From Rhodocyclaceae bacterium (lineage in GTDB: Bacteria; Pseudomonadota; Gammaproteobacteria; Burkholderiales; Rhodocyclaceae): a stretch of 48,668 bases of DNA. Made by a program: the position numbers and the translations under genes. The stretch covers positions 1-48,668 of the forward strand of contig JANXRC010000021.1 in the NCBI GenBank assembly GCA_025353195.1. Reading direction: 5' to 3'. The notes beneath the pieces were generated by a model that was not told the DNA's origin, searched no databases, and saw only the letters and a list, made by a program, of their open reading frames with translations. Position 1 is the stretch's first letter, and each line of letters starts with the position of its first letter. This document shows positions 1 to 48,668 of the stretch, piece by piece.

Positions 1-67
1 CGACCAGGGAAATGAACATGCCCGAGAACACCGGGTTGCCCCAGGGCGCCTTGCGCAACCACTCGAA
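1..67. repeat. Inverted duplicate of 284-350 at the window edge
   Basis: These 67 bases are the exact reverse complement of positions 284-350, inside the oxidase gene that follows. Identity stops abruptly at base 68, where oxidase-like coding sequence begins in the frame of the downstream gene. An exact inverted copy only 216 bases from its source, at the very end of a sequence, is typical of a chimeric read or an assembly fold-back. A real inverted duplication is possible but less likely. Confidence 0.9.
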
Positions 68-991
68 AAGGTCTCCCGTTTCGCCTTCCTGCTCTACATC
101 CTGTTCCTGCAACTGGCCAGCGCGCACCACCTGCTGTCCGACCCGGGCATGAGCGCGGAATGGAAGGTATTGAATACCTCCTACTTCATGTACTTCGCGG
201 TACTGGCCTCGATGATCCACGGCTTCACGGTTCCGGGTGCGATCGAAGCGGCGCAGCGCAAGAAGGGCTTCACCAACGGCCTGTTCGAGTGGTTGCGCAA
301 GGCGCCCTGGGGCAACCCGGTGTTCTCGGGCATGTTCATTTCCCTGGTCGGTTTCGGCTTCATCGGTGGCATCTCCGGTGTCGTGCTGGGCACCGAGCAG
401 ATCAACATGCTGATGCACAACACCTTCTACGTGCCGGGCCACTTCCATGCCACGGTCGTCGTTGGCACTACGCTGGCCTTCATGTCCATCACCTACCTGC
501 TGGTACCCACGGTGTTCAAGCGTGAAATGATTTTCCCGAAGCTTTGCCAGATCCAGCCCTACCTGTACGGCCTGAGCATGATCGTACTGTCCTTGGTGAT
601 GATGGGTGCCGGCACCCTGGGCGTTTCCCGTCGTCACTGGGACATGGCCTTCTCCGGTGCGCCGTTCCAGTATGAATGGCCGGGTGCTGCCTACCTGATG
701 ATGGGTCTGACCGGTATCTTCGGCGTGATCGCGGTCATCGGTGGCGGTTTGTGGATCCTGCTGGTAGTCGGCTCCCTGCTGTTCGGCAAGAAGCTCGACG
801 GCGGCGCGACCCACGACAAGCCGGTGCCGATCCCGGACCAGTCTGTTGCCGCTGCCGCTTCCGGCACCGGCAGCGAAGAGCACACCACCGTACCGGGCAC
901 AGTGGTACTTGCAATAACACTGCTGGTCTGTTTCGTGCTCTACTACTTCGTGAATTGGAAGTACCTGTCCGAAGTCTGGGGTCTTAGTTGA
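68..991 (+). CDS. Haem-copper cytochrome c oxidase subunit I, 5'-truncated (probably ba3-like)
   Basis: C-terminal part of the catalytic subunit of a haem-copper terminal oxidase, which reduces O2 to water and pumps protons across the inner membrane. The frame is open and oxidase-like from base 68 (KVSRFAFLLYILFLQLASAH), upstream of the Met at 149, so that Met is internal and not the start. The segment HNTFYVPGHFHATVVVG carries the histidines expected near haem and CuB, and several hydrophobic helices follow. The HNTFYVPGHFH form resembles B-type (ba3-like) oxidases; this subtype call is from memory. The gene ends with a hydrophobic anchor (VVLAITLLVCFVLYYFVNW). The 5' part lies outside the window, and bases 1-67 are not its natural upstream sequence. 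Haem O synthase and SCO genes follow, in keeping with oxidase assembly. Confidence 0.85.
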   Translation, partial: KVSRFAFLLYILFLQLASAHHLLSDPGMSAEWKVLNTSYFMYFAVLASMIHGFTVPGAIEAAQRKKGFTNGLFEWLRKAPWGNPVFSGMFISLVGFGFIGGISGVVLGTEQINMLMHNTFYVPGHFHATVVVGTTLAFMSITYLLVPTVFKREMIFPKLCQIQPYLYGLSMIVLSLVMMGAGTLGVSRRHWDMAFSGAPFQYEWPGAAYLMMGLTGIFGVIAVIGGGLWILLVVGSLLFGKKLDGGATHDKPVPIPDQSVAAAASGTGSEEHTTVPGTVVLAITLLVCFVLYYFVNWKYLSEVWGLS

Positions 992-993
992 TG

Positions 994-1036
994 CCTGACT
1001 GAATCAGGAATCAGGTTTCCCGCACTCCGGTGCGGG
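994..1036 (+). terminator. Two small stem-loops after the oxidase gene
   Basis: CCTGA/TCAGG (994-998 with 1004-1008) is followed by a perfect 7-bp stem, CCCGCAC/GTGCGGG (1019-1025 with 1030-1036), closing a TCCG loop. The position just after the oxidase stop suits a terminator or mRNA-end structure. There is no T-run after it, so intrinsic termination is uncertain. Confidence 0.45.
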
Positions 1037-1039
1037 GAG

Positions 1040-1082
1040 CCTGCCTGAATCGGACTTTGCAAACAGGCCCGATTCAGGCAGG
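1040..1082. repeat. 14-bp perfect inverted repeat upstream of ctaB
   Basis: CCTGCCTGAATCGG (1040-1053) is repeated in inverted form as CCGATTCAGGCAGG (1069-1082) around a 15-base spacer. It lies between the oxidase and the haem O synthase. It may be a transcript hairpin that partly isolates ctaB, or a protein-binding site; the sequence does not decide. Confidence 0.6.
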
Positions 1083-1124
1083 TTACGATAGCGAACAATC
1101 AGGACGACGCCCCGCGAACAAACC

Positions 1125-2015
1125 ATGGAATCAACGCTGCCCACAAAACAATCCTCCGGCTTGACGTTTCGAGCCATCGCCGGAGTGTTCAAGCTGCGCA
1201 TCGGCGTTGTCATCACCTTCACCGCACTGGCCGGCCTGTCGGTGAGCGCCGGGCCCAGCTTGAGCCTAGCGCAGTTGATAACCCTGACCCTCGCCGTGCT
1301 GATTTCCTCGGCCAGCGCAGGCGCCTTCAACCAGTATTACGAGCACGACACCGATCCCCTGATGTCGCGCACGCGCAATCGTCCGTTCGCCACCGGAGAA
1401 ATCAAGCACGGTCCGGTCTGGCTGCTGGTCATCTTCGGCCTGATGGCGCTGTCCGTCGCCGCCGCGTGGATAGCACTCAATGCCTGGTCGGCGCTGTTTA
1501 CCTTCCTCGGCGCCTTCTTCTACGCCATCGTCTACACGGTCTGGCTGAAACGTCGCACCTGGCTCAACATCGTCTTTGGCGGCCTGGCTGGCAGTTGGGC
1601 CGTGCTGGCGGGGGCCACCGCCGCCGACCCGCATCTCGGCGCCGTACCGCTGACCTTGGCTTTAGTGCTTTTCCTGTGGACGCCGCCGCACTTCTGGAGC
1701 CTGGCCATCGCCTACCGCGACGACTACGCTGCTGCAGGAGTGCCGATGCTGCCCGTGGTGGTGGGCGACAAACGTGCCGCGCAAACCATTTTTGCCAGCA
1801 CCCTGGTGCTGGTCGCCGCTTCCTTCCTGCCGCTGGCCTTCGGCCTCGGTGCCATTTACTTCGCCGGAGCCACCGTTGGTGGCTTCCTGTTCGTGCAGAA
1901 GGCATGGCGGCTGGCACGCAACACCAACCGCGAAACCGCCATGAGCTGCTTCCATGCCTCGCTGGCGCAGTTGACCCTGGTGCTCACGGCTGCGATCATC
2001 GACGCCCGTTTTTAA
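1125..2015 (+). CDS. ctaB: Haem O synthase (protohaem IX farnesyltransferase)
   Basis: UbiA-family membrane prenyltransferase of 296 aa that transfers a farnesyl group to protohaem IX, making haem O for the neighbouring oxidase. The first Asp-rich motif is visible as NQYYEHDTDPLMSRTRNRP, and the second conserved loop as YRDDYAAAGVPMLPVV. Several transmembrane helices are obvious. The ATG at 1125 gives a normal family length; only a weak purine-rich stretch precedes it. The SCO gene begins 12 bases after the stop, so the two are probably co-transcribed as oxidase assembly factors. It is also called cyoE in other genomes. Confidence 0.95.
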   Translation: MESTLPTKQSSGLTFRAIAGVFKLRIGVVITFTALAGLSVSAGPSLSLAQLITLTLAVLISSASAGAFNQYYEHDTDPLMSRTRNRPFATGEIKHGPVWLLVIFGLMALSVAAAWIALNAWSALFTFLGAFFYAIVYTVWLKRRTWLNIVFGGLAGSWAVLAGATAADPHLGAVPLTLALVLFLWTPPHFWSLAIAYRDDYAAAGVPMLPVVVGDKRAAQTIFASTLVLVAASFLPLAFGLGAIYFAGATVGGFLFVQKAWRLARNTNRETAMSCFHASLAQLTLVLTAAIIDARF

Positions 2016-2027
2016 GCCGTCGCTCCC

Positions 2028-2906
2028 ATGATCCGTCCCTTGCTCAATGCCGCTGTCGCGGCAGTCATGCTTGCCGCTGCGCCAGGAGTCGGCGCCGACG
2101 ACACGGCGCCAGGGCCGAAACTCGTGGAACGCCCCCAGGGCGCACGCACCGGCCTGGTACTCAACACGCTCGACGACAAGGCGGCGCTGCAACTGTCGCA
2201 GAGCGTGATCGGCAAGCCCGTCGGCGACCATGTGCTGCTCGATCGCGAAGGGCGACCGACACCCCTTTCAAAATATGGCGGCAAGCCGCTGCTGGTGAAT
2301 TTTGTCTACACGGCCTGCTTCCAGGTCTGCCCGACGACCACGAAGAATCTGCAAAAAGCCGTGGAGGGCACGGTCAACGTACTTGGAGCTGACCGTTTCA
2401 ATATTGTCAGCATCGGCTTCAACCAGCCCTTCGACTCCCCCCAGGCGATGAAAGCCTTTGCCTTCCAGTACGGCATCCACTTGCCCAACTGGGAATTCCT
2501 CAGCCCGGCCGCAGCCATCGTCGGCGATCTGACGCAGAATTTCGGCTTCAGCTATGTGGCCACCAGCGCTGGCTTCGACCACATGAACCAGGTCACCCTG
2601 GTCGATGCCGATGGCAAGATTTTCCGGCAGATCTATGGCGAGACCTTCACTGCCGCAGACCTGGCGGAACCCCTCAAGGCGATGATCACCGGCTCCCCCA
2701 TCCCGCCGCAGACCAGCACCCTGGCCGAGATCGTCGACCGCGTCAGGATCCTATGCTCGGTGTATGACCCCATCAGCGGCAAATACCGCACCAACTATGC
2801 GCTGTATTTCGACATTGCCGGTTTCGTCACCTTCTTGATCTTCATGGTCTGGCTGGCCTTCAGCTTCATGAAGAATCGCCGCAGCGACAAGATTCAATCC
2901 GGTTGA
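2028..2906 (+). CDS. SCO1/SenC-family copper chaperone
   Basis: Thioredoxin-fold protein of 292 aa that probably delivers or reduces copper for the CuA/CuB centres of the oxidase, in the periplasm. It has an N-terminal signal segment (MIRPLLNAAVAAVMLAAAPG), the copper-binding pair CFQVC around residues 97-101, and a downstream His in GFDHMNQVTLVDADGKI. It also has a hydrophobic segment near the C-terminus (FVTFLIFMVWLAFSFM), which is not universal in the family and suggests a second anchor. The residues just after the signal core (GVGADDTA) are encoded by a copy of the window's 26-bp dispersed repeat. Confidence 0.9.
   Translation: MIRPLLNAAVAAVMLAAAPGVGADDTAPGPKLVERPQGARTGLVLNTLDDKAALQLSQSVIGKPVGDHVLLDREGRPTPLSKYGGKPLLVNFVYTACFQVCPTTTKNLQKAVEGTVNVLGADRFNIVSIGFNQPFDSPQAMKAFAFQYGIHLPNWEFLSPAAAIVGDLTQNFGFSYVATSAGFDHMNQVTLVDADGKIFRQIYGETFTAADLAEPLKAMITGSPIPPQTSTLAEIVDRVRILCSVYDPISGKYRTNYALYFDIAGFVTFLIFMVWLAFSFMKNRRSDKIQSG
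2083..2107 (-). repeat. Dispersed 26-bp repeat, copy 1 (in SCO gene)
   Basis: This is a reverse-orientation copy of the element whose forward core is TCGCC(A/G)GCGCCGACTC. It encodes the residues GVGADDTA beside the SCO signal peptide. In this copy the centre is the perfect palindrome GTCGGCGCCGAC. Confidence 0.7.
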
Positions 2907-3001
2907 TTCGAGTCAAGTCGGAATGCTCCCGACTTGCATATCATCAAGCGCTAATAGTCGGCATTCGTCAACTAGTCCCGGCGTCATGGAACCCCCTCAA
3001 C

Positions 3002-4585
3002 GTGAGCGTACACGCAGCCTTGCGCGGCAACGCGCAAACCCTCTTCGAACGCATCGAGAACTCTTTCGATGGGTCGTTTGGCGGCGCCGACAATCCGCTG
3101 CGGCATCTGGGTGCCTTGGGCCTGTATTTCCTCTGGATTCTGGTGGCCACCGGGCTCTATCTCTACGCGGTGCTGGATACCAGCATCCAGGGCGTCTACA
3201 CCTCCATCGGCCACCTGTCGCAGGAACAGTGGTATCTGGGCGGCATACTGCGCAGCCTGCATCGCTATGCCTCCGACGCTTTCGTGCTGGTCATGATGCT
3301 GCATCTGGTCCGGGAGTGGGCGTACGGTCGCTACTACGGCTTCCGTCTCTATTCGTGGGTCACCGGCGTGCCGCTGATCTGGCTGGCCTATGTCTCCGGC
3401 ATCGGCGGCTACTGGATCGTCTGGGATCGCCTGGCACAGTTCTCCGCCATCGCCACCACGGAACTGCTGGACTGGCTGCCCTTTTTCAACGAGCCGACGG
3501 CACGCAACTTTCTCGCCCCCGACTCGATCAATGACCGCTTCTTCACCGTGCTGGTGTTCATTCACATCGGCATTCCGCTGATGCTGATCCTCGGTCTCTG
3601 GGCCCATGTCAATCGCATCAGCCGGGTGGACTACCTGCCTTCGCGGCGACTGATGCTGGGAACCCTGGCCAGCCTTCTGGCATTGGCCCTGATCAAGCCG
3701 GCGCTGAGCGAAGCGCCCGCCAACCTGGCCCTGGTCCCTGCCGGCCTGCCGCTGGACTGGTTCATCCTGTTCATTCATCCGCTAACCGACATCACCTCGC
3801 CTGTGGCGGTGTGGACACTGGTATTCGGCGCCACGATCCTGCTCTTCGCGCTGCCTTTTCTGCCCCATCCAAAGGCTCAGCCCGTCGCCCTGGTCGATGC
3901 GGCCAACTGCAACGGTTGCAGCCGCTGCCACGCCGATTGTCCGTATGAAGCAGTCACCATGGCGATTCATCCCGACAAACCGGGCCACAAGATCGCCATG
4001 GTCGATCCCGACCTGTGTGCCGGTTGCGGCATCTGCGCCGGTTCGTGTCCCTCGTCGACCCCATTCCGCAGCCAGGAAAGACTGGTGACAGGCATCGACA
4101 TGCCGCAGCAACCAGTCGATGTCATGCGCCGGCAACTCGAAGCACAACTGGCGCGGCTCGGGACGCAAGCTGCCGGAAAGACCAAGCTGGTGGTCTTCGG
4201 CTGCGATCAAGGGGTCGATGTGCGCGGCCTGGAAACTGCGGACACCGCTGCCATCAGCCTGCTATGCACCGGGATGCTGCCGCCGTCCTTCATCGAATAT
4301 GCGCTGCGCAGCGGCGTCGACGGCATCATGGTCACGGGGTGTCGCGAGGGCGGCTGCGATTTTCGCCTCGGCATGCAATGGACCCAGGAGCGTCTTGCCC
4401 ACCAGCGCGAACCGCATTTGCGCAGCCTCGTGCCACAGGATCGGCTGCGGCTGGTTTTTGCATCGCGCAGCGAGAGCAAACTAGTCGCCGCCGCCGCAAA
4501 GGAATTCAGGACTCAGCTCGAAACCCGGTTGGTTACAAGCAGCAAACCGCCCGCATATTCCCGGAGAACACTTCATCATGCCTAA
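3002..4585 (+). CDS. Cytochrome b - 2x[4Fe-4S] ferredoxin - MvhD/FlpD-like fusion
   Basis: Putative membrane electron-transfer protein of about 527 aa. Residues 1-280 resemble the four-helix, two-haem N-terminal cytochrome b module; likely His ligands are in LHRYASDAF, MMLHLVREW, VFIHIGIP and GLWAHVNR. Next come two ferredoxin motifs, CNGCSRCHADCP and CAGCGICAGSCP. Residues 380-500 resemble the iron-sulfur subunit MvhD/FlpD of methyl-viologen hydrogenase-heterodisulfide reductase complexes (LLCTGMLPPSFIEYAL, VTGCREGGCDFRLG). The open frame extends back to a TTG at 2903 overlapping the SCO stop, but homology to cytochrome b begins about at the GTG at 3002, which I chose. The architecture suggests electron exchange between quinol/haem b and a low-potential FeS or flavin partner; that is inference. 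The next gene overlaps its end by 8 bases. Confidence 0.8.
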   Translation: MSVHAALRGNAQTLFERIENSFDGSFGGADNPLRHLGALGLYFLWILVATGLYLYAVLDTSIQGVYTSIGHLSQEQWYLGGILRSLHRYASDAFVLVMMLHLVREWAYGRYYGFRLYSWVTGVPLIWLAYVSGIGGYWIVWDRLAQFSAIATTELLDWLPFFNEPTARNFLAPDSINDRFFTVLVFIHIGIPLMLILGLWAHVNRISRVDYLPSRRLMLGTLASLLALALIKPALSEAPANLALVPAGLPLDWFILFIHPLTDITSPVAVWTLVFGATILLFALPFLPHPKAQPVALVDAANCNGCSRCHADCPYEAVTMAIHPDKPGHKIAMVDPDLCAGCGICAGSCPSSTPFRSQERLVTGIDMPQQPVDVMRRQLEAQLARLGTQAAGKTKLVVFGCDQGVDVRGLETADTAAISLLCTGMLPPSFIEYALRSGVDGIMVTGCREGGCDFRLGMQWTQERLAHQREPHLRSLVPQDRLRLVFASRSESKLVAAAAKEFRTQLETRLVTSSKPPAYSRRTLHHA

Positions 4586-5075
4586 ACCCGCCGCCATAGT
4601 CGGCCAGACCATCCTTTATGGCGCATTTGCCGCCTTCATCGGCTACTTCGCCACCGCGCCCACCTACACGCAGATACCGAACGACGTGGCCCTGATCAAG
4701 CTCTCGATGAGTCACCTGGGAGGCCGCGAGTGTCGCAAGCGCAGCCCCGAGGAACTGGCCAAGCTGCCGCCCAACATGCGCGCGCCGCTGGACTGCCCGC
4801 GCGGGCGCTCCGACATCAAGTTGCAGCTTGAGCTCGATGGCAAGCCGATGTTCGAAACGGTGATGCATCCCACCGGACTTTCCGGAGACGGCGTGTCCAC
4901 TGTCTACAAACGCTTCGAGGTCAAGGCCGGCACCTACCAACTCGCCGTGAAGATGAACGACAACCTGGTCAATCCCGGCTTCAACCACGTCAAGGAGGCG
5001 CAGGTCACACTGAAGCCGGCGCAGGTACTGGTGGTCGACTTCAATCCGGACAAGGGTGGCCTGTTCTTCCAGTAA
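4578..5075 (+). CDS. Small membrane-anchored protein of unknown function between the two cytochrome b fusions
   Basis: 165-aa protein with one N-terminal hydrophobic segment (ILYGAFAAFIGYFATAPTY) and a soluble remainder rich in beta-type sequence, probably exposed on the periplasmic side. It has two Cys (in RECRK and LDCPRG) that could bind metal or form a disulfide. I do not recognise a named family. The start overlaps the previous gene by 8 bases, so translation is probably coupled, and a second cytochrome b fusion follows. That position suggests an accessory subunit of one or both cytochromes, which is inference from context only. Confidence 0.8.
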   Translation: MPKPAAIVGQTILYGAFAAFIGYFATAPTYTQIPNDVALIKLSMSHLGGRECRKRSPEELAKLPPNMRAPLDCPRGRSDIKLQLELDGKPMFETVMHPTGLSGDGVSTVYKRFEVKAGTYQLAVKMNDNLVNPGFNHVKEAQVTLKPAQVLVVDFNPDKGGLFFQ

Positions 5076-5090
5076 ATGCAAATGCGAATT

Positions 5091-5150
5091 GAACTCCCCC
5101 ACCCCAACCCCCGCCCGGGCGGGGGTGACCGTTAGCTCGCTACGCTCGAC
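5091..5150 (+). repeat. Intergenic GC-rich hairpin element (REP-like), copy 1
   Basis: It contains an 18-bp perfect palindrome of C5GC3/G3CG5 at 5108-5125, followed by GGTGACC and a tail, GCTCGCTACGCTCG. The same arrangement of hairpin, GGTGACC and GCTCGCT-GCTCG recurs at 28408-28470. It fills most of the gap before the second cytochrome b gene. Confidence 0.75.
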
Positions 5151-5224
5151 AGTGACGGTGTACTTCGCTCATCGCAACGAGTGCATTCCACATTAATTCC
5201 CATCCTTCTGCGCGGATCAAGACC

Positions 5225-7138
5225 ATGCTGACCCTCCTTCAAAAACTCGTGCGCTGGTTCTTCATGCGTGCGGAGAACCTGTTCAACGTCGCCTTCGGCG
5301 AAAAGATCAACCCTTTCTACCATCTCGGGACCATCACCTTCTGGCAGTTCTGGCTGCTAATCGGTACCGGGATCTATCTCTACATTTTTGCCGAGACCGG
5401 CGTGCACGATGCCTACCAGTCGGTGCAACGCATTACCCACGACCAATGGTGGGCCGGCGGCATCATGCGCAGCGTGCATCGCTATGCCACGGACGGCATG
5501 ATCCTGACCATGCTGCTGCATCTGCTGCGGCACTTCGCCTATGACCGCTATCGCGGCTTCCGCTGGTTCTCCTGGGTCACCGGTGTCGCCCTGATCTGGC
5601 TGGTGTATGTCTCGGGCCTCAACGGCTTCATGCTGGTGTGGGACAAGCTGGCGCAGTTCGTGGTCGTGGCGATCGCCGAGTGGTTCGACGTGCTGCCGAT
5701 GTTCAATGGCACCCTGATTCGCAACTTCATCTATCAGCAAAACGTCACCAGCCGGCTGTTTACCCTGCTCGCCTTCATCCATCTCGGCGCGCCGCTGATC
5801 GCCGGAGTCCTGGCCTGGGTTCATGTGCAGAGGGTACCGCGCGCCCACATCAATCCGCCGCGCCCGATTGCCATCGCCGTGACCGTCATGTTCATCGCGC
5901 TCGCCCTGGTCAAGCCGATTGTCAGCCAGGGCGGCGAGGCGGACATGCTGGTGGTGCCCACCAACATCCAGTTCGACTGGTTCCAGATGCCGGTGCTGGC
6001 ACTGGTCTATGTCGTCAACCCCCTGTATCTCTGGTTCGGCGTAATCGGCTTCACCGGCCTTCTGTTCCTCACCCCATGGCTACCGCCCAAACGCCGTGGC
6101 ACGGCGCTGGCAGAGGCCGCAGTCACCTTCCACCCGGATCACAGGACGGTCCCCATCCGGTTCGACGAAACCCTGCTGGATGCGGGCCTGCGGCAGGAAA
6201 TCAACCTGCCCTACGAATGCCGCAACGGCGGCTGCGGCCAGTGCAAATGCACCGTACTGAGCGGCAACGTCGACCCTGGCCTCTATCAACCGAGCGCGCT
6301 GTCGGCCGAAGAACGCGCGGCAGGCAAGGTGCTGCTGTGCTGCGCCACCGCACTCGGCGACGTCGAGATCGAATACGAAGCGTCGGCCACGCCCAGCGCC
6401 ATCCGCCAATACACGGCCCGTGTGGCGACGATGGAAAAGCTCACCCACGACGTCATGCGCGTCCTGCTCAAGCTGCCGGAGGGGCAACAGATCCCGTTCA
6501 GGGCCGGGCAGTACATCAACATCATTCTTGACGATGGACAACGCCGCGCCTTCTCCTTCGCCAATCCGCCGCACCAGGCAGCCCTGATCGAACTGCAGAT
6601 TCGCCTGATGCCGGGCGGCCGCTACACCACGCATGTATTCGAACAGATGCGGATAGGCGACACTGTGACGTTCGAAGGCCCGCTGGGCGATTTTTCCCTG
6701 CGCGAATCGGAGCGGCCGATCGTTTTCGTCGCCGGCGCAACAGGCTTCGCACCGGTCAAGAGCATGGTCGAGGATGCCTTCCATCGCGGCCTCAAGCGCC
6801 CCATCTATCTATACTGGGGCGTGCGCAAGCTGGCCGACCTGTATCTGCCCGATCTGCCGCAGGACTGGGCGCGTGACCACGAAAACTTCCACTTCATTCC
6901 GGTGCTGTCGGATGCTGCACCCGACGACAAATGGAGCGGTCGCACCGGCCTGGTGCACGAAGCCATTCTGGAAGACTTCCCGGACCTCAAGGGCCATGAG
7001 ATCTACGCCTGCGGCTCCGTGAAAATGGTCGAGGCAATCTTCCCCACGCTGAAGAATCAGGGCGCCGAAGAAGGCATGTGCTTCTCCGATGCCTTCACCA
7101 TCTCCGGGCGCTCGATGGCATTCCAGCCGAAACAATAG
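5225..7138 (+). CDS. Cytochrome b - [2Fe-2S] ferredoxin - FAD/NAD(P)H reductase fusion
   Basis: 637-aa membrane protein. Residues 1-285 are a cytochrome b module closely similar in layout to the one two genes upstream (HRYATDGMI, LLHLLRHFAYDRY, FIHLGAP and WVHVQR as His-bearing segments). A plant-type [2Fe-2S] domain follows (CRNGGCGQCKC, with a final Cys in LLCCA), then a ferredoxin-reductase domain with an FAD motif (RAFSFANPP), a nucleotide-binding loop (GATGFAPVKS) and YACGSVKMVEA near the end. The C-terminal half matches oxygenase reductases such as PaaE or phenol hydroxylase P5. The likely reaction is electron transfer between NAD(P)H and the quinone pool or a partner through haem b; direction cannot be read from the sequence. 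The ATG at 5225 gives the expected cytochrome b N-terminus. Confidence 0.85.
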   Translation: MLTLLQKLVRWFFMRAENLFNVAFGEKINPFYHLGTITFWQFWLLIGTGIYLYIFAETGVHDAYQSVQRITHDQWWAGGIMRSVHRYATDGMILTMLLHLLRHFAYDRYRGFRWFSWVTGVALIWLVYVSGLNGFMLVWDKLAQFVVVAIAEWFDVLPMFNGTLIRNFIYQQNVTSRLFTLLAFIHLGAPLIAGVLAWVHVQRVPRAHINPPRPIAIAVTVMFIALALVKPIVSQGGEADMLVVPTNIQFDWFQMPVLALVYVVNPLYLWFGVIGFTGLLFLTPWLPPKRRGTALAEAAVTFHPDHRTVPIRFDETLLDAGLRQEINLPYECRNGGCGQCKCTVLSGNVDPGLYQPSALSAEERAAGKVLLCCATALGDVEIEYEASATPSAIRQYTARVATMEKLTHDVMRVLLKLPEGQQIPFRAGQYINIILDDGQRRAFSFANPPHQAALIELQIRLMPGGRYTTHVFEQMRIGDTVTFEGPLGDFSLRESERPIVFVAGATGFAPVKSMVEDAFHRGLKRPIYLYWGVRKLADLYLPDLPQDWARDHENFHFIPVLSDAAPDDKWSGRTGLVHEAILEDFPDLKGHEIYACGSVKMVEAIFPTLKNQGAEEGMCFSDAFTISGRSMAFQPKQ

Positions 7139-7183
7139 GCAGGCAATCGCCTGCGATGCGGTCCCCGACCGAGAGGTCGGGGA
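7139..7183. terminator. Tandem hairpins between convergent genes
   Basis: GCAGGC-AATC-GCCTGC (7139-7154) sits directly after the stop of the cytochrome b fusion. It is followed by a perfect 9-bp stem, TCCCCGACC-GAGA-GGTCGGGGA (7162-7183). The gene on the other strand ends at 7223, so this is a plausible bidirectional terminator even though T-runs are weak. Confidence 0.65.
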
Positions 7184-7222
7184 TCTGATCCATTCCGCTC
7201 CGGAAAGAGTCTTTGCGCTCAC

Positions 7223-8491
7223 CTAGCGCCCGAAAATGCCCTTCAATAATTCAATGGGTTGCGGGATCTTCGGCATGTCGTCGTTCTGACCTTTGTTTTG
7301 CTCGGAACGCCCCTCGCCCGCCTCTTGCGATGCTGCCGAGCGACCTCGCGTACCCTGCCCCGACATCCCGAGGAAACCACTGGTGACGGCCTTGACGCGT
7401 ACCTTGACTGCCCACACGGGTGCCCATTTGGTCTTCGGGTCCTTGGGCCGTGGCGGATGCACCAGATTCAACTCGTCACCGTAGGCAATCACCCGCAGCA
7501 TGCCTCCGTGCTCGCCGAAAATTCCCTTGGGGACGGTGCAACTGGTGGTGTTCGGCATCAGCAGCACCTTTTCCTTGAGCCAGCGATCGACAGCGGCGTT
7601 GGTCTGATAGTCCATCAGCCCGAATCCGGTATCCGCCAGTTCACTTGAACTCCACATCACCATGTCTTCCTTGCCGTTGCTGCCCATGGCCGAAACGAAG
7701 TAGCCGCGCGCGGTGGAAATCGAATTCCAGCTCAAGTCCGTGGCTCCGTTCTTGTCAGCCTGTTCCAGCGACAACGCCGGCATCAGATCCTGTGCCGCGG
7801 GTATCTGGAAGCGAAAGCCGTCGGGGATGCCCTTGCCGGAAAACGCGTGCTCGCCGAGCAGCGAAGCATTGGCCGGGACCATCCGGTTGTCTTCCGGATT
7901 GGGCCACACCGGGCGTCCGGCGGCGCTGTGAGCGCCACGCTGGGTTGCGCTGCGGGCGACAAAGAACTTGGCGTAATCACCGGGACTTGCCGTCGCCATG
8001 TCGAGAATCTTCGGTTGCCCCGGGCGAATTTCGCTGCCGCAGCCCCAGTAGAGCAGCATCCGCCCCTTGGGCTTCTCGGGGGCCTCGCGCTTTACGTCCT
8101 CATCGTCGCGGGGCGCCGGCGGGGCATTCTTCGGTGTCTTCAATGTCAGGGCCGGGCTCAGAAACCCGGCCGGCACTGCCTGCTGAGCCTCGTCAAGATT
8201 CTGGTCGGCGCGCGATCGAACAGTGACATCCACCCAGCGGCCGGCGCTCATGGTGCGGGTGTTGCCGAAACTGTTGCCACCGGCACTTCCCTTGCCGCCG
8301 AACATCCCTCCAAGGGCGCCCATCGGGCTGCCGCCCATCGGCATGCTCATGCCGGAAAATGTGGCAATGTCGATCCAGGCTTGCGCTTCGGGTGATGCCA
8401 CTTCCTGCGCAGCGAAGGCAACTGGAATGTTGAGAACGACCGAGAACAATGTCGCGGTCACTAAATGATTCTTGCTTGGCACTGGCTTCAC
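7223..8491 (-). CDS. Secreted protein of unknown function
   Basis: 422-aa protein with a clear Sec signal peptide (hydrophobic stretch then PVAFAAQE, probable cleavage after AFA). A Gly/Met-rich low-complexity segment follows (MGGSPMGALGGMFGGKG), then a soluble domain with few cysteines. I do not recognise a named family. The start is the GTG at 8491, with a strong AAGGAGGAG ribosome-binding site a few bases upstream. It lies downstream of the di-iron operon on the same strand after a 121-base gap and could share its transcript. The sequence gives no evidence for a catalytic role. Confidence 0.8.
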   Translation of the reverse strand: MKPVPSKNHLVTATLFSVVLNIPVAFAAQEVASPEAQAWIDIATFSGMSMPMGGSPMGALGGMFGGKGSAGGNSFGNTRTMSAGRWVDVTVRSRADQNLDEAQQAVPAGFLSPALTLKTPKNAPPAPRDDEDVKREAPEKPKGRMLLYWGCGSEIRPGQPKILDMATASPGDYAKFFVARSATQRGAHSAAGRPVWPNPEDNRMVPANASLLGEHAFSGKGIPDGFRFQIPAAQDLMPALSLEQADKNGATDLSWNSISTARGYFVSAMGSNGKEDMVMWSSSELADTGFGLMDYQTNAAVDRWLKEKVLLMPNTTSCTVPKGIFGEHGGMLRVIAYGDELNLVHPPRPKDPKTKWAPVWAVKVRVKAVTSGFLGMSGQGTRGRSAASQEAGEGRSEQNKGQNDDMPKIPQPIELLKGIFGR

Positions 8492-8612
8492 CTTGTCTCC
8501 TCCTTATGTCGGAGAAATGATACTCCCACAAGGGCTTCCTGGCGGACGGTTTCTCCCCCGGGGCAATGCGCTCGCGCTTCTCGAGCAGACCCTTGCCGGG
8601 AGGCAGGTCGAG

Positions 8613-9026
8613 TTACTCGCTCACCATGACCAGGTCGACCGTTCGGGTGAAGACGTCTTCCAGCAATTCACGGGCCTTGCCGAAGTCCAGCACGGCTTCC
8701 TCGTAGGCCTCCCGCGCCAGCGAATAGGCTTCTACCAGTTCGGTATTGATGCCATCGCCATGCAGACGCCGATAGAGTTCCTGGCATTCCTCGAACAGGC
8801 GATCGGCCAGCAGGCGCCGACGCATGTAGATGCGCGCACCCTCCTGCGGCCACGGGCTCATTTGCGCATAGCCCGGCACCTGCGCGCGCTGCAGGGTGGC
8901 GAAATCCCCTTTCAGCAACTGCCACATGCCTTCCCAGTCGGCAGCCGCATCGCCGAATGGCGTGTATCCGAAGCGCTTGAGCTCGGCGATCTCGCCGTCG
9001 ATCAGTTGTTGTGGAGACCCCGCCAT
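8613..9026 (-). CDS. Small helical protein, partner of the PaaA-like protein
   Basis: 137-aa protein, predicted mostly helical and charged, with no cysteine cluster and no membrane segment. It starts at an ATG only 4 bases after the stop of the PaaA-like gene, so translation is probably coupled and a complex with that protein is plausible. I do not recognise the family. It is too short to be a second ferritin-like subunit such as PaaC. The frame stays open for a long way beyond its TAA stop at 8613-8615. Confidence 0.75.
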   Translation of the reverse strand: MAGSPQQLIDGEIAELKRFGYTPFGDAAADWEGMWQLLKGDFATLQRAQVPGYAQMSPWPQEGARIYMRRRLLADRLFEECQELYRRLHGDGINTELVEAYSLAREAYEEAVLDFGKARELLEDVFTRTVDLVMVSE

Positions 9027-9030
9027 GGCA

Positions 9031-9837
9031 TCAGGCGGCCAGCGGATGCTCCGCTTCGTAACCCATGCGCATGTCGTAGTCGGCTTCGACTCCGGTGGGC
9101 ATGATCAGGCCGACTTCCTTGAGGCGGGAGTCGAGCAGTTCCAGATATTCGGTCTGCAGCTCTTCCGGCTTCTTCACTTTGATGCCATATTCGTAATAGA
9201 TGTCGAACATCTGCGACTTCACGCCACCGGCCGACGGGCGGCCGTAAAAACCCAGGCCCATCTGCATGAATTTTGGAATGCGCTGCTGCATGAATTCGCG
9301 GGTCTTCTCACCGCCGAACTCGATGCAGCGCTTCGACGCCCAGACGCCGAAAGCGAGATGGCCGTACTCCTCCTTGTGGATGCGCACGTTGACGCGCGCC
9401 CACGGCAAGTAGGAGCATTCGCGATACTGCCCGAGGAAAGCCACGGCGGCCGGCGTGACTACAGTCGAGAACAGGGCGACATCCTCCCAGCACTCGAAAA
9501 ACTTGGACCAGTTCTCCTTGCGGAACCCGTTGATCACGTTGACCTTCGTCGGATCGGGGTTCTCCGGATTATGGGAAAGCTCGTAGAGGCGGGCATCGAC
9601 ATCGATGCCCAGTTCCTGCAACAGGTTCCACACATAGAATGCGTGTCCCATTTCCTCGAATACCTTCTTCGACAGGCGATAAGCCTCTTCAGGGCGGGTG
9701 GCATAGCGATGATTCTCGGCCACGCGCTGGCCGCCCGCGTATTCTGAATCAGCCTGGAAGCACATCAGGTTGATCAGAGCCTTCTTGTAATCCTCGGGCA
9801 GAACATCGCCTTTATCGTAAGTCTTGAACGTGCGCAT
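9031..9837 (-). CDS. PaaA-like di-iron protein (ferritin-fold oxygenase family)
   Basis: 268-aa protein of the ferritin-like di-iron class that includes the phenylacetyl-CoA epoxidase subunit PaaA. The expected ligand pattern is present: E32 in DSEYAGG, E62xxH65 in FEEMGH, E118 in CWEDV and E157xxH160 in HKEEYGH. The ATG at 9837 was chosen because GGAGAGCGG precedes it; the longer frame from 9975 would cross the promoter. The substrate is unknown: no PaaB, PaaC, PaaD or PaaE neighbours are present, so canonical phenylacetate degradation is unlikely. A PaaX-like regulator is transcribed divergently and a flavoprotein reductase lies beyond it, consistent with an oxygenase needing electrons and an acyl-CoA-type inducer. 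Di-iron fold: confident. Reaction: unknown. Confidence 0.85.
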   Translation of the reverse strand: MRTFKTYDKGDVLPEDYKKALINLMCFQADSEYAGGQRVAENHRYATRPEEAYRLSKKVFEEMGHAFYVWNLLQELGIDVDARLYELSHNPENPDPTKVNVINGFRKENWSKFFECWEDVALFSTVVTPAAVAFLGQYRECSYLPWARVNVRIHKEEYGHLAFGVWASKRCIEFGGEKTREFMQQRIPKFMQMGLGFYGRPSAGGVKSQMFDIYYEYGIKVKKPEELQTEYLELLDSRLKEVGLIMPTGVEADYDMRMGYEAEHPLAA

Positions 9838-9960
9838 TTCCGCTCTCCAGATGGTATCTGCGCAAACGGACTGTCGCGCAGACTCGATGACAATGTTTGC
9901 AAGATCCGAATTCGCCTCGCCTTGGCAATAATCGCGATACATTGGTATTGGCTTGCATAA

Positions 9961-9989
9961 ATGATAGTGTATCACTTATATGCTGTCAA
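9961..9989 (-). promoter_or_regulatory. Sigma70 promoter of the PaaA-like operon with overlapping palindromic operator
   Basis: On the minus strand, TTGACA (9984-9989) is separated by exactly 17 bases from TATCAT (9961-9966), a near-consensus sigma70 promoter. The palindrome TGATA-GTG-TATCA (9962-9974) overlaps the -10 box and spacer, where a bound repressor would block polymerase. The transcript would have a leader of about 115 bases before 9837. The surrounding 9838-10171 gap is AT-rich and otherwise holds only the second promoter and an ATCAT/ATGAT inverted pair (10034-10050). Confidence 0.7.
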
Positions 9990-10131
9990 TTTGTTTTTTA
10001 TGCTTCAACAACTACATTGTTACTCATTGTTTTATCATCACTTTAATGATCTACTCTAAATTCGCGGCGTTTCCATGGCGACCTCGTGCAGCTGTACTAA
10101 TGGGAGATGTGTTACATATCCACAACAGCAG

Positions 10132-10140
10132 TGATATCAT
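10132..10140 (+). promoter_or_regulatory. Extended -10 element and TGATATCA palindrome before the PaaX-like gene
   Basis: TGATATCAT reads as an extended -10 (TG-N-TATCAT). It contains the perfect palindrome TGATATCA, which shares half-sites with the operator of the divergent promoter. No good -35 is visible. The pattern suggests autoregulation by the PaaX-like protein. The coding start at 10172 has its own GGGGAAG ribosome-binding site. Confidence 0.5.
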
Positions 10141-10171
10141 TTGAACCATCTAATCAGGGGAAGTTGCAGGC

Positions 10172-11122
10172 ATGAAAAGCCGCTTCATCAGCCAGTGGCT
10201 GGATGCATTTTTAACCGGCCATACGCTGCGTGCCAACTCGCTGATCATCACCATCTACGGCGACGCGATTGCGCCGCACGGGGGCACCGTCTGGCTTGGC
10301 AGCTTCATTAAACTCGTCGAGCCGCTGGGGCTGAACCCGCGCATGGTGAGAACCAGCGTGTTCCGACTTTCCAAGGAAAAATGGCTGGTCTCGGAACAGA
10401 TTGGGCGCAACAGCTACTACAGCCTGACCGCCACCGGCCACCGGCGTTTCGAGCACGCCTACCGGCGCATCTACGATGATCCGCGCCAGAAGTGGGACGG
10501 TGACTGGCAGGTGGTGTTCACCGGCGGCGGCTTACTGTCGCCACCGCAGCACGATGCCCTGCGCCGCGAACTGCTGTGGGAGGGCTTTGGCGTCATTGCC
10601 CCGGGCGTACTGGCGCACCCCTATGCCAACCACGAGTCGGTACTCGACATCCTGCAAAGCACCGGCACGCACGACAAGGTAGTGGTGATACAGGGCCGCA
10701 CACTCGGCGCCCTGTCCAGCCGTCCGCTGCAGGAACTGGTGCGCGAATGCTGGAATCTGGACGCCATCGCCGAGGACTACAAGCGCTTCAGCGATTGCTT
10801 CCGCCCGGTGACGAGGGCAATACGAGCCGCTCGCGAGCTCGACCCTGAACAAGCCTTCTGCGTGCGCACACTGCTGATCCACGAATTCCGCCGCGTCCAG
10901 TTGCGCGACCCGCAGTTGCCCAGGCAGTTGCTGCCCAACGACTGGCCCGGAGATGTCGCCCGACAGATTTGCAGCGAGCTCTACACGCTGACCCGGCAGC
11001 AGGCCGAGCGCCACCTCGCCAATGTCCTGGAAACAGCCAACGGGCCGCTGCCCGAAGCCGCGCCCTATTTTCAGCTGCGCTTTCGAGCGATGGCGGCGGA
11101 CGGGATCGAGGAAAAGGCGTGA
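10172..11122 (+). CDS. PaaX-family transcriptional repressor
   Basis: 316-aa regulator, the same length as Escherichia coli PaaX, which represses phenylacetate genes and responds to phenylacetyl-CoA. The N-terminal winged-helix region (roughly residues 15-90) includes MVRTSVFRLSKEKWL and a wing-like YYSLTATGHRR. The central and C-terminal parts match PaaX-type sequence (DGDWQVVF, HEFRRVQLRDPQLP). It is divergent from the PaaA-like operon and probably controls it and itself through the TGATA/TATCA sites. The reductase gene overlaps its stop by 4 bases (GTGA), so the two are translationally coupled. The effector is unknown and need not be phenylacetyl-CoA. Confidence 0.9.
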   Translation: MKSRFISQWLDAFLTGHTLRANSLIITIYGDAIAPHGGTVWLGSFIKLVEPLGLNPRMVRTSVFRLSKEKWLVSEQIGRNSYYSLTATGHRRFEHAYRRIYDDPRQKWDGDWQVVFTGGGLLSPPQHDALRRELLWEGFGVIAPGVLAHPYANHESVLDILQSTGTHDKVVVIQGRTLGALSSRPLQELVRECWNLDAIAEDYKRFSDCFRPVTRAIRAARELDPEQAFCVRTLLIHEFRRVQLRDPQLPRQLLPNDWPGDVARQICSELYTLTRQQAERHLANVLETANGPLPEAAPYFQLRFRAMAADGIEEKA

Positions 11123-12441
11123 GCCGGAGCGGACTCCACATCGGCATCGTCGGCGCCGGCCCGTCAGGTTGCTACGTCGCCGACGCCATCGGGCGCAAGC
11201 TGCCCGGTGTCCGCATCGACATTTTCGACCGCCTGCCCACGCCCTTCGGCCTGGTGCGCGGCGGTGTCGCACCCGACCATCAGGGCACCAAGAACATCGC
11301 ACGGCAATTCGAGCGCACGCTCGGCAAGGATGGCGTGCGCTTTCTCGGCAACATCAGCATTGGTCGCGATATTTCCTACGAGGAACTCAAGGCCGCCTAC
11401 GACGTACTGGTCATCACCATCGGCGCGCTGGAGGATCGCCGGCTCGGCATTCCCGGCGAGAACCTCGACGCGGTGTATGGCTCGGGGCAATTCGTCGCCT
11501 GGTACAACGGCATTCCCGATGGCCGCGACCTCGATCCCAGGCTCGACGGGAAAACGGTTGCCATCATCGGCAACGGCAATGTGGCGCTCGACATTGCGCG
11601 TCTGCTGGGCAAGACGCCAGACGAACTGGCGGCTTCAGATCTGTGCGCCCATGCCCGCGCCGCGTTCGAATCCGCCCGCATCGAGGACATCTGGCTGATC
11701 GGTCGCCGCGGTCCGCTCGAGGCAAGCTTCACCACTGCAGAGTTGGCGGAGTTCGGCGACCTCGCGCGCGCGGCAACGCTGGTCGATCCGGTTCAGTTGC
11801 CGCAGACCTTGCCGGATGGCCTGAGCGAGGAGCAGGAAAAGGTGGCGGCGAAGAACCTCGACGTGCTGCGCGCCTATGCCGCACGCGGCGAGCAGAACGA
11901 TCGGCCGTTGCGCATTCATTTCATGTTCCACGCAGCGCCGGTGGCGATCCTTGGGGCAGGCCGCGCACGCGAAGTTGTTCTGGAAAGGACCCGCGTCGAA
12001 AACGGCCGGGCGGTTCCTCGCGGGGAGACGTTTACCATTCAGGCCGACACCGTCATCAGTGCCATCGGCTATCGCAGCACGCCCTTCCCCGGCCTGCCCT
12101 TCGACGCGGCGCGCGGCATTGTCGCCAACGCGCAAGGTCGCGTCGAACCCGGCGTCTACACCTCGGGCTGGTGCAAGCGCGGGCCACAGGGAGTAGTGCC
12201 GGCCAACCGGGCCGACTCCCTGGCGGTGGCCGAACTGATCCTGGCCGATCTCGCCGGCCATGACGGAGTCGGTAAGCCCGGTGCGGCGCTGATCGACGCC
12301 CTGCTTGCCGGACGCGGCGCGCGAGCGGTCGACTTCGCCGGCTGGCAGAGAATCAATGCGGCGGAGGTCGCCGCGGGACAGGGACGACCGCGCGAAAAGC
12401 TGGCCCGCCTCGAAGATCTGCTGGCGGCCGCCGCAGGCTGA
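11119..12441 (+). CDS. Adrenodoxin-reductase-type ferredoxin-NADP reductase
   Basis: 440-aa flavoprotein of the FprA/adrenodoxin reductase family, moving electrons between NADPH and ferredoxins. It has an N-terminal FAD loop (IGIVGAGPSGCYVADAIG), FGLVRGGVAPDHQGTKN, a second dinucleotide loop (VAIIGNGNVALDIAR) and a conserved C-terminal SGWCKRGPQGVVPANRADS. The frame is open upstream, but the GTG at 11119 overlaps the PaaX-like stop and directly precedes the FAD loop, so it is the likely start. Coupling to the regulator suggests the reductase serves the divergent PaaA-like oxygenase; this is inference, since no dedicated ferredoxin gene lies beside it. Confidence 0.92.
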   Translation: MSRSGLHIGIVGAGPSGCYVADAIGRKLPGVRIDIFDRLPTPFGLVRGGVAPDHQGTKNIARQFERTLGKDGVRFLGNISIGRDISYEELKAAYDVLVITIGALEDRRLGIPGENLDAVYGSGQFVAWYNGIPDGRDLDPRLDGKTVAIIGNGNVALDIARLLGKTPDELAASDLCAHARAAFESARIEDIWLIGRRGPLEASFTTAELAEFGDLARAATLVDPVQLPQTLPDGLSEEQEKVAAKNLDVLRAYAARGEQNDRPLRIHFMFHAAPVAILGAGRAREVVLERTRVENGRAVPRGETFTIQADTVISAIGYRSTPFPGLPFDAARGIVANAQGRVEPGVYTSGWCKRGPQGVVPANRADSLAVAELILADLAGHDGVGKPGAALIDALLAGRGARAVDFAGWQRINAAEVAAGQGRPREKLARLEDLLAAAAG

Positions 12442-12463
12442 CCGCCCGTCACTGCGGTCGCCA

Positions 12464-13366
12464 TCAGGCGGCAGCAGTGACCGGCCAGGCGGCGACGCGC
12501 TCGTGGTAGCGCGCGCGGTAAAGCAGCCGCTGGCGCTGCGGTCCATCGACAAAACCGGAGCGGTCGTGCAGCACGTTGTTGCAGACGAGGCCCATGCCCG
12601 GCTCCAGGCGTCCGCGCAGCGTCCATGCCGTCGGTGCCGCGAGCAGGCGCGTCAACGCGGCGACCGCCGCCCGCATGGCGGCATCGTTGCGCCATTCGAT
12701 GCTGATGGTGCGCGCCGTGTAGCGCATGTGCAGGAACCCCTCGCCATCCACCGAAAAGACGGGACCGGACTGGGCGGCGCGCGCCACACCGTTCTCGTCA
12801 TTGCGCGGCGGAATGGTCATGGCATCGGCCCGCGACAGGGCGCGAATGTAATCGTGGCTCTCGTCGCGCAGCAGGATGTAGGCGATCTCGTGGTCGAGCA
12901 ACTGGTTCTCGCCGCCCGACTCGGCGCTCTGCACGCAATGCAATAGCACGCTGCGAACGGTACGCTCGGGCGGGTTGTAGTAGCCGTCGGTGTGCCACTT
13001 GATGGGCTTGTCCGTGTAGGGGATGAATTCCCTGCGTTCGCCGCGTTCCTCTGCGCCGCGCACTGAAATCGGCGAAATCGCGTCGTCGTCGGTAAGCCAG
13101 TGGCTGTCGAGGCGATGCAGGCCGAGGCTGCCACCCAGCCGTCGTGGAATTTCCTTGTCGGGATCGCCCGCGGTGTTGCTGGTATAGATCGCCATGTTGG
13201 TCCTCGCGCAGCGTTCCAGCAAGGCCTCGAGTTCGGTCGCCGTCAGCGCACGCGGGTCGTCGAGTGCGACCAGAATGTCCTCGATGCGGCGCGGCGCGCT
13301 GTCGAGTTTGCGCTCACGCCACCGCCGGTAGCTGGCAGGGTCATCGAGGTCAAACGGCCCCGGCAT
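12464..13366 (-). CDS. TauD/TfdA-family Fe(II)/2-oxoglutarate dioxygenase
   Basis: 300-aa enzyme of the TauD/TfdA family. The facial triad is visible: H125 and D127 in KWHTDGYYNPPER and the distal His near residue 267 in NVLHDRSGFVDG, followed by arginines (QRLLYRARYH) that would bind 2-oxoglutarate. The ATG at 13366 starts 2 bases after the stop of the upstream gene, so it is the last gene of the six-gene minus-strand operon beside dsr. Known family members hydroxylate taurine, sulfate esters, herbicides and other substrates; the substrate here is unknown. The operon's sulfur-carrier proteins suggest a sulfur-containing or RNA-linked substrate, which is speculation. Confidence 0.88.
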   Translation of the reverse strand: MPGPFDLDDPASYRRWRERKLDSAPRRIEDILVALDDPRALTATELEALLERCARTNMAIYTSNTAGDPDKEIPRRLGGSLGLHRLDSHWLTDDDAISPISVRGAEERGERREFIPYTDKPIKWHTDGYYNPPERTVRSVLLHCVQSAESGGENQLLDHEIAYILLRDESHDYIRALSRADAMTIPPRNDENGVARAAQSGPVFSVDGEGFLHMRYTARTISIEWRNDAAMRAAVAALTRLLAAPTAWTLRGRLEPGMGLVCNNVLHDRSGFVDGPQRQRLLYRARYHERVAAWPVTAAA

Positions 13367-13368
13367 TG

Positions 13369-13980
13369 CTATTCGGTTTCGCTTACGGCGCCATGTCGCG
13401 GGCGCCGACTCCCGGCCTCGGGATGAAACAGGCCCGCCAGGGTTTTCTCCAGTGCCTTGATGGCCTCGGGGGATTCGATTTCCATCACCTGATCGACCGC
13501 CCAGAGCTGGTCCTTTTCCGGCAGCACCTCCTTCAGGCAAGCGGAAAAGCACCGGCGAAAACCGAAGTCCGGCCCGCTCTCGGTGTAGCCGTGATCGCCA
13601 TACTCCGCGCCGCGCTGGTTGAACAGATCGACAAAGTGCTCCCGGCACTTGCCCGGCGTAACCTCGACCAGCAGCATGTCGCGATTGTCTTCGATCGCTT
13701 CGGCCATGCGCTGCGCCAGCGCCGTGGTGAACTCGCTGCGTTGCTCGGCCGTCAGTTCGCGGTAGGCGATGCGATCCGCCGCATGGGCGAGAAACACCAT
13801 GAACTCGCAGACGAAGTCGAAATAGGCGTTGCCCAGGTCGATATCGTATTCGGCCTCGCGCATGCGCTTGATCGAATCGATCGCCAGCTTCCAGCCCAGC
13901 ATCGCGATAACGCCGGCGAGTTCCGCCATTGAGCGTGGCTTGCCGCCGGCGTGGAAACTGGAGCGGATGCGAATCGCCAC
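13369..13980 (-). CDS. Helical protein of unknown function in the dsr-divergent operon
   Basis: 203-aa protein, strongly helical and charged, without a signal peptide. A tract around residues 18-70 (AELAGVIAMLGWKLAIDS, FDFVCEFMVFLAHAADRI) may form a helical bundle. Cys occur in EFMVFLA's neighbour VCEF, in GKCREHF, and in FRRCFSACLKE. I do not recognise a family. The last residues (GSRRPRHGAV) are encoded by a diverged copy of the 26-bp dispersed repeat, so its natural C-terminus may have been extended. It is separated by 2 bases from the TauD-like gene and 6 bases from the DsrC-like gene, so it is co-transcribed with both. Confidence 0.8.
   Translation of the reverse strand: MAIRIRSSFHAGGKPRSMAELAGVIAMLGWKLAIDSIKRMREAEYDIDLGNAYFDFVCEFMVFLAHAADRIAYRELTAEQRSEFTTALAQRMAEAIEDNRDMLLVEVTPGKCREHFVDLFNQRGAEYGDHGYTESGPDFGFRRCFSACLKEVLPEKDQLWAVDQVMEIESPEAIKALEKTLAGLFHPEAGSRRPRHGAVSETE
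13390..13415 (+). repeat. Dispersed 26-bp repeat, copy 2 (diverged)
   Basis: Matches the repeat at 21 of 26 positions, including the intact block GCGCCGACTC. It lies in the last codons of the 203-aa helical protein, which reads it on the opposite strand and in a different frame from the other copies. Confidence 0.55.
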
Positions 13981-13986
13981 CGCAGC

Positions 13987-14325
13987 CTAGTATCCGGCTT
14001 TGCCCAAGGGCATCGGCAGGCCCCCGACCTTGCAGCCCTGCTTGGCGGCGCCACCATCGGGGAACAGTTCGAACAACAGCGCACTGTCGGCTTCGGGCAT
14101 GCCGCCATCTTCCTGCAGGCCCTTGATCAGGTTGCGCAGATTCGGCGTGTGGCCATCTTCCTTGTACTTCTCGCGCAGAAAATTGATGACCGTGTGGTGC
14201 TGCTCGGTGAGGGTGAGACCCTCCGCAGCCGCGATGACCTGAACCGCCTCATCGCTGAAATCCGGCTCCAGCAGGTAGCCGTATTCGTTGACGTCCTTTT
14301 CAACTCCGTTGATGGTGTAGCTCAT
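13987..14325 (-). CDS. DsrC-like protein with one cysteine, lacking the penultimate Cys
   Basis: 112-aa member of the DsrC/TusE family (INGVEKDVNEYGYL, HHTVINFLREKY, ELFPDGGAAKQGCKVGGLP). True DsrC carries two reactive cysteines in its C-terminal arm: an invariant penultimate one (CysA) and one about 11 residues earlier (CysB). Here the CysB-equivalent, C98, is present, but the CysA position is K109, and the chain ends in the tail AGY. TusE proteins keep CysA only and RspA-type proteins have neither, so a CysB-only form is unusual. It cannot form the DsrC intramolecular disulfide or trisulfide. The genuine dsrC lies at 19504, so this paralogue may act as a carrier with one thiol or as a regulator. 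Confidence 0.9.
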   Translation of the reverse strand: MSYTINGVEKDVNEYGYLLEPDFSDEAVQVIAAAEGLTLTEQHHTVINFLREKYKEDGHTPNLRNLIKGLQEDGGMPEADSALLFELFPDGGAAKQGCKVGGLPMPLGKAGY

Positions 14326-14345
14326 GGGTGATCTCCTCTCTAACT

Positions 14346-14385
14346 GGTCACCCCTTTCCGCGGGAAAGGGGCTGGGGGATAGGTC
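14346..14385 (-). repeat. Intergenic GC-rich hairpin element (REP-like), copy 2
   Basis: Between the tandem TusA and the DsrC-like gene, a 9-bp stem, CCCCTTTCC/GGAAAGGGG (14351-14371), is flanked by GGTGACC on the minus strand and a C-rich tract. The arrangement matches the elements at 5091 and 28408 in reverse orientation. Confidence 0.6.
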
Positions 14386-14412
14386 AATAAAAAATCGATT
14401 TGAAGATTGCCG

Positions 14413-14895
14413 TCAGGCCTTCTTCAAATAAAACTCATGGACACCGCGCCCGGACTCGTGTGAAAACACCAGTTGGGCCGCGCCTGCCTTGGCCCAGGAC
14501 GTGATGTCGTCGGCCGCTCCCGGGCAATCGCTGACCAGTTGCAGCACCTCGCCCGCTTTCATGCCGTCCAGCAGCTTTTTCGCCTGCACAATGGGGCCGG
14601 GGCAGGACACGCCACGCATGTCCAGCGTCACATGCGCGATCGGCGTGGCATTCGCGCCGCCCGCGCGCTGGATCAGGTAGGCGCTCTTGCGATCCGCAAG
14701 CTTCTCGCTGCCGAGTACGACATTGCCGGTCACCTTTGCCCAGGCAAAGAGATCGTCCGCAGTACCCGGACAGTCGGAAATCAGTCGCAGGGTCTGACCG
14801 GGCTGCAGGTCGTCGATCAGTTTCTTGGCGCCCAGCAGCGGCGCCGGACAGGGCAGGCCGCTTACATCGAGCGTCACGGTGGCAACTTCAGACAT
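14413..14895 (-). CDS. Tandem TusA (two sulfurtransferase domains in one chain)
   Basis: 160-aa protein made of two TusA/SirA-like domains (about 1-78 and 85-160). Each keeps the sulfur-carrying CPxP motif (GLPCPAPLLGAKK with C16, GVSCPGPIVQAKK with C98) and a second conserved Cys in SDCPG (C42, C124). TusA normally is a single domain of about 80 aa that carries a persulfide to tRNA-modification, molybdenum cofactor or Dsr/sHdr systems. Both domains look catalytically intact, so the chain could pass or hold two sulfane sulfurs. It is encoded next to a Cas6-like gene and a DsrC-like gene, divergent from dsr. A GAGG ribosome-binding site precedes the ATG at 14895. Confidence 0.93.
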   Translation of the reverse strand: MSEVATVTLDVSGLPCPAPLLGAKKLIDDLQPGQTLRLISDCPGTADDLFAWAKVTGNVVLGSEKLADRKSAYLIQRAGGANATPIAHVTLDMRGVSCPGPIVQAKKLLDGMKAGEVLQLVSDCPGAADDITSWAKAGAAQLVFSHESGRGVHEFYLKKA

Positions 14896-14920
14896 GAGGA
14901 ACCTCCTCGTTCAGTTATGG

Positions 14921-15514
14921 TTAGCCGCCAACGGCGACGACCGATTTATGGGGCACAAAAATACCGCAGCCGAGCGCACGGTGTTCGCCCAGGCCGCTTT
15001 CCTGCAAAGCCAAGGATTCAGCGGCTCCGAGACCGTGCAACATCAGGCTGAAACCGCGCACCAGACCGTCCACGGCACGCAACTCACGCGCCTTGCCGGT
15101 AATCAGTTGCGGCTTCAGGCCGCGCGCTGCCAGCAAGGACGCGCAACACTCGAGGAATTCGATCTCGTCGTCCGTACCGACGCTGACGAAATGCGAATAC
15201 ACCACACCGCGGGCAGGAAGCAGAGGGCGAACACTGCTCGCGCCGACCTTCAGCGCAGTGCCGTCCAGATCGAGGCGGGCGCCGGTCAGAGAGTCGGCGC
15301 TGGCGCTACGGTGAATCGGCAGGCGCAACACCAGACGGCTGCGGCGACCGACAAAGCGCACGCCATCGCCGCGGGCCAAACCCGACAACGGCAGGATGGC
15401 GGCCTCCGGCTCATCATCGAACCAGGGCAAAACGCGCCGCACCGCCAGGAACAATGCGCTGGCGTGGTCGTCGCCGAGCGTACCCTCTTCGAGCGAAAAC
15501 ACCACATCGACCAT
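14921..15514 (-). CDS. Cas6-like RAMP-fold protein (Cmx6-type), no CRISPR array nearby
   Basis: 197 aa from the ATG at 15514; the frame is open back to a TTG at 15547 that overlaps the upstream stop. Beginning (VDVVFSLEEGTLGDDHASAL), middle (RSRLVLRLPIH) and end (RGFSLMLHGLG, ALGCGIFVPHKSV) match my recollection of the Cas6/Cmx6 family of small RAMP-fold proteins. The glycine-rich GLGEHRALGCGIF near the C-terminus corresponds to the Cas6 G-loop, an RNA-binding element. Known Cas6 proteins cut CRISPR repeat RNA, but no repeats or other cas genes are in this window. Position 67-76 (RSASADSLTG) is encoded by a dispersed-repeat copy. RNA binding is a reasonable inference; endonuclease activity is not shown. 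Confidence 0.65.
   Translation of the reverse strand: MVDVVFSLEEGTLGDDHASALFLAVRRVLPWFDDEPEAAILPLSGLARGDGVRFVGRRSRLVLRLPIHRSASADSLTGARLDLDGTALKVGASSVRPLLPARGVVYSHFVSVGTDDEIEFLECCASLLAARGLKPQLITGKARELRAVDGLVRGFSLMLHGLGAAESLALQESGLGEHRALGCGIFVPHKSVVAVGG
15287..15312 (-). repeat. Dispersed 26-bp repeat, copy 3 (in the Cas6-like gene)
   Basis: The block GAGTCGGCGCTGGCG is identical to the reverse complement of the copies in dsrJ and rnfG. It is translated as RSASADSLTG in the Cas6-like protein, a different reading phase from the DsrK/DsrJ copies. Confidence 0.75.
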
Positions 15515-15543
15515 CAGGCTTGAAGCCTCATCCGATGCGCGAT

Positions 15544-15783
15544 TCAAACGGCCTCCCGTTCCTTGTCAGGCATCCCCGGCTGCGCCGCGGCCCAAGCGCA
15601 CAGCACCTTGCCCCAGCGCGCCGCGGTGACCGGATCGACGTCAAAAATAGTGAAGCGACTGGCCTCGCGAATGCGCGTGCGCAGCATGGGCATGCCGCCG
15701 GCCTCGAAGACGAACTGCTGCAGTTCGATCTCCTGATTGCCGATGGGCACGCGAAACTTGTCGAGCGAGGTAACGGTATCCAA
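15544..15783 (-). CDS. Small conserved-looking protein, first gene of the dsr-divergent operon
   Basis: 79-aa protein (VPIGNQEIELQQFVFEAGG, RFTIFDVDPVTAARWG). I chose the TTG at 15783 because AAGGA lies five bases upstream and the frame before it looks non-coding; an ATG at 15831 is the alternative. I do not recognise a characterised family. Its stop overlaps the extended frame of the Cas6-like gene, so the two are probably translationally coupled. It has one Cys and no membrane segment. Function unknown. Confidence 0.7.
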   Translation of the reverse strand: MDTVTSLDKFRVPIGNQEIELQQFVFEAGGMPMLRTRIREASRFTIFDVDPVTAARWGKVLCAWAAAQPGMPDKEREAV

Positions 15784-15968
15784 GGATTTCCTTCTGTGTG
15801 GGAACGGACTATGGCACCAGCGACGGGTCAACGGCCATCACCGGATGGGAGTGCAAGCATATAACTCTTTCGGGTAGGTCGAATTACCTCTCGGGAGTAT
15901 GGTTTGTGCACCGCACAGACTTCTAAGATCGCTCAATCGAGTTACCCCCGACCACGAGGAGACAGACC
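15784..15968. promoter_or_regulatory. Divergent promoter region of dsr and the Cas6/TusA operon
   Basis: This intergenic stretch must hold both divergent promoters. An inverted repeat, AGGT-CGAATT-ACCT (15876-15889), sits inside a larger arrangement with TCGGG on both sides and is a candidate operator. A TATATG box on the minus strand (near 15860) could be the -10 for the small-protein operon, but no good -35 is visible. A GAGGAGA ribosome-binding site precedes dsrA. Confidence 0.4.
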
Positions 15969-17264
15969 ATGGCCAAGCCCATGCACCCAACACCGAATCT
16001 GGATCAACTGGAAAGCGGCCCCTGGCCGAGCTTTGTCACCGGCCTCAAGCGCATGGCGAAGGACAAGGACTACGTGGTCGACATCCTCGGCCATCTCGAA
16101 CACTCCTACCAGACCCGCAAGGGCTACTGGAAGGGCGGCACGGTCGGCGTGCGCGGCTACGGCGGCGGCGTCATTCCGCGCTTCACCGAAATCAAGGACG
16201 CAGACGGCAAGGCAGTATTCCCCGATGCCGCCGAGTTCCACACCCTGCGCATCATGCCGCCCGCCGGCATGCACTACGACACCAAGACGCTGCGCCAGTT
16301 CTGCGACATCTGGGAAAAGCATGGCTCCGGCCTGATCGCCCTGCACGGTCAGTCGGGCGACATCATGTTCCAGGGCGTCACCTCGGAAAACACCCAGCCG
16401 GCCTTCGATGCCTTCAACGAGATGGGCTTCGACATGGGTGGCGCCGGCCCGTCAGTGCGCACCTCGATGTCCTGCGTCGGCGCCGCACGTTGCGAGCAGT
16501 CCTGCTACGACGAGGCCAAGGCGCACCGGCAGGTGCTCAACACCTTCCTCGACGACCTCCACCGTCCGGCCCTGCCCTACAAATTCAAGTTCAAGTTCTC
16601 CGGCTGCCCGAACGACTGCATGAACTCGATCCAGCGCTCGGACATGGCCATCATCGGCACTTGGCGCGACAACATCCGCACCGACGAAGCGCTGGCGAAG
16701 AAGTGGTTTGCCAAGCACGGCATGAACGAACTGGTCAACGACGTCGTCGCCCGCTGCCCGACCAAGGCCATCCAGATAAAGGAAATCAAGGACGTCCGCA
16801 AGACTGCCGACATCAGTAGCGTGGCGCTGAACGACAGCCAGGCGCTGGAAATCGACAACAAGGACTGCGTGCGCTGCATGCACTGCATCAACGTCATGAC
16901 CGGCGCCCTGGCCACCGGCACAGACAAGGGCGCGACGATTCTTGTCGGCGGCAAGCGCACGCTGAAGATCGGCGACCTGATGGGCACCGTGGTCGTTCCC
17001 TTCATGAGACTGAAAACGGAAGAGGATTACGAGGGCCTGGTCGAACTGGGCCAGAAGATCATCGACTTCTTTGCCGAAAACGCACTGGAACACGAGCGTA
17101 CCGGCGAGATGATCGAGCGTATCGGACTGGTCAATTTCCTCGAGGGTATCGAACTTGAAATCGACGCCAACATGGTCTCGACGCCGCGCATGAATCCCTA
17201 TGTCAATACGATTGGCTGGGATGACGAAGTTGCCAAGATCAACGCCAAAAAAGCCGCTGCGTAA
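15969..17264 (+). CDS. dsrA: Reverse-type dissimilatory sulfite reductase subunit alpha
   Basis: 431-aa alpha subunit of the sirohaem enzyme that, in sulfur oxidisers, oxidises DsrC-bound sulfane sulfur to sulfite in the cytoplasm. Sirohaem-[4Fe-4S] cysteines are seen as CVGAARCEQSC (around residue 167) and SGCPNDCMNS (around 212). A ferredoxin-like insertion carries ARCPTKAI and DCVRCMHCINVM near residues 260-310. Start: ATG at 15969 after GAGGAGA. Presence of dsrEFH and dsrL in the same cluster argues for the oxidative enzyme and not the sulfate-reducing one. dsrB follows after 23 bases. Confidence 0.98.
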   Translation: MAKPMHPTPNLDQLESGPWPSFVTGLKRMAKDKDYVVDILGHLEHSYQTRKGYWKGGTVGVRGYGGGVIPRFTEIKDADGKAVFPDAAEFHTLRIMPPAGMHYDTKTLRQFCDIWEKHGSGLIALHGQSGDIMFQGVTSENTQPAFDAFNEMGFDMGGAGPSVRTSMSCVGAARCEQSCYDEAKAHRQVLNTFLDDLHRPALPYKFKFKFSGCPNDCMNSIQRSDMAIIGTWRDNIRTDEALAKKWFAKHGMNELVNDVVARCPTKAIQIKEIKDVRKTADISSVALNDSQALEIDNKDCVRCMHCINVMTGALATGTDKGATILVGGKRTLKIGDLMGTVVVPFMRLKTEEDYEGLVELGQKIIDFFAENALEHERTGEMIERIGLVNFLEGIELEIDANMVSTPRMNPYVNTIGWDDEVAKINAKKAAA

Positions 17265-17287
17265 GCGTTGCGACTAGGAGATTGAAC

Positions 17288-18379
17288 ATGAACGCACCTA
17301 TACCTGCCGCCGCCGCGCCGCGCAAGACCGTCGAATGCGGCGTGCCGGACAACAAGCCTTACCTGCACCCGAAATTCATCGCCAACTACGGCAACTGGAA
17401 ATATCACGACCGGCCCCGTCCCGGCGTGCTGCACCACGTATCGCATACCGGCGATCAGGTCTGGACGGTGCGCGCCGGTACCCAGCGCCAAATGGACCAC
17501 TACACCATCCGCAAGCTGTGCGACATTGCCGACAACTTTGCCGAAGGCTTCGTCCGCTTCACCATCCGCTCCAACATCGAGTTCATGGTCTCCGAGGAGA
17601 AGCAGGTCGCCCCGCTGATCGCCGAACTGGAAAAGTCGGGCTTCCCCGTCGGTGGTACCGGCAATTCGGTATCCATGGTGTCCCACACCCAGGGCTGGCT
17701 GCACTGCGACATCCCCGGCACCGACGCCTCGGGCGTGGTCAAGTCGATGATGGACGAACTGTATGAAGAGTTCAAGCGCGAAGAGATGCCCAATCGAGTC
17801 CATCTGTCCACCTCCTGCTGCGAAATCAATTGCGGCGGCCAGGCCGACATTGCGGTAATTATCCAGCATACCAAGCCGCCCAAGATCAATCACGACATGG
17901 TTGCCAACGTCTGCGAGCGCCCCACCGTGGTCGCCCGCTGCCCGGTTGCCGCCATCCGTCCGGCGCTGGTCAATGGCAAACCCTCTCTCGAAGTCGATGA
18001 GAAGAAGTGCATCTGCTGCGGCGCCTGCTATCCCCCCTGCCCGCCGATGCAGATCAACGATCCGGAATACTCCAAGCTGGCGATCTGGGTCGGTGGCAAA
18101 AACTCCAACGCACGCGGCAAGCCCACCTTCATGAAGATGGTTGCCTCCGGTCTGCCCAACAACGCGCCGCGCTGGCCCGAAGTCAATGCCGTGGTGGGCA
18201 ACATCCTGCGCACGTACAAGGCCGACGCCCGCCCCTGGGAGCGTCTCTCCGACTGGATCGACCGCATCGGCTGGCCGCGCTTCTTCGAAAAGACCGGCCT
18301 GCCATTCACCAAGTACCTGATCGACGACTGGCGCGGTTCGCGCGCCAATCTGAACGCCTCGACCCACATCCGCTTCTGA
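17288..18379 (+). CDS. dsrB: Reverse-type dissimilatory sulfite reductase subunit beta
   Basis: 363-aa beta subunit that pairs with DsrA in an alpha2beta2 enzyme and carries the functional sirohaem. Cys for the coupled cluster appear in STSCCEINCGGQADI (about residue 176), and the ferredoxin motif is CICCGACYPPCPPMQ (about 240). The ATG at 17288, behind TAGGAGATTGAAC, was chosen over a TTG two codons earlier. dsrE follows within 25 bases. Confidence 0.98.
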   Translation: MNAPIPAAAAPRKTVECGVPDNKPYLHPKFIANYGNWKYHDRPRPGVLHHVSHTGDQVWTVRAGTQRQMDHYTIRKLCDIADNFAEGFVRFTIRSNIEFMVSEEKQVAPLIAELEKSGFPVGGTGNSVSMVSHTQGWLHCDIPGTDASGVVKSMMDELYEEFKREEMPNRVHLSTSCCEINCGGQADIAVIIQHTKPPKINHDMVANVCERPTVVARCPVAAIRPALVNGKPSLEVDEKKCICCGACYPPCPPMQINDPEYSKLAIWVGGKNSNARGKPTFMKMVASGLPNNAPRWPEVNAVVGNILRTYKADARPWERLSDWIDRIGWPRFFEKTGLPFTKYLIDDWRGSRANLNASTHIRF

Positions 18380-18402
18380 GCGCATTTGAGGAAAACCAGC
18401 TC

Positions 18403-18762
18403 ATGCTATTTGCAGTCACCATCAACGAAGGGCCGTACCAGCATCAGGCAAGCGATTCCGCCTACCTGTTCTGCCGGGCGGTACTGGAGAAGGGCCACGA
18501 GCTTCGTCGCGTGTTCTTCTACAACGACGGCGTGAACAACGCGTCGTCCCTTACCGAACCGCCGCTGGACGACCGCAACATCGTCAACCGCTGGTCCAAG
18601 CTCGCCGCAGACCACAAAGTCGACCTGGTGGTCTGCGTTGCCGCCGCCCTGCGCCGCGGCATCCGCGACGAAAACCTGGCCGCAGGCTTTCGCATCTCCG
18701 GACTCGGCCAACTGGTCGAAGCCGGGATCGAGGCGGACCGCCTTGTGACGTTTGGAGACTGA
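18403..18762 (+). CDS. dsrE: Sulfurtransferase DsrE
   Basis: 119-aa subunit of the DsrE2F2H2 heterohexamer that accepts sulfane sulfur and passes it to DsrC. The active Cys is in VVCVAAALRRG (about residue 79), in the same position as Cys78 of Allochromatium DsrE. Its presence marks the oxidative direction of the pathway. The ATG at 18403 follows TTTGAGGAAAA; the stop lies 1 base before the dsrF start. Confidence 0.97.
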   Translation: MLFAVTINEGPYQHQASDSAYLFCRAVLEKGHELRRVFFYNDGVNNASSLTEPPLDDRNIVNRWSKLAADHKVDLVVCVAAALRRGIRDENLAAGFRISGLGQLVEAGIEADRLVTFGD

Positions 18763-18763
18763 C

Positions 18764-19135
18764 ATGAGCGAAGGCACCATCAAGAAGTTCATGTTCGTCA
18801 ATCGCAAGGCTCCCTACGGCACCGTCTATGCGCTCGAAGCGCTAGAAGTTGTGCTGATCACCGCAGCCTTCGACCAGGACGTCAGCCTAGTCTTTATGGA
18901 CGACGGCGTGTTTCAGTTGAAGAAGGGGCAGCAGACCAAGGGCATCGAGAACAAGAATTTTTCGCCCACCTACCGCGCCCTGGATGGCTACGACATCGAG
19001 AAGCTGTACGTCGAAGAAGAAGCGCTGGCCGCCCGCGGCCTGGCGGAAGAAGATCTGCTGGTCGACGTCACGGTGATGTCGCGCGCCGAACTGGGCAAGC
19101 TCATGGAAGAGATGGACGTTGTCCTGACCTTCTGA
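18764..19135 (+). CDS. dsrF: DsrF, subunit of the DsrEFH sulfur-transfer complex
   Basis: 123-aa protein (MSEGTIKKFMFVNRKAPYG, FDQDVSLVFMDDGVFQL, homologous to TusC). It forms the DsrEFH hexamer in the cytoplasm and probably stabilises DsrE. It has no Cys in the position of the DsrE active site. The ATG at 18764 lies 1 base after the dsrE stop, with GGAG inside the end of dsrE. Confidence 0.96.
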   Translation: MSEGTIKKFMFVNRKAPYGTVYALEALEVVLITAAFDQDVSLVFMDDGVFQLKKGQQTKGIENKNFSPTYRALDGYDIEKLYVEEEALAARGLAEEDLLVDVTVMSRAELGKLMEEMDVVLTF

Positions 19136-19151
19136 ACGGAGAAGAAAGAAC

Positions 19152-19451
19152 ATGCTGCATATCGTCAATAAATCGCCGGCCGAACGCAACACGCTGGAAT
19201 CCTGTCTGCGCGTCGCGCAGGAAGGCGGAGCCATCCTGCTGATCGAGGATGCCGTCTATGCTGCCACCCGCGGCAACGAAGGCGAAAGCAAATTGCGCGA
19301 CGCGCTGTCGCGCTTCAAGGTATATGCACTCGCGCCGGATCTCGAAGCGCGCGGCATGCAAGACCGCGTCATGGAAGGCATCACCACCGTGGATTACGGT
19401 GGCTTCGTCGACCTCGTCGCAGAACACAAGACCTGCCAATCGTGGCTGTAA
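19152..19451 (+). CDS. dsrH: DsrH, subunit of the DsrEFH sulfur-transfer complex
   Basis: 99-aa TusB-like protein (MLHIVNKSPAERNTLESCL, GAILLIEDAVYAAT). It carries a Cys at position 18, near the Cys20 of Allochromatium DsrH, and another near the C-terminus. It completes the DsrEFH complex that hands sulfur to DsrC. A GGAGAAG ribosome-binding site precedes the ATG. Confidence 0.96.
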   Translation: MLHIVNKSPAERNTLESCLRVAQEGGAILLIEDAVYAATRGNEGESKLRDALSRFKVYALAPDLEARGMQDRVMEGITTVDYGGFVDLVAEHKTCQSWL

Positions 19452-19503
19452 AACATTTGCTATAAGCAAGACATCACACCCCCAATTCACCAAGGAGACA
19501 CTC
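19452..19503 (+). promoter_or_regulatory. Possible internal promoter and palindrome before dsrC
   Basis: The gap holds TTGC-TATAA-GCAA, a small palindrome with a TATAAG box, and then a strong AAGGAGACA ribosome-binding site for dsrC. Separate expression of dsrC, needed in excess over DsrAB, would make sense, but no -35 is convincing. Confidence 0.3.
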
Positions 19504-19839
19504 ATGGCTAGCATCGAAGTCAACGGCAAGTCCTACGAAACCGACGAAGAAGGCTATCTCGTCAACCTCACCGAATGGAACGAGGACGTCGGCAAGTACC
19601 TCGCACAAACGGAAAGCGTCGAGATGACCGATCAGCACTGGGAAGTGATCAACTTTCTGCGCGATTACTACAACGAGTTCCAGATCGCCCCGGCCGTGCG
19701 TGTCCTGACCAAGGCCATCGGCAAGAAGCTCGGCGCCGACAAGGGCACCAGCCAGTATCTTTACGAGCTGTTCCCCTACGGTCCCGCCAAGCAGGCCTGC
19801 AAGATCGCAGGACTGCCCAAGCCGACCGGCTGCGTTTAA
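19504..19839 (+). CDS. dsrC: DsrC, sulfur-carrier protein with both reactive cysteines
   Basis: 111-aa carrier that takes sulfur from DsrEFH, presents it to DsrAB and is released as a trisulfide or disulfide for DsrMKJOP. The mobile C-terminal arm is intact: ELFPYGPAKQACKIAGLPK then PTGCV, with CysB (C99) and the penultimate CysA (C110). It contrasts with the paralogue at 13987, which lacks CysA. ATG at 19504 after AAGGAGACACTC. Confidence 0.98.
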   Translation: MASIEVNGKSYETDEEGYLVNLTEWNEDVGKYLAQTESVEMTDQHWEVINFLRDYYNEFQIAPAVRVLTKAIGKKLGADKGTSQYLYELFPYGPAKQACKIAGLPKPTGCV

Positions 19840-19890
19840 TCGGGTGGCAGCGGACAGAGGACAGAAGACAGAGAAACACTGACACCCGAC

Positions 19891-20616
19891 ATGTCGCTAT
19901 TTTTTGCCCTGCTGTTCTACGCCGCCACGCTGATTCTCGTCGGCGGCGTCGCGTACAAGGTCTATGACTACGCTCGCACTCCGGCGCCGCTGTGCATTCC
20001 CACCACGCCGGCGCCGACCACCACGGGCGGCGTGGTCTTGCGCATGTTCCGCGAAGTGGCGTTTTTTGAAAGCCTGTTCAAGGCCAACCTGTGGATATGG
20101 GCACTGGGCTGGCTGTTCCATGTCAGCCTAGCATTGGTGCTGCTGCGCCATCTGCGCTACTTCACCGAGCCGGTGAACTTCATCATCGCCTTCATCCAGC
20201 CTTTCGGCATGTATGCTGGCTTCGCCATGGCTGCCGGTCTGGCCGGACTGTGGGCCCGACGCTTCCTGGTGGAGCGCATACGCTACATCTCGACCCCCTC
20301 CGATCACCTGATGCTGGCCCTGCTGCTCGGCATCGCCGTCACCGGCCTCTTGATGAAGTTCGTCATGCATACCGATATCGTCGCCGTGAAGACTTTCTTC
20401 CTCGGGCTGATGGTGTTCGAAGTCAATCCGCTGCCATCGCAACCCGGCCTCTACCTGCACCTGGGAATGGTCGCGCTGCTGATGATCATCTTTCCGGTCA
20501 GCAAGCTGCTGCATGCCCCCGGCGTGTTCTTCTCGCCAACCCGCAACCAGGTCGACAACCCGCGTGAGACGCGCCATCTGGCGCCCTGGGCGGCCAAATT
20601 CGAGACGAAGAACTGA
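19891..20616 (+). CDS. dsrM: DsrM, membrane cytochrome b subunit of DsrMKJOP
   Basis: 241-aa NarI-like integral membrane protein that exchanges electrons between the quinone pool and DsrK. Five hydrophobic helices are visible, with His in WLFHVSLALVLLRHLRYF, KFVMHTD and YLHLGMV as likely haem b ligands. The ribosome-binding site before the ATG at 19891 is weak. The dsrK ATG lies 1 base after the stop. Confidence 0.96.
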   Translation: MSLFFALLFYAATLILVGGVAYKVYDYARTPAPLCIPTTPAPTTTGGVVLRMFREVAFFESLFKANLWIWALGWLFHVSLALVLLRHLRYFTEPVNFIIAFIQPFGMYAGFAMAAGLAGLWARRFLVERIRYISTPSDHLMLALLLGIAVTGLLMKFVMHTDIVAVKTFFLGLMVFEVNPLPSQPGLYLHLGMVALLMIIFPVSKLLHAPGVFFSPTRNQVDNPRETRHLAPWAAKFETKN

Positions 20617-20617
20617 C

Positions 20618-22225
20618 ATGGCCGACGAAACCACACCGGTCGCCGTAGCGCCAGCGCCGACTCCTGCCGCGGCTGCAAAGCCCGCCGAAAAGGCCAAAAT
20701 CGAAGCGCCCGCCTATCGCGAACTGCCATTCATTCCGGCATTGCAGCCGGGCTCGATGAAGGACAGCAGGCCTTACGTCGCCAACGAAAAGATTCAGGAA
20801 GCCCTGGGCTTCAACACCAAGCTCGACGATGACTGGCAGGTAACCCATGACGTGGCCATCGCCAAAATGGGCGAACTGCTCGGCCAGAGTCGCGCACTCA
20901 AGGTGTTCATGGACTCCTGCGTCCATTGCGGCGCCTGCACCGACAAGTGCCACTACTTCCTCGGCACCGCCGATCCGAAGAACATGCCGGTGGCGCGCCA
21001 GGAACTGATGCGCAGCGTTTACCGGCGCTACTTCACGTTGCCCGGCAAGCTGTTTCCCTCGCTGGTCGGCGCCAAAGATTTGACGAAGGAAGTTCTCGAC
21101 GATTGGTACACCTACTTCTGGCAGTGCTCGCAATGCCGGCGCTGCTCGCTGTACTGCCCCTATGGCATCGACACCGCCGAAGTGACCATGGCCGCCCACT
21201 CGATTCTCGACTCCGCCGGCTACGGAGAGAAATATTCGAACGAGATCATCGGCAAGGTGCACAGGATCGGCAACAACCTGGGACTGCCCGGTCCGGCGCT
21301 GATCAATACCCTGGAGGGCGTCGAGGAAGACGTACTGGAAGACACCGGCGTCGCGGTCAAGTATCCGCTCGACGTGCACGGCGCTGAAGTGCTGCTGGTC
21401 ACCCCTTCCGCCGACTTCTTCGCCGAACCGCACATCGAGAGCCTGATTGGCTACGGCAAGGTTTTCCATGCCGCCGGCATCTCCTGGACGCTGTCCTCGA
21501 AGGCCTCCGAGGCGGGCAACTTCGGCATGTTCATCGGAAACTACGAACAACTGCGCAAGATCGCGCTCCGCGTGCGCGAAGCCGCACTGGAACTCGGCGT
21601 CAAGCGCATCGTGGTCGGCGAATGCGGCCACGCCTGGCGCGTTGCCTATTCCTTCTGGAACACCCTGGTCGGCATCGGCGCCGGCGCCAACGATCCGTTT
21701 GCCATCCAGTTGCAGAAGCAGCTCGACCCGAACTACCGGCAGCCATCGCATATCTGCGAGGTGACGTGGGATCTGATCCAGCAGGGCCGGCTCAAGTTCG
21801 ACAAGTCGGCCAACGACCACCGCATCATCACCTTCCACGACTCCTGCAACGTCGCTCGCGCCTCGCGCATGGGCGACATGCCCGGCGGCCAGTTCGAGAT
21901 TCCGCGCAACATCATCAAGGCCGTCGCCAATCACTACGTCGAAATGGCGCCGGACACGATACGCGAGAAGACCTTCTGCTGCGGCGGCGGCGGCGGCGTC
22001 CTCACCGACGAACTGCTCGACCTGCGCCTCAAGGGTGCCCTGCCGCGCATGCAAGCGATCAAGCAGGTCGCCGATCATGACAGCGTAAATTTCGTGGCGA
22101 TGATCTGCGCCATCTGCAAGGCCCAATTCACCAAGGTGCTGCCCTACTACGGCTTCAAGATGGGCATGGCCGGCGGTGTGCACCAGTTGGTCAGCACTGC
22201 GATCGTGCTCAAAAACGAGCAATGA
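20618..22225 (+). CDS. dsrK: DsrK, HdrD-like catalytic iron-sulfur subunit of DsrMKJOP
   Basis: 535-aa cytoplasmic subunit likely to reduce or oxidise the DsrC tri/disulfide. It has two [4Fe-4S] motifs, CVHCGACTDKCHYF (about residue 100) and CSQCRRCSLYCP (about 170), and CCG-domain features (HDSCNVARASRMGDMPGG, FCCGGGGGVLTDEL) for the non-cubane catalytic cluster. The ATG at 20618 follows the dsrM stop directly; a longer open frame upstream is not used. Residues 8-16 (VAVAPAPTP) come from a dispersed-repeat copy inside an Ala/Pro-rich N-terminal extension. Confidence 0.97.
   Translation: MADETTPVAVAPAPTPAAAAKPAEKAKIEAPAYRELPFIPALQPGSMKDSRPYVANEKIQEALGFNTKLDDDWQVTHDVAIAKMGELLGQSRALKVFMDSCVHCGACTDKCHYFLGTADPKNMPVARQELMRSVYRRYFTLPGKLFPSLVGAKDLTKEVLDDWYTYFWQCSQCRRCSLYCPYGIDTAEVTMAAHSILDSAGYGEKYSNEIIGKVHRIGNNLGLPGPALINTLEGVEEDVLEDTGVAVKYPLDVHGAEVLLVTPSADFFAEPHIESLIGYGKVFHAAGISWTLSSKASEAGNFGMFIGNYEQLRKIALRVREAALELGVKRIVVGECGHAWRVAYSFWNTLVGIGAGANDPFAIQLQKQLDPNYRQPSHICEVTWDLIQQGRLKFDKSANDHRIITFHDSCNVARASRMGDMPGGQFEIPRNIIKAVANHYVEMAPDTIREKTFCCGGGGGVLTDELLDLRLKGALPRMQAIKQVADHDSVNFVAMICAICKAQFTKVLPYYGFKMGMAGGVHQLVSTAIVLKNEQ
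20641..20666 (+). repeat. Dispersed 26-bp repeat, copy 4 (in dsrK)
   Basis: Forward copy with the core GCGCCAGCGCCGACTCCTG, translated as VAVAPAPTP in the DsrK N-terminal extension. Confidence 0.8.
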
Positions 22226-22252
22226 CGAACAAGACTTCAATGGAGACCTCCA

Positions 22253-24235
22253 ATGTCCGCCTCGACTGAAATTCAGCCCGAAAAACTCAACTTCCGCCGC
22301 TACAAGGAGGGCGAGACCAAGGTCAAGCGCTGGCAACAGCAGATCTTTCAGGCCAGCTACACCTACAAGTGCCCGACCTATGTGCAGTCGACCCCGCCGT
22401 GCCAGGGTTCCTGCCCGTCCGGTGAAGACATCCGCGGCTATCTCAACATCGTGCGCGGCATCGAAAAACCGCCGCTGGGTGCCGACGGCAAGCCCAGCAT
22501 GACATGGCAGGAATACGCCTGGCGCCGCCTCACTGAAGCCAATCCGCTGCCGTCGGTGATGGGCCGCGTCTGTCCGGCGCCCTGCGAGACCGGCTGCAAC
22601 CGCAATGAAGTCGAAGACCATGTCGGCATCAATTCGGTCGAACATTATCTCGGCGACTGGGCCATCCAGAACGGTCTCAAGTTCAAGGCGCCGGAACAGA
22701 AGACAGGGAAGAAAGTCGCCGTCATCGGCGGCGGTCCGGCCGGTCTCTCGGTGGCCTACCAGCTGGCGCTCAAGGGCCACAGCATCACCATTTTCGAAGA
22801 GCACGAATTCCTCGGCGGCATGATGCGCTACGGCATTCCCGGCTACCGCACGCCGCGCGACACGCTCGACGCCGAAATCCAGCGCATCCTTGATCTCGGC
22901 GTTGAAGTGCATCTCAAGACTCGTATCGGCACCGATGTCACCCTGGAGCAGTTGCGCGCCAGTTACGACGCCATTTTCCTCGGCCTCGGCGCCCAGGCCG
23001 GTCGCGCTTTGCCTATCGAGGGCGACGCAACTGCCAATGCAGCACCCAATATCGTTACCGCCACGGCTTTCCTCAAGGCTTTCAACGACGGCCGCCTGAA
23101 GCACGTTGGTCAGCGCGTGGTGGTGGTCGGCGGCGGCGACACCTCGATCGACGTCGCCACCGTGGCGCGTCGCCTCGGCCATATTCAGAAAACCCATCCG
23201 TCGGACTTTGAAGCCGCCATCGCCGGTCATCTGGCGCAGGACGTCGCCGATATCTCCCTGCGTCAGGGTGCGGAAGTCACGCTGACCTCGGTCTTTGCGG
23301 TCGACAAGATGATGGCCAGCAAGCCGGAAATCGATCACGCTCAAGCCGAAGGCATCGCCATCATGGGCGGCTGGATGCCGATCGGCGTCGTCAAGGGCGC
23401 CGACGGCCGCGCCACCGCGCTGCGCGTGATGCAGTGCGAAGCGAAAATGATCGGGCCCCGCCTCGACATCAAGAAAATCGAAGGCACCGAAAAGGATCTG
23501 CCGGCCGATCTGATCGTTTCCGCCATCGGCCAGGCCGTCGATTTCACCGGCATCGAGGAATTCAACTCGGGCAAGGGCATGGTTGCTGCCGACAAGAACT
23601 ACCAGGTGACAGGCAAGCCGGGTGTGTTCGCCGGCGGCGACGTTATCCGCCCGCACTTGCTGACCACTGCCATCGGCCACGGCGCCATCGCCGCGGACGG
23701 CATCGACCAGTATCTGGCCGGCCTCGAACCCGGCCGCCGGCCGAAGATCGATGTGCATACCTTCGACCTGATGCGCAAATACGTCGAAAAGGGCGTCACG
23801 CTGGGCGAGGTCGAAGGCGCCTTGCGCGGCACCGACAAGAGCAAGGAGGTGGTGCACAACTACGAGAACCGCTCCGACCGCTACGTGATTCCATCCGATC
23901 AACTGTTCCTCGGCCACTTCCAATTCACCGCGCGCAACAAGCGCCACATCACTCATCTGAACAAGGATTCGGCGCTGGGCAACTTCCAGGAGCGCATCGA
24001 CCCGCTCTCCGAAGCGCAGGTCGTTGCCGAAGCCAAGCGCTGCATGAGCTGCGGCCAGTGTTTCGAGTGCGACAACTGCGTCGTGTATTGCCCGCAGACC
24101 GCCGTGTACAAGGTCAAGAAGACCGAGACCATGACCGGCCGCTACGTCGCCACCGACTACGACAAGTGCATCGGCTGCCACATCTGCGCCGACGTCTGTC
24201 CGACCGGTTACATCCAGATGGGCCTCGGGGAGTAA
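22253..24235 (+). CDS. dsrL: DsrL, iron-sulfur flavoprotein NAD(P)H:acceptor oxidoreductase
   Basis: 660-aa protein related to the glutamate synthase small subunit, essential for sulfur oxidation in Allochromatium and thought to pass electrons from DsrAB to NAD(P). N-terminal cysteines (CPTYVQSTPPCQGSCPSG, CPAPCETGCNRNE) are followed by an FAD loop (VAVIGGGPAGLSVAYQL, about residue 153), an NAD(P) loop (RVVVVGGGDTSIDVATVARR, about 290), and a C-terminal two-cluster ferredoxin (CMSCGQCFECDNCVVYC, CIGCHICADVCPTGY). Length is normal. dsrJ begins 4 bases after the stop. Confidence 0.97.
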   Translation: MSASTEIQPEKLNFRRYKEGETKVKRWQQQIFQASYTYKCPTYVQSTPPCQGSCPSGEDIRGYLNIVRGIEKPPLGADGKPSMTWQEYAWRRLTEANPLPSVMGRVCPAPCETGCNRNEVEDHVGINSVEHYLGDWAIQNGLKFKAPEQKTGKKVAVIGGGPAGLSVAYQLALKGHSITIFEEHEFLGGMMRYGIPGYRTPRDTLDAEIQRILDLGVEVHLKTRIGTDVTLEQLRASYDAIFLGLGAQAGRALPIEGDATANAAPNIVTATAFLKAFNDGRLKHVGQRVVVVGGGDTSIDVATVARRLGHIQKTHPSDFEAAIAGHLAQDVADISLRQGAEVTLTSVFAVDKMMASKPEIDHAQAEGIAIMGGWMPIGVVKGADGRATALRVMQCEAKMIGPRLDIKKIEGTEKDLPADLIVSAIGQAVDFTGIEEFNSGKGMVAADKNYQVTGKPGVFAGGDVIRPHLLTTAIGHGAIAADGIDQYLAGLEPGRRPKIDVHTFDLMRKYVEKGVTLGEVEGALRGTDKSKEVVHNYENRSDRYVIPSDQLFLGHFQFTARNKRHITHLNKDSALGNFQERIDPLSEAQVVAEAKRCMSCGQCFECDNCVVYCPQTAVYKVKKTETMTGRYVATDYDKCIGCHICADVCPTGYIQMGLGE

Positions 24236-24239
24236 GGCT

Positions 24240-24629
24240 TTGCTGCGCCTGGTCTGCCTTCTGCTGCTGATCGCCGTGTCGCCAGCGCCGACTCTTGCGC
24301 ACAACGGCGATGCGCATCCCCAGCGCACGCCGGTCCCGAACATGGTGATTGAGAATCCCGGAAAGTGCGTCGCGCCCGCCGAGGAAATGCGCCGCAACCA
24401 CATGGAAATGCTCAAGCACCAGCGTGACCGTACCCTGCGCCAGGGCATACGCGGCGAACCGGTCTCGCTCAATGGCTGCATCGAGTGCCATGCCAGCAAG
24501 AAGACCGGCTCGGTACTCGGCAAGGGCGACTTCTGCGAGAGCTGCCACGCCTATGCAGCTGTGAAACTCGACTGCTTCGAGTGTCATCAGCCCAAGGCCG
24601 GATTCAAGGCGGCCGGAGTAAAACCATGA
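24240..24629 (+). CDS. dsrJ: DsrJ, periplasmic triheme cytochrome c
   Basis: 129-aa triheme cytochrome of the DsrMKJOP complex. Three haem motifs are present (CIECH, CESCH, CFECH). The conserved Cys in GKCVAPAEEMRRNHM is the one known to give a His/Cys-ligated haem in this family. The N-terminus (LRLVCLLLLIAVSPAPTLAH) is a signal peptide; TTG at 24240, after GGGGAG at the end of dsrL, is the only reasonable start. The signal region VSPAPTLA is encoded by a dispersed-repeat copy. The stop overlaps the dsrO start (ATGA). Confidence 0.96.
   Translation: MLRLVCLLLLIAVSPAPTLAHNGDAHPQRTPVPNMVIENPGKCVAPAEEMRRNHMEMLKHQRDRTLRQGIRGEPVSLNGCIECHASKKTGSVLGKGDFCESCHAYAAVKLDCFECHQPKAGFKAAGVKP
24270..24297 (+). 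repeat. Dispersed repeat, copy 5 (in dsrJ), 28 bp identical to the rnfG copy
   Basis: All 28 bases are identical to 36088-36115, about 12 kb away. They are read as IAVSPAPTL in the DsrJ signal peptide. Confidence 0.9.
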
Positions 24630-25393
24630 CAGCCCCGCAATCGAGCAGCAACCCGCGCCGCGCCTTCCTCGCCGCTGCCGGCGGCAGCGTCGCCAGTCTC
24701 GGCTTCGTCGCCGTCGCCCCCGGACTGCACCTTATGGCAGTCGGCGAAGCCAATGCCGCGACCGACGCGCGCAAGGCAGGCACCGCCGCCTCGCCAACGG
24801 TGCGCTGGGGCCTGCTGATCGACGCCGGCAAATGCGTGCCAGGCTGTACCAAGTGCATCGACGCCTGCCACACAGAAAACGGCGTCACCGAGAAGCTGCC
24901 TGACCCACGGCAGAATTCGCAGTGGATACGCAAGATCGAGCTGGTCGAGCGCCGCACCGGGCACGCCACGCAGCTGCCCATGATGTGCCAGCACTGCGCC
25001 AACCCGCCCTGCGTAGACGTCTGCCCCACCGGTGCATCCATGAAGCGCGCCGACGGCATCGTGCTGGTCGATCGTCACACCTGCATCGGCTGCCGCTACT
25101 GCATGATGGCCTGTCCCTACAAGGCCCGTTCCTTCGTCCATACGCCGTTGCACGCACAGAATCCCGAAGTCCCGCGCGGCCAGGGCTGCGTCGAAGCCTG
25201 CACGCTCTGCGTGCATCGCGTGGACAAGGGCCAGCAGCCGGCCTGCGTCGAATCCTGCCCACAAGGCGCAATGATGTTCGGCGACCTCAACGATCCCGCC
25301 AGCGACATCGCCAGGCGTATCGCCAGCGTGCCGACTACGCAGGTTCGCGCCGATCTGCGCCTGAACCCCGGCGTGCGTTACCAAGGCATCTGA
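24626..25393 (+). CDS. dsrO: DsrO, periplasmic iron-sulfur subunit (Tat-exported)
   Basis: 255-aa NrfC/HybA-like electron-transfer protein of DsrMKJOP. The twin-arginine signal is visible (NPRRAFLAAAGGSVASLGF, cleavage near GEANAA). Four ferredoxin-type Cys groups follow (CVPGCTKCIDACH, CQHCANPPCVDVCPTG, CIGCRYCMMACP, CTLCVHRV and CVESCP). ATG at 24626 overlaps the dsrJ stop by 4 bases; the longer frame starting upstream is not used. Confidence 0.97.
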   Translation: MTAPQSSSNPRRAFLAAAGGSVASLGFVAVAPGLHLMAVGEANAATDARKAGTAASPTVRWGLLIDAGKCVPGCTKCIDACHTENGVTEKLPDPRQNSQWIRKIELVERRTGHATQLPMMCQHCANPPCVDVCPTGASMKRADGIVLVDRHTCIGCRYCMMACPYKARSFVHTPLHAQNPEVPRGQGCVEACTLCVHRVDKGQQPACVESCPQGAMMFGDLNDPASDIARRIASVPTTQVRADLRLNPGVRYQGI

Positions 25394-25395
25394 TC

Positions 25396-26595
25396 ATGTT
25401 CACACCCAATCCCCGCCACGAAGAACGCCTCTTCTATGTGCTTGCCGCGATCGGCGGGCTGGTTTCGGCGATCGGCCTCGCCGCCGCCCTCTACATGGAG
25501 CATGAAGGCCACGTCGTCACCGGCATGAACAACCAGTTCGTCTGGGGCCTGCCGCATGTCGTGTCGATCTTCCTGATCGTGGCCGCCTCGGGCGTGCTCA
25601 ATGTCGCCTCCATGGGCTCGGTCTTCGGCCGCGTACTCTACAAACCGCGCGCACCCCTGTCCGGCCTGCTCGGCATCGCCATGATGAGCGGCGGTCTGGC
25701 GGTCATCATGCTGGACCTGGGCCGCGCCGACCGGGCGATGGTGGCGGCAACCCACGTCAACCTGACGTCGGTGTTCGGCTGGAACATGATTCTCTATCCG
25801 GTCTTTTACGCCCTCGTCGCCGTCTATCTGTGGACCATGATGGAGCGGCGCATGAACCCCTACTCCAAGGTGGCCGGCCTGGCGACCTTTATCTGGCGCG
25901 TCATTCTGACCAGCGGCACCGGCTCCATCTTTGCCTTCCTCGTCGCCCGCCAGGCATACGGCTCCGCGCTGCTGGCGCCGATGTTCATCGTCATGTCGTT
26001 CTCGTGGGGGCTCGCGGTCTTCATCGTGGTGCAGTCGACGATGTACGCGTGGAACGACCTGCACCTGCCGCCGCTGATACTGCAGCGCATGAAGAACCTG
26101 CTGGCCACCTTCGTCGCTGCCGTGCTGTATTTGACCGCCGTGCTGCACCTGGTCAATGCCTATTTTGCCCAGCATCTGGATTTTGAACGCTTCATCCTGC
26201 TTGGCAGCGAATTTGCCGGCCTGTTCTGGGTTGGCCAGGTTCTGATCGGCAGCCTGCTGCCACTGGCCCTGTTGTTTCATCCGGCCACCCGGGGACGCGT
26301 GGTCTGGGTCAACATCGCCGCCCTGCTGGTGATCCTCGGCGCATTCTTCCAGCTCTATGTCTTCATCGTCGGCGGACAGGCATTCCCGCTGGAGATCTTC
26401 CCCGGCTATGACGTCAAGAGCAGCTTCATGGATGGCGCAGTCGATCACTACACGGCCAGCATGCCGGAAATCCTGCTGTCACTCGGCGGCCTGGCCATAG
26501 CCTTCACCATGACCACCATTGGCGTGCGCGTGCTGCATTTCCTGCCGCAGGACGACCTCGTCGAACTTGAAGCCGCCGGCAGCATCACCGACTGA
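25396..26595 (+). CDS. dsrP: DsrP, NrfD-like quinone-interacting membrane subunit
   Basis: 399-aa integral membrane protein with about ten hydrophobic helices (YVLAAIGGLVSAIGLAAALY, MFIVMSFSWGLAVFIVV), family NrfD/PsrC. It couples DsrO/DsrJ in the periplasm to the quinone pool. ATG at 25396 lies 2 bases after the dsrO stop; the long frame from 24922 is an overlap artefact. dsrN follows after 24 bases. Confidence 0.96.
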   Translation: MFTPNPRHEERLFYVLAAIGGLVSAIGLAAALYMEHEGHVVTGMNNQFVWGLPHVVSIFLIVAASGVLNVASMGSVFGRVLYKPRAPLSGLLGIAMMSGGLAVIMLDLGRADRAMVAATHVNLTSVFGWNMILYPVFYALVAVYLWTMMERRMNPYSKVAGLATFIWRVILTSGTGSIFAFLVARQAYGSALLAPMFIVMSFSWGLAVFIVVQSTMYAWNDLHLPPLILQRMKNLLATFVAAVLYLTAVLHLVNAYFAQHLDFERFILLGSEFAGLFWVGQVLIGSLLPLALLFHPATRGRVVWVNIAALLVILGAFFQLYVFIVGGQAFPLEIFPGYDVKSSFMDGAVDHYTASMPEILLSLGGLAIAFTMTTIGVRVLHFLPQDDLVELEAAGSITD

Positions 26596-26619
26596 ACCTC
26601 GCCGTCCGGCCTGCGCGCC

Positions 26620-28059
26620 ATGCATCGCTTCCTGATCTCCGCCGCGCACAAGTCCTCGGGCAAGACCACGATCAGCATCGGGCTGGCCGCGGCCCTGAGT
26701 TCGGGAAAATGCGGCCAGCCACCACGCTCGGTACAGCCCTTCAAGAAAGGGCCGGACTACATCGATCCGCTGTGGCTGTCGGTCGCCGCCGGCCGCCCCT
26801 GCTACAACCTGGATTTCTTCCTTTCGCCGGATAGCGAACTGCAGGCCGAGTTCGCCCGTCATGGCCACGATGCCGAGGTCTGCCTGGTCGAGGGCAACAA
26901 GGGGCTGTATGACGGGCTCGATCTCCACGGCTCGAACAGCAATGCCGCACTGGCCCGTCTGCTCGACCTGCCGGTGATTCTGGTGCTCGATGCGCGCGGC
27001 ATGACGCGCGGCATCGCGCCGCTGATCCTCGGCTACCAGGCCTTTGACCGCAACATCCGGATTGCCGGGGTGATCCTCAACCGCCTCGGCGGTCGCCGCC
27101 ACGAAGCCAAGCTGCGCGCCGTGATCGAGCACTACACCGATGTCCCGGTGATCGGCGCGGTACAGGAAGATGCCGAGCTGGCGCTGGTCGAACGCCATCT
27201 GGGCCTGATGCCGGCCAACGAAACCGCGGAAGCCGAGCGGCACATCGCCGCCATCGGCGAACGAATCGCCGCTCAGGTCGACCTGGATCGCCTGCTGGCC
27301 ATCAGTCATACCGATGTTGCATTGACGGCGCCGGCAGCGCAATGGCGCAGCAATGAAGAGCCGGTGCGCATCGCCATCGCCCGCGATGCCGCCTTCGGCT
27401 TCTACTACGCCGACGACCTCGACGCGCTAACCGCCGCCGGCGCGCAAACCGTGTTCTTCGATACCCTGCACGACTCCAGGTTGCCGCCCTGCGACGGCCT
27501 GCTGATCGGCGGCGGTTTTCCCGAGTGCTTTCTCGGTGAACTCGAAGCCAATACTCCCCTGCGTGCCGACATCCGGCGCGCCATCGAGGCCGGGCTGCCG
27601 ACCTATGCCGAATGCGGCGGCCTGATGTATCTCGCGCGCAGCATCGAATGGAAGGGCAAAGCCGCGGCAATGGTCGGCGTGATTCCCGGCGACATCCAGA
27701 TGCACGCCAAACCGGTCGGTCGCGGCTACGTGATCCTCGAGCCGAACGCGAACCATCCGTGGCGCGCGACCGAAACGGGCGCCGGTTCCGACCCCGCGGC
27801 CGAATCCCCTGTGCTGCATGCCCACGAATTTCACTACTCCAGCCTGCACGGGCTGCCGGCCGACACCCGATATGCCTATGCAGTCCGCCGCGGCTATGGC
27901 ATTGACGGCCAGCACGACGGCGTCATGCTGCACCGGCTGCTTGCCTCCTACACACACCTGCGCGCGACAAGCCGCTGCGACTGGCCGGCGAAATTTGTCC
28001 AGCACGTTCGTGCCTGCCTGACTGCCGATCACAAGGAATCAATCCCATGTTCAACCTGA
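26620..28059 (+). CDS. dsrN: DsrN, CbiA/CobB-like sirohaem amidase
   Basis: 479-aa glutamine amidotransferase related to cobyrinate a,c-diamide synthase, thought to amidate sirohaem for DsrAB. N-terminal nucleotide-binding loop (HKSSGKTTISIGLA), then KKGPDYIDPLW, and a C-terminal glutaminase domain (YAECGGLMYLARSI) with the nucleophilic Cys. ATG at 26620. It overlaps dsrR by 13 bases, so the two are translationally coupled. Confidence 0.95.
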   Translation: MHRFLISAAHKSSGKTTISIGLAAALSSGKCGQPPRSVQPFKKGPDYIDPLWLSVAAGRPCYNLDFFLSPDSELQAEFARHGHDAEVCLVEGNKGLYDGLDLHGSNSNAALARLLDLPVILVLDARGMTRGIAPLILGYQAFDRNIRIAGVILNRLGGRRHEAKLRAVIEHYTDVPVIGAVQEDAELALVERHLGLMPANETAEAERHIAAIGERIAAQVDLDRLLAISHTDVALTAPAAQWRSNEEPVRIAIARDAAFGFYYADDLDALTAAGAQTVFFDTLHDSRLPPCDGLLIGGGFPECFLGELEANTPLRADIRRAIEAGLPTYAECGGLMYLARSIEWKGKAAAMVGVIPGDIQMHAKPVGRGYVILEPNANHPWRATETGAGSDPAAESPVLHAHEFHYSSLHGLPADTRYAYAVRRGYGIDGQHDGVMLHRLLASYTHLRATSRCDWPAKFVQHVRACLTADHKESIPCST

Positions 28060-28385
28060 CCCCGGCTGCCGCCGAACAGATCGCTCGTGCCGCCGCCGAA
28101 CAGCCCGACCGCCAGCGCATGCTTCGCGTGGCCGCCAAGCACGACGAAGTTGACGACGAACTGGTCTATGGCATGGGCTTCGACGAGGAACGCGAAGACG
28201 ATCTGGTACTCGACGCCAATGGCATTGTGATCCTGATCTCGCCACTCAGCCAGCCTCTGCTGGAGAACACCACGCTGGATTTCAGCGAAGTGCAGCCCGG
28301 AGAATTCCAGTTCATCTTTCGCAGCGGCTGCACCACGCCAGCCGCCACCAAGGGCTGCGGAAGTTGTGGCGGAGGTTGTTCCTGA
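28047..28385 (+). CDS. dsrR: DsrR, IscA-like protein with a Cys-rich C-terminal tail
   Basis: 112-aa A-type-carrier-like protein (FNLTPAAAEQIARAAAEQ, MGFDEEREDDLVLD, LLENTTLDFSEVQPGEFQFI). DsrR of Allochromatium, as I recall, lacks the three cysteines of IscA and does not bind Fe-S clusters; it affects dsr expression. Here the C-terminus ends in SGCTTPAATKGCGSCGGGCS, four cysteines that could bind metal or a cluster. The assignment rests on position after dsrN and on the fold-like sequence. Confidence 0.9.
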   Translation: MFNLTPAAAEQIARAAAEQPDRQRMLRVAAKHDEVDDELVYGMGFDEEREDDLVLDANGIVILISPLSQPLLENTTLDFSEVQPGEFQFIFRSGCTTPAATKGCGSCGGGCS

Positions 28386-28407
28386 TGGACCAAACAAAGA
28401 CGGCATG

Positions 28408-28470
28408 AACTACTCCCCCTCCCGTCCTCCCCCGCCCGGGGGAGGTGACCAATTTGCTCGCTCTGCTCGG
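28408..28470 (+). repeat. Intergenic GC-rich hairpin element (REP-like), copy 3
   Basis: CCTCCCCCG-CC-CGGGGGAGG (28426-28445) is followed by GGTGACC and TTTGCTCGCTCTGCTCGG, the same order as at 5091-5150. It separates dsrR from the methyltransferase gene and could act as a terminator hairpin. Two TATATT boxes after it (near 28472 and 28492) may be promoter elements for the next gene. Confidence 0.75.
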
Positions 28471-28504
28471 ATATATTGAGAGCCGTCGGGTATATTTCAC
28501 GCCT

Positions 28505-29272
28505 ATGAAACCCACTCCTGCCCAACCCGGCTGGGTCTATCTGGTCGGCGCCGGCCCCGGCGACCCTGAATTGCTGACCCTCAAGGCCGCACGCCTGATC
28601 GGCGAAGCCGATGTTCTGGTTTACGACAACCTCGTGTCGCAACCGGTGCTCGGGCTCGCGCGCGCCGGTGCCGAAAGGATCTATGCCGGCAAGGAACGCG
28701 GCAATCACGCCATTCCCCAGGAAGAAATCAACCAGTTGCTGGTGCGCCTGGCCAAGAGCGGCAAGCGCGTGGTGCGCCTCAAGGGGGGCGATCCCTACAT
28801 CTTCGGCCGCGGCGGGGAGGAAGTCGAAACCCTGCACGCCGACGGCATCAACTTCGAGGTCGTTCCCGGCATCACGGCAGCCGCCGGTGTCGCCTCGTAT
28901 GCCGGCATACCGCTGACCCATCGCAACCACGCGCAGGCCTGCGTCTTCGTCACCGGCCATCTGCGCGACGGCAGCATGAACCTGGACTGGCCGGGCTTGG
29001 CCCGGCGGCGCCAGACCGTGGTGATCTACATGGGCCTGTCGGGCCTGTCGCATCTGTGCGCCAAGCTCATGGAGCACGGCCTGCCCGCAGACTGGCCGGC
29101 CGCCATCGTGCAGCATGGCACCCAACCCAGCCAGCGCACGGTGACCGGCACGCTGAGTACGCTGCCGACCCTGGCCGCTGCCGCCAGCCTGCGTGCGCCG
29201 ACCTTGATCATCGTCGGCGAAGTGGTGACCCTGCGCGACAAACTGCGCTGGTTCGCCGAAGACGGCGACTGA
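28505..29272 (+). CDS. cobA: Uroporphyrinogen-III C-methyltransferase (SUMT)
   Basis: 255-aa S-adenosylmethionine-dependent methyltransferase that makes precorrin-2, the sirohaem precursor needed by DsrAB. Family motifs: VYLVGAGPGDPELLTLKA near the start, VVRLKGGDPYIFGRGGEE, VVPGITAAAGVASYAGIPLT and VIYMG. It is the methyltransferase alone, without the CysG dehydrogenase/ferrochelatase half. ATG at 28505 sits directly before the first motif; the longer frame runs through a repeat element. The motif VGAGPGD is natural and unrelated to the dispersed repeat. Confidence 0.95.
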   Translation: MKPTPAQPGWVYLVGAGPGDPELLTLKAARLIGEADVLVYDNLVSQPVLGLARAGAERIYAGKERGNHAIPQEEINQLLVRLAKSGKRVVRLKGGDPYIFGRGGEEVETLHADGINFEVVPGITAAAGVASYAGIPLTHRNHAQACVFVTGHLRDGSMNLDWPGLARRRQTVVIYMGLSGLSHLCAKLMEHGLPADWPAAIVQHGTQPSQRTVTGTLSTLPTLAAAASLRAPTLIIVGEVVTLRDKLRWFAEDGD

Positions 29273-29358
29273 GGGACCAGCGCGCAGTACGCTGCATTTG
29301 GTCGACCGCGGCCGGAATCGCCGACCGGTTGAGGACAAGTTAACGGTATATTTGACCA

Positions 29359-29380
29359 GCGGACCGCCACATGGGTCCGC
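29359..29380 (+). repeat. Stem-loop upstream of the entericidin-like gene
   Basis: GCGGACC/GGTCCGC (29359-29365 with 29374-29380) forms a perfect 7-bp stem around an 8-base loop. No T-run follows. It may end the SUMT transcript or lie in the leader of the next gene; a TACAAT box near 29395 could be a -10. Confidence 0.45.
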
Positions 29381-29411
29381 CAAATCTCGTTATCTACAAT
29401 AGGAAACAAGC

Positions 29412-29573
29412 ATGATCCGGAGAATTGTCGCATCACTATTGGCAACACTGTTCCTGGCTGGTCTATCTGGCACGATTGCAGGCTGCAACACCATCGAGGG
29501 CGCCGGCAAAGACATCCAGAAGGGCGGTAAAGTGATTTCGGATGAGGCGGGGAAGATAAAGAACAAACTGTGA
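29412..29573 (+). CDS. Entericidin-like small lipoprotein
   Basis: 53-aa protein. A positively charged start and hydrophobic stretch lead to a lipobox, IAGC, then NTIEGAGKDIQKGGKVIS, the conserved part of entericidin A/B lipoproteins. In Escherichia coli these belong to a stress-related membrane toxin/antidote pair; here only one is present. ATG at 29412 follows AGGAAACAAG. It is too short for routine ORF lists but the lipobox and family sequence are clear. Confidence 0.88.
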   Translation: MIRRIVASLLATLFLAGLSGTIAGCNTIEGAGKDIQKGGKVISDEAGKIKNKL

Positions 29574-29625
29574 TGCCCGGCTGCGGCAACGCCATCGTCG
29601 AACAACGCGCGATCAGGGTGGCTTC

Positions 29626-30240
29626 ATGACAAAGCACATAGACTTCTGGTTCGACTTCGCGAGTACCTACTCCTATCTTGCGGCCTTGCGCATCGAGCCT
29701 CTCGCGGCAGCCAAGGGCGTCAAGGTCAATTGGCGGCCCTTTCTGCTCGGTCCGGTGTTTACAGCGATGGGCTGGAACGACTCGCCCTTCAACATTTATC
29801 CGTCCAAGGGTCGCTACATGTGGCGGGACATGGAACGCCTCTGCAAACATTACGGCTTTCCCCTGAAGCGGCCCTCGAAATTTCCCCGCAATGGCCTTCG
29901 CCCCTCTCGCATTATCTGCGCCCACCAGGACGCCCCCTGGGTTCCGGATTTTGTCCGGGCGGTGTTTGCCGCGGGCTTTGCCGCGGATCAGGATATCGGC
30001 GAGCGTGAAGTGGTCGCCGGTTTGCTGCGCAGCCTGGGGCTTGACGCCGAGGCCCTGATCGCTGCGGGAGAAAGCCCTGAGGGCAAGGATCTCCTGCGGC
30101 GTCAGACAGACGAGGCGTTCAACCTGGACATTTTCGGCGCTCCCACCTTCATGGTCGGCGGAGAGATGTTCTGGGGCAATGACCGGCTGGAACAGGCACT
30201 GGACTGGGCGGAGGGCATGCCGGCCAAGGGGCGCGAATGA
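29626..30240 (+). CDS. DsbA-fold 2-hydroxychromene-2-carboxylate isomerase family protein
   Basis: 204-aa kappa-glutathione-transferase-like protein (DFWFDFASTYSYLAALRIEP, FGAPTFMVGGEMFWGNDRL). The family includes 2-hydroxychromene-2-carboxylate isomerase of naphthalene degradation and also many uncharacterised glutathione-dependent enzymes. The active-site Ser of the family may be in FASTYSY. No aromatic-degradation genes are adjacent, so the substrate is open. ATG at 29626. Confidence 0.85.
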   Translation: MTKHIDFWFDFASTYSYLAALRIEPLAAAKGVKVNWRPFLLGPVFTAMGWNDSPFNIYPSKGRYMWRDMERLCKHYGFPLKRPSKFPRNGLRPSRIICAHQDAPWVPDFVRAVFAAGFAADQDIGEREVVAGLLRSLGLDAEALIAAGESPEGKDLLRRQTDEAFNLDIFGAPTFMVGGEMFWGNDRLEQALDWAEGMPAKGRE

Positions 30241-30311
30241 ACCGGCGATAGGCCGGCCGCGCTCAGGAGCGTGCGTTCGCTGCCTATGATCATTCTATTG
30301 GGTACCAACCC

Positions 30312-31538
30312 ATGTTGAAGAATACCTTCCGCTCCCTTGCCGGGCGAGATTTTCGCTATTACTTTTTCGGCCAAGGCATCTCGCTGATCGGTACCTGGGT
30401 GCAGCAAGTCGCGCTGTCCTGGATCGCTTACCGCGTCACGGGGTCTGCATTCATGCTCGGCCTGGTAGCCTTTTCAGGGCAAATTCCGATGCTGGTTGCG
30501 ACACCGCTTGGAGGAATGCTGGCTGACCGTTTCAGCAAGCGCAACATACTGCTGTGGACACAGGTAGTCGAGATGGCGGTCGCCACTGCGCTATCGGTGG
30601 TTGCCTGGCAGCAAAGTTTCAGTCCATGGATATTGATCACGGCCTCGGCTGTACTGGGTGTGGCTGGCGCCATGGAGATGCCGACCAGGCAGGCGTTCAT
30701 CACCGAAATCATTCATGATCGCAGCCTGTTGTCCAATGCAATTGCACTCAATTCCCTGACATTCAATGCGGCGCGCCTGCTTGGGCCAGCCGTGGCAGGA
30801 TTCACCCTGGCGATTTTCAACGAACCGGCCTGCTTCGCCATCAATGCGGTCTCCTATGTTGCTGCCATTTACACGCTGCTCACCATCCACCTCGAAAAGC
30901 CGGAACGGAACGGGACATCCGGTTCGCTGATCGAGGCCATGGAATACGTACGTCGATTCACGCCAGCACGCTGGCTGGTGGGCACAGTTGCAGTGACCAG
31001 CATTTGCGTCTCGCCATTCATGACCTTCATGCCGGTCTATGCTCAGGACATTTTCAATGGCGGCCCCGACCTCCTCGGAATACTTCTTGGCGCCTCGGGA
31101 GGCGGAGCTCTGGCGGCGGCACTCTTCCTGGCCAGCAGAAGGTCATTGGCCGGCATCGGCAACCGCATCGTACTGGCCTGCCTGGTGGGCGGCGTCGCCT
31201 CCGCCGCCTTTGCCTACAATCGTCTGCTGACGCTGGCATTGCCGCTGCTGTTCTTCTCTGGCGGAAGCTTCATCATGATCGTGACATCCTGCAATATCCT
31301 CTTGCAGTCGCTGGTTCCGGAACACCTGCGCGGGCGGGTGATGGCGCTATACACGATGTCGTTCATCGGCATGCTGCCTTTGGGCAGTCTGGTTTACGGC
31401 AGCCTTGCGCACCAGATCGGAAGCGTAAAACCGGTATTCGTCATTGCCGGCGTCATATCTGTGGCCTATGGCTCCGTTTTGATGAAGGCCATGCCCGGAT
31501 TGACGCAATTGGCGCAACGAGCCCTCAGGACGCCTTGA
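30312..31538 (+). CDS. MFS transporter (EntS/TMP_3-type exporter)
   Basis: 408-aa major-facilitator protein with about 12 hydrophobic segments. FFGQGISLIGTWVQQVALSW at the first helix and GGMLADRFSKRNILL as the family's inter-helix motif place it in the MFS_3/EntS-like group of exporters. The substrate is unknown. It ends convergent with alanine dehydrogenase; GTCACC/GGTGAC (31541-31571) in the gap may be a weak terminator. Confidence 0.9.
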   Translation: MLKNTFRSLAGRDFRYYFFGQGISLIGTWVQQVALSWIAYRVTGSAFMLGLVAFSGQIPMLVATPLGGMLADRFSKRNILLWTQVVEMAVATALSVVAWQQSFSPWILITASAVLGVAGAMEMPTRQAFITEIIHDRSLLSNAIALNSLTFNAARLLGPAVAGFTLAIFNEPACFAINAVSYVAAIYTLLTIHLEKPERNGTSGSLIEAMEYVRRFTPARWLVGTVAVTSICVSPFMTFMPVYAQDIFNGGPDLLGILLGASGGGALAAALFLASRRSLAGIGNRIVLACLVGGVASAAFAYNRLLTLALPLLFFSGGSFIMIVTSCNILLQSLVPEHLRGRVMALYTMSFIGMLPLGSLVYGSLAHQIGSVKPVFVIAGVISVAYGSVLMKAMPGLTQLAQRALRTP

Positions 31539-31635
31539 ACGTCACCGAGCTGCTTTCGCGAATCAGGTGACCGAATCGTGTGTACTGGACGCAGGAATTC
31601 GGCACGCCGCTGGTCAAATAGCTCCGCTGTTCTGC

Positions 31636-32751
31636 TCAGGTTGCGAAAAAATCGGAGGGCGGTTTAAGCGGCCTTCCAAGCGCCGCTGCGACGACGGGAT
31701 GGGTGATCTGCCCGGCGCAAACATTGAGGCCGTTGGCCAGGCCGGGGTTGTCCCGCAGCGCCTGTTTCCAGCCTGTGCCGGCGAGCGCGCGCACCGAGGG
31801 CAAGGTGGCGTTGTTGAGCGCCAGCGTCGAAGTCAGCGGCACGGCACCTGGCATGTTGGCGACGCAATAGTGCAGCACGCCTTCCTCGACGAAAACCGGA
31901 TCGGCATGTGTCGTCGGACGTGACGTTTCGCAGCAACCACCCTGATCGATGGCAACGTCCACAATCACTGCGCCGCGCCGCATCTTCCGCAGCAGTGCAC
32001 GATCGATCAGTTTCGGCGCGACGCCGCCAGGCTGCAGAACTGCGCCGATCACCAGATCGGCGCCGCACACCGATTCCTCGATTGCAGCTGCGCTCGCCAT
32101 CAGCGTCCGCACGCGTCCCGGATATTCCCGGTCGAGCGCATCGAGACGCTGCCGTGTGCGGGCGATGACCGTCACCTCGGCATCCAGCCCCACCGCCATG
32201 CGCGCCGCATGGGCACCCACGGTGCCGGCGCCGAGTATGGTGACGCACCCCGGGGCAACGCCGGGAACCCCGCCGAGCAGCACGCCGCGCCCACCATGGG
32301 GTTTCTCGAGAAAATGCGCGCCAGCCTGCACCGCCATGCGTCCCGCCACGGCAGACATCGGCGCCAGCAGCGGCAGCTTGCCGTCATGATCGGTGACCGT
32401 TTCGTAGGCGATGGCGATGCAGCCTGAGCGCAGCAGTGCTTCGGCCTGGTGCAAATCCGGAGCGAGGTGCAGATAGGTAAACAGCACCTGACCCGGCCGC
32501 AGAAAGGCGAACTCAGTCGCCTGCGGCTCCTTGACCTTGACCACCAGTTCGGCCGCCCACGCCTCCGCTGCGCTGGCTACGACGCGCGCGCCGGCCGTCG
32601 AATACTCCGCATCGCTGAAGCCTATCGGAGCTCCGGCGCCCGACTGCACGAGGACATCGTGACCGGCGGCGCAGAGGTCCCGCACCGAAGCGGGAACCAG
32701 GCCGACGCGGAACTCTCCGGACTTTATTTCGCGGGGGACACCGATGCGCAT
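31636..32751 (-). CDS. ald: Alanine dehydrogenase
   Basis: 371-aa NAD-dependent enzyme that interconverts alanine with pyruvate and ammonia. It has the typical start ([20 protein letters not shown]), the substrate-binding region [20 protein letters not shown], an NAD loop ([20 protein letters not shown]), and [23 protein letters not shown] at 32751 follows GGAGACGAAG. It could feed pyruvate to the PFOR encoded on the same strand upstream, although the two are separate transcripts. Confidence 0.96.
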
Positions 32752-32864
32752 CTTCGTCTCCTTGTCTGTCTGCGACCTTGCCGCAAGTATGCACTCGTCT
32801 CTTATTTCGGCCGGCGTTCGAAAGCTTGTCCGGGTTCATCCCTCGAGGTGCTACCATTTCACCC

Positions 32865-33251
32865 ATGATCGAATGGACAGTTGACCTCAGCACAGGCGTT
32901 CCGCTGCTCGATGTGCACCACAGGACAATTTTTGAGTGGCTCGCGGAACTGGAGCGCGCCGCCGTCGACGAGCGCACGCTTTTTGCCGTCTACGCGCTGG
33001 TGCGCCTGAAGCACTACACCCGGGATCACTTCGCGGCAGAAGAAGCCCTGATGAAGTCCGCGGGCTTTCCCGGTCTGGCTGAACACATGGCCGAACATGC
33101 TGCGTTTCGCACCAGACTGGGCGAACTCCAGCTCAAGTCGATGGAACAGGACATTTCGACGGATACGGTGAAGCTTCTCAGCGACTGGCTCACCCATCAC
33201 ATCACCAAGACGGACATGGCCTACGTGCCCTACCTGAAGAAGTCGAAATAG
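32865..33251 (+). CDS. Bacteriohemerythrin
   Basis: 128-aa non-haem di-iron O2-binding protein. Ligand pattern: LDVHHRTIFEWL, HYTRDHFAAEE, HMAEHAAF and LTHHITKTDMAYVP, which supply the His and Glu/Asp set of hemerythrin. No extra sensor domain is attached, so it may serve O2 storage, delivery or scavenging. ATG at 32865 matches the usual N-terminus; the open frame upstream is not used. Confidence 0.93.
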   Translation: MIEWTVDLSTGVPLLDVHHRTIFEWLAELERAAVDERTLFAVYALVRLKHYTRDHFAAEEALMKSAGFPGLAEHMAEHAAFRTRLGELQLKSMEQDISTDTVKLLSDWLTHHITKTDMAYVPYLKKSK

Positions 33252-33333
33252 GCCGCGGCGACACTGGCGCTGCGCCCGCAATGCCAATCCTTGCAGGCGG
33301 CAGGCGTGACGATGAGCGCGCGGCTGCCGGCGC

Positions 33334-34191
33334 TCAGTACAGCAATTCGCTCCAGCGCCCGCTGGAGGCCAGTCTGGCGCGAACCGCCGTCCAGTTTTCG
33401 ACCGAACCGGCCAGCTCGCCCATGGCCGCTTCGACCGTATCGAGCATGTTCGCGGTGCCCGCAACGAAGACCCGCGTATCCCGCCGCTGCATCATCTCCC
33501 AGACTTCTGCCGCGTTCTCCTCCAGGGCCTTGTCGAGCGCTGCCGGCGCGTCGAAATGCGGCTTGGGACTAACCGCCTGGAAGGCCTTGAATGTCGGCTG
33601 GTCGAAGTAGTTGGCGAGGTCGCTGTTCTCGTCATTCATGTAGAGCATTTCCAGCGGGCTGCGCGCGCCGTAGAACAGCCGAACCCTGCCCTTCCAGCCG
33701 CCGACCTGTTCGTAGATCTGGCGGATCAGGGTGCGAAAGGGCGCGATGCCGGTACCCATGCCCAGCATCAAAATGTCTGCGCCTTTGTCCTCCGGAATGA
33801 CGAACGGGTAGCCCACCGGGCCGGCGAATTCGAGAGCGTCGTCGGGCCGCAGGTCGCACAAGTAGTTCGACGCGACACCCTTGTATTCCTCGCCGTTGAA
33901 CTCGTCGATATAGGAGCAGCGCCGCACGCAGATGGCGAATTCGATCTCATCGGCCCGGCGTTCCAGGTCCATGACCGAGTAGAGACGGGCATGATGCCGG
34001 TTGCCGTATTGCCCCGGTGCCAGGACACGGATGCAGTTGCCCGGCACGCCGCCGAAGGACAGGTCGCCGGTGCGGAACACCAGATGCCGCACTTCCTCGC
34101 GCGAAGCCGATGGGGTGATCCGCCGCGACTGTGTCAGCACGGCCGAATAGATCTTGGCGGGGGGAGGTGCGGGCGGGTTGGGGATCGACAT
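33334..34191 (-). CDS. Plant-type ferredoxin-NADP reductase at the end of the rnf operon
   Basis: 285-aa FAD reductase of the PetH/plant-type family. FAD-binding RLYSVMDL, a nucleotide loop (MLGMGTGIAPFRTLIRQIYE), LFYGARSPLEMLY, and a C-terminal aromatic residue (SELLY) that stacks on FAD in this family. It is 24 bases downstream of the NqrM-like gene on the same strand and closes the rnf-PFOR operon, so it likely exchanges electrons between ferredoxin and NADP(H). Together with Rnf (ferredoxin-NAD) this offers two outlets for PFOR-reduced ferredoxin. Confidence 0.92.
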   Translation of the reverse strand: MSIPNPPAPPPAKIYSAVLTQSRRITPSASREEVRHLVFRTGDLSFGGVPGNCIRVLAPGQYGNRHHARLYSVMDLERRADEIEFAICVRRCSYIDEFNGEEYKGVASNYLCDLRPDDALEFAGPVGYPFVIPEDKGADILMLGMGTGIAPFRTLIRQIYEQVGGWKGRVRLFYGARSPLEMLYMNDENSDLANYFDQPTFKAFQAVSPKPHFDAPAALDKALEENAAEVWEMMQRRDTRVFVAGTANMLDTVEAAMGELAGSVENWTAVRARLASSGRWSELLY

Positions 34192-34215
34192 GGCATTGGC
34201 TCCAAAAAGGTTTGA

Positions 34216-34416
34216 TTAGCGACCAGGGTCAGCGCCATCGCCGGCGCAGGAGGTGTCGCTGCAGCCGCTGCCGGCCGAGCAACTGCCGCACTTGGTGGTG
34301 TCGCGGAAAGGGCCGAGTTTCGGGTTCCTCGCCGCGAAACGCCGGTAAAGCCGCTCGACTGCAATGCCGCCGAGCATGACGAGGAAGATGAGGCCGATGG
34401 TGATGAGGTAGGTCAT
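34216..34416 (-). CDS. NqrM-like small membrane protein with Cys-rich tail
   Basis: 66-aa protein: one hydrophobic helix (TYLITIGLIFLVMLGGIAVE), then a tail with four Cys (CGSCSAGSGCSDTSC). Size and layout resemble NqrM, the maturation factor that helps place iron between NqrD and NqrE of Na+-NQR. RnfA and RnfE are homologues of those subunits and keep the Cys that bind that iron. The gene starts 2 bases after the rnfA stop, which supports the idea. FeoB-associated Cys-rich proteins are an alternative. ATG at 34416. Confidence 0.6.
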   Translation of the reverse strand: MTYLITIGLIFLVMLGGIAVERLYRRFAARNPKLGPFRDTTKCGSCSAGSGCSDTSCAGDGADPGR

Positions 34417-34418
34417 GA

Positions 34419-35000
34419 TCAGCCACCCAGCCCGGCGAATCCCATGAAGGAGAGCGAGAGAATGCCGGCGAGCATCAGGGACATGGCCGTGCCCTTGAGT
34501 ACCCCCGGCACATCCGATAGCTCGATGCGCTCGCGCACACTGGCCAGCAGCACCAGCGCGATGGTGAAGCCGATGCCACCGCCGAGGGCAAAGGTCAGGG
34601 ATTGCGCGAAGTCGTACTCGCGGGCGGTCTGGAACAGAGCCACGCCGAGCACGGCGCAGTTAGTGGTGATCAGCGGCAGGTAGATGCCGAGCGCGCGGAA
34701 CAATGCCGGACTCTGCCTCTTGACGAACATTTCGACCAATTGCACGGCGGCGGCGATCACCACGATGTAGCAGATGAGCCGCAGGAATTCCAGATGCATC
34801 AGACCCAGCACCAGGTTCAGCGCATAGGCGCTGAGCGAAGCGATGACGATGACGAAGGTCGTCGCCAGGCCGAGCGGGAAAGCGACGGCAACGCTGTGGG
34901 TGACGCCGAGGAAAGGGCACATGCCGAGGAACATCGCCAGCACGAAATTGCCGGAAAGAATGCTGGTGACCAGAATCTGGCCGAGGGATTCGCGCATCAT
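34419..35000 (-). CDS. rnfA: RnfA, membrane subunit of the ion-translocating Rnf complex
   Basis: 193 aa, the same length as Escherichia coli RsxA. Six hydrophobic helices; the Cys in FLGMCPFLGV and TTNCAVLGV are those proposed to bind iron with RnfE in the membrane. Part of the complex that couples ferredoxin:NAD oxidoreduction to Na+ or H+ transport. The ATG at 35000 lies 1 base after the rnfE stop; a second ATG follows immediately. Confidence 0.96.
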   Translation of the reverse strand: MMRESLGQILVTSILSGNFVLAMFLGMCPFLGVTHSVAVAFPLGLATTFVIVIASLSAYALNLVLGLMHLEFLRLICYIVVIAAAVQLVEMFVKRQSPALFRALGIYLPLITTNCAVLGVALFQTAREYDFAQSLTFALGGGIGFTIALVLLASVRERIELSDVPGVLKGTAMSLMLAGILSLSFMGFAGLGG

Positions 35001-35001
35001 G

Positions 35002-35652
35002 TCATGTCTCCTGCGCCGCAACGGCGGCGCGTTCGCGGCGGGCGCGAACCAGCGCGAACACCAGCAGCCAGCCGCCCATGACAAAGAAGCCGCCGGGCGG
35101 CAGCACCATCACCACCCACGGCTGAAAGTTGGCGCCGAACAGCGAAAAACCGAGCAGCGTGCCGGCGCCGAGAATCTCGCGGACGCCGCCGATCATCACC
35201 AGTCCCAGGGTGAAGCCCAGCCCCATGCCAAGACCGTTGAGCGCGGCAGGCAGCGGGGCATTGCGCGCCGCATGCGCTTCGGCGCGGCCGAGCACCAGGC
35301 AGTTGGCGACGATCAGCTGGATGTAGGCGCCGAGCGCTTCGTACATGTCGAGGCTGATGGCCTGGATGGCGTAATCGACCACGGTGACGAAGGTGGCGAT
35401 GATCACGATGTAGGTGGCGATGCGCACTTCCTTCGGAATCTGGTGGCGCAGCAGCGAGACCAGCCAGCATGACGCCGCCATGACGAAGGTGGTTGCCAGC
35501 CCCATCGAGATGGAATTGATCGCCGACACCGTGACCGCCAGCGTCGGACACATGCCGAGCACCATGACGAATACGGGATTGCGTTCCCAGATGCCCTCCA
35601 TGAACTCCGTCCAGTTTTTGCCTTCGTAGCCCGTACCGGGAAAACTGTTCAT
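35002..35652 (-). CDS. rnfE: RnfE, membrane subunit of the Rnf complex
   Basis: 216-aa integral membrane protein. Helices carry VLGMCPTLAVTVSAINSISM and IVANCLVLGRAEAHA, the family's paired Cys sites. ATG at 35652 overlaps the rnfG stop (ATGA), so translation is coupled. It forms the symmetric partner of RnfA. Confidence 0.96.
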   Translation of the reverse strand: MNSFPGTGYEGKNWTEFMEGIWERNPVFVMVLGMCPTLAVTVSAINSISMGLATTFVMAASCWLVSLLRHQIPKEVRIATYIVIIATFVTVVDYAIQAISLDMYEALGAYIQLIVANCLVLGRAEAHAARNAPLPAALNGLGMGLGFTLGLVMIGGVREILGAGTLLGFSLFGANFQPWVVMVLPPGGFFVMGGWLLVFALVRARRERAAVAAQET

Positions 35653-36416
35653 GGCTTGCTCCTGATCTTGTCCAGGTTTGGCACCAGCCGCGGCAGCAGC
35701 ATCTGCGCCGCTTCATTGATGCCTTTGCCGACGGCGCGCGAGGTGATGGTGGCGCCGGCGATGGCGTCGATCTGCCACGGCTGCGTCTTGGTGCCGTGCT
35801 TGACGACCTTGATTTCGTTGGCCAGCGCAGCCAGTTCCTTGCTCACCTTGGTGTCGAGGGCCTTGAAGTTGGCGAGAAAATCCTTGTCGGTGATGATCTT
35901 GTCTCCGATGCCCGGCGTTTCGCGCATCGACACCACGCCAATGCCGACCACGCACTGGCAGGCCGGCGAATAGCCGAACATCACGCGCACTGTGTCGGCA
36001 TAACCCTTCGCTGCGCCTTCTGCGGCAATGCCGGCGAGCTGACCGGCCGCGTCGTAGGCGGCGAAAAACTTCACGGCGCCCGGCACAATCGCCGTGTCGC
36101 CAGCGCCGACTCTTGGCTCGATGCCGCCACCGGGCAGCGCCACGTATTCGGCAATCGACTTCGCCGCCGGAATCACCTTGAACACGGCGCGCTCGGCAGC
36201 AAGCCGGCGATTGGCCTGCGCGGCGGGCAGAGTTATCTCGAAGCTGCCGACGATGATCAGGCCGCAGATCAGCGACACAAGGCCGAGCGTGCGGATCATT
36301 GCGACGGTCGGCGTGATCTGCGCTGGCGATGCCTCGGAAGCCGCGTCAGCGGCTAAACCGTAATCACCCACTTTCGCAGGAAGGGGGTTGGGCGGATTGT
36401 CGTTCTGGGTACTCAT
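35649..36416 (-). CDS. rnfG: RnfG, periplasmic FMN-binding subunit, with repeat-derived segments
   Basis: 255-aa subunit with one membrane helix (TLGLVSLICGLIIVGS) and a periplasmic domain binding FMN covalently to the Thr of IAGATITSRAV. The N-terminus before the helix is unusually long: residues 7-17 (NPPNPLPAKVG) are encoded by a sequence like the window's GC-rich hairpin element. Residues 100-109 (RVGAGDTAIV) come from a copy of the 26-bp dispersed repeat, identical over 28 bp to that in dsrJ. The rest is ordinary RnfG. ATG at 36416 overlaps the rnfD stop. An alternative internal start at the Met of MIRTLG would remove the odd N-terminus. Confidence 0.93.
   Translation of the reverse strand: MSTQNDNPPNPLPAKVGDYGLAADAASEASPAQITPTVAMIRTLGLVSLICGLIIVGSFEITLPAAQANRRLAAERAVFKVIPAAKSIAEYVALPGGGIEPRVGAGDTAIVPGAVKFFAAYDAAGQLAGIAAEGAAKGYADTVRVMFGYSPACQCVVGIGVVSMRETPGIGDKIITDKDFLANFKALDTKVSKELAALANEIKVVKHGTKTQPWQIDAIAGATITSRAVGKGINEAAQMLLPRLVPNLDKIRSKP
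36088..36115 (+). repeat. Dispersed repeat, copy 6 (in rnfG), 28 bp identical to the dsrJ copy
   Basis: Identical over 28 bases to 24270-24297. On the coding (minus) strand of rnfG it reads RVGAGDTAI, inside the periplasmic domain, between FKVIPAAKSIAEYVALPGGG and the rest of the fold. Confidence 0.9.
36364..36396 (-). repeat. GC-rich hairpin-like element inside the rnfG N-terminal codons
   Basis: On the minus strand the order is a C-rich tract, then a partial hairpin (CTTCCTGCGAAAG), then TGGGTGA, resembling the intergenic element at 14346. It is translated as NPPNPLPAKVGD. The similarity is partial, so this call is tentative. Confidence 0.5.
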
Positions 36417-37546
36417 TTTTTTGGCTTGTTGCGCAGGAAGCGCTTCTTCGGAATCGCGGCGTCGGCATCCGTGCGCGAGACGTAACCCGGCGTGCCCTCG
36501 CGGCTGCGTCCGGGGGCTCCACGGCCGAAGGTCAGCGGCTGGGTGATCCTCTCGATCAAGGGCGAAGCGGCGTTGCCGAGCAGGATCGCGTACATCACGC
36601 CTTCCGGCAGGCCGCTGTAGTAGCGGATCACCACCGTCAGCAACCCGATCAGCGCGCCATAGACCCACATGCCGCGAGGCGTAACGGGTGATGTCACCAT
36701 GTCGGTGGCCATGTACACCGCACCGAGAATCAGGCCTCCGGAAAACAGCATGAAAAAGGGATTCGGATAACGCGTGGAATCCACGGCATACAACAACCAG
36801 GCGGTCAGCGCCGCGCTGCCGAGAATGGCGACCGGGATGCGCCAGTCCATGAAGCGCCGCAAAGCCAGATAGAGCCCGCAGAGCAGCACCAGGGCCGGTG
36901 CCGGGCCGACCGCCATGTGGCCGGAAAGCGAGGTCAGAAGTTCGACGGCGTTCGCCATGACGCCGTCGAATTTCCACTTCGCCAGTGGCGTCGCCCCCGC
37001 CAGCGCATCGAGTTGCTTGGACTGCATCCAGACCACAGTGTCGGCCGGGATCATCAACGGCCAGGCCACCGAGGACGGAATGAATTCAGTGAAGCGGCCG
37101 GTGAGGAAGGACGGCGTATAGGTGGCGATGGACGTCGGGAAGGCCGCCTGGACAAAGGCACGGCCGACCAGCGCCGGATTGAACAGGTTGTGGCCGATGC
37201 CGCCGAATATGGCCTTGCCGAGGACGATGGCAACCAGGCCGGCGACTGCGCCCATCCACAGCGGGAAGCCCGGCGGCAGCGTCAGGGCCAGCAGCAGCCC
37301 GGTAATCGCAGCGGAATAGTCGGTCAGCTGTCCGGACTGGGTGCCGGTGCGGATAAAGAATTTTTCGGTGAGCAGACAGGTCGCGGTAACCACCACGATG
37401 GAAGCCAGAGCCGAAATGCCGTACTGGACAACATAAAAGGCGCAGATCGGCAGCAGCGACCAGACCACGTGGCGCATAATCATTTCCACGGTGCGCGGCG
37501 CCTTGACGTGCGGTGCGGAGCGGATCTCGATCAGCGGAGTGCTCAT
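36413..37546 (-). CDS. rnfD: RnfD, FMN-binding membrane subunit of the Rnf complex
   Basis: 377-aa integral membrane protein homologous to NqrB. The covalent FMN site is in DALAGATPLAKWKFDG (Thr of the xGAT motif). Conserved GIGHNLFNPALVGRAF is present. ATG at 37546 overlaps the rnfC stop; the longer frame upstream belongs to rnfC in another phase. A basic C-terminal tail (KKRFLRNKPKK) ends the protein. Confidence 0.96.
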   Translation of the reverse strand: MSTPLIEIRSAPHVKAPRTVEMIMRHVVWSLLPICAFYVVQYGISALASIVVVTATCLLTEKFFIRTGTQSGQLTDYSAAITGLLLALTLPPGFPLWMGAVAGLVAIVLGKAIFGGIGHNLFNPALVGRAFVQAAFPTSIATYTPSFLTGRFTEFIPSSVAWPLMIPADTVVWMQSKQLDALAGATPLAKWKFDGVMANAVELLTSLSGHMAVGPAPALVLLCGLYLALRRFMDWRIPVAILGSAALTAWLLYAVDSTRYPNPFFMLFSGGLILGAVYMATDMVTSPVTPRGMWVYGALIGLLTVVIRYYSGLPEGVMYAILLGNAASPLIERITQPLTFGRGAPGRSREGTPGYVSRTDADAAIPKKRFLRNKPKK

Positions 37547-38886
37547 GCCGCCGCCTTCTCGCGCAGGATGCGCTTTGCAACGCGGAACTGCTGCACCAGC
37601 GGAATGTTCGCCGGGCAGACGTAACTGCAGCTGCCGCACTCGAAGCAGGTGCCGAGGAAATAGCGCTCGCTCATCAGCTCGTATTGGCGCTTGGCCGCCA
37701 GCATGCCCAGCGTAGACGGATTGAGCCCCATCGGACAACACTCGACGCACTCGCCGCACTTGATGCACGGATAGGTCTTGCGTGCGGCCCGCTCGGCGAC
37801 GTCGCGACCGCGAAACACCAGGATGCCGGAGACGCCCTTGGTAACCGGCGTGTCGAGCGAACCCACGGCCTGGCCCATCATCGGGCCGCCGAAGACGACC
37901 TCGAGCGACTGGTCGCGGGCACCGACGTAATCGAGCAGGAAGCGCAGCGGCGTACCGATCGGCACCAGGTAGTTGCCGGGCCTGTCCACCGCCGTGCCCA
38001 CCACGGTGATGACACGCTCTATGAAGCCGCGACCCTTCGGCATCAGCGCGCCCATGTAGGCCAGCGTGGCGACGTTCTGCACGTAGGCGCCGATCTGGTA
38101 GGACCGCGAATCGGGCGGCACTTCGCGCCCGGCCAGCGTCTTGATCAGCATCTCGCCAGCGCCCTGCGGATACTTCGTCGGCACCGCTTCGACACTGACC
38201 GAGCCATCGTCGGGCAGACGGGCGCGGATCGCCTCGACGGCGTCGGGCTTGTTGTCCTCAATGCCGATGATCGCGCGCGGGCCGCCCAACAGCTGGCGCA
38301 CGATGCCGATGCCGGCGATGATGTCCGCCGGTTGTTCGACCATGATGCGGTGATCGGAGGTCAGGTAAGGTTCGCATTCGCAGCCGTTGACCACCAGCGT
38401 ATCCACCGGCCATTCCTTCGGCACCTTGAGCTTGGCGTGGGTCGGAAAGACGCCGCCGCCGAGCCCCACGATGCCGGTGTCCTGGACCGCCTCGATCAGT
38501 TCGTCGGCATCGAGGGCCGGCAGATACTGCGGCTGTTCCCACAGCACTTCCTGCGTCGAGCCCGGGTGCACGCGGATGACGATGGCCTCGCCCCACGGAC
38601 CGTTGGCGGTGGGATGCAGGCGGATCGCCTCCACCACGCCGCTGGCCGGCGCGTGATGCGGCACCGAGATGAAGCCCTCGGCGGCGGCAATCGGCTGGCC
38701 GCGCACAACTTCCTGGCCGACGCGCACCAGTGGCCGCGCCGGGCGGCCGACCTGCTGCGACAGGTGCACAATCAGCCGCGGCGCGAACGGCAGGCGGCGG
38801 ATCGGCATGGTCGCCGTTTCCTTGTGCTGCGGCGGATGGATGCCGCGGGCGAAGGTCTCGCCGCGAAAGTAGTTGAGGAATTTCAT
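37543..38886 (-). CDS. rnfC: RnfC, NADH-binding iron-sulfur flavoprotein subunit
   Basis: 447-aa peripheral subunit related to NuoF, where NAD(H) and FMN bind. GLGGGVFPTHAKLKVP and NGCECEPYLTSDHRIM are conserved; two [4Fe-4S] motifs sit at the C-terminal end (CIKCGECVECCP, CFECGSCSYVCP). ATG at 38886 matches the RnfC start (FRGETFARGIHPPQHK). It follows the PFOR gene after 7 bases. Confidence 0.96.
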   Translation of the reverse strand: MKFLNYFRGETFARGIHPPQHKETATMPIRRLPFAPRLIVHLSQQVGRPARPLVRVGQEVVRGQPIAAAEGFISVPHHAPASGVVEAIRLHPTANGPWGEAIVIRVHPGSTQEVLWEQPQYLPALDADELIEAVQDTGIVGLGGGVFPTHAKLKVPKEWPVDTLVVNGCECEPYLTSDHRIMVEQPADIIAGIGIVRQLLGGPRAIIGIEDNKPDAVEAIRARLPDDGSVSVEAVPTKYPQGAGEMLIKTLAGREVPPDSRSYQIGAYVQNVATLAYMGALMPKGRGFIERVITVVGTAVDRPGNYLVPIGTPLRFLLDYVGARDQSLEVVFGGPMMGQAVGSLDTPVTKGVSGILVFRGRDVAERAARKTYPCIKCGECVECCPMGLNPSTLGMLAAKRQYELMSERYFLGTCFECGSCSYVCPANIPLVQQFRVAKRILREKAAA

Positions 38887-38893
38887 TGCATCG

Positions 38894-41800
38894 TCAGTTG
38901 AACTTTGCCGCGCGCGCCATGAGCTTTTCAAGACCGGGCTCCGCCCGGTTCCACGGCGTGCCGGGATGGATGCAGCCCGCTGTACACTTCTCGGCGGCCT
39001 TGACGATGTCGGCGAATTTCGCCCCCTTCGGGTTGATCACGACGGCGAGCTTCTGCTCGTTGTAGGCAAATGTCTTCGGCGCCAGGTTGATGCACTCGTC
39101 GCAGGCCGTGCATTCCGGCGACTCGACCCAGGCCGGCTCGTAATCGCCCGCCGTTGCCGCCGTATCGCCGGCGCCGACTCCTGAATCGGGTGCGGCATCG
39201 GCCAGCCCGCCGAGACCGAGGCTGGCCGTGATCTTCGCCAGCAGTTCGGCACGCACCCGCTCGGTCACCTCGGCGGTATCCGACGGGCGGGCGCCGAGGC
39301 CGGCGAGACCGCGCAGCTGGCGCCAGAAATGCAGCCGCTCCTCGGAGGAACGGACCAGGTCCTCGGTGACCACCAGGCGCATCAGGCGATTCTTCCTGTC
39401 CACCGCCCAGATGAAGGGGAATTTGCCCTCGCGCTCGTCGCTGTCGAGCTGCAGGAAGTCGGCCAACGGCACCATGTTGTCGTTCCAGGTCTCCGGCGGC
39501 GCCTTCTTGAACTGCTTGAGGAAGCGTGCCTCGGTTGCGGCGAAATCGGCGAAGGTCATCGGCAGCGTCATGCTCTGCTCGGCCCCGTCGTCATCGAGGT
39601 ACTTGAGGCTGTAGGTCGGCCAGTCGCTATCGAGCGACGGGTTGCCTTCGAGACTGACGCATTCGTTGAAGGTGGTGCCGGCATCGGGATCGAAACGGAA
39701 CAGCGGGTAGGCGCGGCCTTCCACCGCCAGCTTGCTCTGGTCCACGCTCTTGTCGTCGCCGACGCCGTGTTCCGGCGGACACACGGCGTAAATGTTGAAC
39801 AGCGCCGGACGCCGGCTGTTGAGGCCATCGACATAGCTTTCGAGCAGGTGATTGACATGGGCGATGGTGCCCTGCATCACATACGAGGTGCGGTGGGCCA
39901 TGCCGATCAGCGAAATTTCCTTGCGCGTTTCCTGCTTGCCGCGCGAGGCGGTACCGAACGGCGCCATGTCGGATACCTGGCCGATGAAACCCGAGGTACA
40001 GGCCTGGCCGCCGGTGTTGGAATACACCTGCGTATCGACCACCAGGATCTTGATCGGCATGCCCGACATCAGCGCGCGCGACAGGTTCTGGAAGCCGATG
40101 TCATACATCGCGCCGTCACCGCCGATCGAAACCACCGGTGGGCAGAGCAGCCACTCGTCGGCGGAGAACTTCTGCCAGTTGAAGCGGCGGAAGAAATCGT
40201 CGTCGCGGTCGGGCAGGTAATCGCCCGCCAGTTCCTGCTCGGCCATGCGCACCGCCTTGAAGCCGTCGGCCATCTTCGCCATGTGGCCCTCGAAGATGCC
40301 CATCGCCACCGATGGCGAATCCTGGAACAGATGCGAGGTCCACGGGAAGGGATAGGGATGGAAGGGATAAGTCGAGCCCCATACCGAGGTGCAGCCGGTG
40401 GAATTGATGATGCCCATTTCGGCCCGGCCGTGCTTGGTCGGTCCCTCGACATAACGCCACTTGAGGTCCTTCAGCTTGTCCAGCAGCTGCGCGGTGTTCT
40501 TCACCCAGGCCGGGTCGAGCAACTGCGAAGGCTTGTCGGCGTTGAGCTTGGTAGCGAGATTGGACAAGGTCAGGTCGTGCTGGCCGGTGGAGTCGACGGC
40601 GCGCACCACGGCGGCCATGTCGGTGAGGTCCACCGCCGAGGCGAGCTTGACGCGCATATGCTGTTCGAGACTCGCGATCAGCTGGTCGAGCTTCCCGATG
40701 AAGGCCTTGACCCGCGGCTGCATCAGCGCCGTCACGGTCGAGGTGAACAGGTGGATCGCGGTCTTCTCGCCGCAGCCCAGGCAGGCGCCGTCGCCGCAGG
40801 CCATCGAATTGTAGTTGTGCTTGTCGAGCAGCAAGGTTTCGAGGGCGCCGATCTTCTCGTCGAGACTGTCGATGCGGCTGAACTCCTTGGGCGTGGTCGG
40901 CAGGTCGAGCCAGGTGTTCCAGTCGCGGCGCAGGCGATCCACCGATTCCTCGGTCTGCGTCACCATCGTCAACGCGTTGTCCTCGCACACCGTCACGCAC
41001 AGCTTGCAGCCCTTGCAGGTATAGGGATTGACGGTGATTGAAAAGAGGCCGCCGCTGCCCTTGTCCTTCTTCTCGCGCTGTGTCCAGAAGGGCTTGGTGG
41101 TGCCGAACTGGAAGCCGCCGAGCTGGATCTGCAACTGCGTGAATTCGGCCGCGAGGCCGGCGCGATCCGCGTCCGGCGCCTCGGCGATCACCTCGTCGAT
41201 GGCAATATCGATCAGCGGCCGCACCGCGCCGCCGTGATGGTCGACCAGTGCCCGCAACTTCTTCTCGACGCTACGCACGGCGCGGCGCAGGAAGCGCGTC
41301 GGCTTGCCGGACGTCTCGATGCGATTGAGGGCGGTGCCGAAAACATCCGCGACCGAGCTGACCAGCCCGGGGATCGCCGAGTCCGGGCACTCGGTGTAGC
41401 AGTTGCCGCAGGCCGTGCAGTTCTCGGCGATCCACACCGGATGTTCGAAGCGGATGCCGGTCATGTCGCGGAATACGCCGGTGGCCGCCGGCAGCAGCGA
41501 GGCGCCGATGAAGGGATCGACCAGGTTGTCGTTGCCCTTGCCGGTGAGGTAGAAGCTGCCGGTCTGTTCCCAGAAGCGGTGGATGTCGGCAATCTTCCCA
41601 TCGCCAGCCGGCAGATTCCGCAGCATGATGGGCAGGCCGGCATCCGCCTTGGTGGCGAAGCGCTTGCGCGTGACGCCAACCTCCTTGTCGGTGATCTCGG
41701 TCAGCTCGGTGAAGCCGCGACGCACCACGCGCAGATTGTCGGCCACCACGCGCGCACCCTTGCCGCCGAACTTGGATTGCAGCTGGGCCTCGATCGCGGT

Positions 41801-43813
41801 GAACAGCGCGTCCTCGGTCAGCTGTGCGGTCTGCATCACCGGGCTGGCGGCAAAGAACGCGCCCTGGAAGGCGATGCCCTGCATGCGCACCTGCAATTCC
41901 GCCGCACCGGCTTCGTCGCGAGCGATCTGGAAAGCATCCAGATAGTAGACGCGGATGTCGTTGTCGACGATGAACTTCTGCGCCCAGAGCGGGAAGCTGG
42001 CCCAGGTCTCCTTGCCGAGGTTCGACTGGATGATGAAGAAGCCGCCCTTCTTCAGCCCGGACAGCGGATTGCTGTGGCCGAACACCGCCGGGTCTGGCGA
42101 GAGCACGACATCGACATAAACGTACTCGCAGTTGATGCGGATCGGTTCCGGCGCAGCCGAGAGGTAATAAGTGGTCGGCTGGCCCTTCTTTTCCGAGCCG
42201 TATTTCGGGTTGGCCTTGATGTCCCAGCCGAGCAGTTCGAACAGGGTCATCGCCAGGTTCTTGCCGGTAGTGATCGCGCCCCAGCCACCGACCGAATGCA
42301 TGCGCACCGTGATCGCGCCCTTCGGCAGCAGGTTCGGATTCTCGGAACCGCGCACCCCCATCTCGCGAATGCGCGGATACTTGTCGGCGAGGTCCTGCTG
42401 ATGCACCTCGTCCTTCGGATTCAGCGGATCTCGGGCGAAGTCGACGGAGAGATAGAAGAACTTGCGCTGCGTGCCCTCGGGCAGCATGTTCTCGACGGTA
42501 CCGATCAGCGCCTCGGGTTGCAGGTCGCGTGAACCGAGGCCATAGCAGCCGGAATACAGGCGCGGCATGTCGGCCGCGCCAAAATAATTGGCGTAGTCGG
42601 CATACGGCTTGACGCCATCCGGCCCGGCCATGCCGTTCTCGATGCACTTGAGCACCGTGGCGCGCACTTCGCGCATCAGCGGCAGATCTTCGGCCAGCGG
42701 CTGGTCGGTGCGCTCCAGCACCGCCACGCCCTGCTTGCCGCGCAGCACGTGGCCCAGCAGATCGCCGGGGAAGGGGCGGAACATGGTCAGATTGACCACG
42801 CCGACCTTGAGCTTGCGCGTTTCGCGCAGATAGTCCGCCACCGCCTCGGCCTGAACGATCATGCTGCCCATGCCGACGATGAGGTAGTCCGCATCCTCGG
42901 TCTTGAAGGTGGCGAGGCGCTGGTAGTGACGGCCGGTCAGCCCGGCATATTCGTTCATGCAGGCGTCGGCGATGGTCTCGATGTGGTCGAAGAAATACGG
43001 GCGCTGCGCGGCCGTGGCCTGCATGTAGGCATCCTGATTCTGCACCACGCCCGACACCATCGGCGTGTCCACGTCCCAGATCGCCGGCACGCGGCGCCGC
43101 TTCGGCCCGAACAGCATTTGCTGCGCCGGCGTCGGCGTGTCGATCAGGTCGTCCGGCTTGCCGACGAACTCCGCGACAAGTTCGCGCTCCGGCAGCAGCA
43201 CCGACTCGATCAGGTGGGTGGTGAGGAAGCCATCCTGGCCGATGATGGCGGGGGTCAGTGACAGTTCGGCGATCTTGCGCCCGATCAGGTTGAGGTCGGC
43301 CGCCTCGGTGGCGTTCCTGGCCATGACCTGGATGAAGCCGGTGTCATCGATGCAATGGTAATCGTCGTGGCCGGCATGCACGTTGAGCGAGGCCTTGGTG
43401 ATGGCGCGGCAGCCCATGTTGAGCACGTAGGGCAAACGCTTGCCGACCGCGGCGTAGAGCGACTCGTGCATGAAGGCGACGCCCTGCCCCGACGAGAAAT
43501 TGACGGCGCGCAGGCCGGTCATCGACATGCCGGCAGTGACGCCGGCAGCAGCGTGTTCGGATTCCGGCTCGATGAAGATCAGCGGCTTGTCGGAGATGTT
43601 GAGGTGACCGGCAGCGACCTCCTCGGCCCAGTATTCGCCCATCTGGGTCGACGGCGTGATCGGGTAGGCGCCGGCGGCGTCGGAGGCTTCCCGCTCGACG
43701 TGGATGACGGCGGTATTGCCGTCCACCGCGTCGCGGATACCTGGATACTTCGGCGGCTCGCCCTTGTCGCCCGGCCGAATGGCATTCATGAAGCGTTCAA
43801 TTATCTTATTCAT
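38894..43813 (-). CDS. Large pyruvate:ferredoxin oxidoreductase with extra C-terminal ferredoxin
   Basis: 1639-aa enzyme, about 450 longer than the usual single-chain PFOR/NifJ. It oxidises pyruvate with CoA to acetyl-CoA and CO2 and reduces ferredoxin. Order: N-terminal domain (AGAYPITPSTQMGEYWAEE), gamma domain (SVGGWGAITTGKNLAM, near residue 500), first cluster CTACGNCYTECP (about 796), an insertion of about 100 residues, second cluster CKGCKLCVTVC (about 931), CGDGACLGCGEK, TPP site GGDGAMYDIGFQN (about 1230) with NTGGQ, and a C-terminal ferredoxin (CTACDECINLAPK, about 1567). The linker before the last domain (GVGAGDTAA) is a dispersed-repeat copy. It lies between rnfB and rnfC in one operon, suggesting direct delivery of electrons to Rnf. 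Other 2-oxoacids as substrate cannot be excluded. Confidence 0.95.
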   Translation of the reverse strand: MNKIIERFMNAIRPGDKGEPPKYPGIRDAVDGNTAVIHVEREASDAAGAYPITPSTQMGEYWAEEVAAGHLNISDKPLIFIEPESEHAAAGVTAGMSMTGLRAVNFSSGQGVAFMHESLYAAVGKRLPYVLNMGCRAITKASLNVHAGHDDYHCIDDTGFIQVMARNATEAADLNLIGRKIAELSLTPAIIGQDGFLTTHLIESVLLPERELVAEFVGKPDDLIDTPTPAQQMLFGPKRRRVPAIWDVDTPMVSGVVQNQDAYMQATAAQRPYFFDHIETIADACMNEYAGLTGRHYQRLATFKTEDADYLIVGMGSMIVQAEAVADYLRETRKLKVGVVNLTMFRPFPGDLLGHVLRGKQGVAVLERTDQPLAEDLPLMREVRATVLKCIENGMAGPDGVKPYADYANYFGAADMPRLYSGCYGLGSRDLQPEALIGTVENMLPEGTQRKFFYLSVDFARDPLNPKDEVHQQDLADKYPRIREMGVRGSENPNLLPKGAITVRMHSVGGWGAITTGKNLAMTLFELLGWDIKANPKYGSEKKGQPTTYYLSAAPEPIRINCEYVYVDVVLSPDPAVFGHSNPLSGLKKGGFFIIQSNLGKETWASFPLWAQKFIVDNDIRVYYLDAFQIARDEAGAAELQVRMQGIAFQGAFFAASPVMQTAQLTEDALFTAIEAQLQSKFGGKGARVVADNLRVVRRGFTELTEITDKEVGVTRKRFATKADAGLPIMLRNLPAGDGKIADIHRFWEQTGSFYLTGKGNDNLVDPFIGASLLPAATGVFRDMTGIRFEHPVWIAENCTACGNCYTECPDSAIPGLVSSVADVFGTALNRIETSGKPTRFLRRAVRSVEKKLRALVDHHGGAVRPLIDIAIDEVIAEAPDADRAGLAAEFTQLQIQLGGFQFGTTKPFWTQREKKDKGSGGLFSITVNPYTCKGCKLCVTVCEDNALTMVTQTEESVDRLRRDWNTWLDLPTTPKEFSRIDSLDEKIGALETLLLDKHNYNSMACGDGACLGCGEKTAIHLFTSTVTALMQPRVKAFIGKLDQLIASLEQHMRVKLASAVDLTDMAAVVRAVDSTGQHDLTLSNLATKLNADKPSQLLDPAWVKNTAQLLDKLKDLKWRYVEGPTKHGRAEMGIINSTGCTSVWGSTYPFHPYPFPWTSHLFQDSPSVAMGIFEGHMAKMADGFKAVRMAEQELAGDYLPDRDDDFFRRFNWQKFSADEWLLCPPVVSIGGDGAMYDIGFQNLSRALMSGMPIKILVVDTQVYSNTGGQACTSGFIGQVSDMAPFGTASRGKQETRKEISLIGMAHRTSYVMQGTIAHVNHLLESYVDGLNSRRPALFNIYAVCPPEHGVGDDKSVDQSKLAVEGRAYPLFRFDPDAGTTFNECVSLEGNPSLDSDWPTYSLKYLDDDGAEQSMTLPMTFADFAATEARFLKQFKKAPPETWNDNMVPLADFLQLDSDEREGKFPFIWAVDRKNRLMRLVVTEDLVRSSEERLHFWRQLRGLAGLGARPSDTAEVTERVRAELLAKITASLGLGGLADAAPDSGVGAGDTAATAGDYEPAWVESPECTACDECINLAPKTFAYNEQKLAVVINPKGAKFADIVKAAEKCTAGCIHPGTPWNRAEPGLEKLMARAAKFN
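39158..39183 (+). repeat. Dispersed 26-bp repeat, copy 7 (in the PFOR gene)
   Basis: Forward copy with TCGCCGGCGCCGACTCCTG, read on the minus strand as GVGAGDTAA in the linker between the PFOR core and its C-terminal ferredoxin. Confidence 0.8.
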
Positions 43814-43829
43814 GGTGAACTCCGAAGGG

Positions 43830-44708
43830 TCAATGCGTGAGCGGCAAGGGGTCGTTGCGCAGGATCTTCCTGGCGGCCGCGCCCTTGACGGGGGTATCGG
43901 GTTTGTCGAACCAGACGATGGCGCCGGTAGGGCAGCGCTCGATGGGCTGGCGTGTGGCCCAGACGTTCAGTGCGTAGTTGATGACGACAAGGTTGCCGTC
44001 CAGCTTCAGGAGCGCCGGCGGCGCGTCCATGACGCACTTGCCGCATGCGGTGCAGGCCACTTCGCAGGCGGCCTCGGCGGTGTCGCCATCCGCCTGGTTC
44101 TTGCACGCCACCCAGAGTTGGTGGCTGACCGGCTCGAGGCTGAACAGGCCCTTGGGGCAGACCTCGACACAGTCGTTGCAGGCCGTGCATTTGTCCGCAT
44201 CGACCCGGGGCAGGCCATGCAAGTCCATGTGAATGGCGTCGAAGGTGCAAACGCTGGCGCAATCGCCCAGGCCCAGACAGCCCCAGGCGCATTCCTTGCC
44301 GCCGCCGCTGACCACGGCTGCCGCCCGACAGGTGGCGAGGCCGGCGTAGCGGGCACGCAGGAAGGCCACATGATGACCGCCACCGCAGGCCAGACGCGCC
44401 AGCTTCTTCTCCATCGTGCCGGCGGCGACGCCGAGCAGGTCGGCGATGCCCTGCCGCTGCTGCGGCGTGCTGACCGTGCATTGCGCGGGGATGATGGCGC
44501 CGCCGACCACCTTTTCGGCAAAGTCGCGACAGCCGGCCTGGCCGCAGGCTCCGCAGTTGGATTTCGGCAGCAGTTCCTCGACCTCGCCGATGCGCGGATC
44601 CTCGTAGACATAGAGCTTCTTGTTGGCGAGGGCGAGCAGCAGCGCCAGGACCACCCCCAGCCCCGCCATGAATACCCCTGCCACCGCCAGATTCGACAAC
44701 GATTCCAC
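43830..44708 (-). CDS. rnfB: RnfB, ferredoxin-interacting iron-sulfur subunit
   Basis: About 292 aa. N-terminal membrane anchor (NLAVAGVFMAGLGVVLALLL), then the RnfB Cys signature SNCGACGQAGCRDFA, a Cys-rich middle (ACGGGHH, CAWGCLGLGDCASVC), ferredoxin motifs CTACNDCVEVCPKG and CTACGKCVM, and a late Cys in ERCPTGAIVW. It accepts electrons from ferredoxin and is first in the operon. The GTG at 44708 was chosen because GGAGAAGG precedes it and it fits the usual N-terminus; a TTG at 44729 is possible. PFOR follows after 16 bases. Confidence 0.94.
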   Translation of the reverse strand: MESLSNLAVAGVFMAGLGVVLALLLALANKKLYVYEDPRIGEVEELLPKSNCGACGQAGCRDFAEKVVGGAIIPAQCTVSTPQQRQGIADLLGVAAGTMEKKLARLACGGGHHVAFLRARYAGLATCRAAAVVSGGGKECAWGCLGLGDCASVCTFDAIHMDLHGLPRVDADKCTACNDCVEVCPKGLFSLEPVSHQLWVACKNQADGDTAEAACEVACTACGKCVMDAPPALLKLDGNLVVINYALNVWATRQPIERCPTGAIVWFDKPDTPVKGAAARKILRNDPLPLTH

Positions 44709-45071
44709 GCCTGCCCGCCTTCTCCGCAAGACCGGGCGACACCCCGATCAAGTCCATGTGTTGACTGCTGCACGCGCACAGTGCCCCCAATCGCGGCAAT
44801 CCGCGTTGATATGGAACAAGGGATGAACTTGCGGTCCAACAGCCCCAATTTGAATCCAGCCGTCCGCAGCCTCGGGGGCGCGAACGGCGGATTCCGCCAC
44901 GGCGTAGCCTGGAGTTGCTCCCGGCGTACAGGAAGGAAAGGCGCCTTAACGCCTCACCGAACTAACGCGCGGGGCGGGGTGGTGCCCCTCGCGCTTGTGA
45001 CAGGTCCACTATAAGACCAATAACCTGAATCGTGAAATGGATTATTCTATTTCCGCATTCGTCGGCTTCAT
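44709..45071 (-). other. Non-coding leader of the rnf operon
   Basis: About 360 bases without a convincing gene on either strand. It contains the promoter at 45008-45036 and a GC-rich imperfect hairpin around 44968-44996 (GCGCGGGGC against GCCCCTCGCGC). It also has a 10-bp palindrome, AAGGCGCCTT, near 44940. A transcript from the promoter would have a leader of nearly 300 bases, long enough for a regulatory structure, but I recognise no known riboswitch. Confidence 0.5.
45008..45036 (-). promoter_or_regulatory. Probable sigma70 promoter of the rnf-PFOR operon
   Basis: On the minus strand, TTCACG (45031-45036, four of six consensus bases) and TATAGT (45008-45013, five of six) are 17 bases apart. 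It is the best promoter-like pair upstream of rnfB and lies in a locally AT-rich stretch. Confidence 0.55.
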
Positions 45072-45923
45072 TCACCGACAGGCAGCGCGGCTGTGCGCCA
45101 GCACCCACTGCAGAAGTTCCGTCGCCACCGCCTCGCGATCGAGATCGTTGAGCGTTTCGTGGCGGCTGCCGGGCCACAGGCGCAGGGTACGATCCGGCCC
45201 GCCCCAAAGATCAAATATCTCCTGGCTGCCGGCCGGATCGGTCAACCGGTCGGCATCGCCGTGAAACAGATATACGGGTACCGTGAGACCGGCGGCGGCC
45301 ACTCGATTGGCGGCCATCGCCTGCAACAGTTCGGCGCCGGTGCGGGCCGGCGCGGCCTGCAGGCTCACCAGCGGGTCGCCGACATAGGCGGCCACGGCCG
45401 CCGCATCGCGGCTGATCACGGCCGGATCGATGCGCGTGCCGCGCAAGTGCGGCAGCCAGCGCGACAGCACGGGTGCCAGCGCGACCAGCAGGCGCGGCAC
45501 GTCGCCACCGATCTTGAGCGCCGCCGACGACAGGATCAGCCCCGCCACAGGCTGCTGTCGCTGCGCCAGCCAGCGCAGGGCAATCGCGCCACCCATGCTG
45601 TGCCCCATGAGGAATACCGGACGTCCGGCGGCAAACTGCCGTGCCTTCGCCAGCAGTGCATCGACGTCCAGCAGGTAATCGTCGAAGCGCTCGACATACG
45701 AACGTTCGCCCGGCGAGCGCCCGTGACCGCGAAGGTCCACCGACACCACGCCCAGGCCGCGTTCGTTGGCCCGCGCGGCGAGCGAGGCGTAGCGGCCGGA
45801 ATGCTCGGCGATGCCATGCACCACGGCCAGCACGGCGTGCAGCGTCGGCGGCATCCAGGCCTGGCCGGCAAGGCTCACGCCATCAGCCGCATGCAGTTCG
45901 AAAGCAAGGTGTTCGCCCGTCAT
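45072..45923 (-). CDS. Alpha/beta hydrolase (lysophospholipase / monoacylglycerol lipase family)
   Basis: 283-aa serine hydrolase. Oxyanion region VVHGIAEHSGRYASLA, nucleophile elbow GHSMGGAIAL, acid in YLFHGDADRLTDP and His in WPGSRHETLNDLDR. These are the monoacylglycerol-lipase/PldB pattern; the physiological lipid is unknown. I took the ATG at 45923; a TTG two codons earlier is better spaced from GGAGG. It is the last gene of a five-gene minus-strand run. Confidence 0.92.
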   Translation of the reverse strand: MTGEHLAFELHAADGVSLAGQAWMPPTLHAVLAVVHGIAEHSGRYASLAARANERGLGVVSVDLRGHGRSPGERSYVERFDDYLLDVDALLAKARQFAAGRPVFLMGHSMGGAIALRWLAQRQQPVAGLILSSAALKIGGDVPRLLVALAPVLSRWLPHLRGTRIDPAVISRDAAAVAAYVGDPLVSLQAAPARTGAELLQAMAANRVAAAGLTVPVYLFHGDADRLTDPAGSQEIFDLWGGPDRTLRLWPGSRHETLNDLDREAVATELLQWVLAHSRAACR

Positions 45924-45930
45924 GTTCAAG

Positions 45931-46461
45931 TTAACCTCCCGTCGGATGTCGGTAAATGTGGAACAAGCCGCCGGCGAATTCCACCTCGCGCTCGAAGGTG
46001 GCGCCTACGGCGCCGGCAAGCCGGATCGACGCGGCGTTCTCGCGGTCGATGAAACTGATCAGCGACAGTTCAGGCATGCACTGCCGCGCCATGCGCTGCA
46101 CGGCGCGCACCGCCTCGCTGGCGTAGCCCTTGCCCTGGTGCCGGCGGGCAAGCGCCCACTTGATCTCGGGCTCGGGCCACTCCAATGGATACCAGAGTCC
46201 GATCGTGCCGAGAACAGTCTGCGTCGATTTTTCCTCCACCGCGTAGGGTCCATAGCCACGCAAAGCCCAATGCCCGGCCATGCTGGCCATGGCCCGCCAG
46301 GTTCCGGCTTCGGTCAGGGTCCGGCGAAAGGTGTAACGCGTGCACTCGGCATCCGAATAGTGCTCATGCAGCGCGCGCCAGTCGTCTTCGACGAACATCC
46401 GCAGCACCAGACGATCTGTCTCCAGTCGTTGCGGGACCAGAAAGGGTTCAGCTTGGCTCAC
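45931..46461 (-). CDS. GNAT N-acetyltransferase (RimJ/RimL type)
   Basis: 176 aa from the GTG at 46461 ([20 protein letters not shown]). The family start LETDRLVLR and the acetyl-CoA loop [17 protein letters not shown] are clear. The acceptor (ribosomal protein, small molecule or antibiotic) cannot be read. The start overlaps the macrodomain gene by 14 bases; a longer open frame upstream is not used. Confidence 0.9.
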
Positions 46462-47005
46462 AATGCAGAAGCTCCTGATAGACAGCCAGATCGGTCGCTG
46501 AAAAACAGCAGAAGACCACTTCTTCCAAGGCACCGAACGCTTGCAGCGCCGAACGCACCGTGTTCACGGCAACGGCCGCCGCCAACTCTACCGGATAGCC
46601 ATAGACGCCCGTGCTGATGGAGGGAAAGGCGACCGAGCGAACACCCTTGTCGACAGCCACCTGCAGCGCATGCCGATAGCAGGAAGCCAGTTGTTCGGAC
46701 TCGCCCTGCGTGCCGCCGCGCCAGACCGGACCCACCGTGTGCACCACGAACTTCGCCGGCAGGCGATAGCCGGCTGTCAGCTTCGCCTCGCCTACCCGGC
46801 AGCCGCCCAGACGGCGACATTCCGCGAGCAGTTCGGGACCGGCAGCGCGATGGATCGCGCCGTCCACGCCGCCGCCACCCAACAACGAGGAATTTGCCGC
46901 ATTGACGATGGCATCGACCTGCAAACGTGTGATGTCGGCCTGCACCGCGCGCAGCTTGGCTCCAGTCGAAGTCCGGGCAGGCGGCGTGAGCGGAAGCCGG
47001 CTCAT
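46448..47005 (-). CDS. Macrodomain protein (O-acetyl-ADP-ribose deacetylase, YmdB-like)
   Basis: 185-aa protein. ADP-ribose-binding motifs: [37 protein letters not shown] and the loop [11 protein letters not shown]. Such enzymes remove acetyl groups from O-acetyl-ADP-ribose or reverse ADP-ribosylation. ATG at 47005 overlaps the upstream stop by 4 bases. The neighbours (GNAT, hydrolase) give no specific target. Confidence 0.94.
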
Positions 47006-47466
47006 TCCCTGATCGCTCCCTTGGCCACCTCGAAGCACGCGTCGACATGCGAATTCCCCAGATACATCATCGCCGCCACGCTGAGGGCGACCGCCGCGGC
47101 CTGCCCGGCGAAGGGTATGTATTTCAGCACCTGCTTCGCCGCCATGCGACCGCCGACCTTCTTCAGCGCAGCGACCACCAACCGCTTGGTAATAGCCCGA
47201 CCCACCAGATCGCTGCCGACCTTTTTCAGCATCGCGTAGATCAACACCTGGTGCCGGGTATCCAACTCCTCGATTTGCTCGAGGGTCAGCCCGAACTTCT
47301 GGTTGATCGCCGGGATCAATTGCAGCAGCATGCCAACGTCGCCTGCAATGTCCACGCCCGGAATGGGAACCAGGGACATGCCGCCGGACGTAGCCGCGCG
47401 ACGCTTGACCATCGTCTTGCACGACGCGCGAATCTTCTCCAGTGCGGTAATCGACTTCGGCAGCAT
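47002..47466 (-). CDS. Small hydrophobic protein of unknown function
   Basis: 154 aa from the ATG at 47466; a second candidate ATG at 47529 would add 21 residues and overlap the GFA gene. Features: [20 protein letters not shown], a basic central part, and a C-terminal hydrophobic segment ([19 protein letters not shown]). It resembles the small DUF697/EcsC-like membrane proteins in style, but I am not sure. Its stop overlaps the macrodomain start (ATGA). Confidence 0.75.
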
Positions 47467-47491
47467 GTGCAATCGCTCGGTGAAATGTCTG

Positions 47492-47890
47492 CTAAGGTTT
47501 GCGTTCGGCAAAACGCGGATATGTGTCATTGAAATCCAGCCAGGGCGCCTTTGACCCGACAAAGATATGGTAGGTGTTGCTGCACACAAAGGGTGTGTCC
47601 ACGGTACCGAGGCGCAGGCGCTTGACCTCCGGCAGATCGTCCTTGGCACTGTAGATCGGGCTGCCACAGTTGGCGCAAAACACTCTGGCCTTGCCAGGTG
47701 TGGCGCGGAACTCCTTCAGCAGTTCGGCACCGGAGATGAGCTTGAACCTGGCGGACGCGAGCGGGCTGACAGCGGCAAAGGCGGAGCCCTGCGCCTTGCG
47801 ACACTGCGAACAGTGGCAGATCGAAATCTCCTCGATGTCTCCGTCATACTCATAGCGGATCCCTCCGCACAGGCAGCTTCCTCGAATCAC
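47492..47890 (-). CDS. GFA-family (glutathione-dependent formaldehyde-activating / CENP-V) zinc protein
   Basis: 132-aa zinc protein. Zinc ligands: CLCGGIRY, CHCSQCRKAQGSAF and FCANCGSPIYS. Members bind zinc and some are linked to glutathione and formaldehyde; most are uncharacterised. The start is GTG at 47890 with AAAGGAG six bases upstream. It heads the minus-strand run and is divergent from the quinone oxidoreductase gene. Confidence 0.92.
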   Translation of the reverse strand: MIRGSCLCGGIRYEYDGDIEEISICHCSQCRKAQGSAFAAVSPLASARFKLISGAELLKEFRATPGKARVFCANCGSPIYSAKDDLPEVKRLRLGTVDTPFVCSNTYHIFVGSKAPWLDFNDTYPRFAERKP

Positions 47891-48066
47891 TTGCAGCTCC
47901 TTTCAGCACGACCGACAAAACGAAGCGCAAGGTGCGCGATGTCGAGACGGGACGGCGTGGCAAGCCGATGCAGACACGCCGACGCCGAATCTAAATTGTT
48001 CGGGGCGTGGCGTCAAACCTCTGCTGCGATAGACTTGCACGTGATTTCCCGACGGAGCATGGAACC

Positions 48067-48668
48067 ATGAAATACATCGACCACGGTGTAGGCGGCGACG
48101 CCGGCTGCATGAAGCTTGCCGAAGGCCCGGCGCCAAAGGCCGGCCCCGGCCAGATCCTGATCGAGGTGGTCTGCGCCGGCATCAACCGCCCCGACGTACT
48201 GCAACGCTGGGGCCGTTACCCGCCGCCGCCGGATGCCTCGCCCGTGCTCGGCCTGGAAGTTGCGGGCCGGGTCGCCGCGGTGGGCACCGGCGTCACGGAA
48301 TGGAAAGTCGGCGCCGGCGTTACGGCGCTGACAGCTGGCGGCGGCTACGCAGAATACTGCGTGGCGGCGGCCAGCCATGCGCTTGCGATTCCGCCGGGGA
48401 TGGACTTCGCCACCGCTGCAGCCCTGCCCGAAACCTGGTTTACGGCATGGGCCAACCTGGTCGATCTGGGCCGCCTGAATCGCGGCGAGCGGCTGCTGGT
48501 GCATGGTGGTTCGAGCGGCATCGGTCTGGTGGCGATCCAGTTGGCGAAGCATCTCGGCGCGGAATGCATAGTCACCGTTGGCAGCGAAGAGAAAGCAGCC
48601 TTCTGCCGTACCGCCGGAGCCACGCACGCGATCAACTACCGCAGCACCGACTTTGCCGAGGAAGTGAA
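48067..48668 (+). CDS. NAD(P)H:quinone oxidoreductase (zinc-type alcohol dehydrogenase superfamily), 3'-truncated
   Basis: First 200 codons of a PIG3/Qor-like reductase; the window ends inside the gene. MKYIDHGVGGDAGCMKLAEG, VCAGINRPDVLQRWGRYPPP, GLEVAGRVAAVG and the NAD(P) loop LLVHGGSSGIGLVAIQLAKH are typical. The stretch KVGAGVTALTAGGGYAEYC differs from the more usual VGDxVxAL form and resembles the VGAGDTA peptide encoded by the dispersed repeat. GGAGCATGGAACC precedes the ATG. Confidence 0.92.
   Translation, partial: MKYIDHGVGGDAGCMKLAEGPAPKAGPGQILIEVVCAGINRPDVLQRWGRYPPPPDASPVLGLEVAGRVAAVGTGVTEWKVGAGVTALTAGGGYAEYCVAAASHALAIPPGMDFATAAALPETWFTAWANLVDLGRLNRGERLLVHGGSSGIGLVAIQLAKHLGAECIVTVGSEEKAAFCRTAGATHAINYRSTDFAEEV

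Follow-up and report, generated by a model that had tools for sequence, protein, structure and literature searches.

A Cas6-family gene divergent from dsrA in Gammaproteobacteria suggests that a CRISPR RNA-binding protein was borrowed for sulfur metabolism

Among the accessory dsr genes, dsrR and dsrS of Allochromatium vinosum encode proteins with post-transcriptional roles. Their function is given as not resolved in PMC3368242. A TauD-like gene that runs in the opposite direction to the dsr cluster has been named dsrQ (Lenk et al. 2012, as cited in PMC7596348); a passage of PMC7596348 relates the suggestion that its product frees sulfite from sulfonates, and that passage mentions no Cas6, DUF6967 or DsrC-like partner. 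Proteins of the Cas6 family normally cleave CRISPR RNA. For the Cas6-like protein reported here, the closest described relatives are Cas6/Cmx6 of type I-MYXAN and the Cas6 of type I-B CAST (8fcj, 8fcu).

Like tauD/dsrQ, the TauD-like gene of the locus is found upstream of dsrA and is oriented against the dsr cluster. The genes of the locus are accessory dsr genes as are dsrR and dsrS, whereas the encoded proteins belong to other families. The Cas6-like protein shares with the type I-MYXAN and type I-B CAST proteins the full-length sequence family, the best fold matches, the glycines of the C-terminal loop and, in the window copy, a candidate N-terminal His. The dsr copies differ from them in having no detected array or cas neighbour, in being placed mostly head-to-head with dsrA, and in conserved residues of their own; they are also separate from a seven-copy cyanobacterial clade.

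The module and its position beside dsrA

The window (the whole stretch analysed, 48,668 nucleotides of a Rhodocyclaceae bacterium) contains a six-gene module, minus strand throughout, in the order DUF6967, Cas6, tandem TusA, DsrC-like, helical protein and TauD. The features are:

15544..15783, minus strand: DUF6967 small protein, 79 aa, TTG start; PF22295 at 101.6 bits (cut-off 27)
14921..15547, minus strand: Cas6-family (Cmx6-type) RAMP protein; PF09559 at 163.8 bits (cut-off 26.7), TIGR02807 at 128.5 bits (cut-off 98.85)
14413..14895, minus strand: tandem TusA, 160 aa; PF01206 at 122 bits over two stretches (cut-off 28.6)
13987..14325, minus strand: DsrC-like protein, 112 aa; PF04358 at 94 bits (cut-off 24.9)
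13369..13980, minus strand: all-helical protein, 203 aa, GTG start
12464..13366, minus strand: TauD/TfdA-family dioxygenase in the dsrQ position; PF02668 at 60.5 bits (cut-off 27)
15784..15968, no strand: divergent promoter region with a dyad, a pattern common upstream of dsrA
15969..17264, plus strand: dsrA, head-to-head partner; TIGR02064 at 516.7 bits (15999-17249)

Coordinates and order of the six genes had been proposed in a sequence-only reading of this DNA and were confirmed. From DUF6967 to TauD, the gaps calculated from the coordinates are -4, +25, +87, +6 and +2 bases; the spacing of mostly a few bases described in that reading therefore applies to three of the five (-4, +6 and +2), but not to +25 and +87. 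The start of Cas6 overlaps the stop of DUF6967. DUF6967 and dsrA (start 15969, plus strand) are separated by 185 bp, which form a common divergent region, in agreement with the promoter region that module and dsrA had been proposed to share. No earlier description of Cas6 or DUF6967 at a dsr locus was found in the literature searched. The operon can accordingly be called undescribed, as it had been, with respect to these two genes, but not with respect to TauD, already known as dsrQ.

Linkage to dsrA and CRISPR context

Cas6 and dsrA were each found in 118 of 369 Gammaproteobacteria genomes drawn evenly over the class; 111 genomes carried both, seven Cas6 only, seven dsrA only and 244 neither. 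The two genes were on one contig in 84 genomes, at a distance of ≤ 6 kb in 82 of the 84 and head-to-head in all 82 of these. Cas6 was far from dsrA in G307 (41 kb) and in G523, and 27 genomes had the genes on different contigs. In the GTDB family of the window, Cas6 was detected in 43 of 199 genomes, all 43 with a dsrA match (only in pieces in G001, G071 and G132), and dsrA alone in five. The Cas6-dsr linkage in this family is not by chance. The dsrA genomes without detected Cas6 number twelve (5/48 in the family and 7/118 in the class); some are incomplete, and G076, G126, G155 and G405 are 98-99% complete. Among 48 genomes that carry dsrA but belong to other classes of proteobacteria, not one had the Cas6. 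Of 232 named contigs, 80 were kept, and dsrA occurred with Cas6 on 79 of them; together with the class sample, this shows conservation of the neighbourhood in other sulfur oxidisers, on which the sequence-only reading had made its proposal depend. Distances of Cas6 and DsrA correlate with r = 0.53, a value reached by 0 of 500 shuffles; the correlation with DsrA is higher for the DsrC-like protein (0.80) and TauD (0.73).

Three operons lack cas6 and retain DUF6967 and the DsrC-like gene, in two cases also TusA. Such losses would fit a module that formed a sulfonate-to-sulfite side path by way of TauD/DsrQ, matching the role suggested for dsrQ, with Cas6 as a passenger of the operon. This is improbable in our judgement: in the class sample Cas6 is as frequent as dsrA, above the expectation for a passenger, and in L155 Cas6 adjoins dsrA with no TauD called nearby.

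Ten queries for Cas3, Cas8, Cas5, Cas7, Cas4 and Cas1 gave no match in 178 stretches around the locus (2.1 Mb, repeats included), and no array-like repeats were detected beside the locus in the same stretches. The host genome has one Cas1 locus, which is of type I-C with Cas5c. Type I-C has no Cas6, according to PMC5965380, hence the host CRISPR needs none. Presence of Cas6 does not track Cas1, which was recorded in 23/43 Cas6 genomes versus 106/189 overall; 20 of the family's 43 genomes with Cas6 do not appear among those listed with Cas1. Thus, neither cas genes or an array at the locus nor a host type using Cas6 was found. That the gene encodes an ordinary Cas6 serving the host CRISPR from a distant locus, as the name of the curated models (CRISPR-associated Cas6/Cmx6) would have it, is hardly credible and is already contradicted by the host type, by the family genomes not listed with Cas1, and by the fixed place beside dsrA with no cas neighbours detected.

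The best explanation, to which we give an even chance, is that the module is a conserved accessory of oxidative Dsr in Gammaproteobacteria, beta lineages included, and that its Cas6 is a CRISPR-derived, predicted stand-alone RNA binder which tunes Dsr. The Cas6-family protein would have left CRISPR and would work alone; since cas6 is missing from the three operons mentioned, it would be a tuning part and not a core enzyme. The data suggest that dsr-bearing gammaproteobacteria borrowed a CRISPR RNA-binding protein for sulfur metabolism. A gene in 118 of 369 class genomes is filed under a CRISPR Cas6 family, yet its distribution follows dsrA. If the explanation is true, Cas6 has been reused outside CRISPR, in energy metabolism, across the class; many annotations would be corrected, and a testable handle on the control of oxidative Dsr would be gained.

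The Cas6-like protein, DUF6967 and the search for an RNA target

The Cas6-like protein exceeds the cut-offs of both curated models, Pfam PF09559 and NCBIfam TIGR02807 (Cas6/Cmx6), and its assignment as a Cas6-like RAMP protein in the sequence-only reading was borne out by the 163.8 and 128.5 bits listed above. It comprises 208 aa from the TTG, or 197 aa if an inner ATG is used, and matches the type I-B CAST Cas6 8fcj_B in a profile comparison with E 1.2e-29. The alignment gives His28, in a DH motif, as the candidate catalytic residue; the catalytic residue of Cas6 is an N-terminal His, and its position here was read from the alignment. VHPL had been considered as the site of the catalytic His and was dropped once the alignment was widened, the His of the DH motif being the better candidate. 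The candidate His is present in the window copy, in 57/57 distinct class copies (repeats removed), in 7/7 cyanobacterial copies and in 42 of 76 named copies, which are mostly betaproteobacterial; it was not seen in the other 34, two of which have an alignment gap. L060, L074, L079, L103, L138 and L176, in which no Cas6 ORF was called, were left out of the residue, cysteine and distance analyses.

Conserved specifically in dsr copies are W42, E128 and H200 of a C-terminal PHK, a set that none of the seven cyanobacterial copies has. The glycines in the C-terminal loop show little or no variation. The seven cyanobacterial Cmx6 copies compared form a clade with a support of 0.997, and the dsr copies lie outside it. 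In this comparison set (n = 7), six copies are followed by cas3; for the seventh, on a Gloeobacter plasmid, the annotation of the stretch examined lists no further cas gene. A fold model was obtained for the homologous L050 fusion protein, not the window protein (pLDDT 73.7, pTM 0.40); Cas6 structures came first among its matches, namely 8fcu_B (E 1.2e-7), 8fcj_B (8.3e-7) and PfCas6 3i4h (8.7e-4), with a poor superposition on 8fcu_B (TM 0.26/0.35, rmsd 18.4).

DUF6967 has a tblastn match in 72 of the 80 named loci and is single copy in its own genome. Its predicted fold, bbbb-a, is PUR-repeat-like. The homologous domain in the L050 fusion was modelled at pLDDT ~94, and its Foldseek match to Pur-alpha repeat III has a probability of 0.99 but an E of 0.34. 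DUF6967 and Cas6 form one reading frame in L001-L003 (genomes G159, G080 and G019), all of one genus; L050 and L001 denote a single locus. In the named loci with both matches, a fusion occurs in 1/72. An apparent fusion in L024 was an artefact of an alignment crossing a stop.

In the favoured explanation, Cas6 and DUF6967, whose predicted fold is of a single-strand nucleic-acid-binding type and which is joined to Cas6 in the one genus, would bind a single cellular RNA or a few of them, most likely transcripts of dsr or of the module. Cas6 may cut or protect these RNAs in copies that retain the N-terminal His and may only bind them in copies that have lost it, and its action on RNA would tune Dsr expression. 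Alternatively, the RAMP fold may have been retained for binding proteins or for a structural role in the Dsr machinery, with RNA contact lost. The 34 named copies in which the His was not seen, the own conserved set of W42, E128 and PHK, the sulfur-relay nature of the other partners and the failure to find an RNA element in the gaps and upstreams examined (see below) are in line with this alternative. It is nevertheless rather unlikely, given the His in all distinct class copies, the loop glycines and the resemblance of the neighbouring DUF6967 to a nucleic-acid-binding fold.

The dyad upstream of dsrA reads AACTC-tttc-GGGTA in the window, TATCCC-N4-GGGATA in the class set and TACTC/TACCC-N5-GGGTA in the beta set. 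With repeats included, 113 of 194 dsrA upstreams carry it, compared to 2.7% after mononucleotide shuffling; without repeats the count is 103/178. A dsrA-leader RNA hairpin was considered as the Cas6 target and rejected, as the dyad fits a DNA site better. At the third pair of the class set, T.G (11) and C.A (10) are equally common, which argues against RNA, whereas the fourth pair of the beta set (T.G 38, C.A 0) is what RNA pairing would give. The spacer varies freely in sequence, and the dyad also precedes dsrA in G307, where Cas6 is 41 kb off, and in the dsrA-only genomes G155, G126 and G268. A TATAAT box was read downstream of the dyad in G307 and G523. Due to the wobble pattern of the class set, the free spacer, the presence without a nearby Cas6 and the downstream TATAAT, the dyad is probably a DNA operator.

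In 11 other gap classes of dsr and module, no conserved hairpin was found by alignment, the very diverse alignments making this a weak test. Single-sequence folding, which covered dsr and module gaps alone, gave mean z-scores of -3.65 for DsrC-like to rhodanese (21), -2.89 for DUF6967 to Cas6 (10), -2.61 for TauD/helical (8), -2.41 for dsrB to the next gene (28), -2.38 for DsrC-like/helical (21) and -2.15 for dsrC to dsrM (39). Those inspected have no obvious sequence in common, and some resemble terminators or mobile repeats. No RNA target of the Cas6-like protein was found in the gap alignments or the dsrA upstreams.

Sulfur-relay partners and other module members

Tandem TusA is an optional member: the search detected it at 45 of the 80 named loci, and some of the other 35 are short. 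Both of its domains carry the CPxP cysteine motif in the window, and two CPxP are present in 43/49 copies. The DsrC-like protein resembles DsrC/TusE in exceeding the cut-offs of PF04358 and TIGR03342. It differs in its cysteines: by tail-motif count, the terminal one (CysA) is absent in 106/107 and the second in 84/107, whereas DsrC of the dsr operon has both in 80/82. The window copy keeps the inner cysteine (KQGCK) and ends in GKAGY without the terminal one; a GGY tail is present in 99/107. It resembles the cysteine-less DsrC relatives called RspA. The sequence-only reading had called TusA and DsrC-like proteins sulfur carriers, a description that suits TusA where present and not the DsrC-like protein. 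The latter, being cysteine-poor, may sense the sulfur relay or act as its decoy instead of serving as a carrier.

RNA-directed sulfur chemistry such as tRNA thiolation by Cas6, TusA and the DsrC-like protein had also been raised. TusA with its CPxP motifs lies in the operon, a rhodanese-type gene joins it in 19 named loci, and TusA and TusE feed tRNA thiolation in Escherichia coli. With the terminal cysteine of the DsrC-like protein almost always absent, TusA not found in 35/80 loci (some short) and the observed link being to dsr, the idea found no support in this analysis and is very improbable. RNA-level control of sulfur oxidation, proposed alongside it, is possible. A more detailed version of such control can be put forward only tentatively and is on the doubtful side: a Cas6 RNase from CRISPR, now standard in oxidative Dsr, would recognise hairpins in sulfur-oxidation transcripts together with the PUR-like DUF6967 and would cut or cap them on a sulfur-relay signal received through the cysteine-less DsrC.

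The helical protein is present in 75/80 named loci; it matched no Pfam family at E 1, and for its AlphaFold2 model (pLDDT 89.3) no PDB fold matched below E 1.0. TauD was found in 66/80 named loci and the window copy has HTD and a distal His, the motif of the family. In the same window, an IscA-type gene is located 3' of dsrN (28047-28385; 45.7 bits versus a family cut-off of 58.8); based on its position after dsrN, it is presumably dsrR.

The divergent module and its Cas6 protein

The six-gene order and the divergence from dsrA, as proposed in the sequence-only reading, were confirmed; the genes run on the minus strand from 15783 down to 12464. Profile searches assigned them to DUF6967, Cas6, tandem TusA, DsrC-like, a helical protein (no family) and TauD, whereby the Cas6 exceeds both curated cut-offs (Pfam, NCBIfam). 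The TauD neighbour is already described as dsrQ (PMC7596348). The window features are:

14921-15547, minus strand: Cas6/Cmx6-family RAMP protein (PF09559/TIGR02807)
15784-15968: region upstream of dsrA, with the dyad described below
15969, plus strand: start of dsrA
9031-9837 and 10172-12441, beside the module: PaaA/PaaC-family protein, PaaX-type regulator and pyridine-nucleotide oxidoreductase; the PaaX gene was found again in 4/80 named loci

We interpret the dsr-linked Cas6 as a stand-alone, CRISPR-derived and, judged by its fold and kept residues, probably RNA-binding accessory of oxidative Dsr, which may act on dsr or module transcripts. The data show directly its family, its linkage to dsrA and the absence of CRISPR features in the stretches searched. 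No title or abstract among the literature matches listed, whose coverage leaves out most subscription papers, concerns a Cas6-dsr link, and a text search of PMC11406059 gave no match to Cas6 or TauD.

A profile search of the PDB with Cas6 (E 0.001) matched only the type I-B CAST Cas6 (E 1.2e-29). Residues were counted over the distinct sequences of a 154-copy alignment. The N-terminal His, which is His28 in the window protein, is present in 7/7 cyanobacterial, 57/57 class, 2/2 order and 42/76 named copies; among the remaining named copies, 22 have Tyr at this position, 5 Ser, 4 Asn and 1 Leu, and 2 have a gap. Three markers of the dsr copies are found in all 76 named and none of the 7 cyanobacterial copies, namely W42 (53/57 class copies), E128 (56/57) and the C-terminal His of PHK (50/57). 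In a midpoint-rooted tree, the seven cyanobacterial copies form one clade (support 0.997).

DUF6967 and Cas6 share one reading frame in three loci (L001-L003). For one such fusion (L050), the DUF6967 part was modeled confidently with a bbbb-a fold and matched Pur-alpha repeat III with a probability of 0.99 and a target TM of 0.69, but an E-value of 0.34; the Cas6 part matched Cas6 structures by E-value with poor superposition. The model of the helical protein (pLDDT 89.3) matched nothing in the PDB with an E-value below 1.0.

Co-occurrence and linkage with dsrA

Using the Pfam model, Cas6 was detected in 43/199 genomes of the window's GTDB family, 118/369 of the class and 4/329 of the phylum sample; dsrA was detected by model in 48/199 (best E < 1e-40), 118/369 (1e-40) and 52/329 (1e-60), respectively. 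These samples are less biased than the named-contig scan. All 43 family Cas6 genomes contain dsrA, three of them in pieces. In the class, 111 genomes have both genes, 7 only Cas6 and 7 only dsrA (Fisher p 5e-76, with genomes counted as independent and phylogeny ignored). In five of the seven genomes with Cas6 alone, the module is of the dsr type but lies on a short or truncated contig; one of the five also has a piece of dsrA. In the phylum sample, Cas6 is confined to the four genomes of the window's own order that carry dsrA; the Pfam model found no Cas6 in the remaining 48 dsrA genomes. For the five family dsrA genomes without Cas6, the stretch examined was the ~1.2 kb upstream of dsrA: L228, L229 and L232 retain DUF6967 and DsrC-like there (two also TusA) without a Cas6 match, and L230 and L231 show no DUF6967, DsrC-like, TusA or Cas6 in this stretch.

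Among the 118 class Cas6 genomes, dsrA lies on the same contig in 84, on another contig in 27 and is unmatched in 7. The two genes are within 6 kb in 82/84 same-contig pairs (median gap ~1.7 kb), and all 82 are oriented head-to-head. The two distant Cas6 copies, 41 kb and 517 kb from dsrA, belong to small genomes (loci L152 and L153; G307, G523) and are alike in a different neighbourhood.

For the named set, contigs were scanned with the Cas6 alignment; 232 relatives were confirmed and the best 80 of 232 kept. Since the scan used the motif of the own clade, the set is biased towards it. Most of its members are MAGs; the taxa represented include Sulfuritalea, Sulfurisoma, Thiobacillus, Gallionellaceae and Acidiferrobacterales. 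A tblastn search placed dsrA on 79/80 contigs, the exception (L101) ending just past DUF6967. Partner counts are lower bounds because some contigs are short: helical protein at least 75/80, DUF6967 at least 72/80, TauD at least 66/80 and tandem TusA at least 45/80. In the 76 mostly betaproteobacterial loci with called Cas6, the order is DUF6967-Cas6-(TusA)-DsrC-like-(rhodanese)-helical-TauD, with rhodanese in 19. In 38 class loci it is TauD (25), 63-aa protein (23), 235-aa protein (16), Cas6, DsrC-like (31 genes on the Cas6 strand) and 67-aa protein (18), the helical protein (16 loci) being farther along. A ~100-aa protein, DUF6866 and a 2OG-Fe(II) oxygenase also recur in class loci; recurrent neighbours are listed at:

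L159, 10214-10516
L144, 3792-4835
L150, 6232-6804

CRISPR context

Ten Cas3, Cas8, Cas5, Cas7, Cas4 and Cas1 queries had no match in 178 stretches (window and repeated fetches included), and array-like repeats were absent from them; since two cyanobacterial plasmids and the genome's own type I-C locus supplied the queries, very distant cas genes were possibly missed. The sole Cas1 locus of the own genome is type I-C. Cas1 occurs in 106/189 genomes of the family. These include 23 of the 43 with Cas6; 6 of the 43 lack Cas1, and the other 14 are perhaps outside this slightly smaller sample. On a Gloeobacter morelensis plasmid (L180, NZ_CP063846.1 76074-84691), a Cas6/Cmx6 gene lies beside a PAPS-reductase-domain protein and a cupin, with no other annotated cas gene in the stretch, and is perhaps a second non-CRISPR use of the family.

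DsrC-like tails, folding gaps and the upstream dyad

Cysteines were scored by tail-motif count in 107 Cas6-strand DsrC-like copies from 101/115 loci. The terminal cysteine is present in 1/107 and the second in 23/107, compared to both in 80/82 dsr-operon DsrC. The tail is GGY in 99/107 copies; the window copy has the second cysteine only and ends in AGY.

Searching dsr and module sequences for an RNA target of Cas6 by alignment, dyad counts and folding gave nothing decisive. Three gaps fold more strongly than shuffles: after DsrC-like in rhodanese loci (mean z -3.65, 21 gaps), between DUF6967 and Cas6 (-2.89, 10 gaps) and after dsrC (-2.15, 39 gaps). They have no obvious common sequence where inspected and could be terminators, stabilisers or processing sites. 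Of 178 distinct dsrA upstreams, 103 contain a dyad of the form TATCCC-N4-GGGATA (class set) or TACTC/TACCC-N5-GGGTA (beta set). Each of 9 genomes has between 0 and 2 exact copies of TATCCC-N4-GGGATA, and the dyad may be a binding site of a dsr regulator.
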